From: Vibrio sp. SCSIO 43136
GTDB taxonomy: Bacteria > Pseudomonadota > Gammaproteobacteria > Enterobacterales > Vibrionaceae
DNA length: 64,000 bases
Assembly (NCBI RefSeq): GCF_023716565.1
Contig: NZ_CP071848.1
Span: 3,038,001 to 3,102,000, forward strand
Direction of reading: 5' to 3'
In this document: in pieces, positions 1 through 64,000 of the stretch
How positions within the stretch are numbered: position 1 is the stretch's first letter
Layout: every line of letters starts with the position of its first letter
Notes under the pieces: generated by a model
The model's input: the letters and a program-made list of their open reading frames with translations, nothing else
Databases searched by the model: none
Told to the model about the DNA's origin: nothing
Translations under genes and position numbers: made by a program

Positions 1-440
1 GCCGTCACCAATAACTCATGGATCTCAATCGCCTGTTCAAACGGATATGGGCGCACCTCATCCTGTACATAAGTGACATCATTTGGACGACAGACAAACA
101 CCGTCGAATGATAACCTAACGCCGCCTGCTTCAGCTCTTCAGTGGGCGTAAGCCCACTCATAATCATGTAGGCGCTTAAGTCACCAGTGGCACGATCGAG
201 AAACGCATACCCCTCATCTTGCACCGCTTGGAGCTTTTGGTCACCCATAACCCTAGAGCACAATTTGACGAATCCAGCCATATCATGCCAAGGCAAAATG
301 CCGTCTTCCAGAGCACTCTGCTCTTCAATCAAGCGACGAGATGATTCTTCATAAGTGTTATGCCCCATCTTAGCCAAAGCATTGATGATGGTCGTCTTCC
401 CCGCTCCCGGGCCACCCGTAATAACAATAGGTTTCGTCAT
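1..440 (-). CDS. P-loop ATPase/kinase (AAA_28-like), C-terminus outside window
   Basis: The gene reads leftward from an ATG at 440 and is cut by the window edge, so only about 146 N-terminal residues are visible. A Walker A motif GGPGAGKTT lies at residues 9-17, right after a short hydrophobic strand, as in small nucleotide kinases and the AAA_28 ATPase family. The sequence after it (YEESSRRLIEEQ) fits the same family. The substrate is unknown; bacterial homologues are usually annotated only as ATP-binding proteins. It lies downstream of typA on the same strand, separated by a heptamer repeat and a possible terminator, so it is probably transcribed separately. The family call is fairly secure; the function is not. 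Confidence 0.75.
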   Translation of the reverse strand, partial: MTKPIVITGGPGAGKTTIINALAKMGHNTYEESSRRLIEEQSALEDGILPWHDMAGFVKLCSRVMGDQKLQAVQDEGYAFLDRATGDLSAYMIMSGLTPTEELKQAALGYHSTVFVCRPNDVTYVQDEVRPYPFEQAIEIHELLVT

Positions 441-473
441 AATAAATCTCTTAACCAACACACCCTAAGCCGC

Positions 474-508
474 TTTACCGATTACCGATTACCGATTACC
501 GATTACCG
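474..508. repeat. Tandem heptamer repeat, unit ATTACCG, about 5 copies
   Basis: Four perfect copies of ATTACCG (481-508) follow one variant copy TTTACCG (474-480). Read on the other strand the unit is CGGTAAT. Closely related heptamers occur at 35576-35606 and 47851-47980, always between genes. Confidence 0.9.
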
Positions 509-511
509 AAA

Positions 512-548
512 GTAAAACACCCCAAGCCATCACTGACTCAGGGTGTCT
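512..548 (-). terminator. Possible typA terminator
   Basis: On the minus strand, arms ACACCC and GGGGTGT enclose a loop of about 17 bases and are followed by TTTTA. It sits 30-70 bases past the typA stop. The long loop and short T run make this only moderately convincing. Confidence 0.45.
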
Positions 549-580
549 ATTTTCAATTAACTATCAGCTAATTAGAAAGC

Positions 581-2410
581 TTATTTCGCACCACGTGAAG
601 CACGCTTACGATCCGACTCAGTAAGAAACTTCTTACGGATACGGATGCTTTCTGGAGTTACTTCTACTAGCTCGTCATCGTCGATGAACTCAAGCGCTTG
701 CTCAAGAGTCATGATGATTGGCGGAGTAAGAACCTGTGCGTCATCTGTACCAGATGCACGAACGTTGGTTAGCTGCTTACCTTTCAGTACGTTTACTGTT
801 AGGTCGTTGTCACGGCTGTGGATACCAACAACCATGCCTTCGTATACTTCTACACCGTGACCGATGAACATACGGCCGCGCTCTTGTAGGTTGAATAGTG
901 CGTTAGTTAGCGCTTTACCCATACCGTTAGAGATTAGTACACCGTTCACACGTTGGCCGATTTCGCCGCCTTTGTGTGGACCGTAGTGATCAAACGTATG
1001 GTAAAGAAGGCCTGAACCAGAAGTTAGTGTCATGAATTCCGTTTGGAAACCGATCAGACCACGAGATGGCATGATGAAGTCCATACGTACACGGCCTTTA
1101 CCATCTGGAGCCATGTCAGTTAGCTCACCCTTACGTAGACCGATGTTCTCCATGATGCCACCTTGGTGCTCTTCAAGCACGTCGATAGTCACAGTCTCGT
1201 ACGGTTCCATTAGCTGACCATCTTCTTCTTTGATGATTACTTCTGGGCGAGATACCGCTAGCTCAAAACCTTCACGGCGCATGTTTTCAATCAGGATTGA
1301 TAGGTGAAGCTCACCACGGCCTGATACACGGAACTTGTCTGGATCGTCTAGTTGCTCAACGCGTAGTGCTACGTTGTGTACTAGCTCTTTTTCTAGACGC
1401 TCAAGGATGTTACGTGAAGTTACAAACTTACCTTCTTTACCAGCAAACGGAGAAGTGTTTACTTGGAAAGTCATGGTTACTGTTGGTTCATCAACAGAAA
1501 GCGCTGGAAGTGCTTCTACTGCGTTTTGTGCACAGATGGTGTCAGAGATTTTTAGCTCACCAAGACCTGTGATTGCGATGATGTCACCTGCGTTTGCTTG
1601 GTCAACTTCGTGACGCTCAAGGCCAAGGTAACCCATTACCGTGCCCACTTTACCGTTGCGGGTCTTACCGTCAGCACCGATGATGGTAACTTGTTGGTTT
1701 GGCTTAACGCTACCACGAGTTACACGAGCAACACCAATAACACCTACGTAAGAACTGTAGTCTAGCTGAGACACCTGCATCTGCAGTGCGCCATCTACGT
1801 CTACGTCAGGAGCTGCTACGTTATCAACGATCGCTTGGAACAGTGGTTCCATGTTTTCGCCAGTTTCGCCTTCTTCTAGAGTCGCCCAGCCGTTCAGTGC
1901 TGATGCGTAAACTACTTGGAAGTCTAGTTGGTCGTCAGTTGCGCCTAGGTTATCGAATAGGTCAAATACTTGATCCATTACCCAATCAGGACGAGCGCCA
2001 GGGCGGTCAATCTTGTTGATAACAACGATTGGCTTAAGGCCGTGAGCAAATGCTTTTTGAGTTACGAAGCGAGTTTGAGGCATTGGGCCGTCAACCGCAT
2101 CTACGATAAGTAGTACTGAGTCTACCATCGACATAATACGCTCTACTTCACCACCGAAGTCGGCGTGTCCTGGAGTATCTACGATGTTGATACGGTAGTC
2201 GTTCCAGTTAATTGCCGTGTTCTTCGCAAGGATGGTGATGCCACGCTCTTTCTCGATGTCGTTCGAGTCCATGACTCGCTCTTCTTGCTCACCGCGTGAC
2301 TCTAGGGTGCCTGATTGCTGTAGAAGCTTATCTACCAGGGTAGTTTTACCGTGGTCAACGTGCGCGATGATCGCGATATTTCTCAATTTCTCGATGTTTG
2401 GAGTCGTCAT
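581..2410 (-). CDS. typA: Ribosome-associated GTPase TypA/BipA
   Basis: TypA is an EF-G-like translational GTPase that binds the 70S ribosome and supports 50S assembly and growth under stress and at low temperature. The predicted 609 residues match the family length (about 607). The G1 motif AHVDHGKT lies at residues 16-23, G3 is DTPGHADFG and G4 is NKID. Elongation-factor domains II, III and V follow, then the BipA-specific C-terminal domain. I chose the ATG at 2410 because homologues begin at this point ([12 protein letters not shown]); an in-frame TTG at 2455 would add 15 residues without family support. The gene diverges from glnA across about 500 bases, the arrangement also seen in enterobacteria. 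Identification is secure. Confidence 0.97.
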
Positions 2411-2685
2411 GGATTTTGATTCACTCAAATGGTGAAGCCGCCGGAATTTGGCCAAGCCACTTCACTGATTAAAAAAACGGTCAATAATGTACCAGATTCT
2501 AGCCAAATTCCCACATTTATGTGACTTACCGCGCTTTTTTTTGCCCACCTTTTTGATTGAGTAGTGCTGTTTGGTCGAAGCCAAGGACTTACTTATAGAT
2601 TTATCAATGTAAAATCAGAAATTTGCATTGACTTTGACGCCTTGGGAGGGCGAAATAGTTCTCGACTGGTACCAAATGCACCCCT

Positions 2686-2702
2686 TGCACCACGACGGTG
2701 CA
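2686..2702. promoter_or_regulatory. NtrC binding site upstream of glnA
   Basis: TGCACCACGACGGTGCA is a 17-base dyad (TGCACC-N5-GGTGCA) matching the NtrC enhancer consensus. It lies about 100 bases upstream of the sigma-54 promoter, the expected enhancer distance. Confidence 0.85.
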
Positions 2703-2716
2703 CTGAGGGATCATTA

Positions 2717-2736
2717 TGGTGCAATATTTTGCACCA
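2717..2736. promoter_or_regulatory. Second NtrC-like dyad upstream of glnA
   Basis: TGGTGCAATATTTTGCACCA is a perfect inverted repeat built from two NtrC half sites in the opposite arrangement to the first site. With the site at 2686 it forms a clustered enhancer. It could be two half sites rather than one full site. Confidence 0.6.
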
Positions 2737-2785
2737 CGATAAACCATCAAAGCCCAAGCCATTGATTTTTAATGGAATTAAAAAC

Positions 2786-2801
2786 TGGCACACTTTTGGC
2801 T
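2786..2801 (+). promoter_or_regulatory. Sigma-54 promoter of glnA
   Basis: TGGCACACTTTTGGCT matches the -24/-12 consensus TGGCAC-N5-TTGCA, with the invariant GG and GC correctly spaced. Transcription would start near 2812, about 95 bases before the glnA ATG. Together with the upstream NtrC dyads this is the classic nitrogen-starvation promoter glnAp2. Confidence 0.88.
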
Positions 2802-2905
2802 AAGTAAATATCGTCACAGATTAACAATCTAAAGATTAATCAATGACAGTCTTTAATTTAACCAATATTGCGCCCACGCTTTATTAACACCGGAGGTTAT
2901 CCACG

Positions 2906-4315
2906 ATGTCAGTAGAAAACGTTCTATCGCTGATTCAAGAAAACGAAGTAAAGTTTGTAGACCTACGCTTTACAGACACTAAAGGTAAAGAGCAACACAT
3001 CTCTCTACCAGCTCACCAAGTTGACGCTGACTTCTTCGAAGAAGGCAAAATGTTCGACGGTTCTTCTGTTGCTGGCTGGAAAGGCATCAACGAATCTGAC
3101 ATGGTGATGATGCCTGACGCATCTAGCGCTGTTCTTGACCCGTTCACAGAAGATGCAACTCTAAACATCCGTTGTGACATCCTAGAACCTTCTACTATGC
3201 AAGGTTACGACCGTGACCCACGTTCAATCGCTAAGCGTGCTGAAGACTTCATGCGCTCTACTGGCGTTGCAGACACAGTTCTAATCGGTCCTGAGCCAGA
3301 GTTCTTCCTATTTGACGATGTTAAGTTCGCAACTGACATGTCTGGTTCTTTCTTCAAGATTGACGACGTAGAAGCAGCTTGGAACACAGGTTCTGACTTC
3401 GAAGACGGTAACAAAGGTCACCGTCCAGGCGTTAAAGGCGGTTACTTCCCAGTAGCTCCTGTTGATTCATCTCAAGACATCCGCAGCGCAATGTGTCTAG
3501 TAATGGAAGAGATGGGTCTGGTTGTTGAAGCTCACCACCACGAAGTAGCAACTGCAGGTCAGAACGAAATCGCTACTCGTTTCAACACGCTAACTTCTAA
3601 AGCGGATGAGATCCAAATCTACAAGTACGTTGTTCATAACGTTGCTCACGCATTCGGTAAGACAGCGACATTCATGCCTAAGCCACTAGTAGGTGATAAC
3701 GGTTCTGGTATGCACGTTCACCAATCTCTAGCGAAAGACGGTGTTAACCTATTCGCTGGTGACAAGTACGGCGGTCTATCTGAAACTGCACTTTACTACA
3801 TCGGTGGTATCGTTAAGCACGCTAAAGCAATCAACGCATTTGCTAACGCATCAACTAACTCGTACAAGCGTCTTGTACCAGGTTTTGAAGCACCAGTTAT
3901 GCTTGCTTACTCTGCGCGTAACCGTTCTGCTTCTATCCGTATCCCAGTGGTTCCAAGTGCTAAAGCACGTCGTATCGAAGTTCGCTTCGGTGATCCATCT
4001 GCGAACCCATACCTATGTTTCGCAGCAATGCTAATGGCTGGTCTTGACGGTATTAAGAACAAGATCCACCCTGGCGATGCTATGGATAAAGACCTTTACG
4101 ACCTACCAGCAGAAGAAGCAGCTGAAATCCCAACTGTTGCTTACTCACTAAAAGAAGCTCTAGATTCTCTAGATGCTGACCGTGAGTTCCTAACGGCTGG
4201 CGGCGTATTCTCTGACGACTTCATCGATTCTTACATCGCACTGAAAGAGCAAGACGTAGAGAAAGTAAACATGACAACTCACCCACTTGAGTTTGAACTA
4301 TACTACTCTGTGTAA
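2906..4315 (+). CDS. glnA: Glutamine synthetase, type I
   Basis: This enzyme makes glutamine from glutamate, ammonia and ATP and is the main ammonium-assimilating enzyme of the cytoplasm. The 469 residues equal the length of enterobacterial GlnA. Visible family features are the N-terminal beta-grasp ([14 protein letters not shown]), the catalytic segment with the metal ligands in GPEPEFFLF, the [10 protein letters not shown] motif, and the adenylylation-site tyrosine in KDLYDLP. A strong ribosome-binding site (GGAGG) lies 9 bases before the ATG. Codon use is strongly biased, as in highly expressed genes. Expression should be driven by the sigma-54 promoter at 2786 with NtrC; activity should also be set by adenylylation. 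A strong terminator follows. Confidence 0.98.
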
Positions 4316-4342
4316 TTCGCTGTAATAGTTAGAAAAAATATC

Positions 4343-4371
4343 AGGCTCGCCTCGCAGGCGGGCCTTTTTTG
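4343..4371 (+). terminator. Rho-independent terminator of glnA
   Basis: GGCTCGCC and GGCGGGCC form an 8-base stem with one G-T pair around a 5-base loop, followed by six Ts. It separates glnA from the downstream DUF4124 and glnLG genes. Confidence 0.9.
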
Positions 4372-4434
4372 TATTGGTCGAAATGCCTGCTTCCCCTAGC
4401 ATCTAATCAAGATTCAACGACCAAGAAATTCCTA

Positions 4435-4989
4435 ATGAAGTGTTATTTGTTACCGCTAATTACCCTACTCAGTGCCTTAATATCTGTTCAAACAGCCTAC
4501 AGCCAAACGGCCTATACCTGGGTTGATAAACACGGAGTTCGCCATTTCAGTGATACTGCGCCGGAGCACCAAAGCGAGACAATTACCCTATCCTCACCAG
4601 AAGTTGGCGGCCCGATCCCAGTCTCAGAGCCAACTCAAGACAGCCATGCGACGCCTGAGGCGCAGCCACATAAGCCCGCCAAAGCTCTACAACTAAGCTG
4701 GCTCACGCCTAACAATGATCAGACGCTAAGAGATAACAACGGAAAAATTATGATTGCCTTAGAGGCCAACCGTAAACTGAAGCCCAATGAAAAACTTCAA
4801 CTCTTGGTTAACGATATCGAATTTGGTGCACCACAAACCCAGTTGAGTTGGGCGATAACCAATATGGATCGTGGTACTCATCGTTTAGTTATCAATGCTT
4901 TAAAAGATGGCAAGCAAATTGCAACAACTCCTACAATCACAGTGCATTTGCATCGAGCAAGAGTTAAGCCTACAAAAAGTGCCCTATAA
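4435..4989 (+). CDS. Exported DUF4124-domain protein
   Basis: The protein has 184 residues. An N-terminal signal peptide (about residues 1-23, hydrophobic core LLPLITLLSALIS) ends near AYS, followed directly by the DUF4124 signature YTWVDKHGVRHFSD. The middle is rich in Pro, Glu and His and looks disordered. The C-terminal half resembles an Ig-like beta domain (LSWLTPNNDQTLRDNNGKI). I chose the ATG at 4435 because it places the signal peptide at the N-terminus; an earlier in-frame ATG at 4369 lies inside the glnA terminator. DUF4124 proteins are secreted or periplasmic and of unknown function. The position between glnA and glnL hints at co-inheritance, but no role in nitrogen control can be shown. 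Confidence 0.85.
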   Translation: MKCYLLPLITLLSALISVQTAYSQTAYTWVDKHGVRHFSDTAPEHQSETITLSSPEVGGPIPVSEPTQDSHATPEAQPHKPAKALQLSWLTPNNDQTLRDNNGKIMIALEANRKLKPNEKLQLLVNDIEFGAPQTQLSWAITNMDRGTHRLVINALKDGKQIATTPTITVHLHRARVKPTKSAL

Positions 4990-5052
4990 CAGGGAGTTAT
5001 AGCCACTCGCTAACTAGGATTTCACCCATTCTTGCTCCATACTAGATACCAA

Positions 5053-5069
5053 TGCACCACTGTGGTGCA
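5053..5069. promoter_or_regulatory. NtrC site in the glnL promoter region
   Basis: TGCACCACTGTGGTGCA is a perfect 17-base palindrome matching the NtrC consensus, 22 bases before the glnL ATG. In enterobacteria an NtrC site at this position represses the glnLG promoter; the same autoregulation is likely here. Confidence 0.85.
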
Positions 5070-5090
5070 TCGACTTTGGAGCAGGGAACT

Positions 5091-6173
5091 ATGCAGAGCA
5101 ACGACCAACTTTCTACGACCATTCTCAATAATATTGTGACCGCAGCCCTGCTGTTGGATGACAAATTGGGTCTTTGCTACGCCAACCCTGCGGCAGAACA
5201 GCTTTTTTCTCAAAGCGCTAAACGACTGCTCGCCACGCCCTTGCCGGACTTGATCCAACACGCCTCAATGGATTTAAACTTACTGACCCAGCCGCTTCAG
5301 TCGGGTCAAAGCATCACAGACAGTGACGTAACGTTTGTGATTGATGGCAAGCCGGTAATGCTCGAGGTGACGGTCAGCCCAGTCACTTGGAACAAACAAG
5401 TATATTTATTAGTGGAACTGCGCCAAACCGACCAGCAGCGTCGCCTGAGCCAAGAGCTCAACCAACATGCCCAACAGCAAGCGGCGAAGGAGTTGGTGCG
5501 AGGGCTAGCCCATGAAATCAAAAACCCTCTGGGAGGGTTGCGAGGTGCGGCGCAATTGCTCAATCGCATGCTGCCAGACGAAAGTTTGCAGGAATACACC
5601 AAGATCATCATCGAGCAAGCGGATCGATTGCGCTCGCTGGTCGATAGGCTTCTCGGCCCACAAAAACTGGGCCATAAAGAAAGAGTTAACTTGCACTTGG
5701 TGATCGAGAAAGTGCGCCAACTGGTTGAACTCGATACTGGAAGCTCCATTCCAATTCTCCGCGACTATGACCCGAGCTTACCTGAGTTGATGATGGACCC
5801 AGATCAAATCGAGCAGTCACTACTGAATATTGTCAGCAACGCCGCACTCATAATGCAAGACCAATTAGATGCGGAAATTAAGATACGCACCAGAACGGTG
5901 CATCAAGTGAATATCCATGGCACACGCCATAAGTTAGCGGCGCAGATTGATGTCATAGATAATGGCCCAGGTATTCCACCTGAGCTGCAAGATACTCTGT
6001 TTTACCCCATGGTTAGTGGTCGAGAAGGTGGCACTGGCTTGGGACTGTCTATATCGCAAAACCTAATCGACCAGCATCAAGGCAAAATTGATGTACAAAG
6101 CTGGCCTGGAAAAACCACCTTCACCATTTTATTACCGATAAATATCAGCCCAGAGAAACCTGCGGAGTCATAA
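5091..6173 (+). CDS. glnL: Nitrogen regulation sensor kinase NtrB (GlnL)
   Basis: NtrB is a soluble histidine kinase/phosphatase that phosphorylates NtrC when nitrogen is limiting and is controlled by PII. The 360 residues comprise an N-terminal PAS-like sensor (about 5-115), a HisKA dimerisation domain with H-box [12 protein letters not shown] (His at about 141; enterobacterial NtrB uses 139) and a HATPase domain with N-box [12 protein letters not shown]1 DNGPGIP and G2 GGTGLGLSI. No membrane segment is present. The start at 5091 has GGAG upstream and fits family length; the ATG at 5052 would lie inside the NtrC palindrome. glnG follows after 46 bases on the same strand, forming one transcription unit. 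Confidence 0.96.
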
Positions 6174-6219
6174 CCCCGCTTGGCAAGATATTTATGCGTT
6201 TGTTGCAAGGAAACTGATT

Positions 6220-7632
6220 ATGAGTAGAGGGTACGTTTGGGTCGTTGATGACGATAGCTCAATTCGTTGGGTGATGGAGAAAACTCTGTCATCCGCCCAG
6301 ATCCAATGTGAAACTTATGCTGATGCAGAGAGTGTATTGCAGGCACTGCAACGTCAGGCACCTGACGTACTAGTGTCGGACATTCGCATGCCGGGCATGG
6401 ATGGCCTAACCCTGCTTAAACAGGTCCACCAGCAATATCCTGACTTACCCATCATCATCATGACAGCGCATTCGGATCTTGATGCTGCAGTAAACGCTTA
6501 TCACGAAGGTGCTTTCGAATATCTGCCTAAGCCATTTGATATCGATGAAACCTTGGGACTGGTTGAGCGTGCCCTGACCCACAGCTTTGAGCAGCGCAAA
6601 CAAAAATCTAGCGACGAGTCACTGTCGGCGAATGCACCAGAAATTATTGGTGAAGCCCCCGCAATGCAAGAAGTGTTTCGTGCCATAGGCCGACTATCGC
6701 GTTCGTCAATTTCAGTGCTCATCAATGGTGAATCAGGCACAGGTAAAGAGCTGGTTGCTCAAGCCCTGCACCGCCACAGTCCGCGAGCAAAAAATCCATT
6801 TATCGCCCTGAATATGGCGGCGATTCCAAAAGATTTGATCGAATCTGAACTGTTTGGCCACGAGAAAGGAGCGTTTACTGGCGCCAACTCGGTCAGACAA
6901 GGTCGCTTTGAACAGGCCAATGGCGGCACCCTGTTTTTGGATGAAATCGGTGATATGCCCCTCGATATTCAAACTCGCTTGTTGCGTGTTTTGTCAGATG
7001 GACAATTCTATCGTGTCGGTGGTCATTCTCCGATCAATGTCGATGTACGGATTGTGGCAGCAACGCACCAAGATCTCGAGCAACGAGTCGCTGATGGCGA
7101 TTTCCGTGAAGATTTGTTCCACCGTCTTAATGTTATTCGCGTTCACATCCCATCACTGCGTGAGCGAAAACAAGACATCGAAAAATTAACTCAACATTTT
7201 TTACGGTTGGCCGCTAATGAACTAGGTGTGGAGATGAAAACCCTCCATCCAACCACGGTCACTCAGCTAAATCAGCTTGATTGGCCCGGTAACGTACGTC
7301 AATTGGAAAACGTCTGTCGCTGGCTGACCGTCATGGCCAGTGGTAATGAAGTTCTGCCGAGCGATCTGCCTAGAGAGCTTTTGACCACCGGTAGCCCTAA
7401 AGCTTCCAGCGAAGGGCAAATTAGCTGGCAAGCTCAGCTTGAAGAGTGGGCAACCAAGGCATTAACAGACGGTGAGTGTGAGTTGCTTTCTTATGCACTC
7501 CCAGAATTTGAACGTATACTATTAACAACAGCACTACGCCATACCAATGGCCACAAACAAGATGCTGCCAAACTGTTAGGCTGGGGACGCAACACCTTAA
7601 CGAGGAAGTTAAAAGAACTAGATATACACTAG
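6220..7632 (+). CDS. glnG: Nitrogen response regulator NtrC (GlnG), sigma-54 activator
   Basis: NtrC is the enhancer-binding partner of NtrB. The 470 residues show a receiver domain with the phospho-acceptor Asp54 in SDIRMPG, an AAA+ sigma-54 interaction domain with Walker A GESGTGKE and the sigma-54 contact loop GAFTGA, and a C-terminal Fis-type helix-turn-helix ([22 protein letters not shown]). All catalytic positions are intact. Its targets in this window would be the dyads at 2686, 2717 and 5053. AAGGAAA precedes the ATG. Identification is secure. Confidence 0.97.
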
Positions 7633-7696
7633 TCAAAAGTGCCTCGCAGTAAACACGGCTTAGAGATGTAATCAACCGAGTAAGCAAACAACAGCG

Positions 7697-10249
7697 ATGG
7701 CACCCAATAAATTAACACTACGTAGCGCCGTTATCTTACCTTTCGTCATCGTATTTTTGGTGACGTTTGGTGTGGTGGCTAGCGTTCAGTACTCCAGCTA
7801 TGAAAACATGGTTGAGAAAATCAGCCATAAGCAGCTAGTCTCTTTTACTGAGAACATCAAAACCCGTCTCAGTGCTTTTCTTGAAGAGCCATTTCGAGCC
7901 AACATGACCTTCACTCGCACCGTGGAGTTCAGTGATCTGTACGAAGAAAACCAAATGCAAGCCATCGAAGACTACCTTTCGATGAGCTTTTCCCACCTAT
8001 CACCATACATAGAACACCTTGATGTGATTGGCTTTGGTGGCAAGGAAGGAGAATTTATTGGTTTTCGCCGTGAGAACAACGACAGCTTCACCTTGATGCT
8101 GCAAGATAGCCGCACCCAAAATGAATTGATCATATATCAAGGCGATGACGCACAATCAGGCATTCGTTCGCGCTTTCAAAACTACGACCCGCGCCAGCGC
8201 CCTTGGTACATTCCTGCCGCCGAGTCACTTCAGCCTTCTTGGTCACAGATTTACGCCAATGCCGATGAACGCCAAGAAATTACCCTATCAGCTATTCACC
8301 CTGTAATGGGCAACGAGGGCTTGCTCGGTGTAATGGTGTCGGATATTCGCATCAATACTTTCAATAGCTTCCTAAGACAGCAAAAAGCACGTACCACCGC
8401 CGCTATGTACATCTTTGACCGAGACAAACGCTTAGTCGCACACTCTGAGCCCGAAGGCGTGGTTTCGTTAGGTACTAAAGAGTCCAGCAAAGGCATGCGC
8501 TTGCTGGCCAGCGAAAACAATAACCAAGTCATTGCCAAAAGTGCTGAGTTCATCGACTTTGCACGCCTTGGCGACCCTTACGCTAACTTCAACTTTGAGT
8601 TTGAGCTAGAGGGTGAGCGCTACTTTAACAAGCTATCGCGCTTTCAGGGTCACTATGGCCTCGATTGGTACATCATGGTGACCATCTCAGAGCGAGACCT
8701 GCTTGGCGAATTACCGACGCAACAGCGCCAAGGGTTATTAATAGCGATTGCCGTGGCACTGGTTGGGTTGTTATTTGGAATGCTGGCGTTTAACCGCATC
8801 ACCCGCCCAATCACCAGTACTGCAAATGCTGCAAAAGAGTTAGCTAAAGGGGACTGGAACAGCCCGATGCCAGAGCCAGGCAACATCTTCGAAACCAGTA
8901 TGCTGGTCTCGGCATTTAACAATATGGCTGCTAACCTCAAGCACTCCTTTGACGCACTTCGCTCACAGCTGGTGTTTGACTCTCTAACCCAACTCTACAG
9001 CCGCCAAGGCTTGATTGAAGCCAGCTGCAAACTGCGCTCGCTGGACAAAGGTTCCTTGATCCTACTCGGCATCGATCGTTTTCGCGAAATCAACGATAGC
9101 CTAGGTCACTACAGTGGAGACCAACTGTTGGTGATCATGTCAGAACGCTTGAAGCTGCAATCGCCAGAAGGTGCCATGTTAGCCAGAGTGGCGGGTGATG
9201 AGTTTGCCGTGTTTTTGCCATGCGAGCATCAGCATGAAGAGATTGAAGTGCTCGCCAACCGAATCAAAACCTCTTTTAATGCCCCATTCCAAATGGGCGA
9301 CGACACCGTCGTAGTGAGTATTTCAATTGGCATGGTTGAAACGGACTCAAGCGCTAATATGAGTACTTGGCTACGTAATGCCAGTATTGCCTTAAGCCAT
9401 GCTAAACAAGAGCCATTAAGAACCGTGGTTTATCGCCCTGAGATGGCAGATAAGTCACGTAAGAAGACGCAAATCCTCGCCGAACTCAACCAAGCGATTG
9501 CCGCCAGTGAGTTTGTGCCTTTCTACCAACCAATCATCGACCTAGAGTCAGGGGAAGTGATTGGCGCAGAAGCACTAGCGCGTTGGGTGTCCGCAGAAAA
9601 AGGCGTGATCCCACCATTTGAATTTATTCCGGTGGCCGAAGAGAGCGGCCTTATCGGCGAAATTGGCGCTCAGATACTGCTAAAATCTTGTACCGACACC
9701 GCACTTGCGATCCACAGTGGTCAGTGGCCTCAAGATTTCAGCATTCACGTTAACCTGTCAGTGAACCAGCTTTCTCACACCGACTTCATCAGTGAGTTAA
9801 AGACCATTTTGCAAGATACCCAGCTACCCGCTGAAAACTTGACCCTAGAGCTGACGGAATCTCGCATTGTTGACAACGACCCTATTATTCTCAAAAACAT
9901 GCAAGCGATTAAGCAACTTGGCATCAAGATCGCCATTGACGATTTTGGTACAGGCTATTCATCATTGGCTTACCTGCACAAACTGCCCTTTGATTGCCTC
10001 AAGATTGATCGCTCGTTTGTCGACCAAATGCGCCAAGAGAATATTGATACTTCCATCGTGGCAGCTATCGTCAACATGGCTGAGGGCTTCAAATCTAACT
10101 TAGTCGCAGAAGGTGTTGAGACCAGCGAACAGGCCGATTTGCTGCGTCAACTCGGCTGCCCACAAGCCCAAGGTTACTTGTTTAGCCACCCCATGCCTTT
10201 TGCGGACTGGCCAACAAATTTAGTTAACATGCGGAGAGATTCGGCATAA
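7697..10249 (+). CDS. Membrane c-di-GMP enzyme: dCache-type sensor, HAMP, GGDEF and EAL domains
   Basis: The 850-residue protein has a transmembrane helix at about 10-32, a large periplasmic region (about 35-340) with the Cache-type segment DPRQRPWY, a second helix at about 345-367, a HAMP linker, then GGDEF and EAL domains. The cyclase motif reads AGDEF (residues 499-503), a variant often still active. The EAL domain looks catalytically complete: EAL at 625-627, LELTES, and IDDFGTGYSS with a following KIDRSF. It therefore probably degrades c-di-GMP and may also make it, in response to a periplasmic ligand I cannot name. It starts 64 bases after glnG on the same strand with a weak ribosome-binding site, so read-through from glnLG is possible. 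Domain calls are secure; net activity is not. Confidence 0.92.
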   Translation: MAPNKLTLRSAVILPFVIVFLVTFGVVASVQYSSYENMVEKISHKQLVSFTENIKTRLSAFLEEPFRANMTFTRTVEFSDLYEENQMQAIEDYLSMSFSHLSPYIEHLDVIGFGGKEGEFIGFRRENNDSFTLMLQDSRTQNELIIYQGDDAQSGIRSRFQNYDPRQRPWYIPAAESLQPSWSQIYANADERQEITLSAIHPVMGNEGLLGVMVSDIRINTFNSFLRQQKARTTAAMYIFDRDKRLVAHSEPEGVVSLGTKESSKGMRLLASENNNQVIAKSAEFIDFARLGDPYANFNFEFELEGERYFNKLSRFQGHYGLDWYIMVTISERDLLGELPTQQRQGLLIAIAVALVGLLFGMLAFNRITRPITSTANAAKELAKGDWNSPMPEPGNIFETSMLVSAFNNMAANLKHSFDALRSQLVFDSLTQLYSRQGLIEASCKLRSLDKGSLILLGIDRFREINDSLGHYSGDQLLVIMSERLKLQSPEGAMLARVAGDEFAVFLPCEHQHEEIEVLANRIKTSFNAPFQMGDDTVVVSISIGMVETDSSANMSTWLRNASIALSHAKQEPLRTVVYRPEMADKSRKKTQILAELNQAIAASEFVPFYQPIIDLESGEVIGAEALARWVSAEKGVIPPFEFIPVAEESGLIGEIGAQILLKSCTDTALAIHSGQWPQDFSIHVNLSVNQLSHTDFISELKTILQDTQLPAENLTLELTESRIVDNDPIILKNMQAIKQLGIKIAIDDFGTGYSSLAYLHKLPFDCLKIDRSFVDQMRQENIDTSIVAAIVNMAEGFKSNLVAEGVETSEQADLLRQLGCPQAQGYLFSHPMPFADWPTNLVNMRRDSA

Positions 10250-10345
10250 TGCGTTGATTTTATGCCGACTCATTACTGACATAATTGGTAATCATTTTTA
10301 TACTGAGATCTATCATCGGAAATCCAATCGTTCAGGATAGTTATA

Positions 10346-11350
10346 ATGATCACCAAAAATCTGCCCCTCACGGATCTTCACCGTCACCTTGATGGCAATA
10401 TCCGCAGTGAAACCATTCTCGATCTCGGCAAAAAATTCGGCATCGCCCTTCCCGCTTACGATCTAGAAAGCTTACGCCCACATGTGCAGATTGTTGAAGC
10501 TGAACCATCACTGGTCGCTTTTCTATCCAAACTTGACTGGGGTGTTGCGGTCCTTGGCGACTTAGATGCTTGCCGCCGCGTAGCTTATGAGAACGTTGAA
10601 GATGCACTTAACGCTCAAATCGACTATGCCGAATTGCGTTTTTCGCCTTACTACATGGCAATGAAACACAACCTGCCTGTGGCTGGTGTGGTAGAAGCGG
10701 TCGTAGACGGCGTACAAGCTGGTGTGCGTGACTTTGGCATCAAAGCCAACCTAATTGGCATCATGAGCCGTACCTTTGGCCAGGACGCGTGTCAACAAGA
10801 ACTGGACGGCCTACTGAGCCAAAAAGACCACCTCGTCGCTATCGACCTTGCAGGTGATGAACTCGGCCAACCGGGCGATCGCTTTGTATCTCACTTCAAG
10901 CAAGTGCGTGATGCAGGTCTTCAAGTGACGATTCACGCTGGCGAAGCTGCTGGTGCTGAAAGCATGTGGCAAGCCATTAATGACCTTGGCGCAGTACGTA
11001 TTGGCCATGGTGTTAAAGCGATTCATGACCCGAAACTGATGGACTACCTTGCACAGAACCGCATTGGAATCGAATCGTGCCTAACGTCTAACTTCCAGAC
11101 AAGTACCGTTGATTCGCTAGAAAACCACCCAATCAAACAGTTCCTCGACCACGGCGTGATGGCGTGTCTAAACACCGATGACCCAGCTGTTGAAGGCATT
11201 GAACTCCCTCACGAGTACGAAGTCGCCGCACCACAAGCTGGCCTAACTCAAGAACAAATCCGCCGCGCACAAATCAACGGCCTTGAATTAGCATTCTTGT
11301 CTGATGCTGAGAAAAATGAATTGAAAGAGAAAGTGAAAGACCGAGTGTAA
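10346..11350 (+). CDS. add: Adenosine deaminase
   Basis: The enzyme converts adenosine and deoxyadenosine to inosine and deoxyinosine in purine salvage in the cytoplasm. The 334 residues match bacterial Add. Zinc ligands are visible in the N-terminal HxH (DLHRHLDG), in [13 protein letters not shown] (His plus catalytic Glu), in IGHGVKAI and in [18 protein letters not shown] lies upstream of the ATG. The gene is monocistronic, between the c-di-GMP gene and a strong terminator. Confidence 0.96.
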
Positions 11351-11371
11351 GGTTTTTAGCTTTTGAATACG

Positions 11372-11404
11372 AAACCGCCGACTCAATGAGTCGGCGGTTT
11401 TTGT
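11372..11404 (+). terminator. Rho-independent terminator of add
   Basis: A perfect 13-base stem, AAACCGCCGACTC paired with its complement around the loop AAT, is followed by five Ts. The A-rich 5' side makes it potentially active for hemN on the other strand too. Confidence 0.92.
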
Positions 11405-11407
11405 ATA

Positions 11408-11451
11408 TACCGTTAGCGAAGCGTCCGTTAGCCGTTAGCGCCAGCGTCCCC
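11408..11451. repeat. Degenerate dispersed intergenic repeat (TACCGTTAGC ... GCGTCC), two units
   Basis: The segment holds TACCGTTAGC followed by GAAGCGTCC and then CCGTTAGCCGTTAGC followed by CAGCGTCC. The same word pair recurs at 35523-35553 (opposite strand) and 48042-48072. The CCGTTAG units belong to the same heptamer family as the other tandem arrays. Confidence 0.6.
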
Positions 11452-11462
11452 TTTAACCATCT

Positions 11463-12836
11463 TTAAATCACCCTAGAAAACTGCTGCTGCCTAGCCCTTT
11501 GACGCAGGTACTTATCAAAACACATACAGATATTACGGATCAGCAGACGACCTCTAAGTGTTACCTCAATCATCTTGCCATCGTATGTCACTAACTCATC
11601 GTCAATGAAAGTCTGAAGCAATTCCAAATCTTCTTTAAAGTAGCGCTTAAAGCCAACACTGAATTGCGTTTCAATCTGGTGAGTATCGAGCTTGAAGTTA
11701 CAAATAAGCTGTTTGATCACTTCACGACGCAGCAAGTCATCTTGGTCTAGCGACACCCCTTTCCACAAGGCGTGGCGCATCTCATTCACTTGTGCGTAGT
11801 ACTTCTTCAGCTCTTTTTGGTTCTGTGCATAGCTGTCACCCACCATAGAGATCGACGACACACCAAAACCAATCAGGTCACACTCCCCTTGAGTGGTGTA
11901 ACCTTGGAAATTACGGTGCAATACTCCATTGCGCTGTGCGACAGCCAGCTCATCATCGGGTAGAGCAAAGTGGTCCATACCGATGAACTGATAACCCGCC
12001 CCTGTCAGACGAGCGATGGTGTCTTGTAAGATTGCCATCTTCTCTTCTGCAACTGGCAGGTCTTCATCTTTGATCTTACGTTGTGCAGCAAACAGTTGCG
12101 GCATGTGGGCGTAGTTAAACACCGACAAGCGACCTGGGCGCATCTCAAGCACTTGCTCAAGAGTTTTAGCAAAGCTCTCTTTGGTCTGTTTTGGCAGGCC
12201 GTAAATCAAGTCTAAGTTGGTTGAGCGAAAACCCAGCGCTTTTGCTCGTGCCACCATATCGAAGATGAACTGCTCATCCTGCTCACGGTTCACTAGACGT
12301 TGAACTTCTTTATCGAAGTCCTGAACTCCGATGCTCAAGCGGTTAAACCCTTCGCTGCGCAAATGGTCAAGCATGTCCAATTCGATCTCACGCGGGTCAA
12401 CTTCGATACTGATCTCTGCATCATCACTAAAGCGGAACTCTTCACGCACCAAGTCCATCACTCGAGTGATTTGAGTATCGGTTAGGAAAGTCGGTGTACC
12501 GCCACCAAAATGTAACTGAGTCACTTCACGTTGGTTAAGCAACGCTGCACGCTGACGAATCTCGTGTTCGAGCACATCTAGATACTCGTCTGCCTTATGA
12601 TGGTGGCGAGTGATCACCTTGTTACAGCCACAGTAGTAACAAAGCTTGTGACAAAATGGGATGTGAATGTACAGCGACAGTGGACGCTCAGGATAACGAG
12701 TACAGTCCATGTCTAGCTCAGCGATGGTATAAGCTTCGTGAAACTCTACCGCCGTTGGGTAAGAGGTGTATCTTGGGCCAGAGTAGTTATACTTTTCTAA
12801 GATAGCCTGATCCCAAACTATTTGCTCACTCGACAT
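11463..12836 (-). CDS. hemN: Oxygen-independent coproporphyrinogen III oxidase
   Basis: HemN is a radical-SAM enzyme that decarboxylates coproporphyrinogen III to protoporphyrinogen IX when oxygen is scarce. The 457 residues match E. coli HemN. The iron-sulphur/SAM motif is CHKLCYYCGC, preceded by YIHIPF, and the HFGGGTPTFL glycine motif follows. The N-terminal segment RYTSYPTAVEFH and the full C-terminal HemN domain separate it from the shorter HemW proteins. GGAAG lies 7 bases before the ATG. I looked for an FNR site upstream and found none convincing. Confidence 0.96.
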   Translation of the reverse strand: MSSEQIVWDQAILEKYNYSGPRYTSYPTAVEFHEAYTIAELDMDCTRYPERPLSLYIHIPFCHKLCYYCGCNKVITRHHHKADEYLDVLEHEIRQRAALLNQREVTQLHFGGGTPTFLTDTQITRVMDLVREEFRFSDDAEISIEVDPREIELDMLDHLRSEGFNRLSIGVQDFDKEVQRLVNREQDEQFIFDMVARAKALGFRSTNLDLIYGLPKQTKESFAKTLEQVLEMRPGRLSVFNYAHMPQLFAAQRKIKDEDLPVAEEKMAILQDTIARLTGAGYQFIGMDHFALPDDELAVAQRNGVLHRNFQGYTTQGECDLIGFGVSSISMVGDSYAQNQKELKKYYAQVNEMRHALWKGVSLDQDDLLRREVIKQLICNFKLDTHQIETQFSVGFKRYFKEDLELLQTFIDDELVTYDGKMIEVTLRGRLLIRNICMCFDKYLRQRARQQQFSRVI

Positions 12837-12953
12837 GTTGGTACTTCCGATATTTAAATGCTGGCGCTATTTTGCCATAGGCACTTTTGGCCTACAGAAA
12901 ATGGTGGAAAATTTATTGGAAAAAAATCCGAATTTGTTGGCTGGATCACTGAT

Positions 12954-12984
12954 AAAGCCAATCGATGCGTGTCCGATTGGCTTT
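12954..12984 (-). terminator. Possible terminator after the DUF2489 gene
   Basis: AAAGCCAATCG and its complement form an 11-base stem with a 9-base loop, 17 bases past the stop of the upstream gene. On the minus strand only TTTAT follows, so it may instead be a processing or stability hairpin. Confidence 0.5.
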
Positions 12985-13000
12985 AGGCATACAGATTGGG

Positions 13001-13492
13001 TTAAGAAACCTGTGCGATTGAGATTTGACTATTGAGGGGTTTGACACGCTGCTGCAGCGTTTTCAGCTCTTCGATCATGGCATCCGCCACTTTCGCTTCT
13101 GCTTTTTGACGCTCAAGGTTTTGACGCATGCGGTCTTGCTTAGGTAACTGCTGGCGGTCATCACCACGAGCCATGTCTTTTACCGTGTGGTAAAGCTCAC
13201 TCAAGGCAGGAAAATCAGTATCCACATCGATGCGCTGTTCACCTTGGATATAATCCAAGATGCAATACACGCGGATACTGATTTCGGATAAGTCGCACTG
13301 ACCTTGAATCGCCGCCATGCAAAGCAAGTCGACATTCTCAAAGATATTGGCGTTGCGTTTTTCAATCGCCAACTGCTGGTGTTGCTCTTGAAGGGCTTTT
13401 TGCTTCTTCAACTGCAACAACAAGTAGCCAGCGTAAGTCGCTAAACCTAAGATGATCACGCCACCAATCGCTAGCAGTACGACAACATCCAT
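13001..13492 (-). CDS. DUF2489 membrane-anchored protein
   Basis: The 163-residue protein has one N-terminal transmembrane helix (about 4-27), followed by a charged coiled-coil-like region (QLKKQKALQEQHQQ) and a cytoplasmic DUF2489 domain with the signature NVDLLCMAAIQGQCDLSEISIRV. The function of DUF2489 is unknown. It lies 5 bases downstream of yihI on the same strand, the usual arrangement in gammaproteobacteria, so the two are cotranscribed. Confidence 0.88.
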   Translation of the reverse strand: MDVVVLLAIGGVIILGLATYAGYLLLQLKKQKALQEQHQQLAIEKRNANIFENVDLLCMAAIQGQCDLSEISIRVYCILDYIQGEQRIDVDTDFPALSELYHTVKDMARGDDRQQLPKQDRMRQNLERQKAEAKVADAMIEELKTLQQRVKPLNSQISIAQVS

Positions 13493-13497
13493 ATTTC

Positions 13498-14034
13498 TTA
13501 GTCCTTAAATTCATCCATATCAAAGTCATCGAACTCGCCAAGCAGATCTTCATCACTGATGCTGCTGATTGCAGGTTCTGAATCTTGAGATGACTCGTCT
13601 TCGTAGATTCCAAGCTGTTTCATCAACACTTCAATGCGATCAAGTTTCTCATCGACGTATTTCTGAAGACCAGCACCAAGGTTTTCACCTGACTCTAGAC
13701 GGTCTAGCAACACATTAAGCTGGGTGTCATTTTCTAGCATCGCCAATTCTTGCTCGGCGCTTAAACGGCGTTCTGCTTTAGTTTGCTTCTTCACTGGCTC
13801 AATGATCAGTGGAATTTTTTTCTTGCTGCCTAAGCGAGGGTCTTTCGCTTTGCCACCATGAGTTTGATTGGTGCTCTCACCTTCAGAGTGACGACTACCA
13901 GACTTCAAACCTTTGCGTTTTTTAGCACGCTTACGCAAGCGACCATCAACGTCTGATTGGGTGCGGTTTCGGGTTACAACAAATTCTGGTGCGCCAGCAG
14001 CGCCAGGTTTTCTAGATTTCTTACTACGACTCAT
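13498..14034 (-). CDS. yihI: Der GTPase-activating protein YihI
   Basis: YihI binds the ribosome-assembly GTPase Der and stimulates its GTP hydrolysis, restraining late 50S maturation. The 178 residues begin MSRSKKSRKPG and continue with a very basic disordered segment (KRAKKRKGLKSGSR). An acidic C-terminal part carries the helical LSAEQELAMLENDTQLNVLLD region, as in E. coli YihI. The start overlaps the end of the upstream methyltransferase gene by 11 bases. Confidence 0.93.
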   Translation of the reverse strand: MSRSKKSRKPGAAGAPEFVVTRNRTQSDVDGRLRKRAKKRKGLKSGSRHSEGESTNQTHGGKAKDPRLGSKKKIPLIIEPVKKQTKAERRLSAEQELAMLENDTQLNVLLDRLESGENLGAGLQKYVDEKLDRIEVLMKQLGIYEDESSQDSEPAISSISDEDLLGEFDDFDMDEFKD

Positions 14035-14671
14035 TACCGGGTTTCCTCAGTAAAATTACATCTTTGCCAATAAATTCGAGCTGGAGTCCGTCCCTATCGG
14101 CCAGATAGCAAAAGGTATTCTGGCTAAAAAAGCTCACATGGGTAAGGTCATTTTTATAGTGCCAAGTGGCAAAGGCTTCTGCGTCTTTAACCATCTTGGT
14201 CATTACGCCAATCCAACCACCTGGTTTCACTAATTTTAACCATTGCTGCCATACAGATTTTGGATCGAACAAATGTTCAATCACTTCCGTGGCAGTCATA
14301 AAATCATACTGTCTCTCAAGTACTGATCGATCTGGATAATAGTAAAGGTCATATAAAGACATTACATGTCCGTTTTCTTCAAGCATCAAGGATAGTGTTG
14401 GACCAGGGCCACAACCAAAATCCAGCCCCAAACTGTTAGGTGCAATACGCTCCAACATTGGTGTTGACATACGGCTTAAAAAACTACGGTATCCAGCATC
14501 ATTTGGATCATTCTCATGGAGATCATAGAAGGCTTTCTCGCGCTTCGCATCCAACCTATCATTTGGGTTGACGAACACGAGTTCACATCTAGGACACTGC
14601 AGATACTCTCGATGAGAATCTTCATAAAAGTGGTGTGTCGAAGTATGTTCACAAAGTGGACAAGAGTGCAT
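14024..14671 (-). CDS. Class I SAM-dependent methyltransferase with N-terminal zinc ribbon
   Basis: The 215-residue protein opens with two CxxC pairs (CPLC near residue 4 and CPRC near residue 27), a probable zinc ribbon. A Methyltransf_23-type fold follows, with the glycine motif DFGCGPG and the post-motif TATEVIEHL. The ATG at 14671 is preferred over the upstream in-frame start at 14704 because AGGAAGG lies just before it. The substrate is unknown. It overlaps yihI by 11 bases and heads the yihI-DUF2489 unit. Confidence 0.85.
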   Translation of the reverse strand: MHSCPLCEHTSTHHFYEDSHREYLQCPRCELVFVNPNDRLDAKREKAFYDLHENDPNDAGYRSFLSRMSTPMLERIAPNSLGLDFGCGPGPTLSLMLEENGHVMSLYDLYYYPDRSVLERQYDFMTATEVIEHLFDPKSVWQQWLKLVKPGGWIGVMTKMVKDAEAFATWHYKNDLTHVSFFSQNTFCYLADRDGLQLEFIGKDVILLRKPGNES

Positions 14672-14760
14672 TATTGGCCTTCCTCCATCAGGGATGCGCA
14701 ACATACCAGAAAGTGATAACAGAGTGGAGTTTTATTGAGCACTTTTTTCTTCAAAAAGAC

Positions 14761-14785
14761 AAAAAGCGACAGCTATTGCTGTCGC
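14761..14785 (-). terminator. Rho-independent terminator of the cytochrome c4 gene
   Basis: GCGACAGC and GCTGTCGC form a perfect 8-base stem with a 4-base loop. On the minus strand it is followed by five Ts. Confidence 0.88.
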
Positions 14786-14818
14786 CTCTCTTTATCTTGG
14801 GCTGATCGGTATAAAAAT

Positions 14819-15436
14819 TTAGTGAAGACCACCAACGTACTTTGAAATTACTTCGATATCGTTGTCTGTCATCTTCATTGCGATATCACGCATCATGGCG
14901 TTCATATCATTGTTACGTTCAGCGTCGCGGAACTTAAGCAGTTGCGCTTTAACGTAGTCAGCGTGTTGACCAGAAATTTTCGGGAAACCTGAAAGCTCTG
15001 TACCGTTACCACGAGGACCGTGACAAGCGATACACGCGGTTAAACCACGCTCCATATCCCCTGCTTGGTACAAAATTTTGCCTTGTGCTACTACATCTTC
15101 TGGCGTTGAGTTTTCAGAAATTGGTAGTGAAGCATAGTATGCCGCTAAGTCGGCAATATCTTGGTCAGAAAGTGGCATCGCCATTGGGCTCATTACAGGA
15201 TCATAACGACCTTGCTTACCCATTGTTTCACCACCAAGTTTGAGATCTTTTAGCTGCTTTTCCGTGTATTTAGCGTGTTGACCCGCCAACTTAGGATAAG
15301 TAGTGATTAGACTGTTGCCATCTGCGTTATGACAGGCAGCACATGTGGCTGATTTTGCCTTGCCAGCTTCTATATTACCTTGAGCCCACGCAGTGCAGCT
15401 GGCCAATAAACTCAAGATTAGCGCTAATTTCTTCAT
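14819..15436 (-). CDS. Dihaem cytochrome c4
   Basis: Cytochrome c4 is a periplasmic electron carrier between the bc1 complex and terminal oxidases. The 205 residues begin with a Sec signal peptide ([18 protein letters not shown]) and hold two class I cytochrome domains, each with a CxxCH haem site: CAACH near residue 33 and CIACH near residue 137. The two [16 protein letters not shown] segments show the internal duplication of the family. It diverges from engB, a common gammaproteobacterial arrangement. The symbol cycA or cc4 is used variably, so none is given. Confidence 0.94.
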
Positions 15437-15584
15437 GACATTCCATTATAATTATCAAGCTTCCAGTACCACGTATTGTGGGTGCTCATGGTACAATAGA
15501 CGACCTTATACCGATCACGGTTATTTTACACAAATTAACGAAAAAGTAATCAATCGACTACACAAAGACGAGATGGAGTTAACA

Positions 15585-16232
15585 GTGAGCGTAAAAATTC
15601 ATTACCAAAATACGCATTTTATAACGAGTGCACCCGATATTCGCCATATGCCAGAGGATGTGGGTATCGAAGTTGCGTTTGCTGGACGCTCCAACGCAGG
15701 CAAGTCGAGCGCACTTAACCGACTGACAAACCAAAAAAGTTTAGCCAAAACCAGTAAGACTCCGGGTCGTACTCAGCTAATTAACCTATTCAAGGTTCGC
15801 GATTACTGTCACATCGTTGATCTACCGGGTTATGGTTTTGCCCAGGTTCCGCTTGAAATGAAGAAGAAGTGGCAGAAATCTCTAGGTGAATACCTACAAA
15901 AGCGCGAATCTCTGCGTGGTTTGGTGGTATTAATGGATATTCGCCACCCAATGAAAGATCTCGACCAGCAACTGATTTTCTGGGCGGTTGAATCGGGCAT
16001 TCCAGTACAAGTCCTGCTAACCAAAGCAGATAAATTGAAAAGTGGTGCTCGCAAAGCTGAATTACTGAAAATTCGTAAAATGGCGGTTGGTTTTGGTGGC
16101 GAAGTTGAAGTGGACGTATTCTCTTCACTGAAAGGCATCGGTGTCGATCAGCTACGCGCTAAACTGGATTCTTGGTTCGCACCTGCTCTAGAGTGGGATG
16201 CAGAAGAGTCAGAAGGAAACGAAGGCGAGTAA
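15585..16232 (+). CDS. engB: Ribosome biogenesis GTPase EngB/YsxC (YihA)
   Basis: EngB is an essential small GTPase needed for 50S subunit assembly. The G1 motif GRSNAGKSS, the G2 region [15 protein letters not shown]3 DLPGYG and G4 TKAD are all present. I chose the GTG at 15585 because GGAG sits 6 bases before it and the product (215 residues, [20 protein letters not shown]) aligns from its first residues with homologues. An in-frame ATG at 15573 and earlier starts reaching into the cytochrome c4 region are less likely. The neighbours cytochrome c4, spf and polA are conserved. Confidence 0.94.
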
Positions 16233-16681
16233 CTTTCGCTTGTGGCACATGGTAGCCACCCTCTCCTCTCGTAATTGGCTTTCAATGCCAATAAAGTCCC
16301 CACCTCTTGGGTGGGGCAACGGGAGAGAAATAGGAGGTATTATTATTATGCTAAAAAGCATTAAATAAGCGCCCCCAAAACTCAAGCCATTTCTACTATT
16401 TTTTGTTCAATTCTTGCTACGTAACCCCTAAATCATCAGCTATCTAGGCCAAAATCTCCTTTCTTGAACACTTCGGTAACGTCACTTCCGCTTAATTCAC
16501 TACAAAAAGTATGTTTTTGTTCTGACGGATTTTTATAACAGATTAATCAAACGTGAAATCGATAGCTGAGATGCATAGCTTGGAATATTTTATTGCTAAA
16601 GGCAGTTTTGATAGGAAGAAATATGCTCGATGCGAAAAGAAAACATCAAGAAAAGGTGCTGTAAGTTTTTGTTTTGGCACA
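16233..16681. other. engB-spf intergenic region with hairpins and a 6-codon ORF
   Basis: No standard gene is visible in 450 bases. Two hairpins stand side by side: ATTGGC/GCCAAT at about 16277-16296 and CCCCACC/GGGTGGGG at about 16299-16317. A strong Shine-Dalgarno (AGGAGG) then precedes ATG at 16349 and the short frame MLKSIK-stop. The stretch could hold a small RNA or leader; nothing proves it. Confidence 0.4.
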
Positions 16682-16788
16682 ATAAAAAACGCCCCAGTCA
16701 AAAACTGACTGGGGCGGCTGAATCAGCCTAATCCAATAACGTGAAACAAAAGGTCTGAAAGATAGAACATCTTACCTCTGTACCCTAC
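16682..16788 (-). ncRNA. spf: Spot 42 small RNA
   Basis: Read on the minus strand this starts GTAGGGTACAGAGG and continues with the Spot 42 core (AAGATGTTCTATCTTTCAGACC), ending in GCCCCAGTC/GACTGGGGC plus TTTTTT. The sequence is nearly identical to enterobacterial Spot 42 and the length (about 107 bases) agrees. Spot 42 is an Hfq-dependent sRNA that tunes carbon metabolism, repressed by CRP-cAMP in E. coli. Its place downstream of polA and convergent with engB is the conserved one. A TACATTAT-like -10 lies just upstream (16796-16803). Confidence 0.96.
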
Positions 16789-16900
16789 GAGAGATAATGT
16801 ACAACAATTGCTCAGAAATGGAAACTATTTTCGTAGTTTTTTTTCATTAAAATTTTATTACTGACGTTTTGGTGAATGATTACAACCACTTTATTAACAT

Positions 16901-16928
16901 TAAAAAAAAGCCAGCGTGTGCGCTGGCT
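16901..16928 (-). terminator. Rho-independent terminator of polA
   Basis: AGCCAGCG and CGCTGGCT form a perfect 8-base stem around TGTG. On the minus strand eight or more Ts follow. It lies 34 bases past the polA stop and upstream of spf. Confidence 0.93.
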
Positions 16929-16961
16929 CATGTCATTTAGCTGTTTTTGGGCAAAAAATGT

Positions 16962-19751
16962 TTAGTGTGCCTGATCCCAGTTATCACCATGACCCGCTTC
17001 TGCGACCAATGGCACATCAAGCGTTGCCGCAGATTCCATCAGTTTTTGTACTTTACTTTCAACTTCAGCCAACGCGTCTTCATCTACCTCAAGAACCAAT
17101 TCATCGTGTACTTGCATTAATAGTGTCACTCGGCCATTGCCTTCGGCTTCAATCCATTCATCCACCAGCAGCATCGCTTTCTTGATGATATCTGCCGCTG
17201 TGCCTTGCATTGGGGCGTTAATCGCAGCACGCTCTGCCGCTTTACGACGCATGCCGTTTCGAGATTTGATCTCTGGCAGATGCAGACGACGACCAAAGAT
17301 GGTCTCAACATAGCCCAGCTCGGATGCAGTGCTTCGGGTATCTTCCATGTACTGCATCACGCCCGGATAGCGCTCAAAGTAGGTATCCATGTAATTTTGT
17401 GCTTCGCCACGTGGAATGCCTAACTGCTTGGCAAGACCAAAGGCACTCATACCATAGATAAGGCCAAAGTTGATTGCCTTAGCACGACGACGCTGCTCTG
17501 AGCTTACCTCTGAGATATCAACGCCCATTACCTCAGCAGCCGTTGCTGCGTGGATATCTTTGCCGTGAGCAAAGGCATCTAATAGCGCTTTATCTCCTGA
17601 TAGGTGCGCCATGATACGCAGCTCAATCTGAGAGTAATCGACCGCCAAGATTTTCTTACCATGAGGCGCAATAAATGCCTGACGGATACGACGGCCTTCT
17701 TCGTTACGGATTGGAATGTTCTGCAGGTTTGGATCGGTCGATGATAGACGGCCCGTTGCTGCTACCGCTTGATGGTATGAAGTGTGAACACGACCCGTCT
17801 GCGCATTGATCATCTTCGGCAACTTATCGGTGTAAGTGGTTTTCAGCTTAGCTAGGCTGCGGTACTCAAGGATAAGTTTTGGCAGTGGGTAATCCAGCGC
17901 CAGTTCTTGCAGCACCTCTTCATTGGTTGATGGAGCACCTGATGGTGTCTTCTTCACCACTGGCAGCCCCATCTTTTCAAACAGGATCGCTTGCAGCTGT
18001 TTTGGCGAGGCTAAGTTGAACTCTTCGCCAGCGACTTCAAATGCTTTTTGTTCCAGTTCATCAAGACGAACGGCGATCTCTTGAGATTGGTTAGCAAGCA
18101 TAAACTCGTCAACCAATACCCCGTTGCGCTCCATGCGAGAAAGCACAGGGATCAGTGGCACTTCGATATCTTGGTAAATCGACTTTAGTTTGTCATCAGA
18201 TTCGATCTGACCGAAGATGCGGTTATGCAGACGCAGTGTGACATCGGCATCTTCTGCCGCATAAGGTGACGCTTCTTCTAGTTCGATCTGGTTGAAAGTC
18301 AGAGCCTTCTTACCTTTACCTGCAATGGTCTCAAATGAGATGCAGCTATGTTGGAGGAAGCGTAGTGCGAGGCTATCCATATCGTGCTTGCCGCCCACGC
18401 TGTTGTAGACGTATGACGCCAGCATGGTGTCATGAGCAATGCCCTGCATCTCGATATCGTAACGAGCCAGTACGCTAGCATCGTATTTTAGGTTTTGACC
18501 CACTTTGGCTTTGTTGGCATCTTCCAACAAAGGTTTTAGCTCCGCCAGTACCCAATCACGATCAAGCTGCTCAGGCGCATCTAGGTAGTCATGGGCAACA
18601 GGTACGTAAGCCGCCTCGCCTTCAGCCGTTGCAAACGAGAGACCCACAAGGTTAGCTACCATGTAATCCAGACTATCTGTTTCAGTATCAAAGGCGATAA
18701 GTTCGGCTTTTTCTAGCTTCTTCTTCCACTCAGCGAAGCTTTCTTTATCTAGTACCGTATCGTATTGACTGCGATCGATAGTGATAGCACTGGTGTCCAT
18801 TTCGTCTGCAGATGCAGAAGAATTGCTCACTGCCGCCGAGCGCTCTACGGCTTCAACTTCACCAGTGCCACCTTCAAGTAGCTCGTTTAGCCAAGATTTA
18901 AACACTAGCTTGCCAAAGTGCTGGATCAGCTCATCTTTGTTTGGTGGCTGCTTAACCAGATCTTGTGGTGTCATCTCTAGCTCAACATCTAGCTTGATGG
19001 TTGCCAGCTGATACGAAAGTTCTGCGTTTTCTTTGTTGTCGGTCAGTTTCTTAGCCATGGTCTTAGAGCCACGGAAGCCAAGTGGCGCAATGTCATCTAG
19101 GCGCTCATAAAGATCTTTCAGGCCACCGATACCTTGTAGTAGTGCCGTTGCCGTCTTATCACCGACTCCTGGAACACCTGGAATGTTATCGACTTTATCG
19201 CCCATCAGCGCTAGGTAGTCGATGATAAGCTCTGGCGGGATACCGAATTTCTCGATCACGCCTTCACGGTCTAGTACCACATTGGTCATGGTGTTGATCA
19301 GAGTAACGTTATCATCTACTAGCTGCGCCATATCTTTATCACCAGTACTGATCAGAACAGGCATACCCGCTTGGGAAGCCTGATGCGCTAACGTACCAAT
19401 CACGTCATCCGCTTCTACACCAGGGATCGAAATAAGTGGCAGGCCCATCGCCTTAATCACGTTGTGTAGCGGTTCAATCTGACAGCGTAAATCATCTGGC
19501 ATTGGTGGACGGTTTGCTTTGTACTCTGGGTACATGTCGTCACGGAACGTTTTGCCTTTGGCATCGAAAATTACTGCAATTCGGTCTGATGAGAATTGGC
19601 GCATCATGCTACGCAGCATGTTCACAACACCATAAACGGCATTGGTCGGGATCTCACCATTACTCATAGTGCCTGGATAAGCGTGGAATGCGCGATATAG
19701 ATATGATGAGCCGTCGATAAGAATTAACGGATTTTCAGGAATAGTTGCCAT
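16962..19751 (-). CDS. polA: DNA polymerase I
   Basis: Pol I fills gaps and removes RNA primers in Okazaki fragment maturation and repair. The 929 residues match E. coli PolA (928). Three domains are complete: the 5'-3' exonuclease ([16 protein letters not shown] to the [12 protein letters not shown] helix-hairpin-helix), a 3'-5' exonuclease with the DEDD-type motif FDTETDSLD, and the polymerase with VDYSQIELR, the O-helix segment [16 protein letters not shown] and the catalytic [10 protein letters not shown] chose the ATG at 19751 because homologues start there; an ATG at 19799 adds 16 unsupported residues. The upstream region carries DnaA boxes and a GATC cluster. Confidence 0.97.
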
Positions 19752-19882
19752 AGTCAATTGGGTCCAGTGGCTGTTTTTTGATTGAGCTAAGGATGCCATG
19801 TCTATGGTTTTAATGCCATTAGGGTATTGGGGAAATGTGTTGCTGATAAATAGAGCAACTCCGCAATTAATTGCTGCTTAAA

Positions 19883-19899
19883 TGCACTTCATTTGTGCA
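19883..19899. promoter_or_regulatory. NtrC-like dyad upstream of polA
   Basis: TGCACTTCATTTGTGCA has the TGCAC-N7-GTGCA spacing of NtrC sites, but lacks one preferred inner base. No sigma-54 promoter is visible nearby, so its meaning is open. Confidence 0.35.
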
Positions 19900-19917
19900 C
19901 TTTTAGCTCACCAATTC

Positions 19918-19926
19918 TGTGGATAA
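19918..19926 (-). promoter_or_regulatory. DnaA box (perfect consensus)
   Basis: TGTGGATAA is the complement of TTATCCACA, the strongest DnaA-binding sequence. It lies about 170 bases upstream of the polA start. Confidence 0.65.
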
Positions 19927-19941
19927 CTCTGTTAGCAAAAC

Positions 19942-19950
19942 TTATTCACA
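19942..19950 (+). promoter_or_regulatory. Second DnaA box
   Basis: TTATTCACA fits the TTATNCACA consensus. It is 15 bases from the first box and in the opposite orientation. Confidence 0.6.
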
Positions 19951-20111
19951 GGGAATTCACATTAAATATTCATACGTCACCACACATTTAAGTCATTTAA
20001 ATACAGCAACTTAACTCAAATAGATCATGATGATCTTTGATCAAAATTAGATCATGCCATGTGGAAAAGTTATTGAAGGAAACCTTACATCGCTCCCAAA
20101 AATCTGCAAGC

Positions 20112-20299
20112 AAAAAAAAAGCGACATCATAAGATGTCGCTTAGCATAGTGGGCACAACCATATTAAAAATATCGTTAGCCGAAAAGCTAAAATACACTG
20201 GAAGCAATGTGAGCAATGTCGTGTCATTCAAGAATTCGTCAAAAGTCCATTTGAAATGCCTTGGCAAAACTTGCGGGCTTTTGTCTTGTTCCCTAAGAC
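20112..20299 (-). ncRNA. ryhB: RyhB-type iron-responsive small RNA
   Basis: The minus strand of 20197-20225 reads as the conserved RyhB core (GACACGACATTGCTCACATT then GCTTCCAGT). It ends at a strong terminator: stem GCGACATC/GATGTCGC (20121-20140) followed by nine Ts. A promoter (-35 TTGATC at 20329-20334, -10 ATTATT at 20306-20311) sits inside Fur-box-like sequence. The inferred RNA is about 190 bases, long as in V. cholerae (about 215) rather than 90 as in E. coli. RyhB pairs with mRNAs of iron-using proteins when iron is scarce. The location near polA also fits V. cholerae. The 5' end is an estimate. Confidence 0.92.
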
Positions 20300-20304
20300 G
20301 GCTT

Positions 20305-20361
20305 AAATAATAACAATTCTCACTTAGAGATCAAGAGGTAAATGATAATTTTTCTCATTTA
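20305..20361 (-). promoter_or_regulatory. ryhB promoter with Fur-box-like repeats
   Basis: The minus strand carries TTGATC and ATTATT with 17-base spacing. Two imperfect Fur-type sequences overlap it: GAGAATTGTTATTATTT around the -10, and AAATGAGAAAAATTATCATTT just upstream (about 20341-20361). Repression by Fur-iron is the expected control. Confidence 0.7.
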
Positions 20362-20799
20362 ATTTTTATGAAGGTGTTTTTTAAACCAGATCCTGGATTC
20401 AATTTCAGGCACTTTGGGTTCAAAATCATCAATCATGTAGCTGTTTTTTATAAGAAATCTTAGCATGTTGCCAAATTGATTGCGCGACTTAACCTTGAGC
20501 GTTTTATAGCCTCTTTTCATTACCCACTGTTCTTGGTAATCAAGCAAAGCCTGGGCTGTACCCTGTTTGCGTCCAATTGGAGCCACACCGCCAAACCAAC
20601 TGTAGTAAGTATTGTTGTCTAAAGCATATCCAATTTTAAAGCCAATCAGTTCCCCTTCGAGCTCTGCGACTAACACTAAGGCATCGTCAAACCGCTCAAT
20701 TCGACTGGCTAAACTGGTGACAGTCTCTTTGGTCACAAACTCCGGAATAGCATTCACCACCTGCACACACTCTTGTAAGGTCCCGACTCGAATTTTCAT
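20359..20799 (-). CDS. GNAT-family N-acetyltransferase
   Basis: The 146-residue protein has the GNAT fold order: an N-terminal helix pair, LVLVAELEGELIGFKIGYAL (strands 2-4), then an acetyl-CoA-binding region with GRKQGTAQALLDYQEQW in the motif A position and KTLKVKSRNQFGNMLRFLIKNSY after it. The substrate is unknown. I chose the ATG at 20799; an upstream in-frame ATG at 20853 would place the N-terminus over the hemB terminator. It lies between hemB and ryhB, where V. cholerae also has small uncharacterised genes. Confidence 0.85.
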   Translation of the reverse strand: MKIRVGTLQECVQVVNAIPEFVTKETVTSLASRIERFDDALVLVAELEGELIGFKIGYALDNNTYYSWFGGVAPIGRKQGTAQALLDYQEQWVMKRGYKTLKVKSRNQFGNMLRFLIKNSYMIDDFEPKVPEIESRIWFKKHLHKN

Positions 20800-20824
20800 G
20801 GTTATTTCTCTATTGGATAAAAAC

Positions 20825-20850
20825 AAAAAGCTGGGCGAACCCAGCTTTTT
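20825..20850 (-). terminator. Rho-independent terminator of hemB
   Basis: AAAAAGCTGGG and CCCAGCTTTTT form a perfect 11-base stem with loop CGAA. It lies 19 bases past the hemB stop and, being symmetrical, could work on both strands. Confidence 0.92.
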
Positions 20851-20868
20851 CATTGAACTTATAAGGAT

Positions 20869-22020
<1,152 letters not shown>

Positions 22021-22084
22021 CTACAGGATGTTCATCGAATCACGTTATACTGTGCACTCATCCAACCCATTACCGAGATTGACC

Positions 22085-22846
22085 ATGATTGATACCCACG
22101 CCCATATCTACGCTGCTGAATTTGATAATGACCGAGATGAGATGGTGCAAAGAGCCAAACAGCAAGGGATCGAAAAAATCATCATGCCAAATATCGATTT
22201 GGAATCGATAGAACCGATGCTCGCAACCCAAGCGGCTTACCCTGAACTGTGTCACTCCACGCTTGGTCTGCATCCTTGTTATGTCGATGGGGATGTGGAT
22301 ACTGTGCTTGCGAAACTGCGACCAATGTTCGAGCAGGGCAGTTTTATCGCTGTCGGAGAGATCGGTATCGATCTGTATTGGGATAAAACCTTTAAAGCCC
22401 AGCAGGAGCACGCTTTTGTCACTCAGCTGCAGTGGGCGAAAGAGCTAGACCTTCCAGTAATTATTCATACTCGTGATTCAATTGAAGAGACACTGGCACT
22501 GCTCAAAACCGTTCAAGACGGCTCGCTACGTGGGGTATTTCACTGCTTTGGCGGCAGCTTAGCGGAAGCGAATGCCATTATTGAACTTGGGTTCCACTTG
22601 GGCCTTGGCGGTGTCACTACCTTCAAAAATGGGGGGATGGACAAAGTAGTTCCCGAGCTAGACATCAACTGGCTAATCTTGGAGACCGACTGTCCTTACC
22701 TAGCCCCTGTGCCTCATCGCGGTAAACGTAATGAACCTGCTTATGTCAGCTTAGTGGCACAAAAAATTGCGGAATACATAGGTGTACCTGTCGATGATGT
22801 AGTTGCAAAAACCACCTACAATGCTCGCCAGCTGTTTAATATTTGA
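22085..22846 (+). CDS. TatD-family metal-dependent hydrolase
   Basis: The 253-residue protein has the TatD TIM-barrel metal ligands: DTHAH at residues 3-7, GEIGIDLYWD, IIHTRDS, FHCFGG and ETDCPYLAP. Family members are magnesium-dependent 3'-5' DNases linked to DNA repair and turnover. The ATG at 22085 starts directly at the HxH motif as expected; an upstream in-frame ATG at 21929 would read through the hemB 5' region. It lies next to tatC and convergent with it, a conserved neighbourhood, but it is not part of the Tat machinery. Whether it is orthologous to E. coli TatD or to another paralogue is not clear, so no symbol is given. Confidence 0.9.
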   Translation: MIDTHAHIYAAEFDNDRDEMVQRAKQQGIEKIIMPNIDLESIEPMLATQAAYPELCHSTLGLHPCYVDGDVDTVLAKLRPMFEQGSFIAVGEIGIDLYWDKTFKAQQEHAFVTQLQWAKELDLPVIIHTRDSIEETLALLKTVQDGSLRGVFHCFGGSLAEANAIIELGFHLGLGGVTTFKNGGMDKVVPELDINWLILETDCPYLAPVPHRGKRNEPAYVSLVAQKIAEYIGVPVDDVVAKTTYNARQLFNI

Positions 22847-22986
22847 GAGCTAAGTTACTATTGATAAATCTAACAAAGCCAATGAAATCATTGTAAAAAT
22901 TAATGGGTTTTTACAAAATTCATTTTAAATTGCTATGAGCACGGTTTAATATGCATATCATTTTCTATGAGTTGAAGAGGTATCAT

Positions 22987-23109
22987 ATGAACGGCTGCAA
23001 GCACAACTCCCACTTGGTTCGTCGAAAACGAACACTTTGGGAGCGCCTTTTGAGGGTTAAAGAAGTTTACATTTGTCAAAATTGCGGGCAAGAAATCACT
23101 GTTAAATAG
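22987..23109 (+). CDS. Small basic protein with a CxxC knuckle (40 residues)
   Basis: A short frame starts at ATG 22987 behind a good ribosome-binding site (GAAGAGG, 6 bases upstream). It encodes a very basic peptide beginning MNGCKHNSHLVRRKR and ending with a CQNCGQE knuckle. Two cysteines or a Cys/His pair (C4, H6) plus CxxC could bind zinc. It is followed at once by a strong hairpin terminator, supporting a real transcription unit. I do not recognise it; the function is unknown. Confidence 0.65.
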   Translation: MNGCKHNSHLVRRKRTLWERLLRVKEVYICQNCGQEITVK

Positions 23110-23138
23110 AAAATGGGCACCTTGTGGTGCCCATTTTT
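23110..23138. terminator. Bidirectional terminator between the 40-residue gene and tatC
   Basis: AAATGGGCACC and GGTGCCCATTT form an 11-base stem around TTGT, with Ts on both sides. It can end transcription of both converging genes. Confidence 0.92.
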
Positions 23139-23142
23139 AGTT

Positions 23143-23898
23143 CTAATCTTGTTCCTGTTCTTCTTGCTCTTCCTGATCTCGCCTAGTGTAGAAACGAGCA
23201 AAGAACAGCCCAACTTCAAACAGTAGGCACATAGGAATAGCGAGCAAGGTTTGCGAAATCATGTCTGGAGGCGTGAGCAACATGCCGACAATAAAAGCCG
23301 CCACGACAATATATGGACGTTTTGCTTTTAAGCTCTGAACATCCGTCGCACCAGTCCAACACAACAAAATGATGGCGACGGGTACTTCAAATGCGATACC
23401 AAATGCCATAAACAGGGCTAGTACAAAATCTAAGTAGCTTGAAATATCAGTTGCAAATTCAACGCCACCTAAAGAGATAGCGGTGAAAAAGCTAAACACC
23501 AGTGGAAATACCACAAAGTACGCAAATGCCACACCGCAGTAAAATAACAGTGAGCTTGAGAACATCAGTGGCATGATCAAGCGCCGTTCGTGCTTGTAGA
23601 GCCCAGGGGCTACGAATGCCCAAATTTGGTACAAGATCATTGGCACCGCCACAAACACCGATGCCACCAAAGTCAGCTTCAATGGGGTGAAAAATGGCGA
23701 CGCAACGTCTGTTGCGATCATGGTAGCGCCTTCTGGCAAGCGCTCAATTAATGGTGATGAGACAAACTCATAGATGTCACCAGAAAACCAAATCAATGCC
23801 AAGAACACCACCATCACAGCGCCTAAGGCTTTAAGAAGACGGTTTCTCAGTTCAATCAGGTGTGCAAGTAGTGGTTGTGTCTGCTCTGCAGTAGACAT
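23143..23898 (-). CDS. tatC: Sec-independent protein translocase TatC
   Basis: TatC is the multispanning inner-membrane receptor for twin-arginine signal peptides. The 251 residues show the conserved N-terminus [13 protein letters not shown], six hydrophobic helices, the periplasmic-loop FxxPL (PFFTPLKLT) and [16 protein letters not shown]. An acidic tail ends the protein. I chose ATG 23898 because TGAGGA precedes it; an ATG at 23928 is less likely. It follows tatB after a 77-base gap with two hairpins. Confidence 0.97.
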
Positions 23899-23918
23899 AA
23901 TGTTCCTCAACCAAATGT

Positions 23919-23943
23919 AAAGCGGCACACGATGCGCCGCTTT
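23919..23943 (-). other. Intra-operon hairpin between tatB and tatC
   Basis: AAAGCGGC and GCCGCTTT form an 8-base stem (extendable to 11 with a G-T pair) just before the tatC ribosome-binding site. A second hairpin CACCTC/GAGGTG sits at 23960-23974, beside the tatB stop. It may be a partial terminator or mRNA stabiliser. Confidence 0.6.
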
Positions 23944-23975
23944 TTAACTCAAGCTTTGTCACCTCAACGAGGTGG

Positions 23976-24314
23976 TTAGTCAGCTTGCTTTGAAGAAGGC
24001 TTGTTTGACTCTGAATCGCTACTAGCGTACGGACGCTGCACGTCTTGGGCCGCTTTTTTCAACTCATCAACCGACGCCTTTAAGTCAGGTGACAAATCTT
24101 CCATGCCCATTTTTTCCGCTTTGCGTAGGTTTTCTTGCAGCTCTTGCACTTTCAACTCATGTGAAAGCTCGTCCTTCACATTATTCGCCATGCTTTTCGC
24201 CGCCCCAACAAATCGTGACACGTTACGAATGGCGACAGGAAGACGCTCAGGGCCAAGTACAACTAAGCCGACAACGGAAATCAGGATCAGCTCCCAGAAA
24301 CCGATATCAAACAC
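23976..24314 (-). CDS. tatB: Sec-independent protein translocase TatB
   Basis: TatB joins TatC in the substrate receptor complex. The 112 residues have the short N-terminal membrane helix [20 protein letters not shown], the hinge GPERLP, an amphipathic helix ([23 protein letters not shown]) and a charged disordered tail. The Glu at residue 8 is typical of TatB rather than TatA. It starts 3 bases after tatA. Confidence 0.97.
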
Positions 24315-24317
24315 AGC

Positions 24318-24566
24318 TTACGCCTGCTCTTTGTCTTTCTTGCTGTCTGTCGATTCAGCTTGAGCCGACTTTTGCTCGATGTTCTTTTGTTCGAAATCAG
24401 CGTCTTTCTTATCTGACTTGTCTGATTCGTCTTCATTCATCGCTTTCTTGAAGCCTTTTACTGCACCGCCAAGATCGCCACCAATGTTGCGAAGTTTCTT
24501 AGTACCAAATAGTAAAATGACGATAACGGCAATGATCAACAGTTGCCAAATACTGATTCCACCCAT
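24318..24566 (-). CDS. tatA: Sec-independent protein translocase TatA
   Basis: TatA oligomerises to form the Tat transport pathway. The 82 residues show the N-terminal helix [16 protein letters not shown], the hinge FGTKKL, the amphipathic helix [18 protein letters not shown] and a long acidic and lysine-rich tail. It is the first tat gene, about 140 bases downstream of ubiB on the same strand. Confidence 0.97.
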
Positions 24567-24707
24567 GTGTTTCTCTTTCCTCGGGATATGACGATTAGGT
24601 TACATTACATCAATTGACTGCTTAAGACTGTGAATTAAACGCCAGTAATAGCGTCAAAAACGGTCTACAGACACTTATCCAGCCATCAACAATGACGTGA
24701 TAGGCAA

Positions 24708-26342
24708 TTAACGGCTTAATTTACGCCAGCTAAGTAACCAAAATATGACACCCAGGCCACTTGGTACACTTGCAGCGATTAAATCACCGGTCGTAAATAA
24801 TATGGCACCGCACACAATCAGTGTGGCGCCGATGCCAAACAAAAACCTTGCGGTTGCTTGTTGGCGTTTCGATTCTCGATAACCTTGATAGAGGTTATCC
24901 AAGCGCTGATTTAAATTACGCCCTTGCTTTAGACTGTCGTAAAGCATTTCTGGCAACTCTGGCAGCTTTTCCGCCCAGAATGGCGCTCTATCTTTAACAG
25001 CATTAATCACCGCTTGCGGGCCGACTTGATTAGCCATCCATTTCTCTAGGAAAGGTTTTGCCGTTTCCCATAAATCAAGCTGAGGATACAACTGTCGACC
25101 TAAGCCTTCAACGTAAAGCAGCGTTTTCTGCAACAGAACCAGCTGTGGCTGTACTTCCATGTTGAAACGGCGTGCCGTATTGAACAGATTCAGCAGCACG
25201 TGACCAAATGAAATTTCACACAGCGGTTTGGCAAAAATGGGCTCACACACCATACGAATGGCGAACTCAAATTCCTGCACATTGGTATCTGCTGGTACCC
25301 AGCCAGAATCTACGTGAAGCTGCGCCACTTTGTTGTAGTCACGGTTGAAGAAGGCGAGGAAGTTTTCCGCCAGATAGCGCTTATCTTCTCCATTTAAAGT
25401 GCCGACAATGCCGCAATCCAAGCCAATCCACATTGGATTTTCTGGATGTTCCGGCTTAACGAATACGTTACCCGGATGCATATCTGCATGGAAAAAGCTG
25501 TCGCGAAATACTTGGGTAAAGAAAACACTCACCCCACGTTCCGCTAAGAGCTTCATATTGGTGCCATTGGCTTTGAGCGCTTCAATGTCGGAAACCTGTA
25601 TGCCGTAGATTCGCTCCGATACCATCAACTCTTCGGAGCTAAGATCGGTAATCACTTCCGGCACGTAAAGCTCTTCGCTGCCTTCAAAGTTTCTTCGCAG
25701 TTGAATCGCATTCGCCGCTTCACGGCGTAAATCCAGCTCATCCAGCAGAGTCTTTTCGTATTCGCGAACCACTTCGACAGGCTTTAAACGACGAGCTTCA
25801 GGCAAGGCTTTAGCGACAATTCTTGCCATGCGATACATTAACTTAAGGTCTGCACTGATCACAGGTTTAATGTCAGGACGAATGATCTTAAGCACCACTT
25901 CTCGACCGTTCTCTTTCAAAGTAGCGGTATGCACTTGAGCGATAGAAGCCGATGCAAGCGGCTCGATATCAAAATCGTCAAACCAAGTCTCGAGAGTTCC
26001 GCCTAGTGCTTTTTCCATCTGCTGCTTAGCAAGTGCGCCATCAAATGGAGCAACTTGGTCTTGCAACATTGCTAGCTGATCAGCGATATGCGGAGGAAAC
26101 AGGTCTCGGCGAGTCGACATCATCTGGCCAAACTTAATCCATACCGGACCAAGCGACTGAAGCGCTAAGCGCAGACGCTCACCAAGCGGTTTATCTTGAT
26201 GACAATTTTGAATCCAAAACAGACCCTTGCGAGCCAGTAGTGGGGTACGAGTTAAGTGGTGTTCTGGCAGCATTTCATCCAGACCATACTCGAGCAAAAC
26301 TTTGGTGATGCGGTATAAACGGCGCAGTTCGGTTGGGGTCAT
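24708..26342 (-). CDS. ubiB: Ubiquinone biosynthesis atypical kinase UbiB
   Basis: UbiB is an ADCK/ABC1-type atypical kinase-ATPase required for ubiquinone synthesis, probably helping extract or present lipid intermediates. The 544 residues match the family. Visible are the KxGQ motif ([27 protein letters not shown]), the Ala-rich nucleotide loop (ASASIAQVH), the DMHPGNVFV catalytic segment, and two C-terminal membrane helices. Its start overlaps the ubiJ stop by 4 bases, so ubiE-ubiJ-ubiB form one unit leading to tatABC. Confidence 0.97.
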
Positions 26343-26944
26343 ACCTTCTCCACCAGCGCTTGTATACGAGCTTCGATTTGGTTGGCTTGGCTACGCAAGT
26401 CATCAACCTGATCACAAAAATGAGCAATTTCGAGTGCTGGCGGGGCAAGACGCCACTCTTCTGTCACCGCTTGCGCAAGGTGTCTATGCTTACGCATGGC
26501 ACTGTTTTTTACCCACTGAGCAGTATTCTTAGCACCGGAGACCAAGGTGTGCGCTACCACATCGCCCGTGACTCTTGAGAGCCACTCTTCGATATCTGGC
26601 TTTGCATCAGCCAGCAATTGGGAAAACGCTTGAGCCAGCTGAATATCCCCTTCAAGCACCAGTTTATCTTGCTTGATCAATTGGGTAATGTTGGCCTGAT
26701 CGCGCAGCGCTGGCAAAGTTTCTAGTTTCAACGACAAAAAGCAATCGGGATTGCCTTCGTATTGTGCTAACACATCAACTTGTTGGCTGAACACAAAGGT
26801 CAGTTTTTTTGAAAACTCTTGCAGCTCAACTTGAATCACTTTGCCCTTCAAACGTCCAAGGCGACGCACTAATGCTGGGTCGTCTTGGATAAGAAGGTTC
26901 AGGCTTGACTCAATCGCCGCCGTCACTAATGGATCAAATGGCAT
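26339..26944 (-). CDS. ubiJ: Ubiquinone biosynthesis accessory factor UbiJ
   Basis: UbiJ carries an SCP2 lipid-binding domain and, with UbiK, scaffolds the soluble ubiquinone-synthesis complex. The 201 residues begin [19 protein letters not shown], continue with the SCP2 fold and end in a coiled coil ([23 protein letters not shown]). I chose ATG 26944 with GAGGT upstream rather than the GTG at 26950. It lies 7 bases after ubiE and overlaps ubiB. Confidence 0.94.
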
Positions 26945-26951
26945 GAGCACC

Positions 26952-27713
26952 TCAGAATTTATAACCGCGGTGCAGCGCCACTATGCCACCCGTTAGATTG
27001 TAATAACTGGTCTTTTCAAACCCAGCGTTATCCATCATGCCTTGCAAGGTGTCTTGGTCTGGGTGCATGCGAATAGATTCCGCAAGGTAGCGATAACTTT
27101 CGGCATCATTGGCTACCAGCTCACCCATTTTTGGCAACAGGTGGAACGAGTAGGCGTCGTAGATTTTTGATAATGGCTCAAGAATTGGCTTAGAAAACTC
27201 TAGTACTAACAGGCGACCACCTGGCTTAAGAACGCGGAACATCGAACGCAGAGCTTTATCTTTGTCGGTCACGTTACGTAGGCAGAAACTGATAGTGATA
27301 CAGTCAAAATAATCGTCAGGGAATGGTAGCTCTTCAGCATTGGCTTGCACGTAATGTACGTTGCCCACAATGCCACTATCTCTTAGCTTGTCGCGACCAA
27401 CATTGAGCATTGAATTGTTGATGTCAGCGAGGATCACATGGCCTTTTTCACCCACGATGCGTGAGAATTTAGCCGTTAGGTCACCCGTACCACCACCAAG
27501 GTCAAGCACACGTTGTCCTGGACGAACGCCGCTACAATCAATGGTGAAACGCTTCCAAAGACGGTGTACGCCACCCGACATCAAATCATTCATAATGTCG
27601 TATTTTGCAGCTACTGAGTGAAAAACCTCAGCTACTTTCGCCACTTTTTCTTCTTTGGCGACGGTTTGGTAGCCAAAATGGGTAGTATCTTGTTGAGCGC
27701 TTACTTCTGTCAT
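26952..27713 (-). CDS. ubiE: Bifunctional demethylmenaquinone/2-methoxy-6-polyprenyl-benzoquinol methyltransferase UbiE
   Basis: UbiE C-methylates the quinone ring in both ubiquinone and menaquinone synthesis, using SAM. The 253 residues include the family signature [25 protein letters not shown], the SAM motif LDLGGGTGD, and [17 protein letters not shown]. It is the first gene of the ubiE-ubiJ-ubiB unit. Confidence 0.97.
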
Positions 27714-27832
27714 CTTTTTTCCTTGTGAACAATCCAGCGGTCGGTGTTACCTCGCGACGAAGTCTTCCTTTTGTTTGACTCTTTATCGAGAAAACTCACC
27801 TGAGATAAAACAACGCATTGATGGAATTGCGG

Positions 27833-29335
27833 TTAGTCTACTTTATCCTCAACCTCTTGTCTTTCGACCAATGCGTCATTTTGCGCCATGTCGAGCAAAG
27901 TCGGAGAAATCGAGCGTTTGACTTCAACCCCAAGTTCTTTAAAGGATTCCGCCTGACGCAAAACATTGCCTCGTCCAGTGGCTAATTTGTTCATCGAGCC
28001 TTGATAGGCTTGATTGGCTTTATCCAATGCGCCCCCAAGCGACTCCATATCATTTAAGAACAGGCGCAGCTTGTCATAGAGCTTGCTGGCGCGATCGGCA
28101 ATCACTTGGGCATTTTGATTCTGACGCTCATTGCGCCATAGATTATCTATGGTACGCAGTGCCACCAATAAAGTTGTCGGGCTCACCAAAATAATGTTTT
28201 GTTCTAGTGCATCATTGACCAGTTTCGGGTCAGCTTGAATCGCCAACTGGAATGCAGGTTCGACCGGTATAAACATCAGCACATAGTCTAGGCTAGTGAT
28301 GCCTTTTAGCTTGTGGTAATCCTTATGGCTCAAGCCTTTTATATGGGCTCGCATGGCATGTAAGTGCTCACTTAGTGCACGATCTTTTTGCTCATCTTGC
28401 TCGGCATTAAAGTAGCGTTCATAAGCAACTAAGGTCATTTTCGAGTCGACCACCACCTGCTTATTGCTCGGCAGTTCAACCACCACATCTGGCTGATAGC
28501 GCTTGCCAGCGTCATCTTGCAAGTTCACTTGGGTGTGATACTCATGCCCTTCACGTAAGCCAGACTCGGCTAACACTCTCGCCAGCACTACCTCACCCCA
28601 GTTACCTTGTTGTTTATTATCCCCTTTCAAGGCTTGGGTGAGATTTAGCGCTTCTTGCGCCATCTGCTCATTGAGCTTTTGCAAATTACGCACTTCATAA
28701 ATCAAGGCATGACGCTCTTTAGCTTCTTGCCCTAACCCATCAGAGACTTGTTTTTTAAAGCCTTCAATTTGCTCTTTAAGTGGCGTCAAAAGGCCATCTA
28801 AGCTTTGGCGGTTTTGCTGATCTACCTTGGCGGTTTTTGCTTCAAACAGTTGATTGGCAAGGTGCTCGAACTGCTGCTTCATACGTTGTTCGGCATTTTC
28901 CAATAAGGATAGCTTCTCGGCGCTGGCTATCTGCTCTTGTTCATGGCGAGCCTCTTGCTCACGACGCATTGCTTCGCTGTCTGCAAGCAGGCTTCGGGTT
29001 TGCTCTAGGGTTGAAGCAAGCTGCTGCTTTTCCTGCTTGAGGGTATCGAGGTAACGCAGCTTCTCCATCGCAGCCATCAAGCGGCCGTGTGATTGCTTGA
29101 GCTCATGGGCGGACTTGTCTCGCTCGTCATCCATTTGGTCCAGCTCAGCCTGCGCATCATTTAAGCGCTGCTCAGTTTGTCCCATGAGTTGCTGTTGGTG
29201 CTCTAACTGCTCTTGTAACAAGTGGTTTTGAGTCGATAACTTAAGCCGAACCCAACTGCCTACCACTAAACCGCCTAACGCAGCGCCTGTGGCTAACGAG
29301 ATAAGAATTTGCTGATTTTCAATCACCCATTGCAT
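27833..29335 (-). CDS. rmuC: DNA recombination protein RmuC
   Basis: RmuC limits recombination between short inverted repeats and is predicted to be nuclease-related. The 500 residues have an N-terminal membrane helix (about 8-26), a long coiled coil (about 30-220, Gln/Glu-rich) and the RmuC domain with GNWGEVVLARVLAESGLREG and PDVVVELPSNKQVVVDSKM, which resembles a PD-(D/E)xK nuclease core. ATG 29335 is preferred with AGGTG upstream; an in-frame GTG lies at 29344. It precedes ubiE on the same strand, the usual order. Confidence 0.95.
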   Translation of the reverse strand: MQWVIENQQILISLATGAALGGLVVGSWVRLKLSTQNHLLQEQLEHQQQLMGQTEQRLNDAQAELDQMDDERDKSAHELKQSHGRLMAAMEKLRYLDTLKQEKQQLASTLEQTRSLLADSEAMRREQEARHEQEQIASAEKLSLLENAEQRMKQQFEHLANQLFEAKTAKVDQQNRQSLDGLLTPLKEQIEGFKKQVSDGLGQEAKERHALIYEVRNLQKLNEQMAQEALNLTQALKGDNKQQGNWGEVVLARVLAESGLREGHEYHTQVNLQDDAGKRYQPDVVVELPSNKQVVVDSKMTLVAYERYFNAEQDEQKDRALSEHLHAMRAHIKGLSHKDYHKLKGITSLDYVLMFIPVEPAFQLAIQADPKLVNDALEQNIILVSPTTLLVALRTIDNLWRNERQNQNAQVIADRASKLYDKLRLFLNDMESLGGALDKANQAYQGSMNKLATGRGNVLRQAESFKELGVEVKRSISPTLLDMAQNDALVERQEVEDKVD

Positions 29336-29463
29336 TGGCAACACCTAATACGATTTTTGATATAAAAATAGTATTTACATACTGGATAAATGTCCAGTTT
29401 TTACCTCGGGTAATGGCGGCTATATTGTGCCCAGTTTCCCCATTAAATTAGGCTGTTATCACT

Positions 29464-30366
29464 ATGAATGAACGTCGTGCGTTAGGGTTTGGCATCAGTG
29501 CTGTACTCTTGTGGTCCACGGTAGCTACGGCTTTCAAGCTCACCTTGGCCGAGCTGACTCCAGTGCAAATGCTCACAGCAGCCAGTGTCGTGTCTGCTAT
29601 CGCACTGTTAGTTATTTGCGCCGTTCAAGGCAAGCTATCTCAACTTGGCAGCACGTTTGCCTCCAATCCCGGTTATTACCTGCTACTTGGACTGATCAAC
29701 CCGCTTGGGTATTACCTAATTTTGTTCAAAGCCTATGAACTGCTGCCCGCCTCTCAAGCTCAACCGCTCAACTACAGCTGGGCGATCACACTGACCTTAA
29801 TGGCCGCTCTGTTTTTGGGGCAAAAAATCCGTAAACAAGATTGGTTTGCTTGCGTACTCGGCTATCTGGGTGTGGTGGTGATCGCCACCAAAGGCAACCT
29901 ACTCGCCCTTGAGTTTGAAAGCCCAATGGGGGTTGGACTGGCCCTACTGTCGACCCTGCTCTGGGCCAGCTATTGGATTCTTAACACCAAAAACAAAGCC
30001 GACCCTGTGCTGGGTGTATTGCTTGGTTTCTTAGTTGCTCTACCATTTGCCTTCGCCATCGCTTGGTATGAAGGGGCAAGCTGGATTCAAATTAGCTGGA
30101 AAGGCTGGTTAGCGGTAAGCTACGTCGGCCTATTTGAAATGGGCGTCACCTTCGTACTCTGGCTATCAGCATTAAAGCTCACCAACAACACCGCCCGCAT
30201 CAGCAACCTGATCTTCACCTCGCCGTTTATCTCTTTGATGTTGCTTGCGACGATTATTGGGGAAGAAATTCACCCTTCGACTTTGGTGGGGTTAGGGTTG
30301 ATTGTGGCTGGGTTGTTGGTTCAGCAGCTTAAATCTAAGCCTACTCCTGAAGCGACGGCAAATTAG
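29464..30366 (+). CDS. DMT-superfamily (EamA) transporter
   Basis: The 300-residue protein is made of two EamA repeats with about ten transmembrane helices (for example GFGISAVLLWSTVATAFKL and GVGLALLSTLLWASYWILNT at the two repeat starts). The family exports or imports small metabolites such as amino acids; the substrate cannot be read from sequence. It is monocistronic, between rmuC (divergent) and a flavoprotein gene (convergent), with a shared hairpin terminator. Confidence 0.9.
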   Translation: MNERRALGFGISAVLLWSTVATAFKLTLAELTPVQMLTAASVVSAIALLVICAVQGKLSQLGSTFASNPGYYLLLGLINPLGYYLILFKAYELLPASQAQPLNYSWAITLTLMAALFLGQKIRKQDWFACVLGYLGVVVIATKGNLLALEFESPMGVGLALLSTLLWASYWILNTKNKADPVLGVLLGFLVALPFAFAIAWYEGASWIQISWKGWLAVSYVGLFEMGVTFVLWLSALKLTNNTARISNLIFTSPFISLMLLATIIGEEIHPSTLVGLGLIVAGLLVQQLKSKPTPEATAN

Positions 30367-30378
30367 TAATTACTATTA

Positions 30379-30404
30379 AAAAGGGAAGCCACAGGCTTCC
30401 CTTC
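30379..30404. terminator. Bidirectional terminator between the DMT and flavoprotein genes
   Basis: AAGGGAAGCC and GGCTTCCCTT form a perfect 10-base stem with loop ACA. A-rich and T-rich flanks allow both orientations. Confidence 0.88.
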
Positions 30405-30410
30405 TCTATC

Positions 30411-31598
30411 TTAAACATTCTGTCCAGCCACATATCCACTCGACCAAGCCCACTGGAAGTTAAACCCTCCTAGCCAGCCAGAGACATCCATGACCTCGCC
30501 TACAAAGTAAAGCCCCGGAACTTGCTTCGCCTCCATGGTTTTGGACGAGAGCTCATCGGTGTTTACACCACCCAGAGTGACTTCGGCAGTACGGTAACCT
30601 TCGGTGCCGTTTGGCAGCACTTGCCAGTTTTCAAGCAAGGTGACGATCGCTTGCATCTCTTTTGGGTTGTACTGCTTAAGCGGTTTATCGCTTAGCTCTT
30701 TGCGAGCAATCAGCACTTCTACCAGACGCTTAGGTAGCACTTTAGCTAGAGTGTTTTTTAAACTCTGATTTGGGTGTTTTTCACGAGAGCGTGTAAGCAG
30801 GTCTTCGATATCATCATTCGGTACAAGATTGATGGTGACCGACTGCCCTGCTTGCCAAAAAGAGGATACCTGTAGCACCGATGGACCAGACAGGCCACGA
30901 TGAGTAAACAGCAGCGCTTCTTTAAACAGAGTACCGTCTTCTGCGGTGATTTCTGCGGGTACAGCGATACCAGAGAGCTCTTCTAGCGACTCTTTGTCAT
31001 GTTGATGCAAGGTGAAAGGAACAAGACCTGCCGTGGTTGGTACCATAGATAGACCAAACTGCTCTGCAATCTTGTAGCCAAATGGAGTCGCCCCCAGTTT
31101 TGGCATTGACAGGCCGCCAGTGGCAACCACTAGGGATTCACACTGATACTCATCAGTATCTAGGTGCAGACTAAAGCCAGAGCCTGTCTTCTCGATACTG
31201 TGCACATCACAGCGATAGCGCTGTTTCACGCCAGCGTTATCGCACTCTTTTAGCAGCATATCGACAATTTCTTTAGCCGAGTCGATGCAAAACAGCTGGC
31301 CGTGGTCGCGCTCTTCAAACTCGATGCCGTATTTGCTTACCAGCGAGATAAAGTCCCAGTTGGTGTATTGAGACAAGGCCGACTTAACGAAGTGTGGGTT
31401 ATTACACAGGTAGTTATTGGCTGAGACATCATAGTTGGTGAAGTTGCAACGGCCGCCGCCAGAAATAAGGATTTTGCGCCCCGGCTTTTTGGCATGATCG
31501 ACCACCAGAACCGATCGGCCTCGGCTCGCCGCTTGCGCAGCACACATCAAACCCGCAGCACCTGCGCCAATCACAATTACATCAACTTGATTGCTCAT
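30411..31598 (-). CDS. HI0933/YhiN-family flavoprotein (NAD(P)/FAD-dependent oxidoreductase)
   Basis: The 395-residue protein has the FAD dinucleotide motif VIGAGAAGLMCA at about residue 9, then KPGRKILISGGGRCNFTN, the hallmark of the HI0933 family. The closing FAD segment YFVGEVMDVSGWLGGFNFQWAWSSG is present. The reaction of this family is unknown. ATG 31598 is preferred over 31655, whose leader lies in the uspB terminator. Confidence 0.9.
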   Translation of the reverse strand: MSNQVDVIVIGAGAAGLMCAAQAASRGRSVLVVDHAKKPGRKILISGGGRCNFTNYDVSANNYLCNNPHFVKSALSQYTNWDFISLVSKYGIEFEERDHGQLFCIDSAKEIVDMLLKECDNAGVKQRYRCDVHSIEKTGSGFSLHLDTDEYQCESLVVATGGLSMPKLGATPFGYKIAEQFGLSMVPTTAGLVPFTLHQHDKESLEELSGIAVPAEITAEDGTLFKEALLFTHRGLSGPSVLQVSSFWQAGQSVTINLVPNDDIEDLLTRSREKHPNQSLKNTLAKVLPKRLVEVLIARKELSDKPLKQYNPKEMQAIVTLLENWQVLPNGTEGYRTAEVTLGGVNTDELSSKTMEAKQVPGLYFVGEVMDVSGWLGGFNFQWAWSSGYVAGQNV

Positions 31599-31618
31599 TT
31601 TTCTCTTTCTCGCTAAAA

Positions 31619-31652
31619 AACAAAAAGGATGCACGAGCAGTCGTGCATCCTT
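31619..31652 (-). terminator. Rho-independent terminator of uspB
   Basis: AAGGATGCACGA and TCGTGCATCCTT form a perfect 12-base stem with loop GCAG. On the minus strand a T-rich run follows. Confidence 0.92.
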
Positions 31653-31688
31653 CACAGATGTTATTTTAACCGTTTCTGGGTGTAAGAG

Positions 31689-32012
31689 CTACAGCAGTAT
31701 AGCGCCTAACACAGTCACACCGAGTAAAGAGGTTGAGAGCACAAATAGCTCCCTAACTTTCATACACTTACCGGTAAAGACTTCGTCATGATGGTGAAGA
31801 TACTCACGGCTCTTCAGATAATGAAACAATCTGACTTGTTTGGCCATGTTGCCGTGGGCGGTAAAAAATCCGCCCCCATCCACCTGTTGATAAAGAAGGG
31901 GATGGGCTTCACGCATGATGTATATCAGTGACCGCAGTGCCGTTAAATAGCGTGCCATGTTCACTGTTGTCACCAAGAGCAACGTAAATAGTATAGTGTC
32001 TCCACTGATCAT
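31689..32012 (-). CDS. uspB: Universal stress protein B
   Basis: UspB is a small inner-membrane protein of stationary phase linked to ethanol resistance in E. coli; its mechanism is unknown. The 107 residues carry an N-terminal and a C-terminal membrane helix and the well-conserved middle [26 protein letters not shown], close to E. coli UspB. In E. coli uspB is adjacent and divergent to uspA; here ftnA lies between them. Confidence 0.94.
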
Positions 32013-32107
32013 CTTTTCCTCCCTACATCTTCTAGGACTTACTAGAAATACGCCGGATTAGGAAAAGAGTTCAGTCGCCCTTAGCTATAACAATAAGTTG
32101 GGGGCTA

Positions 32108-32635
32108 TTACTCTGCCGGCGCGTCCATGATTGAAGATGAACCTGCTTTCGCCATCTCTGCTAGGTCTTTATCAATGAAGAATAGTGCCTTACCATCTTC
32201 ACCAACCAACTCTAGCTTGTCTAAAATCCCTTTAAACAATTTCTCTTCCTCGTGCTGTTCAGCCACGTACCACTGTAGGAAATTGAATGTCGAGTAGTCT
32301 TGAGTAGAGAATGCGACGTGAGCTAGCTTATTGATTTTCTCAGTAATCATTTGCTCGTGTTGGTAAGTTTCACGGAATACATCACCAAGGCTTGCAAACT
32401 CGTGCTGAGGAGCTTCAATTGCACCAAGAATCGGCATTGAACCTGTTTCGCTCACATAGGTGAAAAGTCGCTGCATGTGCTCCATTTCTTCCGTTGCATG
32501 GGCACGCAAAAATTCGGCTGCGCCTTCAAAACCTTTATCTTCACACCAAGCACTCATTTGTAAGTATAGATTGGATGAGAAGAATTCCAGATTAATTTGC
32601 TCATTTAGTTGTTCAACCATTGCTTGGGCTAGCAT
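32108..32635 (-). CDS. ftnA: Ferritin (non-haem iron storage)
   Basis: Ferritin oxidises and stores iron in a 24-subunit shell in the cytoplasm. The 175 residues form the four-helix bundle, with ferroxidase ligands in NLEFFSS-type helix A ([15 protein letters not shown]), [12 protein letters not shown] in helix B and EQHEEEKLF in helix C. No haem-ligating Met pattern of bacterioferritin is seen. It is transcribed divergently from uspA. RyhB in this window and FtnA belong to the same iron economy. Confidence 0.95.
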
Positions 32636-32794
32636 TTATGACTCCTGTTTGAATACGACTGACGTCTGTCACTATATCACTTTATTTGCTGATAACTCGA
32701 ATGTTTAGCCGTGTAGAATGAGATCGGCTCGGCAATTTATAAGGCGCTCAAATGCTACTCTTAAAAGTAAGGGTTTAACCATGAGGGTCTTTTT

Positions 32795-33223
32795 ATGAGC
32801 TACCAACACATCTTAGTCGCCATCGACTTATCTGAAGACAGTAAGATTTTGATCGATAAAGCCGTCAGCTTGGCAAAGCCACTCGACGCTGCGGTCTCTT
32901 TCATCCATATTGACGTGAATTATGCCGAGCTCTATACCGGACTGATTGATATCAACCTTGCGGAAACCCAACACCAGAACATAGAAACGTCACAAAAGCA
33001 GCTACAAGCACTGGCCGACCATGCTGAGTATCCAATCAAACATACGCTAGTTGGCAGTGGTGATTTAAGTGGCGAGCTGCAACAAGCAATCAAAGAGCTG
33101 GAAGTGGATATGTTAGTGTGTGGTCATCACCAAGACTTCTGGAGCAAGCTATTATCGAGCACACGACAATTGATCAATAGTTCTCCGGTCGATTTATTAG
33201 TGGTGCCGCTTAAGGAAGATTAA
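32795..33223 (+). CDS. uspA: Universal stress protein A
   Basis: UspA is a cytoplasmic stress-induced protein of the adenine-nucleotide-alpha-hydrolase fold. The 142 residues begin MSYQHILVAIDLSEDSKILI as in enterobacterial UspA and end with the TRQLINSSPVDLLVVPL motif. Like E. coli UspA it lacks the clear ATP-binding GxGxxS(T) pattern of UspFG-type proteins (it has STRQLINSSP). A perfect hairpin terminator follows. Confidence 0.94.
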   Translation: MSYQHILVAIDLSEDSKILIDKAVSLAKPLDAAVSFIHIDVNYAELYTGLIDINLAETQHQNIETSQKQLQALADHAEYPIKHTLVGSGDLSGELQQAIKELEVDMLVCGHHQDFWSKLLSSTRQLINSSPVDLLVVPLKED

Positions 33224-33237
33224 GCCAGACAAAAGCA

Positions 33238-33267
33238 ACAGGGCGAGCCAATTGGCTCGCCCTGTTT
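33238..33267 (+). terminator. Rho-independent terminator of uspA
   Basis: ACAGGGCGAGCC, loop AATT and its complement give a perfect 12-base stem, followed by TTT. It lies between the converging uspA and the Lys-rich gene and can serve both. Confidence 0.9.
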
Positions 33268-33280
33268 GTATTTGGTGCGA

Positions 33281-33745
33281 TTAATGCAGGGCTTGTCTCG
33301 GCGCTTGCGCTAACTCGAAAGGTTTGAGTGTTAGCTGCTGCTGAAGCTTTTGGCTACGCTTCTCTACTTTGGCCAGTTTCTTAAGTAGTTTTTGCTGCTT
33401 CTTCAACGACTTCTTAATCTTCTTCAGCTGCTTATTTTGCTTTTTCAGTGCCTTTTTCTCCGCCTTGTCTGCCTTTTGACCCTTGCTTGCCTTGATGGTC
33501 TCAACGGGCTTAGACGTTTGCTCTGTTACTTCTGTTGGTACCAATCGTACCGCTGATTGAGGATTTGCCACAGCATGAGCTAAGGAGTGATTTGGAAGAC
33601 TGGCAGGCTTACATAAACGGGTTTTGTCATTCGCCGCACGGCTACATGAGTGGCACACAAACTTTGGTGCAGCCACCACCTGATGGATAGTGCCCAACTC
33701 CGCTGCGATGTCGCGACGATTATATTTACACAAGCGCTTAGTCAT
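33281..33745 (-). CDS. Unrecognised Cys- and Lys-rich protein
   Basis: I do not recognise this 154-residue protein. The N-terminal third has cysteines arranged as a possible metal site (C6, CHSC near 35-38, C49). The C-terminal half is an extremely lysine- and glutamine-rich helix (KKALKKQNKQLKKIKKSLKK and onwards) that should form a coiled coil and may bind nucleic acid or ribosomes. ATG 33745 has GGAGAG just upstream. It is convergent with uspA and ends near the uspA terminator. A function cannot be assigned. Confidence 0.7.
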   Translation of the reverse strand: MTKRLCKYNRRDIAAELGTIHQVVAAPKFVCHSCSRAANDKTRLCKPASLPNHSLAHAVANPQSAVRLVPTEVTEQTSKPVETIKASKGQKADKAEKKALKKQNKQLKKIKKSLKKQQKLLKKLAKVEKRSQKLQQQLTLKPFELAQAPRQALH

Positions 33746-33866
33746 ACCACTCTCCAAGCCATTAACCCATTTATCGTCACATGTACTGATAACGATTCGT
33801 GTTTAGATATATCGCTTTATTGAGTGAATAGCAAGCAGAGTTTGCTAAGCGTTTGATTGTTGTTAT

Positions 33867-34133
33867 TAGGGCGTGTTGACCTTTCGAGGCCAAATTTTGT
33901 TCAATCTAGATGGGTTCTGAGCAAGGAATGAGGAACGTAGCATAGTTATTCTATGTAAGAGACGAATGACGCAGCGCAGGAGCCATCTAGATGAACCCTA
34001 CGGGCAGTGTTTGTCAGCCCTTTCTCCTGCGTTATCGCATATTTGTATAGAATGACTATACTGCATATGCGCTGCCTTGGATAAAGAGCTGACAAACGCT
34101 GCAAAATTGACCTCGAAAGGTCAACACGCCCTA
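33867..34133. mobile_element. MITE-like element with 30-base terminal inverted repeats
   Basis: The ends read TAGGGCGTGTTGACCTTTCG inward from both sides and continue with GAGG(C/T)CAA and a T run, about 30 bases with one or two differences. A TA stands at each outer edge, as expected for an IS630/Tc1-type insertion. The 267-base body has no gene but many nested inverted repeats (for example GCAGTGTTTGTCAGC with GCTGACAAACGCTGC). It abuts the rsmJ stop codon and may serve as its 3' untranslated region. Confidence 0.75.
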
Positions 34134-34140
34134 GGTCTGT

Positions 34141-34923
34141 CTATTCGGTCATGGAGGCGTTGACGTAAACGTCAAAACGATTCTTTTTGGTTTCGATAGC
34201 CATAGTGGGTTTCTCACCATCGAGCCATTGTGCATAGTCAGGACGTTTTACCACGACGCGTTTAGTCGCAAGCTTAAGCGCTGGACTTAGCAAGCCATCG
34301 GCATCAGTATCTGCGCCGACCAAAGATTGGAAAACACGCATCTCCTTTTTCACCAAGGCTGATTTCTTTTTGTTTTCTGGGTGCGGGTACATTGGATCAA
34401 GATACACCACGTCAGGGCGTTCAAATCCTTGCTGCTCTGAAAGCGACTCCAGCGCATTCAAACTGCTTGCGTGCAGCAGTGACATGCGTTGCCCTACCCA
34501 AGCGCCAATTTCTGGATCTTGCTTGGCACGCTCTAAGCCATCATCTAGTAGCGCCGCCACCACAGGGTTACGCTCAATCATCTGCACTTTACAACCTAAA
34601 GACGCCAAAACAAACGCATCACGGCCAAGCCCTGCTGTGCCATCAAGTACTGTCGGTGTCGCCCCTTTGTTCAAGCCCGCAGCTTTGGCAATCGCTTGGC
34701 CTTTGCCGCCACCAAATTTGCGCCGATGCCCCGCCGCACCACCCACTAAGTCGACAAAAATCGCCCCGAGCTTTGGTTCATCCAACTTACGTAACTCCAA
34801 CTGCTGCTCAGTCAGCACTAAGCCAAACAGTGAGCTTTCGTCGTGGCTTAGTTGCCAACGCTCGGCCAATGCATCAAGAGTCGCATGTTGGTGTGGGTTT
34901 TCGCAAATAAGTTGGATTTGCAC
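34141..34923 (-). CDS. rsmJ: 16S rRNA (guanine-1516-N2)-methyltransferase RsmJ
   Basis: RsmJ methylates G1516 of 16S rRNA. The 260 residues match the family, with [26 protein letters not shown], the SAM motif [15 protein letters not shown] and the catalytic-type DPMYPH. It ends directly at the MITE-like element. In E. coli it follows prlC; here an inverted asnC lies between the two. Confidence 0.95.
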
Positions 34924-35056
34924 CGTGTTCTCCGGGTTAAGTGTGGCTTACGGGCGACAGTGTAATCATTTCTCGCCTTGGGATAAATCACCAACTGGTG
35001 TTTCTCCCCCATTCAATTGTAGACTGAGCACTTGAAGCCTTAACCGAGCAAGCGGA

Positions 35057-35521
35057 ATGCAGACCACTCAACCTCGCCTAGACGACCTAGACAAAGCTAT
35101 TCTTAAAGCCTTAATGAACGATGCGCGAACACCCTATGCGGAGATGGCTAAGCAGTTCAATGTCAGTCCTGCCACCATTCACGTGCGAATCGAGAAGATG
35201 AAATCGGCCGATATCATTGAAGGCACGGAAGTTATAGTGAATACCAAGAAGCTTGGCTATGACGTGTGCTGTTTTATCGGCATCAATTTGAATGCGGCGA
35301 GGGATTATCACTCGGCACTGGAAAAGCTCAATGCCTTGGATGAAGTCGTTGAGGCTTACTACACCACGGGCGCTTACAATATTTTTGTCAAACTGATGTG
35401 CCGCTCGATTGAAGAGTTGCAATTTGTGCTGATTGATAAGCTGCAGGCGATTGATGAAGTACAATCAACGGAGACGTTGATTTCATTGCAGAATCCGATT
35501 AATCGGAATGTGAATCCTTAA
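35057..35521 (+). CDS. asnC: Transcriptional regulator AsnC
   Basis: AsnC is an asparagine-responsive Lrp-family regulator that activates asnA. The 154 residues have an N-terminal helix-turn-helix (TPYAEMAKQFNVSPATIHVRIEKMK) and a C-terminal RAM ligand-binding domain ending in QSTETLISLQNPI, closely similar to E. coli AsnC along its whole length. It lies divergent to rsmJ and convergent with prlC. asnA is not in the window. Confidence 0.94.
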   Translation: MQTTQPRLDDLDKAILKALMNDARTPYAEMAKQFNVSPATIHVRIEKMKSADIIEGTEVIVNTKKLGYDVCCFIGINLNAARDYHSALEKLNALDEVVEAYYTTGAYNIFVKLMCRSIEELQFVLIDKLQAIDEVQSTETLISLQNPINRNVNP

Positions 35522-35522
35522 T

Positions 35523-35606
35523 CGGACGCTGCGCTAGCGGCTAACGGTAAACGGCACACGGAAGAATCTCCGCCGCCGTTTACCGTTTACCGTTTACCGT
35601 TTACCG
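35523..35606. repeat. Intergenic repeat: GGACGCTGC ... CTAACGGTAAACGG plus four CCGTTTA heptamers
   Basis: At 35576-35606 CCGTTTA is repeated four times in perfect tandem. At 35540-35553 its inverted version CTAACGG-TAAACGG appears, so the arms can pair into a long hairpin between the converging asnC and prlC genes. The left part matches, on the other strand, the TTACCGTTAGC...GCGTCC element seen at 11408 and 48042. Confidence 0.85.
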
Positions 35607-35609
35607 AAA

Positions 35610-37652
35610 TTAAACGCTGATTCCTGAGTGACGCAGCAACGCATCAATCTGTGGCTCACGGCCTCGGAAACGCTTGAATAGCTCCATTGGCTCTTCGCTG
35701 CCGCCCATTTCTAGGATGTTGTTTAGGAAGCTCTTACCAGTGTCTTGGTTAAAGATGCCTTCTTCTTCAAAGCGTGAAAATGCGTCTGAAGAGAGTACCT
35801 CAGCCCAAAGATAGCTGTAGTAACCCGCAGCATAACCACCAGCAAAGATGTGGCCGAAACTGTGAGAGAAGCGGTTCCATTCAATACTTGGTAGTACTGC
35901 AACTTTCGACTTCACTTCTGTTAAGGTTTCGAGCACTTTTGCGCCCACTTCTGGGTCGTAATCAGTGTGTAGAGTGAAATCAAACAGTCCGAACTCAAGC
36001 TGGCGCAAAATAGACATCGCCGATTGGAAATTCTTCGCCGCTAGCATTTTATCTAGCATCTCTTTTGGCAGAGCTTCACCGCTCTCATAGTGGCCTGAAA
36101 TAAAGCTCAACGCCTCTTCTTCCCAACACCAGTTTTCTAAAAACTGACTTGGCAGCTCAACCGCATCCCATGGCACGCCATTAATGCCCGACACCGACGG
36201 AACATCGATTTGGGTAAGCATGTGGTGGATACCGTGGCCAGTTTCGTGGAAAAGCGTTACAACTTCATCGTGGGTAAATAGAGCAGGCTTATCCCCAACA
36301 GGCTTGTTGAAGTTACAAGTCAGGTACGCCACAGGCGTTTGCAGCTCACCTGATTCGGTAGTGCGACGAACTCGACACTCATCCATCCATGCGCCGCCAC
36401 GTTTATGTTCGCGAGCGTATAGGTCTAGGTAAAAGCTGCCACGTAGAGTGTTATTGGCATCAAAAATATCGAAGAAACGTACCGACTCATGCCACACATC
36501 CACGTCATTACGCTCTTGTACTGACATACCAAATACACGCTTAAGGACCTCAAATAGGCCAGATACCACGGTACTTTCCGGGAAATAAGGGCGTAGCTCT
36601 TCATCAGAGAATTTGAATAGCTGCTGTTTCTGCTTCTCGCTGTAGTAACCGATGTCCCACAGGTTCAACTCGCTCACGCCATGTTCAGCTTGAGCAAATT
36701 TGCGCAGCTCTTCTACCTCGCGCTCGCCTTGCGGCTTAGCTTTAGTCGCGAGATCGTTCAAGAAACCTAAAACCTGTTGCGGCTCTTGCGCCATCTTAGT
36801 GGCTAGAGATTTCTCACTGTAGTTAGCAAAGCCTAACAGACGAGCAATTTCATGACGCAGTTTAAGTTTTTCAGCGATAAGCTCGGTGTTATCCCACTTA
36901 CCTGCATTTGGACCACGATCAGAGGCGCGGGTCACGTACGCTTCGTACATCTCTTTACGCAACTCTTGGCTGTCTGCGTATGTCATCACTGGGATGTAAG
37001 ACGGCATTTCTAGGGTAAGCAGCCAACCATCGAGCTCTTTAGCTTCAGCAGCAGCTTTAGCGGCGGCCATGGCAGATTCTGGCAGGCCAGCAAGTTGTGC
37101 TTGGTCGGTAATATGCTTGGTCCAGCCCATAGTGGCATCAAGTACATTATTAGAAAACGTTGAGCCTAGCTCAGACATACGCTTACTGATTTCGCCATAG
37201 CGCTTTTGTTCACTCGCAGCGAGGCCAATGCCCGAAAGTTCAAAATCACGCAGTGCGTCGGTGATGGTTTTCTTTTGCGCTTGAGAAAGCGTGGCAAACT
37301 CATCGGAAGCCTTGATGGTCTTGTATGCCTCGTAAAGCGCTTTATGCTGACCGACCCAAGTGCCGTATTCAGATAGCATCGGCAAGCAGCTTTCGTACGC
37401 TTCACGCAGCTCATCACTGTTCATCACCGAGTTTAGGTGGCTCACAGGCGACCATGCTCGGCTGAGCTTGTCATCAATTTCTGCCAGTGGTGCACAGACA
37501 CTCTCCCAGCTAGGAGTGACATCTGGCTGAGTCACTTTCTCTACCATAGCTCGGCAATCGTTAATGATGGCTTCAATCGCTGGGTGTACGTGTTCAGGTT
37601 TGATCTGTGAGAACGACGGTAAGTCAGTGATAGTAAGTAGAGGGTTAGACAT
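35610..37652 (-). CDS. prlC: Oligopeptidase A
   Basis: PrlC is a cytoplasmic zinc metallopeptidase (M3 family) that degrades signal peptides and oligopeptides. The 680 residues match E. coli (680). The zinc site is HETGH within VVTLFHETGHGIHHML, and the third ligand region reads ELPSQFLENWCWE. The segment GGYAAGYYSYLWAEVLSSDAF is also family-typical. It diverges from rlmJ. Confidence 0.97.
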   Translation of the reverse strand: MSNPLLTITDLPSFSQIKPEHVHPAIEAIINDCRAMVEKVTQPDVTPSWESVCAPLAEIDDKLSRAWSPVSHLNSVMNSDELREAYESCLPMLSEYGTWVGQHKALYEAYKTIKASDEFATLSQAQKKTITDALRDFELSGIGLAASEQKRYGEISKRMSELGSTFSNNVLDATMGWTKHITDQAQLAGLPESAMAAAKAAAEAKELDGWLLTLEMPSYIPVMTYADSQELRKEMYEAYVTRASDRGPNAGKWDNTELIAEKLKLRHEIARLLGFANYSEKSLATKMAQEPQQVLGFLNDLATKAKPQGEREVEELRKFAQAEHGVSELNLWDIGYYSEKQKQQLFKFSDEELRPYFPESTVVSGLFEVLKRVFGMSVQERNDVDVWHESVRFFDIFDANNTLRGSFYLDLYAREHKRGGAWMDECRVRRTTESGELQTPVAYLTCNFNKPVGDKPALFTHDEVVTLFHETGHGIHHMLTQIDVPSVSGINGVPWDAVELPSQFLENWCWEEEALSFISGHYESGEALPKEMLDKMLAAKNFQSAMSILRQLEFGLFDFTLHTDYDPEVGAKVLETLTEVKSKVAVLPSIEWNRFSHSFGHIFAGGYAAGYYSYLWAEVLSSDAFSRFEEEGIFNQDTGKSFLNNILEMGGSEEPMELFKRFRGREPQIDALLRHSGISV

Positions 37653-37849
37653 CAGCAGTTCCTTTTGAAAGAGGTTGATTCCTTCATTAAATGTAGCCTG
37701 TGAGACTAAAAATCAATAGCAAACTCAAAAACTAACCCCAGATTGAGTGTTACAAAGCGTTTTTTGCGGGCGAATATTACCTAAATCTCAGCCTAGATTG
37801 TTATACTGCTCTGATTGGGTTGTCCCCTAATCAAATTCGAGAGAGTATC

Positions 37850-38689
37850 GTGCTTAGTTACCGACACAGTTTCCATGCTGGCAACCACGCAGATGTGGTG
37901 AAGCATATTGTTCAATCCCTGATCCTCAATGCACTTGGGCAAAAAGATAAGCCGTATGTTTACCATGACACCCACTCAGGTGTTGGCCGCTACGACCTGA
38001 CCCATGAGTGGTCAGAAAAAACAGGGGAATACAAACAGGGCATCGCTCGTGTTTGGGCACAAAACGATATTCCACAGGACATACAAAGCTACCTTGCGGC
38101 AATTGAGACTCTTAATGAAGGCAAGGAGCTGCGCTACTACCCAGGCTCTCCTCGTGTTGCTCGTGCTCACCTACGCAAGCAAGACCGCATGGTTCTGACC
38201 GAACTGCACCCAAGCGATCATCCTTTGCTTGAGCAAGAGTTTCACCGTGACCGCCAAGTTAAGATCTACAAAGAAGATGGTTTCCAACGCCTCAAAGCGA
38301 GCTTGCCTCCTAAAGAGCGCCGCGGTCTAGTGCTGATTGACCCACCTTATGAGCTAGCAAAAGAGTACCGAGATGTGGTGCGTGCGATCGCACAAAGCCA
38401 TAAACGCTGGGCCACAGGTATATATGCTATCTGGTACCCAGTGGTCAATCGCCACGACATCGACGACATGTTGCAAGGATTAGAAAAGCTGGGTATTCGC
38501 AAAATTCTTCAAATCGAGCTCGGTGTATCGCCAGATACCAATGAGCGTGGTATGACCGCATCAGGCATGATTGTGATTAACCCGCCATGGAAGCTTGAGC
38601 AGCAAATGAGTACCATCTTGCCGTTCTTGAAAGAAGCAATTGCACCAGCCACCGGTCACTTTAAGGTGGAATGGATCGTTCCGGAATAA
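37850..38689 (+). CDS. rlmJ: 23S rRNA (adenine-2030-N6)-methyltransferase RlmJ
   Basis: RlmJ methylates A2030 of 23S rRNA. The protein begins VLSYRHSFHAGNHADVVKH and contains the DPPYE catalytic motif (VLIDPPYELAKEY) and the IWYPV segment. I chose the GTG at 37850, which has GAGAG just upstream and matches the start of E. coli RlmJ, giving 279 residues. A TTG at 37820 would add ten residues. It is divergent from prlC and followed by gor. Confidence 0.94.
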   Translation: MLSYRHSFHAGNHADVVKHIVQSLILNALGQKDKPYVYHDTHSGVGRYDLTHEWSEKTGEYKQGIARVWAQNDIPQDIQSYLAAIETLNEGKELRYYPGSPRVARAHLRKQDRMVLTELHPSDHPLLEQEFHRDRQVKIYKEDGFQRLKASLPPKERRGLVLIDPPYELAKEYRDVVRAIAQSHKRWATGIYAIWYPVVNRHDIDDMLQGLEKLGIRKILQIELGVSPDTNERGMTASGMIVINPPWKLEQQMSTILPFLKEAIAPATGHFKVEWIVPE

Positions 38690-38783
38690 GGTATGTAAAT
38701 CCCTACCTTTAAAAATCGCTCAACAGATAGAATATTAGAGAGCTAGAAGCTCAGAAAAAATTAAAAAAATAACGGAGAAAGTT

Positions 38784-40139
38784 ATGTCTAATCATTTTGA
38801 TTACATTTGTATCGGCGGCGGTAGCGGCGGTATTGCATCAGCAAACCGTGCAGCAATGCATGGCGCTAAAGTGGCATTGATTGAAGCGCAAGACCTTGGC
38901 GGTACTTGTGTAAACGTAGGTTGTGTACCTAAGAAAGTGATGTGGCACGGCGCTCAAATTGCTGAAGCGATGCACCTATACGCCAAAGACTACGGCTTTG
39001 ATGTCGATGTAAAAGGCTTTGATTGGGGCAAGCTGGTTGAAAGCCGTCAAGCATACATTGGTCGAATCCACCAAGCGTATGACCGAGTACTTGGCAACAA
39101 CAAGATCAACGTGATTAAAGGCTTTGCTAAGTTTGTCGATGCCAACACAGTTGAAGTTAATGGTGAACACTACACCGCTGACCACATTCTTATTGCTGTT
39201 GGTGGTCGTCCAACCATCCCAAATATTCCGGGTGCCGAGTACGGTATCGATTCAAACGGTTTCTTTGAGCTAAACGAGCAACCTAAGCGTGTTGCTGTCA
39301 TTGGTGCGGGCTACATCGCAGTTGAAATCGCAGGGGTGCTTCATGCACTAGGTACAGAAACCCACCTATTCTGTCGTAAAGAATCGCCACTACGTAGCTT
39401 TGACCCACTGATCATCGAAACCTTGGTTGAAGTGATGAACACCGAAGGCCCTACGCTACATACTCACTCTGTACCAAAAGAAGTGGTGAAAGAAGCGGAC
39501 GGTAGCCTGACTCTGCACCTAGAAAATGGTGAGAGCCAAAACGTTGATACCCTAATTTGGGCGATCGGCCGTCACCCAGCAACTGACGCGATCAACCTTG
39601 CCGCAACAGGTGTTGAAACTAACGACAAAGGCTACATCAAAGTCGATGAGTTCCAACAAACCAACGTTGAAGGCATCTACTGTGTGGGCGATATCATGGA
39701 AGGTGGCATCGAGCTTACCCCTGTGGCAGTAAAAGCAGGTCGTCAGCTTTCTGAGCGCCTATTCAACGGTCAAACCAACGCTAAAATGGACTACAAACTG
39801 GTTCCGACCGTGGTATTTAGCCACCCACCAATCGGCACTATTGGTCTAACCGAACCTGAAGCTATCGCTCAATACGGCGAAGAGAACGTTAAAGTGTATA
39901 AGTCTGGCTTTACTGCGATGTACACCGCTGTCACTTCAAACCGTCAGCCATGTAAGATGAAGCTGGTATGTGCTGGCCCTGAAGAGACCGTAGTCGGCCT
40001 ACACGGTATTGGCTTTACAGTGGATGAAATGATCCAAGGCTTTGGTGTAGCAATGAAGATGGGTGCAACCAAAGCAGACTTCGATAGCGTAGTCGCAATT
40101 CACCCAACGGGTTCTGAAGAATTCGTGACGATGCGATAA
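38784..40139 (+). CDS. gor: Glutathione-disulfide reductase
   Basis: Gor reduces oxidised glutathione with NADPH and FAD. The 451 residues equal the family length. The FAD motif [13 protein letters not shown] lies near residue 10, the redox disulphide is in [13 protein letters not shown], the NADPH motif is [13 protein letters not shown] and the C-terminal catalytic His is in HPTGSEEF. The ribosome-binding site CGGAGAAAG precedes the ATG. Confidence 0.97.
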
Positions 40140-40158
40140 ACTTCACTCCATCCGAATC

Positions 40159-40184
40159 AAGCCCGGCAGTGTCCGGGCTTTTTA
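40159..40184 (+). terminator. Rho-independent terminator of gor
   Basis: AAGCCCGG and CCGGGCTT form a perfect 8-base stem with a 6-base loop, followed by TTTAT. Confidence 0.9.
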
Positions 40185-40225
40185 TTGCCCATTTATACCC
40201 AACGAAAGACAGTAAACTACCGCCA

Positions 40226-40753
40226 ATGAATAAGTTTTTAAAACCAGTCATTTTGACGTCTGCACTTATTAGTTCCATGAGTTACGCCAACGATAGCCTC
40301 ACCACCTATGGCGATATCGCTCAGATTGGTATTCCTTTGACCGCAGGGGCTATCTCTTTATACAAAGGGGACAATGAAGGCTTTATTCAATTGGCAGAAG
40401 GTGCGCTTTACACTGCCATTGCCACCCATGCACTCAAGTTTACCGTCAATGCGGAAAGACCAAATGGTGGTGACCACTCCTTCCCATCAGGCCATACTTC
40501 GGCGGCGACTCAAGGTGCGGCTTATCTGCAATTTCGCTATGGTGCTGCCTACGGTATCCCTGCCTATGCGGCAGCGGCGTTAGTGGGTTATTCACGTGTG
40601 GAAGGGGAATATCACCACTGGCGAGATGTCATTGCAGGCATGGCGCTCGCAACAGGTATTCAATACATGGTGACCGAGCAAGGCTACTCAATCACGGTTT
40701 CACCCTACTTTGATAAAAAAGAGAGCGGCTTAACCGCTCAACTTCGTTTTTAA
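40226..40753 (+). CDS. PAP2-family phosphatase, exported
   Basis: The 175-residue protein has an N-terminal signal sequence (MNKFLKPVILTSALISSMSYA) and the three PAP2 phosphatase motifs: KFTVNAERP, SFPSGHT and SRVEGEYHHWRD. All catalytic residues are present. The substrate is probably a lipid phosphate or pyrophosphate in the envelope. Unlike most family members it has few strong membrane helices. The C-terminal segment ends in an outer-membrane-protein-like LRF. The stop overlaps the convergent SPOR-protein gene by 4 bases. ATG 40226 is chosen because it starts the signal peptide. Confidence 0.88.
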   Translation: MNKFLKPVILTSALISSMSYANDSLTTYGDIAQIGIPLTAGAISLYKGDNEGFIQLAEGALYTAIATHALKFTVNAERPNGGDHSFPSGHTSAATQGAAYLQFRYGAAYGIPAYAAAALVGYSRVEGEYHHWRDVIAGMALATGIQYMVTEQGYSITVSPYFDKKESGLTAQLRF

Positions 40754-41709
40754 GGCTGGATGCACAAAACATTCAGTAAAGACGAGCCTTTCAGTTGGGT
40801 CACTTTACCGCTGGTAAAGAAGCCCTTCTGCTCCATGCCCCAATACGGCAGATGCACCGGCCATTTATTTTTGGACAGTTCTTCGGTTTGCAATATCGCT
40901 TGCCACTCATCGTGATTGGCAAGGCGCATACCTAACTTCTTACACACGCCAAGCGCACTGCTGTAACTCATACGGTTCCACGGCTTGTCATGTTCCATAT
41001 AGAAGGTATCACTGCCATCATTAACGTAAGGCACCACATAAGTGTGTTGGTTTAACTGAGCTTTGCGTCGAACCTCTATATTGCCCGTTGAGGTAACTTT
41101 AGGTGCGCTATTGAGCCCTGTGGTAGCGACAGGTGCGGGTTCTGGCTTAGGTTGTGGTTTTGCCGCAGGCTTTGGCTGCTGAGCTTTAGCCGCAGGCACC
41201 GTGGCACTCATCGCAGGGGCAGGTTTGGCTTTAGCTGGCGCCGCTGGTTTTGGTGCTTGCGCAGCAGGTTGTGCACTTGGCGCTGCTGCAACCTTTACTT
41301 CACGGATAAAGGCATCATTGTATTTAGCCAAAGTGATTATCATGCGCCAATCTTTCTTGGCTGCTCGGTAATTCTCGTATGGACCGATCAGGCAGCGGTA
41401 ACCTCTTGCCTCTTTTTTCATCCAAACGTCAGAAGTGATTTCTCGATACAAGCCTTTGGCCTCAGTCAGTGGCATCGGCTTGTCCAATATTCCACACTGG
41501 ACCCAAAACATGTTTTCAGGGTTGGTTGGCTTCTTATTGCCCCATAAGCCATCACCAATTGGGCAATCTGCGCTAAGCATGGGCAGTTCTTTACTCGATG
41601 CCTGAGTCGCATCACAAATATAGTCTTCAGCCATTACGGTCGTCACTGGCAACATCATTGTCAATGTAAGCGCCAATACAGCAGCACGTACCGTCATTTT
41701 TCCGTCCAT
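40750..41709 (-). CDS. Periplasmic SPOR-domain-like protein with Pro/Ala-rich linker
   Basis: The 319-residue protein has a signal peptide (about 1-27, ending VMA-ED). An N-terminal domain with a SPOR-like segment (MFWVQCGILDKPMPLTEAKGLY ... CLIGPYENYRAAKKDW) follows, then an Ala/Pro/Lys-rich linker (about 145-200), then a C-terminal domain (NRMSYSSALGVCKKLGMRLANHDEW) resembling formylglycine-type or C-lectin folds. SPOR domains bind denuded septal peptidoglycan, so a cell-division or envelope role is possible. GAGAGG precedes the ATG. Confidence 0.8.
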   Translation of the reverse strand: MDGKMTVRAAVLALTLTMMLPVTTVMAEDYICDATQASSKELPMLSADCPIGDGLWGNKKPTNPENMFWVQCGILDKPMPLTEAKGLYREITSDVWMKKEARGYRCLIGPYENYRAAKKDWRMIITLAKYNDAFIREVKVAAAPSAQPAAQAPKPAAPAKAKPAPAMSATVPAAKAQQPKPAAKPQPKPEPAPVATTGLNSAPKVTSTGNIEVRRKAQLNQHTYVVPYVNDGSDTFYMEHDKPWNRMSYSSALGVCKKLGMRLANHDEWQAILQTEELSKNKWPVHLPYWGMEQKGFFTSGKVTQLKGSSLLNVLCIQP

Positions 41710-41816
41710 AGTTCCTCTCCGAGCCCAATACCCAGTGTATTGAATGCAAAAAAAGAGCCGAAAATTTCGACTCTTTAGTTTAGGAATATTTATGATTAAA
41801 AATCAATCGCTTTGGA

Positions 41817-42758
41817 TCACCCTTTGTAAATCTTAGGGTTGAATACGTCACGTAGCCAGTCACCGAGCAGGTTAATCACCAACACCAGCGCCACCAACAC
41901 GAAACCTGGGAAAGCAGTAATCCACCAAGCGCCAGAGAAGATGTAGTTAAAACCAATACTGATCAGTGCACCAAGCGAAGGCTGATCGACAGGCAAACCA
42001 AGACCAAGGAACGACAGCGCTGCCTCAGACATGATGGCGTTAGCTACCTGCACTGTCGAGATAACCAAGATCGGTGACAGACAGTTAGGCAAGATGTGGC
42101 GGAACATGATACGAGGTGCTTTAAAGCCCATCACACGAGCTGCTTCAACGTACTCTTTTTTCTTCTCAGCCAGTACCGAGGCACGCACGGTACGAGCGTA
42201 TTGAGGCCACTCAGCCACACCGATAATCACCACCAGCATTACCACCGCATACTGGGCATAGAAATCACTGCCAAAGCTGGCTTTAAAGATAGCCGAGACG
42301 ATGATTGCTACCATCATGGTCGAGAACGACAATTGCACATCGGCAAAACGCATCAAGAAACTGTCCACTCGACCACCGAAGTAACCTGCTGACAGACCAA
42401 TGATGATGCCTAAAAACAGCTGCAAACCCACTGCCAAGAAGCCGATGGTCAGTGATAAGCGAGAGCCATAAAGAATGGTCGAGAAAATATCACGGCCCTG
42501 TTCATCGGTGCCAAGCAAGAATCTCTCGTCACCATCTTCCATCCAAGAAGGAGGCAACTCTGAGTCCATGATATCGATGGAAGCCAAGTCATACGGGTCA
42601 GATGGTGCAATCAGTGGCGCCGCCAGCGACATCACCAAGAACATCATAAACACCGAAAAAGAGAACATCGCCACTTTGTCTTTTTTGAAATAGTAGAGAA
42701 AGTCCGACTGTTTAAATCGCTCCCAACGAGAAGGAGCGGTTGCGGTTGTTGTGTTCAT
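41817..42758 (-). CDS. Peptide-type ABC transporter permease, DppC/OppC family
   Basis: This 313-residue inner-membrane permease has an N-terminal OppC-type segment, six hydrophobic helices and the permease EAA loop (EYVEAARVMGFKAPRIMFRHILPN). The N-terminal part carries a helix at about 30-50 and the periplasmic LGTDEQGRDIFSTILYGSRLSLTIG motif. It pairs with the adjacent DppB-like permease. It is the last gene of a four-gene operon. Confidence 0.94.
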   Translation of the reverse strand: MNTTTATAPSRWERFKQSDFLYYFKKDKVAMFSFSVFMMFLVMSLAAPLIAPSDPYDLASIDIMDSELPPSWMEDGDERFLLGTDEQGRDIFSTILYGSRLSLTIGFLAVGLQLFLGIIIGLSAGYFGGRVDSFLMRFADVQLSFSTMMVAIIVSAIFKASFGSDFYAQYAVVMLVVIIGVAEWPQYARTVRASVLAEKKKEYVEAARVMGFKAPRIMFRHILPNCLSPILVISTVQVANAIMSEAALSFLGLGLPVDQPSLGALISIGFNYIFSGAWWITAFPGFVLVALVLVINLLGDWLRDVFNPKIYKG

Positions 42759-42759
42759 A

Positions 42760-43737
42760 TTAAGCTCCTTTACCCGTTAGGTTCACGGTTGGGTTGATCA
42801 ATCCATACAGTAGGTCGACGATGGTGTTGGTCACCACGAAAATCAGGCCAACAAAAATCACGTAAGCGGTGATAAGTGGCGTGTCGACTCGGTTGATCGC
42901 CTCAAGGAACAAAAAGCCAGTACCTGGCCATTGGAATACGGTCTCAGTCAAAATGGTGTAAGCCACCATGGTACCGATTTGAACACCACCAACCGTCAAC
43001 ACTGGAAGCATGGTATTTTTCAGTGCGTGCTGGTAGTGAATTTTATTGGTCGCAAGGCCCTTTGCTTTACCGAACTTGATGTATTCTGAGCTCAGCACTT
43101 CAAGCATTTCAGAGCGTACTAAGCGGATAAACAGAGGCAGCATAATAGAAGCCAGAGAAATACATGGCAGTACCAAGTGCGCTAGGCCATCAAGGGTAAA
43201 GAAGCCAGAATCCCATCCCAGAACGTTAGCGGTCTCCCCTCGCCCATAGGAAGGCAACCATCCAAGCTCGATGGAGAAAACGTACATCAACATGATGGCG
43301 GTTAAGAAAACAGGAATGGAGATACCAATACTACTGCCTGCCATCACGATTTTGGTGAAGACACTCTTTGGATGAATCGCCGAATAAACCCCAAGCGGGA
43401 TTGAGCAGACAATGATAATAATTGATGCGCCAAACACTAATTCAAGCGTGGCGACCAGCTTGCTGAGGATCACCTCAACGGCCGGCTTTTTGAAGAAGTA
43501 AGATGTACCTAAATCGCCCTGTACGGCAGCGCCGACAAAACGAGAGTATTTGGTGATGAATGGGTCGTTAAGACCAAGCTCGTCGCGCAATGCCTGACGC
43601 TCTGCCTCAGAAACCGACTGGCCCACTAACTCACGCAGCGGATCCCCTAGGTTGTCCTGAATAGCAAACGCCACCAAACTGATCACAAACATCACTATCA
43701 GTGCCTGAAACAGGCGCTTGACCAGAAACGTAAACAT
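42760..43737 (-). CDS. Peptide-type ABC transporter permease, DppB/OppB family
   Basis: The 325-residue permease begins MFTFLVKRLFQALIVMFVISLVAF, typical of DppB, and has six membrane helices and an EAA loop (EYIKFGKAKGLATNKIHYQHALKN). It forms the heterodimeric channel with the gene that follows after 1 base. Upstream, a 135-base gap with a hairpin separates it from the binding-protein gene. Confidence 0.94.
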   Translation of the reverse strand: MFTFLVKRLFQALIVMFVISLVAFAIQDNLGDPLRELVGQSVSEAERQALRDELGLNDPFITKYSRFVGAAVQGDLGTSYFFKKPAVEVILSKLVATLELVFGASIIIIVCSIPLGVYSAIHPKSVFTKIVMAGSSIGISIPVFLTAIMLMYVFSIELGWLPSYGRGETANVLGWDSGFFTLDGLAHLVLPCISLASIMLPLFIRLVRSEMLEVLSSEYIKFGKAKGLATNKIHYQHALKNTMLPVLTVGGVQIGTMVAYTILTETVFQWPGTGFLFLEAINRVDTPLITAYVIFVGLIFVVTNTIVDLLYGLINPTVNLTGKGA

Positions 43738-43837
43738 TCCCTGCCCCTTTTATAACTTTCCATAGTTTTCAGTCTTAAAAATGGCACCTAACCCGACTGA
43801 AACAAGGTTAAGCACCGAAATTGTAACCGTAGTTACC

Positions 43838-43863
43838 AGCGCTGCCCGCAAGCAGGCAGCGCT
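43838..43863 (-). other. Intra-operon hairpin after the binding-protein gene
   Basis: AGCGCTGCC and GGCAGCGCT form a 9-base stem around an 8-base loop between the binding protein and permease genes. No strong T run follows. Such hairpins often protect the abundant binding-protein mRNA or cause partial termination. Confidence 0.6.
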
Positions 43864-43872
43864 TTACATAAC

Positions 43873-45426
43873 TTACTCAGAAACCACTAGGTCACCGAAG
43901 TAAGGGAAGTTCATACCGTTAACGATTGGACCGATGTTAACGTTGCTCTTCGCAGCCCATGAAGGATCCTGCCAGTGTAGAGGAACGAACGCCGCTTCAT
44001 CGTATAGCGTTGCTTCAACTTGCTTCAGCATAGTGCTACGTTTCGCTAGATCCGTTTCAGTGTTTGAAGCATTCACTAGCTTGTCCACTTCTGCGTTACC
44101 GTAATGACCACAGTTGTACTGACCTTTACCTGTTTCAGAGTCACGAGTCATCGCTAGGAACTCAGTGAAGTTCGCTGAATCTTCAGTATCTGGGTGCCAA
44201 CCGATCATTAGCATGTCCGCAGCACACTTATCGAACTCAGGCCAGTATTGCGCTTTAGGCATTGTCTTCAGGTCAACCTTGATACCAATCTTAGAAAGCA
44301 TTGCCGCAGCCGCTTGAGCGATCTTGTCATCGTTCACGTAACGGTTGTTTGGCGCCATCATCGATAGGTTAAAGCCATTCTCGTAACCCGCTTCTTTCAT
44401 CAGAGCTTTCGCTTTCTTCAGGTCAAAACGTGGTTTCAGATCTTCGTTGTAGCCTGCGTAACCCACTGGGCTCTGTTGAGCCGCTGGCGTTGCCGCACCT
44501 TTCATGATCTTCTTAGCAATACCTTCGTTGTTGATTGCGTAAACGATCGCTTGGCGAACACGCACATCTTTCAACGCTTCATTGCTGTTTTGGTTCATTT
44601 GGAAAGTGATAACACGTGTACCCGGCATAGTGTACAGGTCAGCGTCTTTCGCTTTTTCGATACGGTTGTAGTCGTTTGGTGCCACTGGAGCAATCATATC
44701 TACGTCACCAGAAAGAAGTGCTGCAACACGCGTTGCGTCTTCTTTGATTGGCACTAGAGTGATTTTGTCTACGTTACCTTTGCCTGCATCCCAGTAACCG
44801 TCAAAACGCTCAAATACTACCTTAACGCCTTGCTCACGCTCAGTGATGGTGTATGCACCCGTACCAGAAGCGTTAGTCGATGCGAACGAGTTACCGTGCT
44901 TAACGATTTCGCCTTTGTCTTTACCCGCAGCGTCTGTGCCAGAGTAGAACTTGCTGTCCATTGGGAAGATGTAAGTTGCAACGTTTTCTACCAATGGGTA
45001 AGTGCCATCTGTTTTCACTTCAACCGTGTAGTCATCCACTTTGGTCAGTGAAACTAGAGGAGCGAAGATGCCTTTAAAGTCTGGAGAGCTCTTCAGACGG
45101 TCGAATGTCCAAACGACATCGTCTGCAGTGAAGTCATTACCTGAGTGGAACTTAACGCCTTTACGTAGATTGAAACGCATAGTTTCGTTATCGACACGTT
45201 CCCAAGACTCAGCTAGACGTGGTTCAAATTCCATTTTTTGGTTAAAACGAACAAGTGGATCAAACACCATGTGAGACATTTGCATCGTACCACCAGATAG
45301 CTGCTCTTGCGGGTCCAGTGATACTGGGTCTGCATCGTAAGCAACGGTGATATCTGCTGCAGCTACTGAAGCGCTAAGCCCTGCTGCCATTAGCGCCATA
45401 GCTAATTTGCTTTTCATGGTTTTCAT
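43873..45426 (-). CDS. ABC transporter substrate-binding protein, peptide/opine type (SBP_bac_5)
   Basis: The 517-residue protein has a signal peptide (MKTMKSKLAMALMAAGLSASVAAA) and the family-5 binding fold: ADITVAYDADPVSLDPQEQLSGG at the mature N-terminus, RLAESWERVDNETMRFNLRKGVKFHSG and DVRVRQAIVYAINNEGI. Family members bind di- or oligopeptides, glutathione, nickel or opines; the substrate is not readable. AAGGAG lies 7 bases before ATG 45426. Codon bias is strong, implying abundant expression. Confidence 0.94.
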   Translation of the reverse strand: MKTMKSKLAMALMAAGLSASVAAADITVAYDADPVSLDPQEQLSGGTMQMSHMVFDPLVRFNQKMEFEPRLAESWERVDNETMRFNLRKGVKFHSGNDFTADDVVWTFDRLKSSPDFKGIFAPLVSLTKVDDYTVEVKTDGTYPLVENVATYIFPMDSKFYSGTDAAGKDKGEIVKHGNSFASTNASGTGAYTITEREQGVKVVFERFDGYWDAGKGNVDKITLVPIKEDATRVAALLSGDVDMIAPVAPNDYNRIEKAKDADLYTMPGTRVITFQMNQNSNEALKDVRVRQAIVYAINNEGIAKKIMKGAATPAAQQSPVGYAGYNEDLKPRFDLKKAKALMKEAGYENGFNLSMMAPNNRYVNDDKIAQAAAAMLSKIGIKVDLKTMPKAQYWPEFDKCAADMLMIGWHPDTEDSANFTEFLAMTRDSETGKGQYNCGHYGNAEVDKLVNASNTETDLAKRSTMLKQVEATLYDEAAFVPLHWQDPSWAAKSNVNIGPIVNGMNFPYFGDLVVSE

Positions 45427-45496
45427 TGCATAACTCCTTATGCGGGAATCCAAATCCCTAGTTGTTGTATTTGTCTGTGTTGTTTTTCTTATCGGC

Positions 45497-47212
45497 TTAC
45501 GCCGTTTTTACGTCTTCTCGTAGGCCAGTAAACTCCGGCATTAGAGAAATCAGCTGCTTACTGTACTCATGCTGAGGATCAGTAAACAATTGCTCGGTCG
45601 GAGCCACTTCGAGTAGTGTCCCCATCTGCATGACACCAATGCGATCACACATCTGACGTATTACCGGCAAGTCGTGGCTGATAAACAACATCGTCAGGTT
45701 GAGCTCGTCCTGGAGATCTTTGAGCAAGTTAAGGATTTGCGCTTGAACTGACACATCAAGTGCCGAGGTTGGTTCATCACAAATCAAAAGTCGTGGGCGG
45801 GTAGCTAGCGCACGTGCGATAGAAATACGCTGACGCTGGCCTCCTGAGAATTCGTGCGGATATTTGACGCCAGCCATTTTCCCTAAACCAACGTGATCCA
45901 ACAGATCATGTACGATCTGACGGGTTTCATTCTCATTAGCGGTCAGTTTGTGGAAACGGATCGGCTCTGCGATGATATCGAAGATCTTCATTCGAGGGTT
46001 CATCGAGGTATAAGGGTTCTGGAACACCATCTGCATCTGGCGACGCAATGGACGACGCTCTTTTTCAGATTTAAGTGAAGTGAGATCAATGCCTTCAAAA
46101 GTGACCTTACCTGAGTTTGGCTCATAAAGGCCAGCAATGACACGGGCAATGGTAGATTTACCAGAACCAGATTCGCCCACCAAACCAAAGGTTTCCCCTT
46201 CAAATACTTCAAAGCTAACGTTATTTGACGCTTGCACGTACTCACGGCGGCTTTCAAACAGAGAATCTTTGGTAACAAAGCGAAGATTGACGTTTTCCAC
46301 GTTAAGCAACGGGCCAGTGTAATCACGGTGGTCTTGGCTTTGACCTAACCAGTGATTTTTCACATCCAGCGGTTCCATCTCATGCGCTTCTTCGATATAG
46401 CTCACCAGCGGGAATCGGTCGAGTTTGATGTCTGAGCGAGGTACCGCTGAAATCAAGCTACGAGTGTATGAGTGCTCTGGTGTACCCAGCACTTTTGCTG
46501 TTGGGCCAAACTCCACCAGGTCACCACGATACATCACGGCCACTCGGTCAGTGACGTTAGAAACCACACCCATGTCGTGCGTTACCAACATACAACCGAC
46601 ATTTTTTTCAATACATAGGTCGCGAATCAGTTTCAAGATCTGGTCTTGAATCGACACATCTAGAGCGGTTGTTGGTTCATCAGCAATGATCAGATCAGGC
46701 TCACCCGCTAGTGCAATTGCAATCACCACACGTTGGCGCATACCACCAGAAAATTGGTGCGGGAACTGTTTTAGGCGGTTTTCGGGTTGAGGAATACCCA
46801 CTTGCTTCATTAACGCAAGTGAACGATCGTAAGCTTCTTGATCGCTGACCTTCATGTTGGCATGAATGGTCTCTTTAAGCTGGTGCTCAACCGTAAACAA
46901 AGGGTTTAGAGAGGTCATTGGATCTTGGAAGATAAATCCAATTTTGGAGCCACGTACTTTACGCATCTGCTCAGTACCTAGACCCGAGATTTTTTCCCCG
47001 TCGAGGAAAACTTCCCCGTCGGCAATCAAGCCAGGAGGGCTCAGTAGGTCGATGACCGCATTACCCACGGTCGACTTACCTGCACCAGACTCACCTACCA
47101 CACCAACGATTTCACCACGTTCAATATTAAACGAAAGTGACTTAACGGCGGCGTGTACCCCGTGGCGAGACGGGTATTCGATTCGAAGATTTTTAACTTC
47201 TAATAGTGACAT
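45497..47212 (-). CDS. Dual ATPase subunit of a peptide-type ABC transporter
   Basis: The 571-residue protein fuses two DppD/DppF-like ATPase domains, as in GsiA and YejF. Each half has Walker A (GESGAGKST and GESGSGKST), a signature (FSGGMRQR and FSGGQRQR) and Walker B ([12 protein letters not shown] and [12 protein letters not shown]). It energises the two permeases downstream. It is the first gene of the operon. I chose ATG 47212, where the ATPase fold begins ([15 protein letters not shown]); a start at 47368 adds 52 unsupported residues. Confidence 0.95.
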
Positions 47213-47420
47213 TAACCAGACCTCTACTGCTTTGGCAGCTTTCTGCCCTGTCTGTAAATTGAATCCATTCAACGTCAGAGAACAATCTGACAAAAAATTA
47301 GCCAGCCAACAATTTGGCAAATCTTTCACAGAAAAGCAACAATCAAAGCATAAAAAATCGTCACCCACACAATCTAAAGCACAAAGACTGCATAATAATG
47401 CAGCATTTAAGTTGATCTAA

Positions 47421-47447
47421 ACTAGTGATATAGCCACTATCACTAGT
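47421..47447. promoter_or_regulatory. Inverted repeat, candidate operator of the ABC operon
   Basis: ACTAGTGATA and TATCACTAGT are perfect 10-base arms with a 7-base spacer, about 210 bases upstream of the ATPase start. The dyad has no T run and looks like a regulator site rather than a terminator. Confidence 0.5.
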
Positions 47448-47720
47448 AATATGCTCTAAATACGCAGGAATAAACCAGATAAAGAGGAGGAATGAACAAA
47501 GTTATCAGTAATTAATACTTATATAATTATTCACAAGTTGTTAGTTACAATACGACAACATCCACCAGTGGCACGCCAATTTTCTAGTCAATAGCACTGA
47601 TCAAGTCGTAATAAATCAGCACATAACACCACAGACCAGTGCAATATAACGAGCACTTATCCATAGATAACTCTGAATTGTTCAATGTTCCATCACCCCA
47701 TAAAAAGGTAGCAGGAGAAA

Positions 47721-47828
47721 ATGTTCCAAGACGAACAATCTTTCGCTTTGATAACTAGCGCGGGTTTTTATGCTGGCAGCAAGTTGGAAGTTTCGGGCAC
47801 GTCACGGAAATGGTTAAGGGGGATGTAA
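47721..47828 (+). CDS. Possible 35-residue peptide next to the heptamer array
   Basis: ATG 47721 has AGGAGAAA directly upstream, and the frame MFQDEQSFALITSAG... runs 35 codons to TAA. I do not recognise it. It could be a small protein, a fragment left by repeat expansion, or chance. Confidence 0.3.
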   Translation: MFQDEQSFALITSAGFYAGSKLEVSGTSRKWLRGM

Positions 47829-47850
47829 GGGGTTTTGAAGGTGAGACGAG

Positions 47851-47980
47851 AAACGGGAAACGGGAAACGGGAAACGGGAAACGGGAAACGGGAAACGGGA
47901 AACGGGAAACGGGAAACGGGAAACGGGAAACGGGAAACGGGAAACGGGAAACGGGAAACGGGAAACGGGAAACGGGAAAC
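47851..47980. repeat. Tandem heptamer array AAACGGG, about 18.6 perfect copies
   Basis: 130 bases consist only of the unit AAACGGG with no visible mismatch. Because 7 is not a multiple of 3, all three frames read through it as a repeating peptide on either strand, giving false open frames. Perfect identity suggests recent expansion by slippage. The unit resembles the heptamers at 474 and 35576. Confidence 0.97.
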
Positions 47981-48041
47981 GCTATCCAATATGAATTTTA
48001 GGGCGAGTAAGTCAAGAACTCGATGGATATCTTGCCCTGCC

Positions 48042-48072
48042 TTTTACCGTTAGCAATGCAGAGCATGGCGTC
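48042..48072. repeat. Dispersed intergenic repeat (TTTTACCGTTAGC ... GGCGTCC)
   Basis: The segment holds TTTTACCGTTAGC, a 10-base spacer and GCATGGCGTCC, the same word pair as at 11408-11451 and, inverted, at 35523-35553. A further TTTTACCG follows at 48080-48087. Confidence 0.6.
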
Positions 48073-48093
48073 CTTTTCCCTTTTACCGAAATA

Positions 48094-48122
48094 CGAAAAA
48101 GCCCCAGCGATTGCTGAGGCTA
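48094..48122 (-). terminator. Second terminator of the tRNA operon
   Basis: On the minus strand AGCCTCAGC and GCTGGGGCT pair around AATC with one mismatch, followed by five Ts. It backs up the stronger terminator just upstream. Confidence 0.75.
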
Positions 48123-48129
48123 TTAAACG

Positions 48130-48160
48130 CAAAAAAGCCTCGTCATTCGACGAGGCTTTA
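48130..48160 (-). terminator. Main terminator of the tRNA operon
   Basis: AAAGCCTCGTC and GACGAGGCTTT form a perfect 11-base stem around ATTC. On the minus strand six Ts follow. Confidence 0.92.
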
Positions 48161-48165
48161 AATGA

Positions 48166-48242
<77 letters not shown>

Positions 48243-48297
48243 ACTTGTGTTTTATCTTAACCTAAATTAAGAATGGAAGCTAAAGCTACCTAATTAA

Positions 48298-48374
48298 TGG
48301 GGTGGCTAACGAGATTCGAACTCGCGACCACCGGAATCACAATCCAGGGCTCTACCAACTGAGCTATAGCCACC
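48298..48374 (-). tRNA. tRNA-His (anticodon GTG), copy 1
   Basis: The minus strand reads GGTGGCTATAGCTCAG to GCCACCCCA, including the extra 5' G typical of tRNA-His. The anticodon loop TTGTGAT gives GTG. It matches enterobacterial tRNA-His closely. Confidence 0.96.
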
Positions 48375-48415
48375 ACTAATTTTTTATATAACCGCCTAAG
48401 CGACTATTGAAATAG

Positions 48416-48484
48416 TGGTCGGTGAAGAGGGATTCGATGGTCCGGCATTCCGGCCCCCGACTCTGTGCTCTCTTTACCAACACA
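48416..48484 (-). pseudogene. Broken tRNA-Pro with an insertion in the T arm
   Basis: 48416-48437 is identical to the last 22 bases of the tRNA-Pro genes, including CCA and most of the T arm. About 16 extra bases (48438-48453) containing the small palindrome CCGGCATTCCGG then interrupt it. CCCCCGAC resumes, followed by a degraded remainder with only TACCAA recognisable. No anticodon arm can be drawn, so it is not functional as a tRNA. Confidence 0.8.
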
Positions 48485-48514
48485 ATCATGTTTATTAAAC
48501 ACGATTTAAAATGA

Positions 48515-48591
<77 letters not shown>

Positions 48592-48647
48592 ACTTATGTT
48601 TTATCCTGACCCGAAATCAAGATGGGAAGCAAACGCTACCGAAATAA

Positions 48648-48724
48648 TGGGGTGGCTAACGAGATTCGAACTCGCGACCACCGGAATCACAATCCAGGGC
48701 TCTACCAACTGAGCTATAGCCACC
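48648..48724 (-). tRNA. tRNA-His (anticodon GTG), copy 2
   Basis: A complete cloverleaf with encoded CCA and the extra 5' G, identical to copy 1. The His-Pro spacers of the two pairs are clearly related, showing a tandem duplication. Confidence 0.96.
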
Positions 48725-48756
48725 ACTATTTTTTACCGATATTTCCTCCAGGCTTA

Positions 48757-48833
<77 letters not shown>

Positions 48834-48854
48834 ATGCCCTATCGGCGGAGTGGA

Positions 48855-48883
48855 ATAATACGGATATCACACTATGCCGTCTA
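48855..48883 (-). promoter_or_regulatory. Promoter of the tRNA operon
   Basis: On the minus strand TAGACG (-35, 48878-48883) and TATTAT (-10, 48855-48860) are 17 bases apart. They are followed by a GC-rich stretch (CCACTCCGCC) typical of stringently controlled stable-RNA promoters. It starts 22 bases upstream of tRNA-Arg. Confidence 0.75.
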
Positions 48884-49123
48884 GTGTTTTTTTCAACTTT
48901 TTTATCGTTTGTTGTCTTTTTCAGCAGTTAGGATGTGATAAAGCCCCTGTAAGAGCGATCTTGTGGTTTATTGCAACAAGCCAACAAGCTATAATCACGC
49001 AATATTTACAATGATTTAACAGCTGATTTTCGGCTGGTTATCATATAGCACCTTCTAATTAATCAAATACGGCTGGATGCCAACGCAGATTGGTAAAAAT
49101 CGCCTGGGAATGTAAGTGAGTTT

Positions 49124-49537
49124 ATGGATATGTCTCGATTCGGAATCGGCCTAATGGCTGCAGCGCTAACTTTTTCAAGTGCTTCTTTTGCTTCTTCAGT
49201 AAGCCAAGAAGAATATGACGCTATCGCAGAACGCATCAAACCTGTGGGTCAAGTTTACTTGGCGGGTGCTGAGCCAGTGTCGAATGAACCAGCAGAGCCG
49301 CGTGATGGCGCTACGGTTTACAACACTTTCTGTACAGCCTGTCACACCTCTGGCGTGAGTGGCGCACCGATCAAAGGTGACGCAGACCAGTGGGCCCCTC
49401 GTTTGGCTCAAGGTATGGATGTCGTGACTGACCACGCAATCAATGGCTTTAACGCAATGCCAGCAAAAGGTTCTTGTATGGATTGTAGCGACGATGAAAT
49501 CATCGCAGCCATTGAACACATGATTGAAGGTCTATAA
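49124..49537 (+). CDS. Cytochrome c5
   Basis: A small periplasmic monohaem cytochrome c of the respiratory chain. The 137 residues have a signal peptide (about 1-24, ending SFA), a haem site CTACH near residue 70, a distal Met in FNAMPAKG and the extra C-x-x-C near the C-terminus (SCMDCSDDE), the cysteine pair typical of c5. It diverges from the tRNA operon and is convergent with rep. Confidence 0.93.
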   Translation: MDMSRFGIGLMAAALTFSSASFASSVSQEEYDAIAERIKPVGQVYLAGAEPVSNEPAEPRDGATVYNTFCTACHTSGVSGAPIKGDADQWAPRLAQGMDVVTDHAINGFNAMPAKGSCMDCSDDEIIAAIEHMIEGL

Positions 49538-49613
49538 TAGAGGCTTTCCTCTATATACCCTCTTATATATAAAGAAGGCTTGGTGTTCTCACCAAGCCTT
49601 CTTTTATTACCTA

Positions 49614-51632
49614 TTACTTTTTATTAAACATTGAACGGATATTGGCAATGTGCGCCTGCCCTTTAGCCATTCGCTCTTCCGCTGACACTGGCTTTTTGGT
49701 TAGCTCCCACTCGACATCATCATGGGGCAACTCATCAAGAAATCGACTTTGGGTGGGTTTGATCAGTTCACCAAACTGGCGGCGTTCACGACAACGAGTA
49801 AAGGTGAGCTCTTTTTGCGCTCGGGTGATGCCTACATACATTAAGCGGCGTTCTTCCTCGACGTTCTCTTCATCAATACTGGTTTGGTGCGGCAATATGC
49901 CTTCTTCGGTACCAATAAGATAAACGTAAGGAAACTCAAGACCTTTTGAAGCATGCAAAGTCATCAGCTGCACTTGGTCAGCATCATCGTCATCTTCACC
50001 TCGCTCCATCATGTCTCTTAGCGTCAGGCGCTGCACCACTTCTTTGAGCGTCTTCTCTTCTTTGTCATAGTTATCGCCTTCAAGGTCTGCCACTATCCAA
50101 CTGTAGAGATCCGAGACGTTTTTCATTCGCATCTCAGCCGCTTTCGGACTCGATGAAGTCTCATACAGCCAATCTTCGTAGTTGATGTCACGTACTAACG
50201 CACGCACTGCATCAACAGTATTACCACGCTCAGCGTTATCGGCAATGGCGACAATCCACTGAGTAAAGCGGCGTAAGTTGTCTAAACCTCGTCCCGACAA
50301 ATGTTGCTCTAGGCCCAGCTCAAAGCTGGCCTCAAACAAACTTTTGCCCCGCATATTGGCGTAATTACCAAGTTTCTCTAGAGTGGCAGGCCCTATCTCA
50401 CGACGTGGTGTATTAACAATGCGCAAGAATGCGTTGTCATCATCAGGGTTCACCAATACTCGCAAGTAAGCCATGATGTCTTTGATTTCGGCGCGAGCAA
50501 AAAACGAGGTACCACCTGAGATTTTGTAAGGCACTCGGTTTTGCATCAATGACTTTTCAATCAAGCGCGATTGGTGATTGCCTCGATATAAGATGGCGTA
50601 ATCTTTATATTCGGTGCGGTTGAGGAATTTGTGGGCGATCAGTTCACCGGTGACTCGCTCTGCTTCATTGGTCTCATCTTTTGCCACCAACAACTTGAGC
50701 TTTTCCCCATCAGGAAGCTCTGAAAACAGTGTTTTTTCAAACACGTGAGGGTTGTTGGCAATCAAAATGTTAGCCGCTCTCAAGATACGACTAGTAGAGC
50801 GGTAGTTTTGTTCAAGCTTAATCACTTTCAACTGGGGGAAATCTTGGCTCAGCAACACCAAGTTTTGCGGCTTGGCGCCTCGCCACGAATAGATAGACTG
50901 ATCGTCATCACCAACTACGGTCAAACGAGCACGCTCTCCCACCAGCAGTTTAACCAACTCGTACTGACTGGTGTTGGTATCTTGATACTCATCCACCAAC
51001 AGGTAGCGAATCTTGCTTTGCCAGCGCAGACGTACTTCTTCATTAGTCTTGAGCAGCAATACCGGCATCGCAATTAAGTCATCAAAATCGAGCGCATTAT
51101 AGGCCTTCATCTGGTTTTGATATTGTTCAAAACAAAATGCAAATAGCTGCTCTTTTTCGCCTTTCGCCATCCCTTTGACTTGCACTGGGGTCAGCATGTC
51201 ATTTTTCCAGTTGGAAATAGAGCTGAGCAGTTCACGCAGTAAATCTTTGTCACCGTCGATTTGCTTTTCGGTCAGCTCTTTAAGCAGCGCCATCTGATCC
51301 TGATCGTCAAACAGAGAAAAACCCGCTTTAAGACCAAGCGCTTTGTACTCACGACGAATGATATTGAGTCCCATAGTGTGGAAAGTGGACACCATCAAGC
51401 CACGCGCTTCTTTTTTCCCCAAGGTTTGAGCGACACGTTCATTCATCTCGCGCGCCGCTTTATTAGTAAAAGTCACCGCCGCGATATTACGAGCTTTGTA
51501 GCCACACTGCTGAACAAGGTAAGCAATCTTATTGGTGATCACTCGAGTTTTGCCCGAGCCTGCTCCCGCAAGTACCAAACAGGGACCAGAGACATACTTT
51601 ACCGCTTCATCTTGTCTTGGGTTCAGCTTCAT
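49614..51632 (-). CDS. rep: ATP-dependent DNA helicase Rep
   Basis: Rep is a superfamily 1A 3'-5' helicase that clears proteins ahead of replication forks. The 672 residues match E. coli Rep (673). Visible motifs are the Q motif NPRQDEAV, Walker [10 protein letters not shown], Ia [55 protein letters not shown] and VI VGITRAQ. The gene is divergent from the efflux regulator. Confidence 0.97.
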
Positions 51633-51816
51633 GACATTTCCAACCGCTAAAAATTAAGGCGACCTATGATAGATCTGACGGCTTGGGATTACTACGTCAA
51701 TTGCGTCACGCCACCTGCTTTGCACTAATATTATCCAATCAAGCGATCAATATTAAGCTAAGCAAGTATTAGTTAAGTACCACTTTTTTGTTGCATTGAT
51801 TACATTTGCCTTAGAT

Positions 51817-51838
51817 AATGAATGAACGTTCATTCATT
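51817..51838. promoter_or_regulatory. Perfect 22-base palindrome, likely operator of the TetR-type regulator
   Basis: The arms AATGAATGAAC and GTTCATTCATT are exact complements without a spacer. The site ends 12 bases before the regulator's ATG, overlapping the presumed 5' leader. TetR-type repressors commonly bind such sites and autoregulate. Confidence 0.8.
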
Positions 51839-51850
51839 TTGGAGTTCGCC

Positions 51851-52432
51851 ATGAGCATTCAAGCCGATATGGATAAACGCGACAAGATCCTAAAAGCCAC
51901 CCAAGATTTGCTAGCAAAAGAAGGCTTTCACGGCCTTTCTATGCAGAAAATTGCTAAGCACGCTGGTGTCGCCGCTGGCACCATTTATCGTTATTTCGAC
52001 GATAAGGAAGCGCTACTCAAAGAGATCCGCATGAGCGTGACCAAATTGATAGCGGTTGAAATGCAAGCTGGGGTGAGCGACGACATGCCGCTCGAAGCGC
52101 GATTTAGGATCATGTGGCTAAATCTATGGGAGCTCGGTCAAGGCAATAGCAAAGTACTCAACAACCAGGTTCAGTACGAATCTTTGCCTCAACCGACCAC
52201 CGAAGAAGAGCGTGAGGCGGAACGAAAGCTGTTCCCACACGTAGAAAAGATGTTCAAACAAGGTATTGCCGAAGGGGTCTTCAAACCTTTAGACGGCAAA
52301 ATCCTTTTCACCCTGAGTTTGCAAACGGGCGTCATGCTCGCCAAAAAACACGCTCAAGGGGTGATTGAGTTAGATAAACACTCGCTGGAGGAAGCTATTT
52401 CCGCCAGTTGGGACGCCATCATACAACATTAG
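51851..52432 (+). CDS. vexR: TetR-family repressor of an RND efflux operon (VexR-like)
   Basis: The 193-residue protein has an N-terminal TetR helix-turn-helix (LSMQKIAKHAGVAAGTIYRYFDDKEALLKEI at about 35-65) and a C-terminal ligand domain. It precedes a membrane-fusion and an RND gene on the same strand. The context rep-tetR-MFP-RND with cytochrome c5 fits the V. cholerae vexRAB region, as I recall it; orthology is inferred from order and family, not alignment. ATG 51851 has GGAG upstream; an ATG at 51818 lies inside the operator. Confidence 0.85.
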   Translation: MSIQADMDKRDKILKATQDLLAKEGFHGLSMQKIAKHAGVAAGTIYRYFDDKEALLKEIRMSVTKLIAVEMQAGVSDDMPLEARFRIMWLNLWELGQGNSKVLNNQVQYESLPQPTTEEEREAERKLFPHVEKMFKQGIAEGVFKPLDGKILFTLSLQTGVMLAKKHAQGVIELDKHSLEEAISASWDAIIQH

Positions 52433-52444
52433 ATCGGAGTTAAA

Positions 52445-53563
52445 TTGAGTATGAAGAAGTTCTTTATTTGGTGCGTCATGATAGTAGTTTCAATACTACT
52501 GTTTGGCAGTGTCATCGGCTTCAATATGTTTAAAGAGCAAAAAATTGCCGAGTTCCTTGCCAATCGACCTGAGCCTGAGTTCCCGATCACCGTAACAACG
52601 GCGGAATCTCAAGACTGGGTACCTAGCATCGAAGCGATCGGCTTTATCGAGCCGAACCAAGGTGTATCACTTACCACTGAAACCAGCGGTGTGATTACTC
52701 AAATTGATTTTGAATCCGGCACCAATGTCAAAAAGGGTCAGGAACTTGTCAGCCTCGACTCTCGCGTTGAAAAAGCCAATTTGCGCAGCGCGGAAGCTCG
52801 CCTTCCTGCTGCAGAAGCGAAGTTCAAACGCTATGCAGGTCTATTCGAAAAAGGATCTGTTTCTAAAGAACAATACGATGAAGCGCAAGCCTCTTTCTTG
52901 TCACTTTCTGCGGACATCGAAAGCTTAAAAGCCTCTATTGAACGTCGTACTCTGATCGCACCATTTGATGGCGTTGTAGGTATCCGTAATGTTTACCTTG
53001 GTCAATACCTTCAACCTGGCACCGATATCGTTCGCCTTGAGGATACCAGTGTAATGCGCCTTCGTTTCACTGTGCCTCAAACCGATATCTCACGCATCCA
53101 TCTTGGTCAGCAAATCAATATCTCGGTTGATGCTTACCCGCAAGAAGCCTTCGTTGGTGCGATCAGTGCCATTGAACCTGCGGTCAACATTCAAAGCGGC
53201 CTGGTCCAAGTTCAAGCCGATATCCCTAATAACGACGGCCAACTACGTAGTGGTATGTTCGCTCGTGCGAGCATCATTCTTCCGACTCTAGAAAACCAGA
53301 TCACCCTGCCACAAACCGCCATTACCTTTACTCTGTACGGAGATAGCATCTACACCGTTGAAGAAGTTGATGGTGTGAAGCGAGTCAAACAGAACGTGGT
53401 CAAAGTGGGCGAGCGTAAAGGTGATATCGCACACATCTTGTCAGGTGTTGAATCAGGTGATGTGGTGGTGACCACAGGTCAGGTACGCCTGAGTAACGAA
53501 GCGAAAGTTCGTATCGTCGAGAGCGATGCAACCCAAACGCCAGCCGAAACCCCAATGCTGTAA
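52445..53563 (+). CDS. vexA: RND efflux periplasmic adaptor (membrane fusion protein), VexA-like
   Basis: The adaptor links the RND pump to an outer-membrane channel. The 372 residues have an N-terminal membrane anchor (about 4-28), a biotinyl-lipoyl-like hairpin domain (GVITQIDFESGTNVKKGQELVSLDSR), a coiled-coil hairpin, the RTLIAPFDGVVGIRNVYLGQYL segment, a beta-barrel and a membrane-proximal domain. Two starts are possible: TTG 52445 (5 bases after GGAG) and ATG 52451; the former is used here. It lies 12 bases after vexR. Confidence 0.88.
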   Translation: MSMKKFFIWCVMIVVSILLFGSVIGFNMFKEQKIAEFLANRPEPEFPITVTTAESQDWVPSIEAIGFIEPNQGVSLTTETSGVITQIDFESGTNVKKGQELVSLDSRVEKANLRSAEARLPAAEAKFKRYAGLFEKGSVSKEQYDEAQASFLSLSADIESLKASIERRTLIAPFDGVVGIRNVYLGQYLQPGTDIVRLEDTSVMRLRFTVPQTDISRIHLGQQINISVDAYPQEAFVGAISAIEPAVNIQSGLVQVQADIPNNDGQLRSGMFARASIILPTLENQITLPQTAITFTLYGDSIYTVEEVDGVKRVKQNVVKVGERKGDIAHILSGVESGDVVVTTGQVRLSNEAKVRIVESDATQTPAETPML

Positions 53564-53575
53564 GCGGGAGGAAAT

Positions 53576-56500
53576 ATGCGCTTTACAGACATATTCATAA
53601 AAAGACCGGTACTGGCGATATCGATCAGCTTTTTGATTGCGCTGCTGGGTATGCAAGCGGTGTTCAAGATGCAGGTGCGCCAATACCCAGAGATGACCAA
53701 CACGGTTGTAACGGTCACCACCAGCTACTACGGTGCGAGTGCCGACCTCATTCAGGGCTTTATTACTCAGCCTCTTGAGCAAGCGGTGGCCCAAGCGGAT
53801 AACATCGATTACATGACCTCTCAATCGGTCATGGGTAAATCGACGATTACCGTCAACATGAAGCTCAATACTGACCCGAATGCCGCTTTGGCAGATATTC
53901 TGGCCAAGACTAACTCGGTACGCTCTCAGTTGCCAAGTGAGTCAGAAGACCCGACAGTAACCATGTCGACAGGCTCAACTACGGCGGTCATGTATATCGG
54001 CTTTACCAGTGATGAGCTCTCTTCAAGCCAGATCACCGACTACCTTGATCGCGTGGTGAACCCACAGCTATTTGCAGTCAATGGTGTCTCGAAGATCGAC
54101 ATGTATGGTGGCATGAAATATGCCCTGCGTGTTTGGCTAGACCCAGCAAAAATGGCGGCGCTAAAGCTAACTGCCACGGATGTGATGCAAATCCTCAGTG
54201 CCAACAACTTCCAGTCGGCAACCGGTCAAGCCACGGGTGAATTTGTTCTTTACAACGGCAGTGCAGATACTCAAATCAGCAATGTTGACGAGCTAAAACG
54301 CCTCGTGGTGAAGTCAGACGTAGGTGAGATTATTCGTCTAGGCGACATCGCTAAAGTCACCCTGGAAAAGAGCCACGACGTATTCCGAGCTAGCGCCAAC
54401 GGCGAAGAAGCGGTAGTTGCTGCGATTAATGGTACGCCAAGTGCTAACCCGATTAACGTTGCTCAAGACGTGTGGGCAATGCTGCCACAGCTTGAAAAAA
54501 ACCTACCGAGCAACATCACCATGCGCGTGATGTATGACTCAACGGAAGCAATCAACGAATCAATCAACGAAGTTATCAAGACCATTATTGAAGCGGCGCT
54601 GATTGTACTGGTCGTGATCACTTTATTCCTTGGTTCTTTCCGTGCGGTACTTATCCCAATTGTCACCATTCCACTCTCACTGATTGGTGTGGCAATGGTC
54701 ATGCAAGCAATGGGCTTTTCTTGGAACCTCATGACTTTGCTGGCGATGGTACTAGCGATTGGCCTGGTGGTGGATGACGCCATCGTAGTACTTGAGAACG
54801 TTGACCGTCACTTAAAACTCGGCGAATCACCGTTCCGCGCCGCCATTATTGGTACGCGAGAAATTGCGGTACCCGTAATTGCCATGACACTAACGCTAGG
54901 TGCGGTATACGCACCAATCGCTTTGATGGGCGGTATCACGGGCTCGCTGTTTAAAGAGTTTGCCTTGACCCTGGCAGGTTCCGTATTTGTCTCGGGTATT
55001 GTGGCACTTACGCTCTCGCCAATGATGTGTTCCAAGATGCTAAAAGCTAATGCGAAACCGGGATGGTTTGAAAGTACTGTCCATAACTTCCTTGATCGCA
55101 TGGCCAATGGCTATGAGCGTATGCTAGGCGGCGTAATGAAGATGCGTGGCATGATGGTCGTGTTTTCCATCATTGTATTCGCTAGTCTGCCAATACTGTT
55201 CAAGTTTATTCCAAGTGAGCTAGCGCCTGCTGAAGATAAGGGCGTAGTAATGCTTATCGGCACTGGCCCATCTAATGCAAACCTCGATTACCTACAAAAT
55301 ACCATGAACGAAGTGAACCAAATCCTGAGCGATCAGCCAGAGGTGAAGTTTGCTCAGGTATTTACTGGAGTACCAAACTCTAACCAAGCGTTTGGTCTCG
55401 CCTCGATGGTGCCTTGGAGTCAGCGTGAAGCGAGCCAAGCGGAAGTATCAAAACGCATTAGTGAGTTGGTAAAAGGCGTACCGGGTATGTCGGTAGCAGC
55501 CTTCCAGATGCCAGAGCTGCCAGGTGCGGGCTCGGGAGTGCCGTTACAGTTCGTGATCACTACGCCAAATGCGTTTGAAAGCTTGTTCCAAATCGCCTCT
55601 GACGTACTCGTAGAGGTGACTAGAAGCCCACTGTTTGTCTACTCGACACTGGATCTTAACTACGATTCAGCAACGATGAAAATCCATATCGACAAGGACA
55701 AAGCGGGCATGTATGGCGTGACCATGCAAGACATCGGTATGACTCTCAGCACCATGATGGCGGACGGATACGTTAACCGCATCGACCTTAATGGCCGCTC
55801 TTATGAGGTGATCCCGCAGGTTGAGCGCCGCTATCGTTTGAACCCAGAATCAATGAACCAATACTACGTACGAGCTAGTAACGGTAACATGATTCCACTA
55901 GGCAGCTTAATTGACATCGAAGTAGTGGCTGAGCCTCGCTCTCTGCCGCACTTCAACCAGCTAAACTCAGCGACTGTTGGCACCGTACCATCACCGGGAG
56001 TTGCTATGGGTGATGCAATTAACTGGTTCGAAGAAATTGCTCAAACGAAACTACCTAATGGTTATACTCACGATTACATGGGTGAAGCGCGTCAATTCGT
56101 AACGGAAGGTAGTGCTCTGTACGCAACCTTCGGATTAGCATTGGCCATTATCTTCTTGGTTTTGGCGATCCAATTCGAATCCATCCGTGACCCACTGGTC
56201 ATCATGGTTTCGGTACCTTTAGCAATTTGTGGAGCCTTGATTGCATTAGCTTGGGGGGCATTCTTAGATATCACAACGATGAACATCTATTCACAAGTAG
56301 GTTTGATCACACTGGTGGGACTGATTACAAAGCACGGTATATTGATTTGTGAAGTCGCCAAAGAAGAGCAACTAAACCATAAAAAAGACCGTATTGAGGC
56401 TGTCATTGCCGCAGCCAAAATTCGACTTCGCCCAATCCTGATGACAACAGCAGCAATGATCGCAGGTCTGATACCGCTAATGTATGCCACTGGTGCAGGT

Positions 56501-56704
56501 GCAGCGCAACGATTTAGTATTGGGTTGGTAATCGTCGCAGGTCTTGCCATCGGTACCCTGTTTACTCTGTTTGTACTGCCAGTGATATACAGCTTCCTTG
56601 CAGAGAAACACAAGCCATTGCCAGTGTTTGTCGAAGACAAAGATTTGGAAAAGTTGGCCCGAGCTGACGAAGCCAAAGCAGCACTTCGGGAGGTCAAGGA
56701 GTAA
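53576..56704 (+). CDS. vexB: RND multidrug efflux pump, VexB-like
   Basis: The 1042-residue inner-membrane pump has the HAE1-type N-terminus (FTDIFIKRPVLAISISFLIALLGMQA), twelve membrane helices and two large periplasmic loops. The proton-relay aspartates are in TM4 (LAIGLVVDDAIVVLENV), and there is a lysine in TM10 (LVGLITKHGILI). It would expel drugs, bile salts or similar compounds using proton motive force. GGGAGG precedes the ATG. It is the last gene of the operon; no outer-membrane channel gene is adjacent. Confidence 0.92.
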   Translation: MRFTDIFIKRPVLAISISFLIALLGMQAVFKMQVRQYPEMTNTVVTVTTSYYGASADLIQGFITQPLEQAVAQADNIDYMTSQSVMGKSTITVNMKLNTDPNAALADILAKTNSVRSQLPSESEDPTVTMSTGSTTAVMYIGFTSDELSSSQITDYLDRVVNPQLFAVNGVSKIDMYGGMKYALRVWLDPAKMAALKLTATDVMQILSANNFQSATGQATGEFVLYNGSADTQISNVDELKRLVVKSDVGEIIRLGDIAKVTLEKSHDVFRASANGEEAVVAAINGTPSANPINVAQDVWAMLPQLEKNLPSNITMRVMYDSTEAINESINEVIKTIIEAALIVLVVITLFLGSFRAVLIPIVTIPLSLIGVAMVMQAMGFSWNLMTLLAMVLAIGLVVDDAIVVLENVDRHLKLGESPFRAAIIGTREIAVPVIAMTLTLGAVYAPIALMGGITGSLFKEFALTLAGSVFVSGIVALTLSPMMCSKMLKANAKPGWFESTVHNFLDRMANGYERMLGGVMKMRGMMVVFSIIVFASLPILFKFIPSELAPAEDKGVVMLIGTGPSNANLDYLQNTMNEVNQILSDQPEVKFAQVFTGVPNSNQAFGLASMVPWSQREASQAEVSKRISELVKGVPGMSVAAFQMPELPGAGSGVPLQFVITTPNAFESLFQIASDVLVEVTRSPLFVYSTLDLNYDSATMKIHIDKDKAGMYGVTMQDIGMTLSTMMADGYVNRIDLNGRSYEVIPQVERRYRLNPESMNQYYVRASNGNMIPLGSLIDIEVVAEPRSLPHFNQLNSATVGTVPSPGVAMGDAINWFEEIAQTKLPNGYTHDYMGEARQFVTEGSALYATFGLALAIIFLVLAIQFESIRDPLVIMVSVPLAICGALIALAWGAFLDITTMNIYSQVGLITLVGLITKHGILICEVAKEEQLNHKKDRIEAVIAAAKIRLRPILMTTAAMIAGLIPLMYATGAGAAQRFSIGLVIVAGLAIGTLFTLFVLPVIYSFLAEKHKPLPVFVEDKDLEKLARADEAKAALREVKE

Positions 56705-56806
56705 TCGCAATCTACGGCTTGATGGGATGATTTCACATCTGAGCATCAAGCCGTTTACCGAGAAGCGATTACCCCGTACACTACCGATAATTAAAAAGGA
56801 GTGATT

Positions 56807-57064
56807 ATGTTTGACCCGAAAAAACTAGAGCAAGTGGCTAAGCAGATCCACGAAGCCATGCCAGCCCCAGTAAAAGAGCTAGGTACCGACGTGGAACAAA
56901 AAGTCCGCCAAGTGATCCAAGGCCAACTGAACAAGCTGGACGTGGTAAGCCGTGAAGAGTTTGATGTTCAGACTCAAGTGCTACTACGCACTCGCCAGAA
57001 GCTGACCGACCTTGAGTCAAAGCTGGCTGAGCTTGAAGCTAAACTGGCTGAAAAATCAGAATAA
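56807..57064 (+). CDS. ubiK: Ubiquinone biosynthesis accessory factor UbiK
   Basis: UbiK is a small coiled-coil protein that acts with UbiJ in the ubiquinone-synthesis complex. The 85 residues match E. coli UbiK (YqiC): [18 protein letters not shown] at the start and the very conserved [20 protein letters not shown], followed by a Leu/Glu heptad coiled coil. I chose ATG 56807 behind AAGGAG; a GTG at 56801 overlaps the ribosome-binding site. Confidence 0.95.
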
Positions 57065-57070
57065 TGAAAA

Positions 57071-57101
57071 CGCCCCAAGTCAGAAATGCTTGGGGCTTTT
57101 T
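57071..57101 (+). terminator. Rho-independent terminator of ubiK
   Basis: GCCCCAAG and CTTGGGGC form a perfect 8-base stem with a 9-base loop, followed by TTTTTCT. Confidence 0.9.
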
Positions 57102-57248
57102 CTAGCCATTCCTTTCACATTCAATACTTCCTTCCCAACAAACCACCAACAGTGAATTAAAAGCAACTTAATCAAAAAGCCATGATCTGTCCGCACTAGG
57201 ACAGAAAATGTGTAGATGACCCTATAAAGTTAAGGCTTAGCCCCACGA

Positions 57249-57557
57249 CTAAACAACGTGGTGTGGAACGACTCTGGCACTAGGCATTCCTCCATTTCGC
57301 AGATGACCAATATCCAACTTAACGCCAGTAAATGCTGAGCCACAGTCATCGCAACACTCACTTACTAAGCACCTCAACCTTAAATCGGTGGGGAAAAGGG
57401 TTGGAATATCTAAAAACAGCGCATCCCCTGTGCTAGTTAAGGTGTGACATAGCACAAAGTTTAGTTTACAGCAGAGCCTTACCTCCTCGTCAGCCATCTC
57501 GCTGTCTGTTCGAGTATCACCAAATGAAATCGATAAAAAACAAAGAGCTAACAACAT
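57249..57557 (-). CDS. Possible secreted Cys-rich protein
   Basis: A 102-codon frame starts with a signal-like hydrophobic segment (MLLALCFLSISFG) and carries about eight cysteines, including two CC pairs. No family is recognised, the ribosome-binding site is weak, and the frame lies alone in a 590-base intergenic region. It may be a real small exported protein or chance. Confidence 0.35.
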   Translation of the reverse strand: MLLALCFLSISFGDTRTDSEMADEEVRLCCKLNFVLCHTLTSTGDALFLDIPTLFPTDLRLRCLVSECCDDCGSAFTGVKLDIGHLRNGGMPSARVVPHHVV

Positions 57558-57655
57558 AATAATTAAGTATTAGTCAGTCATTAGGTAATAGTTAGGTACG
57601 CACCTCGTGCCACAAATTAACCTAAAGAAGTACATAACCACAGTGAGTAACGCTT

Positions 57656-58378
57656 ATGGATAAGCAAACAGATATAAAACCAACAAACTCTGTGAACTGG
57701 CCAAGTTATATGTCCAAACAAGCATGTGACTCTATTTGGGCTCAAGGGAAAGAACAGACGCTAAAGTCGGATCAGGTGCTCAACCAGCCTAGCCCGCATT
57801 TTTTGATCATTTATGTGGAGAAAGGTGCAATCAATCTATTCTCTCCGTCGAGTGAGATGGAGAGTGTGGTTGGGTGCGTCATCACCAGCGGTCAATGGGC
57901 AATCACGCAATTGGCCAATTTGCCAGGCCAGCAGCTACAGCTAAGCGCCCTATTTGATTCCAACATCAAAATCTTTGAAGGACAAAAGCTGCTAAAAATC
58001 CAAGCGCAACACCCAGAGCTAGAAAACTGGATTACTGCTTGTCAGAACAGCTGCAGCCAGCAGCTACTGCGCAGCAGCTTACTGGCAATGCAAAACAAAG
58101 CCGCATTGCTTGCCCACACCTTGCACCAGCTCTCTCAAGAGCACTCAGACCCTCGTCATCCTAACCGAATAGTGATCACCCAAAGCCAACTGAGTGAATT
58201 ACTTGGGACTCGGCGTCAGAGCATCAATGAGATTTTGCAGCTTTTCCAACTACGCAACATCTTGAAGCTGGGTCGAGGTCGGATCGACATCCTATGCAAG
58301 GAGTCGCTCCTTAATGTCTCTGAGCTCAAAAAGGAAGGTCAACAAGGTGGTCAGTTCAGTCTGGTAGACGTTGGATAA
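57656..58378 (+). CDS. Crp/Fnr-superfamily transcriptional regulator
   Basis: The 240-residue protein has an N-terminal cyclic-nucleotide-binding-like beta-roll (about 35-125), a long dimerisation helix and a C-terminal Crp-type helix-turn-helix (ITQSQLSELLGTRRQSINEIL, about 175-195). It lacks the N-terminal Cys cluster of FNR and the clear cAMP-pocket residues of CRP, so its signal is unknown. It converges with the ToxS-like gene, overlapping it by 23 bases. Its DNA targets are unknown, but the adjacent membrane regulator and kinase genes are obvious candidates. Confidence 0.85.
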   Translation: MDKQTDIKPTNSVNWPSYMSKQACDSIWAQGKEQTLKSDQVLNQPSPHFLIIYVEKGAINLFSPSSEMESVVGCVITSGQWAITQLANLPGQQLQLSALFDSNIKIFEGQKLLKIQAQHPELENWITACQNSCSQQLLRSSLLAMQNKAALLAHTLHQLSQEHSDPRHPNRIVITQSQLSELLGTRRQSINEILQLFQLRNILKLGRGRIDILCKESLLNVSELKKEGQQGGQFSLVDVG

Positions 58379-58856
58379 GATTACCGGCCTGCTGGGTGTA
58401 GTGAACCTCCAAATTTGAAGGGCTGCTGCGAAAAAGCAGTAGCTGATTGCTGTGGGGCAGTTTTTTGTAGTGATAAAGCGAAAAAAGGTCTCGATTAAAT
58501 ATATAGCCTTGCATAGCGAGCAATGCCTCTTGCTCAAGACTTGGCGCTGCTGAAGCAGGCGTAGCTCGACAACTGTCATTAACCGACAACAAGCGCTTTT
58601 TGAATGGCAGCTTGAAGACCCAAGCGGTGCACACAAAGCCAAGGTTGGGATGGTCAGGAAACCTTACGTACTGATTTAGGTACAGTGAATCAAGGCTAGT
58701 GTGCTGAGTAATTTGCACCACATCACCTTGCGTATTACGGGTGTAGACATCTCCTACCCCGACAAAATCCGCTTGTGCAAAACGAAACAGGGTGACGAGC
58801 AAGACCAGCACATTGATGGTGAGCAGTGCAACAAAGACTCTTTTTGAGGTCAGCAT
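58356..58856 (-). CDS. ToxS-like membrane partner protein
   Basis: The 166-residue protein has one N-terminal membrane helix (about 7-26, VFVALLTINVLVLLVTLFRF) and a periplasmic domain with two cysteines (FVCTAW and NDSCRAT). The size, topology and position right after a ToxR-type regulator match ToxS and TcpH, although I see no direct sequence identity. The ATG at 58856 overlaps the stop of the upstream gene (ATGCTGA), implying translational coupling. An alternative ATG lies at 58877. Its role would be to sense the periplasm or stabilise the partner. Confidence 0.7.
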   Translation of the reverse strand: MLTSKRVFVALLTINVLVLLVTLFRFAQADFVGVGDVYTRNTQGDVVQITQHTSLDSLYLNQYVRFPDHPNLGFVCTAWVFKLPFKKRLLSVNDSCRATPASAAPSLEQEALLAMQGYIFNRDLFSLYHYKKLPHSNQLLLFRSSPSNLEVHYTQQAGNLIQRLPD

Positions 58857-59377
58857 GGTATAGCCCCCAATGAACAAATCAGTGAGTAAGCACTTTCGTC
58901 ATGAAATGAGAAAAGATACCAAGCATCAAGTAACAGTAGCAAAACGATCAGCAGCAGATATCTATCACGAAACCACAGTCGCTTAGTCGATGGTTCAGTA
59001 AAAGGTAACGCAGAGTCCGCTTCACCTGTGGTTGCAGGTTCTGCGTGAGGTCGTTGCGGCGCAGCATCAGCCACGACGCAATGGCGAGACAATCGATAAC
59101 CGACGTTACGGATAGATTCCAAATCCGAGGTTGGGCTTAGCTCAAGGATACGTCTGAGTTTCGACACCATGTTGTTAACGACTTGATTACTGACTTCTTG
59201 ATTGGGCCAGCACGCATCAGGGTACTCATGATGAGGCACGACCTCCCCTTGCCGCTGACAAAGATAGAGCAAAAAAGCGATTTCACGTTGACTGAGTTTA
59301 TGGCGCACTTGCCCTTGCACAACGGTGCCACTGCTGGTGTCAACTCGCCATCCATTGACGATATATATGTATTCCAA
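58850..59377 (-). CDS. ToxR/CadC-like membrane-bound winged-helix regulator
   Basis: The 175-residue protein begins with an OmpR/PhoB-type winged helix (about 1-98, with REIAFLLYLCQRQGEVV, ACWPNQEVSNQVVNNMVSKLRRIL and IRNVGYRLS). A disordered linker and one membrane helix (about 136-153) follow, then a very short periplasmic tail of about 20 residues with two cysteines spaced CX6C. No ATG is available at the right place; the TTG at 59377 starts the domain where expected. It is divergent from the binding-protein gene and overlaps the ToxS-like gene. Confidence 0.82.
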   Translation of the reverse strand: MEYIYIVNGWRVDTSSGTVVQGQVRHKLSQREIAFLLYLCQRQGEVVPHHEYPDACWPNQEVSNQVVNNMVSKLRRILELSPTSDLESIRNVGYRLSRHCVVADAAPQRPHAEPATTGEADSALPFTEPSTKRLWFRDRYLLLIVLLLLLDAWYLFSFHDESAYSLICSLGAIPC

Positions 59378-59427
59378 GACTTCACCCGAGTGGTAAGCAA
59401 CAGACGTAATTACAGGATAATAAAGGT

Positions 59428-60954
59428 ATGTCTATTCAAACAAGGATCTGTCAGGCCATCAGTGCGAGCATTTGTACCTTGATAGTACAATCAAGCGTCA
59501 TGGCTGCAACGTTACCTGATGATCATGAACAAATCATCCAACAAGAGCTCGCCCAGCGGCCATCATACTTTGACATAAAAGATATACCAGAAATTACTGA
59601 TAAAAGACCCATACGTATCGTTGTAGAGCGTGGTCTAGGCAAAAGACTCCTAGCACCTTATATCATCCCCAAGTTCTCAGAGAAAACAGGGATTGAAGTG
59701 GAAGTGATCGAGCTCACATTAGAGCAGATGCTCAAAGAGCAACGCACTTCCGTCGTCAACCTACAAAGTCAGTACGACATGATATCTATTGAAGGCTCTT
59801 GGCTAAAAGGCTGGGCAGACCAAAGCTTGGTCTACTCATTAAGTGCCTTGGCCAAACGCTTTGACAGTGTCAGCAGTTTCAGCGCTCATACCAGCTACTT
59901 CTATTCTTCGCTGTTAACCATGATGAGCTATGAGCAGGAGCTGTATGCGCTACCTTACTCTAACTACACCATGGTCAATCACTATCGACACGACCTGTTT
60001 GAGCATCCAAGCGAGCAGCAGACATTTCTCGCCCAATACGGTTACCCACTTGCTCCGCCAAATGATGTGCAACAACTGCTTGATGTTGCCGAATTCTTCA
60101 CCCGAAGCAAAGGCAGTGCATTGGCGGGAGAAACACTCAGTGAGGATTTTTATGGTGTAACACTGATGGCAGGGTACGCACCCCATGTCGGTGACGAGTT
60201 CTCTACCTTAATCTGGGGGTTAAAAGGCCAGTGGTTCAAACCGGCTTACCACAATAACCTCAACTCAATACATGGCTTCTACATCGACGATGCAAATCCT
60301 GAATTCTTGCAGACCGCAGAAATTTACAAACAGCTACTCAAGTTTGCTCCTCCTCAAGCGTTGAGCTCTAGTTGGCGAGAAGGTTCTCAACAGTTCCGTC
60401 ACGGTAAAACAGCGATGTACCCATTTTCTTATAACAATGTATGGGCGCTGAATGCGCAAGTCGAAACCTTGGTACCAGGAGCCAAAATAGCCGCAGCGCA
60501 AGTACCGCTTGGCCAGCCCTACTTTGGCGGTTGGGGGATTGCGATTCCAATTGATGCTCGCAACGTAGAAGGGGCTTATTGGCTGAGCAAATATATGACC
60601 TCCTTTGAGGCGCAATTTGCCAATACACTCACTGCGGGCTCCCCTTGCCGTATCGATGTTGCAACCCACGAATTCTTTGCCCGGCCAGAACAGCACCTCA
60701 ATGGCGGAGCTCTGAACCAAGGACACATAGCGCTCACAGCCTGGCGCGATAACTGGCAAGACAAAGGCCATTACACCAGCATTGCCATGCAGCATATTTA
60801 TGACGTAATACAAGAAACCAGCTACTCGGTAGCCTCTCAACGGTTAGCCCCAGAGTTTGCTCTATCCAGTGCTAACAAAAAAATAAAAGAGCTTCACAAC
60901 CGTCACGGGCGAAGCCCATTCAAAGTGGCACCTCTAGAAGGATTTGCCCAATGA
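59428..60954 (+). CDS. Extracellular solute-binding protein, likely sensory
   Basis: The 508-residue protein has a signal peptide (about 1-26, ending SVMA-A) and a family-1-type periplasmic binding fold (RIVVERGLGKRLLAPYIIPKFSEKTGIEVEVIEL near the N-terminus, YSNYTMVNHYRHDLFE, FRHGKTAMYPFSYNN and FGGWGIAIPIDARN). Such proteins bind sugars, polyols or oligosaccharides. There are no permease or ATPase genes next to it. Its stop overlaps the start of the hybrid kinase gene (ATGA), so the two are translated together. This suggests it presents a ligand to the kinase, as LuxP does for LuxQ or TorT for TorS. Confidence 0.82.
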   Translation: MSIQTRICQAISASICTLIVQSSVMAATLPDDHEQIIQQELAQRPSYFDIKDIPEITDKRPIRIVVERGLGKRLLAPYIIPKFSEKTGIEVEVIELTLEQMLKEQRTSVVNLQSQYDMISIEGSWLKGWADQSLVYSLSALAKRFDSVSSFSAHTSYFYSSLLTMMSYEQELYALPYSNYTMVNHYRHDLFEHPSEQQTFLAQYGYPLAPPNDVQQLLDVAEFFTRSKGSALAGETLSEDFYGVTLMAGYAPHVGDEFSTLIWGLKGQWFKPAYHNNLNSIHGFYIDDANPEFLQTAEIYKQLLKFAPPQALSSSWREGSQQFRHGKTAMYPFSYNNVWALNAQVETLVPGAKIAAAQVPLGQPYFGGWGIAIPIDARNVEGAYWLSKYMTSFEAQFANTLTAGSPCRIDVATHEFFARPEQHLNGGALNQGHIALTAWRDNWQDKGHYTSIAMQHIYDVIQETSYSVASQRLAPEFALSSANKKIKELHNRHGRSPFKVAPLEGFAQ

Positions 60955-63900
60955 AAATGACCGTTCAACGTAAACTGCTGGCAGGCTTTTTGGCCATCAC
61001 GATTGGCTCTACACTCGCCTCAGTGCTTAACTTAGAAGCGCTACATACCTTAGGTCATAAGCTTACCCGAATTACGACCTTTAAGATGACCGATCTAGAG
61101 AACGCTATCCGCGCCAACTCTGCCATCGAAGATATCGCTGAAGCCTCTATATTTATTGACCAGCAAGGCACTGATACCCTGCTTGCTCAATACAAAAGTA
61201 GCTGGCACCAAGCGCACACCGCTCTATCACTGATCACCCCGGAAAGTTTGCAAGAGTCTGGCTTAACGACTCAAAAGTTAGACTCACTGCTTAACGACTA
61301 CCTCGAAGATCTGACCGAGATAGATCACCTGATGACCAGTCGCCAAATGATCGTCAATAAAGAGCACAAGCTGCTCAGCAGTCTCGATAAGCTCGAACCT
61401 GAACTCAACAAAGCCACCAAGACCATTCAAGCTTACTTTGAGTCTGCAGACATCCGTCAGCCTTCCTTGTCACTTTCCCGTTATGAAGCGGTCTCCCCTG
61501 AGTTCAATGCCATCATGTTCGAAGATATGTCGACCATGAGCTTGCTCAATACCACCGCTTACAATCTCAATGCACTTTATCAGGTAATGCTGCGAGTGAT
61601 CTCAGCGGAAGACAATCGTCAACTAGCCAAACTGCAATTGTCATTAGTGCAAATCAAAACCGAATTAGACCACCAGTTCACAATGCTAAGAGGCCATTTC
61701 ATCGGTCAGTCGCTACTCAACGTGTATCAGGAACTCATGCCCTTCATGGTCGGAGAAGAGTCCCTTATTCATCTCAAACGTCGAAAGCTACGTTTTACTG
61801 GTGTGATCACGGGTAAACTCAGTAGCCACCAGCAAACGGCGATGCAACTGCTATCAAATACCTCGTTGCTGGTGAGTCAGCGAGAGCAGCATATTCGTCA
61901 TGCCTCGGAAGAAATTGACCAGTTAACCCATACCGTCGCCATTGCGGTTATCGCCAGCAGTATCATTGCATTTTTAGCATCACTGTTCGTGGTTTATGGC
62001 TTTATTGGCCGCAATATCGCTCACCCTATTCGTGAAATGGCTCAGGCCATGCGAGACATTGCCAATGGCAAAAAAGTCGAGCCACTCAATCAAAACCGAA
62101 ATGATGAAATCGGTGATATGGCGGCAGCGCTCGAGATACTCTCTTGTCATGTCCAACGAGTCAAAGAAGCGGAAATAGAAAAGCATCAGCAGCAACAACT
62201 GCTCAATACCATACTCGATTCGGTCAATGCGTTGGTGATGGTAAGAGACGCCAGCGGCACTATTTTGCTTTCCAATAATTACTGTCAGTCGATCAAAGAC
62301 TGGCGGCAGTTGGATAGCGATTATGACCTCAGCAACGAGACCAACTTCAACGCCTTTGAAGAAACACTGCAACAGGTCTCGGGTATCGAGCATCAGTATC
62401 TGACTCAGTTGGTCCCACTCAAAAATGACGCTCAAGAAATTTATGGTTTGATTCGTCTTTCTACCGACATCAGCCAGCAAAAGGCCTATGAGCACGAGCT
62501 TGCAGAAGCCAAAGATGATGCGGAAGCCAGCACCAAGGCTAAGTCGGAGTTTCTTGCTGCAATGAGTCACGAGATCCGCACACCACTGAATGGGGTTTTA
62601 GGCACACTCGAAATGCTCAGCCTTACTGACATGAATTTGGAGCAACGTGACTATATCAATACCGTCAACGAATCGAGCCAAGCCCTGCTGTCGATCATCA
62701 ACGACATCTTAGATTTTTCCAAAATCGAAGCGGGTAAACTCGATATCGAGCCTGTGCCCACCGATATTCGCTCAACTATTGAAACCGTTGCGCACTTGCA
62801 CAACGCCAACTTACGCGACCGAGAATTAGAGATGAGGGTATTCATCGCCCCTGCGCTCTCTGCTCGACTGTCGGTTGACGATATACGTTTAAGGCAAGTA
62901 CTCGAAAACTTAGTCAGCAATGCGGTTAAGTTTACCCGCCAAGGTTATATAGCTCTTGAGGCACAAGTGTTGTGCGATAACCTGCACACGCAAATGATCT
63001 CCATCAGTGTGACCGATACGGGCATTGGCATCGCAAAAGCGGTGCAAGATAGTTTGTTCCAACAGTTCACTCAAGCCGAGTCTTCAACCACACGCCAATA
63101 CGGAGGAACCGGTTTAGGCCTTGCCATCTGTTACCGCCTCTGTGAACTCATGGGCATCAAACTCAGCCTTGAGAGTGAGCAAGGGGCTGGTAGTCGGTTT
63201 ACCTTAACCATGGAATTGCCAAAGCATAGCCAAGGCCATCTACTGAGCAATGACAGTCAAAGCCCTATCTATCTGTTGGAAAGCGATAGCCACCTTAACC
63301 AGACCGTGCGCAGCTACCTTAAACAGTTCAACCTCGACTTTGCTTATATCGATCAAAACGATGCCATCGAGCGCATGAGCCAAGCCAGCTCTAGTGACGG
63401 TCTGTTTATCATCGACTTTGCCAATTTCTCTTTACTTGCGACCCAAAACGAAAAGCAGATCGAAGATTGGTTGAATAGCCTTGAGGCCAGGATCTTGGTA
63501 CTGCACCCAAATCGCTCCTTATGGACAGATACCCAAACCTTTGTGACAAGTGCACCACTCAAACCATCGTTATTACACAAGGCACTTAAGCAACACATCG
63601 AGGCAACCGAGCAACCTAGCGAGGCGACTCCTAGCTACCAACCAGACACCACGACAGATCTCTCTAGCTACCACTTGTTGGTCGCAGAAGATAATGAAAT
63701 GAACCAGAGACTTATTGTTAATCAGCTCAAACACTTCAAGCTTGAGCACACCTTGGTTGAAAATGGCCAAGAAGCAATGAGTTTGCTGCAACAGTCCTGG
63801 TTGATGCCAGATACACAGCAATACGATGCTCTGCTGACAGATTGCCATATGCCGATCATGGATGGATATCAATTGGCGAACGAGATACGCAGACATGAGC

Positions 63901-64000
63901 CACTTGGTCAAAGACTGCCTATTATCGCTTTGACCGCCAATGCCTTGGTTGGCGAAAGTAAAAAGTGTTTAGACGCAGGGATGGATGATTTTCTCTCGAA
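60951..64000 (+). CDS. Hybrid sensor histidine kinase, C-terminus outside window
   Basis: At least 1016 codons are open from ATG 60951 to the window end. There is a membrane helix at about 9-30, a helical periplasmic sensor (about 31-325), a second helix at about 328-352, a HAMP linker, and a PAS-like segment (about 415-510). HisKA has the phosphorylated His540 in MSHEIRTPLNG and HATPase has NLVSNAVKF, DTGIGI and GGTGLGLAI. A degenerate receiver-like segment (about 765-860) precedes a complete receiver with Asp964 (LLTDCHMPIMDGYQ). A phosphotransfer domain may follow beyond the edge. The architecture is BarA/TorS-like. It is coupled to the binding-protein gene. Confidence 0.93.
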   Translation, partial: MKMTVQRKLLAGFLAITIGSTLASVLNLEALHTLGHKLTRITTFKMTDLENAIRANSAIEDIAEASIFIDQQGTDTLLAQYKSSWHQAHTALSLITPESLQESGLTTQKLDSLLNDYLEDLTEIDHLMTSRQMIVNKEHKLLSSLDKLEPELNKATKTIQAYFESADIRQPSLSLSRYEAVSPEFNAIMFEDMSTMSLLNTTAYNLNALYQVMLRVISAEDNRQLAKLQLSLVQIKTELDHQFTMLRGHFIGQSLLNVYQELMPFMVGEESLIHLKRRKLRFTGVITGKLSSHQQTAMQLLSNTSLLVSQREQHIRHASEEIDQLTHTVAIAVIASSIIAFLASLFVVYGFIGRNIAHPIREMAQAMRDIANGKKVEPLNQNRNDEIGDMAAALEILSCHVQRVKEAEIEKHQQQQLLNTILDSVNALVMVRDASGTILLSNNYCQSIKDWRQLDSDYDLSNETNFNAFEETLQQVSGIEHQYLTQLVPLKNDAQEIYGLIRLSTDISQQKAYEHELAEAKDDAEASTKAKSEFLAAMSHEIRTPLNGVLGTLEMLSLTDMNLEQRDYINTVNESSQALLSIINDILDFSKIEAGKLDIEPVPTDIRSTIETVAHLHNANLRDRELEMRVFIAPALSARLSVDDIRLRQVLENLVSNAVKFTRQGYIALEAQVLCDNLHTQMISISVTDTGIGIAKAVQDSLFQQFTQAESSTTRQYGGTGLGLAICYRLCELMGIKLSLESEQGAGSRFTLTMELPKHSQGHLLSNDSQSPIYLLESDSHLNQTVRSYLKQFNLDFAYIDQNDAIERMSQASSSDGLFIIDFANFSLLATQNEKQIEDWLNSLEARILVLHPNRSLWTDTQTFVTSAPLKPSLLHKALKQHIEATEQPSEATPSYQPDTTTDLSSYHLLVAEDNEMNQRLIVNQLKHFKLEHTLVENGQEAMSLLQQSWLMPDTQQYDALLTDCHMPIMDGYQLANEIRRHEPLGQRLPIIALTANALVGESKKCLDAGMDDFLS

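Follow-up and report, generated by a model that had tools for sequence, protein, structure and literature searches.

The five genes at the end of the window, that is, the whole stretch of 64,000 nucleotides of DNA that was analysed, form a conserved and rare sensory module as judged from sequence comparison. In this module, a Crp/Fnr-like regulator, a ToxR/ToxS-like membrane pair, a periplasmic solute-binding protein and a hybrid histidine kinase were found side by side. The kinds of component are already known; no description of these five genes together was found among the open-access papers listed in the search. The features of the locus were as follows (window coordinates, strand, description).

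57072..57096, plus strand: terminator-like hairpin after ubiK, left bound of the cluster.
57656..58378, plus strand: Crp/Fnr-like regulator, 240 aa, with a Crp-type HTH (Pfam).
58356..58856, minus strand: ToxS/TcpH-like partner, 166 aa from the ATG at 58856, with one N-terminal TM-like helix.
58850..59377, minus strand: ToxR/TcpP-like membrane-tethered regulator, 175 aa, TTG start, with a Trans_reg_C winged helix.
58853..58856, minus strand: overlap, with a one-base shift, of the ToxS-like ATG and the codon TGC of the ToxR-like C-terminal cysteine.
59378..59427: intergenic region of 50 bases that separates the divergent ToxR-like and binding-protein genes.
59428..60954, plus strand: periplasmic solute-binding protein SBP_bac_1/SBP_bac_8, 508 aa, of the receptor-linked clade.
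60951..64000 (window end), plus strand: hybrid histidine kinase, 1041 aa, its gene ending at window-equivalent 64076.

The ORF coordinates agreed with the preliminary description, which had listed five adjacent regulatory genes with overlaps of 23 bases (Crp-like and ToxS-like genes, 58356-58378), 7 bases (ToxS-like and ToxR-like genes, 58850-58856) and 4 bases (binding-protein and kinase genes, 60951-60954) and a divergent gap of 50 bases. The 7-base overlap was counted from the ATG at 58856, which was used here as the ToxS-like start; the first start given by the ORF finder was the TTG at 58877. The rest of the window had been called housekeeping; the 40-57 kb that were looked at also contained an operon for RND efflux and an ABC system of the dipeptide type (families by eye). 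The genome measures 4.97 Mb in two contigs, and the window belongs to the larger one. Rfam gave 0 matches up to E 0.1 in 56700-64000, and a scan of 57000-61000 for the sigma-70-like consensus found 0 against 4.2 expected.

The distribution of the locus was determined with the binding protein as query; with an E limit of 1e-30, 329 genomes of Vibrionaceae yielded matches in 5 (3 genomes in a smaller, earlier draw of 247). These were the genome of the window, V. hannami, and G005, G184 and G316 with a cyclase-linked form. The kinase-linked form was present in two of the five, the window's genome and V. hannami, and the complete set of five genes had one and the same order in both. V. hannami is listed under the genus of the window's organism, which makes the latter a Vibrio. 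In V. hannami (locus L012, genome G284, identical over 12,001 bases), the Crp-like gene (+) was followed by the ToxS-like and ToxR-like genes (-) and the binding-protein and kinase genes (+). The identities in tblastn were 45% for the Crp-like protein, 36% for the ToxS-like protein (query residues 57-171), 48% for the ToxR-like protein (residues 1-132), 53% for the binding protein and 51% for the kinase. The divergent gap was 49 bases, with the ATGs at 9930 and 9980 taken as starts, versus 50 in the window, and the overlap of ATG and cysteine codon was found again (L012:9388-9391). With order and orientation of the five genes preserved, a similar gap and the same codon overlap, the arrangement goes beyond chance. 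The preliminary description would have been contradicted by genes that do not co-occur in other genomes; the search found the unit in a second species. As two full clusters are known, the coupling of the five genes rests on one synteny comparison, and this conserved linkage makes it likely that the two sensor branches belong to a single circuit. The kinase sensor was also searched against 5.8 billion proteins, of which the 7995 candidates with the most shared words were scored. At an E limit of 0.001 it had three members, one each from the window, V. hannami and a metagenome. The metagenomic kinase lies on a contig of 9439 bases, presumably together with a binding protein of 59% identity, and only the binding protein and the kinase were seen there (P0003, P0053).

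At the chromosomal site, ubiK and uvrD flank 7,045 bases that hold exactly the cluster, and they lie about 0.1 kb apart in the relative G248; in the other relatives with both genes, among a sample of 31, at least 13 kb separated the two or they belonged to different contigs. One block between these two genes is what would be expected for a transferable island, and none of the 24 cyclase-linked loci described below had a ToxR/ToxS-like or Crp-like neighbour match. Both observations fit a reading in which two independent cassettes travel together, sharing a chromosomal site and having unrelated targets. However, the arrangement and the gap of 49-50 bases are shared by two loci with about 50% protein identity and different flanking genes, and the starts of the binding-protein and ToxR-like genes probably leave scant space for separate promoters; we regard two cassettes as fairly unlikely. 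The GC content of the cluster (0.476) was nearly equal to that of the window (0.471), thus there is no compositional signal of recent foreign origin. No repeats were found inside the left flank, and the right flank held only a terminator-like inverted repeat. When the two ends were compared, the longest common word was 10 bases and the best blastn E was 0.064, which indicated no terminal repeat. Between ubiK and the Crp-like gene (57065-57655), about 590 bases lacked a plausible plus-strand reading frame; a yifB remnant was considered here and rejected, all three plus-strand frames being broken by stops, and a 102-aa ORF was present on the minus strand. In G248 (L144:1914-3197), a reverse-transcriptase-like ORF and an ABC-type set (families by eye) lay between the RND gene and ubiK, indicating that the neighbourhood has taken other insertions.

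The binding protein matched SBP_bac_1 and SBP_bac_8 in Pfam and is of the sugar type. Its nearest solved relatives by profile, with part of the profile covered, were the sugar-binding protein 5iai and the sorbitol-binding protein 4rya, which points to a sugar or polyol as the probable class of ligand. For the tree, the best 80 of 366 candidate loci were taken, and 36 of them were placed together with G005, G184, the window and P0003 in 40 rows; L043 (split binding-protein gene), L038 and more distant or unclear loci were left out. L038, although contained in alignment A2, was not counted as a receptor locus, as a permease gene comes after its binding protein. Three groups each fell on one side of a branch, namely ABC with 14 rows (100/100), DGC with 23 (85/98) and HK with 3 (100/100), and the tool warned of long branches meeting at the group splits. 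A permease gene was downstream in 14/14 ABC rows, and a GGDEF gene in 24/24 cyclase-type loci, with L043 and L019 (split, two frames) counted, and also in G316. At these 24 loci (L013-L031, L039, L041, L043, L092 and L093), a sugar-type binding-protein gene adjoins a gene for a membrane diguanylate cyclase, and the overlap with the receptor gene was 4 bases in 17 and of any length in 21 (mechanical ORF starts). The cyclase-linked binding proteins came from Shewanella, Marinomonas, Pseudoalteromonas, other gammaproteobacteria and two Vibrionaceae; G316, with a split binding-protein gene, is a third member of the Vibrionaceae with this form.

The kinase was composed of a TM segment, a TorS-like helical sensor, a second TM segment, HAMP, HisKA (His540), HATPase and a receiver (Asp964, assigned from the motif), and no Hpt match was found in it by Pfam scans. 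Its periplasmic domain is homologous to the sensors of the binding-protein-linked cyclases. When cyclase sensors were compared singly with the kinase profile, 5 of 12 scored 26-36, clearly above the controls, and the other 7 scored 16-21, at or near the controls. The preliminary description had placed the binding-protein/kinase pair with the LuxPQ and TorTS types. The second was supported by the structure model of the sensor, which had a TorS-like, helical bimodular fold, with no Foldseek match reaching 1e-3; McpZ, McpS and PilJ scored almost as high, and helical bundles align easily. For the first, the best stretch of the NCBIfam LuxQ model was confined to residues 291-768 with 277.5 bits versus a cut-off of 1200, and the LuxPQ identity was rejected. 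For the TorS models too, the best stretch of similarity lay over the kinase part. In a highly unlikely alternative, the binding protein would work in transport together with permeases encoded far away, and the kinase would sense its signal directly through its helical sensor, like McpS or PilJ. Against this stand the 4-base overlap with the receptor gene, here and in 17 of the 24 cyclase loci, the lack of a permease gene within the cluster, and the single clade formed in the tree by the receptor-linked binding proteins. Docking of the binding protein on the kinase sensor is instead predicted by analogy, a contact to which the gene overlap and the tree both point.

The receptor half was then compared with known systems. 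TorT docks on TorS, and TorT/TorS systems, which sense TMAO, have an HPt domain in the kinase and an adjacent OmpR-type response regulator. The window locus resembles them in the binding-protein gene beside a hybrid kinase gene and in the modelled sensor fold. It differs in that its binding protein is of the SBP_bac_1 family rather than the TorT type, and in that its kinase has neither an HPt match nor an adjoining response regulator. The preliminary description had proposed to look past position 64000 for a response regulator; none follows the kinase gene and the convergent uvrD comes next. NspS/MbaA, the polyamine sensor of V. cholerae, has the logic nearest to that of the cyclase-linked relatives, with overlapping genes for a binding protein and a membrane receptor (nspS and mbaA, according to passages of PMC8967002). 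MbaA is a GGDEF-EAL protein in these passages, whereas the output of the window locus is a hybrid kinase and its binding protein is of the sugar class.

The ToxR-like protein carried a Trans_reg_C winged helix (E 1.3e-11) and a single TM-like stretch at about 140-158 by simple hydropathy. Only about 17 residues remained for its periplasmic tail (about 22 in V. hannami), with a CX6C motif at 168/175 in the window and 174/181 in V. hannami. The ToxS-like protein had no Pfam match, and after its TM-like helix it contained a CX19C cysteine pair that was conserved in V. hannami. As far as the passages of PMC9214523 go, these properties are those of the co-components TcpP/TcpH, ToxR/ToxS, VtrA/VtrC and PsaE/PsaF, that is, an N-terminal winged helix, one TM segment and a C-terminal cysteine in the regulator, and a partner with an N-terminal TM segment and no family match whose ATG overlies the cysteine codon. 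According to the same passages, TcpP/TcpH, PsaE/PsaF and three further pairs tend to show this overlap, and exceptions occur. The periplasmic part is where the pair departs from them, since about 17 residues compare with about 25% of the protein in PsaE (excerpts of PMC8407435), and the pair is linked to a binding protein and a kinase instead of a virulence operon. No folded alpha-beta periplasmic domain is present after the TM segment, the tail being too short for the published domain, so we call the pair co-component-like and do not claim membership in the VtrA/VtrC superfamily. The ToxR/ToxS-like pair of the preliminary description was thus kept as a pair of TcpP/TcpH-type appearance, and not as a full ToxR, as almost no periplasmic domain remains. 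By analogy, the ToxR-like protein likely works like a co-component with its partner as the sensor. The excerpts of PMC8407435 also report that the PsaE cysteines affect the stability of both partners, on which basis the ToxR-like protein may be stabilised by its partner via the cysteine pairs.

A lipocalin-like fold was looked for in the structure model of the ToxS-like partner, which was of low confidence. The protein database search with this partner returned only the query itself, which is no proof of absence since tblastn showed the V. hannami relative; the latter gene (L012:8888-9391) may be without an annotated protein, or may have been missed by the word filter. Of the matches in 5 of 247 genomes at E up to 0.01, the 4 outside the own genome were not counted, as 4/4 contained stops and had E > 0.001; three of these, with neighbourhoods fetched (L126-L128), lay largely over a reading frame of the opposite strand.

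The Crp/Fnr assignment was upheld by the Crp-type HTH, and the family was linked to REC-EAL response regulators in 6 of 15 loci, a relation outside the view of the preliminary description. No match to PF00027 (cyclic-nucleotide-binding) was found in the Pfam scan, and the cAMP-type pocket was not recognised, the RSA motif, known for its role in CRP, not being kept in the alignment to 4bh9. Among 247 genomes of Vibrionaceae, 36 contained relatives of the Crp-like protein (43 matches), that of the window included. Among the 15 neighbourhoods inspected out of 42 matches outside the window cluster, a REC-EAL gene directly adjoined the Crp-like relative in 6, confirmed by Pfam in 6/6, and the other 9 were without; the match to the RR_EAL_PvrR model was below its cut-off. 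One of these loci is on the second contig of the same genome (L114:2365-9513), where the Crp-like relative is accompanied by a REC-EAL protein, a Vie-type kinase and a VieB-like REC-TPR protein. Some Crp-like relatives hence resemble VieSAB of V. cholerae in having a hybrid kinase, a VieB-like REC-TPR protein and a REC-EAL protein. Roc/Pvr-type loci serve as a further comparison for such systems. VieA is a REC-EAL-HTH protein (passages of PMC4352251), whereas in the Vie-type loci L114, L116, L122, L129 and L131 the REC-EAL protein has no DNA-binding domain and its gene adjoins that of a Crp-like regulator, which looks like a replacement of the VieA HTH by a separate protein. None of these genes adjoins the window cluster.

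In V. hannami, one side of the cluster is occupied by a REC-EAL gene and a Vie-type kinase gene whose product contains SBP_bac_3 and Hpt, and a GGDEF gene lies 28 bases downstream on the other side. These flanks, the REC-EAL neighbours of Crp-like relatives and the GGDEF partners of the related binding proteins support a possible c-di-GMP context for the cluster. The flanks and the neighbours, L114 included, would also suit a Vie/Roc/Pvr-type c-di-GMP system made of the kinase and the Crp-like protein, in which a REC-EAL protein is the last station of the phosphorelay, c-di-GMP is altered, the Crp-like protein responds to it, and the ToxR/ToxS-like pair does no more than feed into the Crp-like branch. 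We consider this clearly unlikely, as a REC-EAL gene adjoins the window cluster on neither flank and the window Crp-like protein is just about 20-26% identical to five REC-EAL-linked ones (pairwise BLAST).

The reading that we favour, and hold to be evenly poised, is that a reduced TcpP/TcpH-like pair controls a TorT/TorS-like receptor from the 50-base divergent promoter. The empty sigma-70-like scan of 57000-61000, the single synteny comparison, the short ToxR-like tail, the low-confidence ToxS-like model, the Foldseek and single-sensor scores and the 9 of 15 Crp-like relatives with no REC-EAL neighbour count against it. A sugar or polyol would be bound by the periplasmic binding protein, which would dock on the TorS-like sensor as TorT does on TorS, and a phosphorelay would run from His540 to Asp964 and on to an HPt domain encoded elsewhere, HPt domains having 14 matches in the host. 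The ToxR-like protein, stabilised by its ToxS-like partner via two cysteine pairs, would bind the divergent gap and control the expression of the binding protein and the kinase. The output would pass via c-di-GMP, and the Crp-like protein would add a transcriptional arm linked to it. The preliminary description had allowed either branch to act on the other; we prefer control of kinase transcription by the pair over action of the kinase on the membrane regulator. More tentatively, the locus could encode a composite receptor. A minimal co-component, of whose periplasmic domain only a disulfide loop is left, would govern a binding-protein/TorS-like kinase with a swappable sensor or have signals in common with it, and one-component, two-component and second-messenger signalling would be joined in a portable module.

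If true, the favoured reading would show how two different switches for sensing the outside are wired together. In the passages available of the cited papers, co-component pairs are discussed as virulence regulators, and here one is stably associated, within an accessory block, with a receptor of the metabolite type; its shrunken ToxR-like tail offers a test case for the partner alone as sensor. In the composite reading, binding-protein/sensor pairs of one kind would act on a diguanylate cyclase in Shewanella, Marinomonas and Pseudoalteromonas and on a hybrid kinase in the window. The binding-protein family therefore represents a natural output-swapping experiment among transporter, cyclase and kinase, and since the sensor is homologous in the last two, the choice of receptor by binding proteins becomes testable.

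Behind uvrD, at L008:12459-14959 (window-equivalent 66458-68958), genes for a small cysteine-containing secreted protein, a 284-aa DUF692-like enzyme, a DUF2063-like protein and a DoxX-like protein were observed (families by eye), and the set presumably resembles a bufferin peptide operon. Similar genes were also seen behind uvrD in L144.
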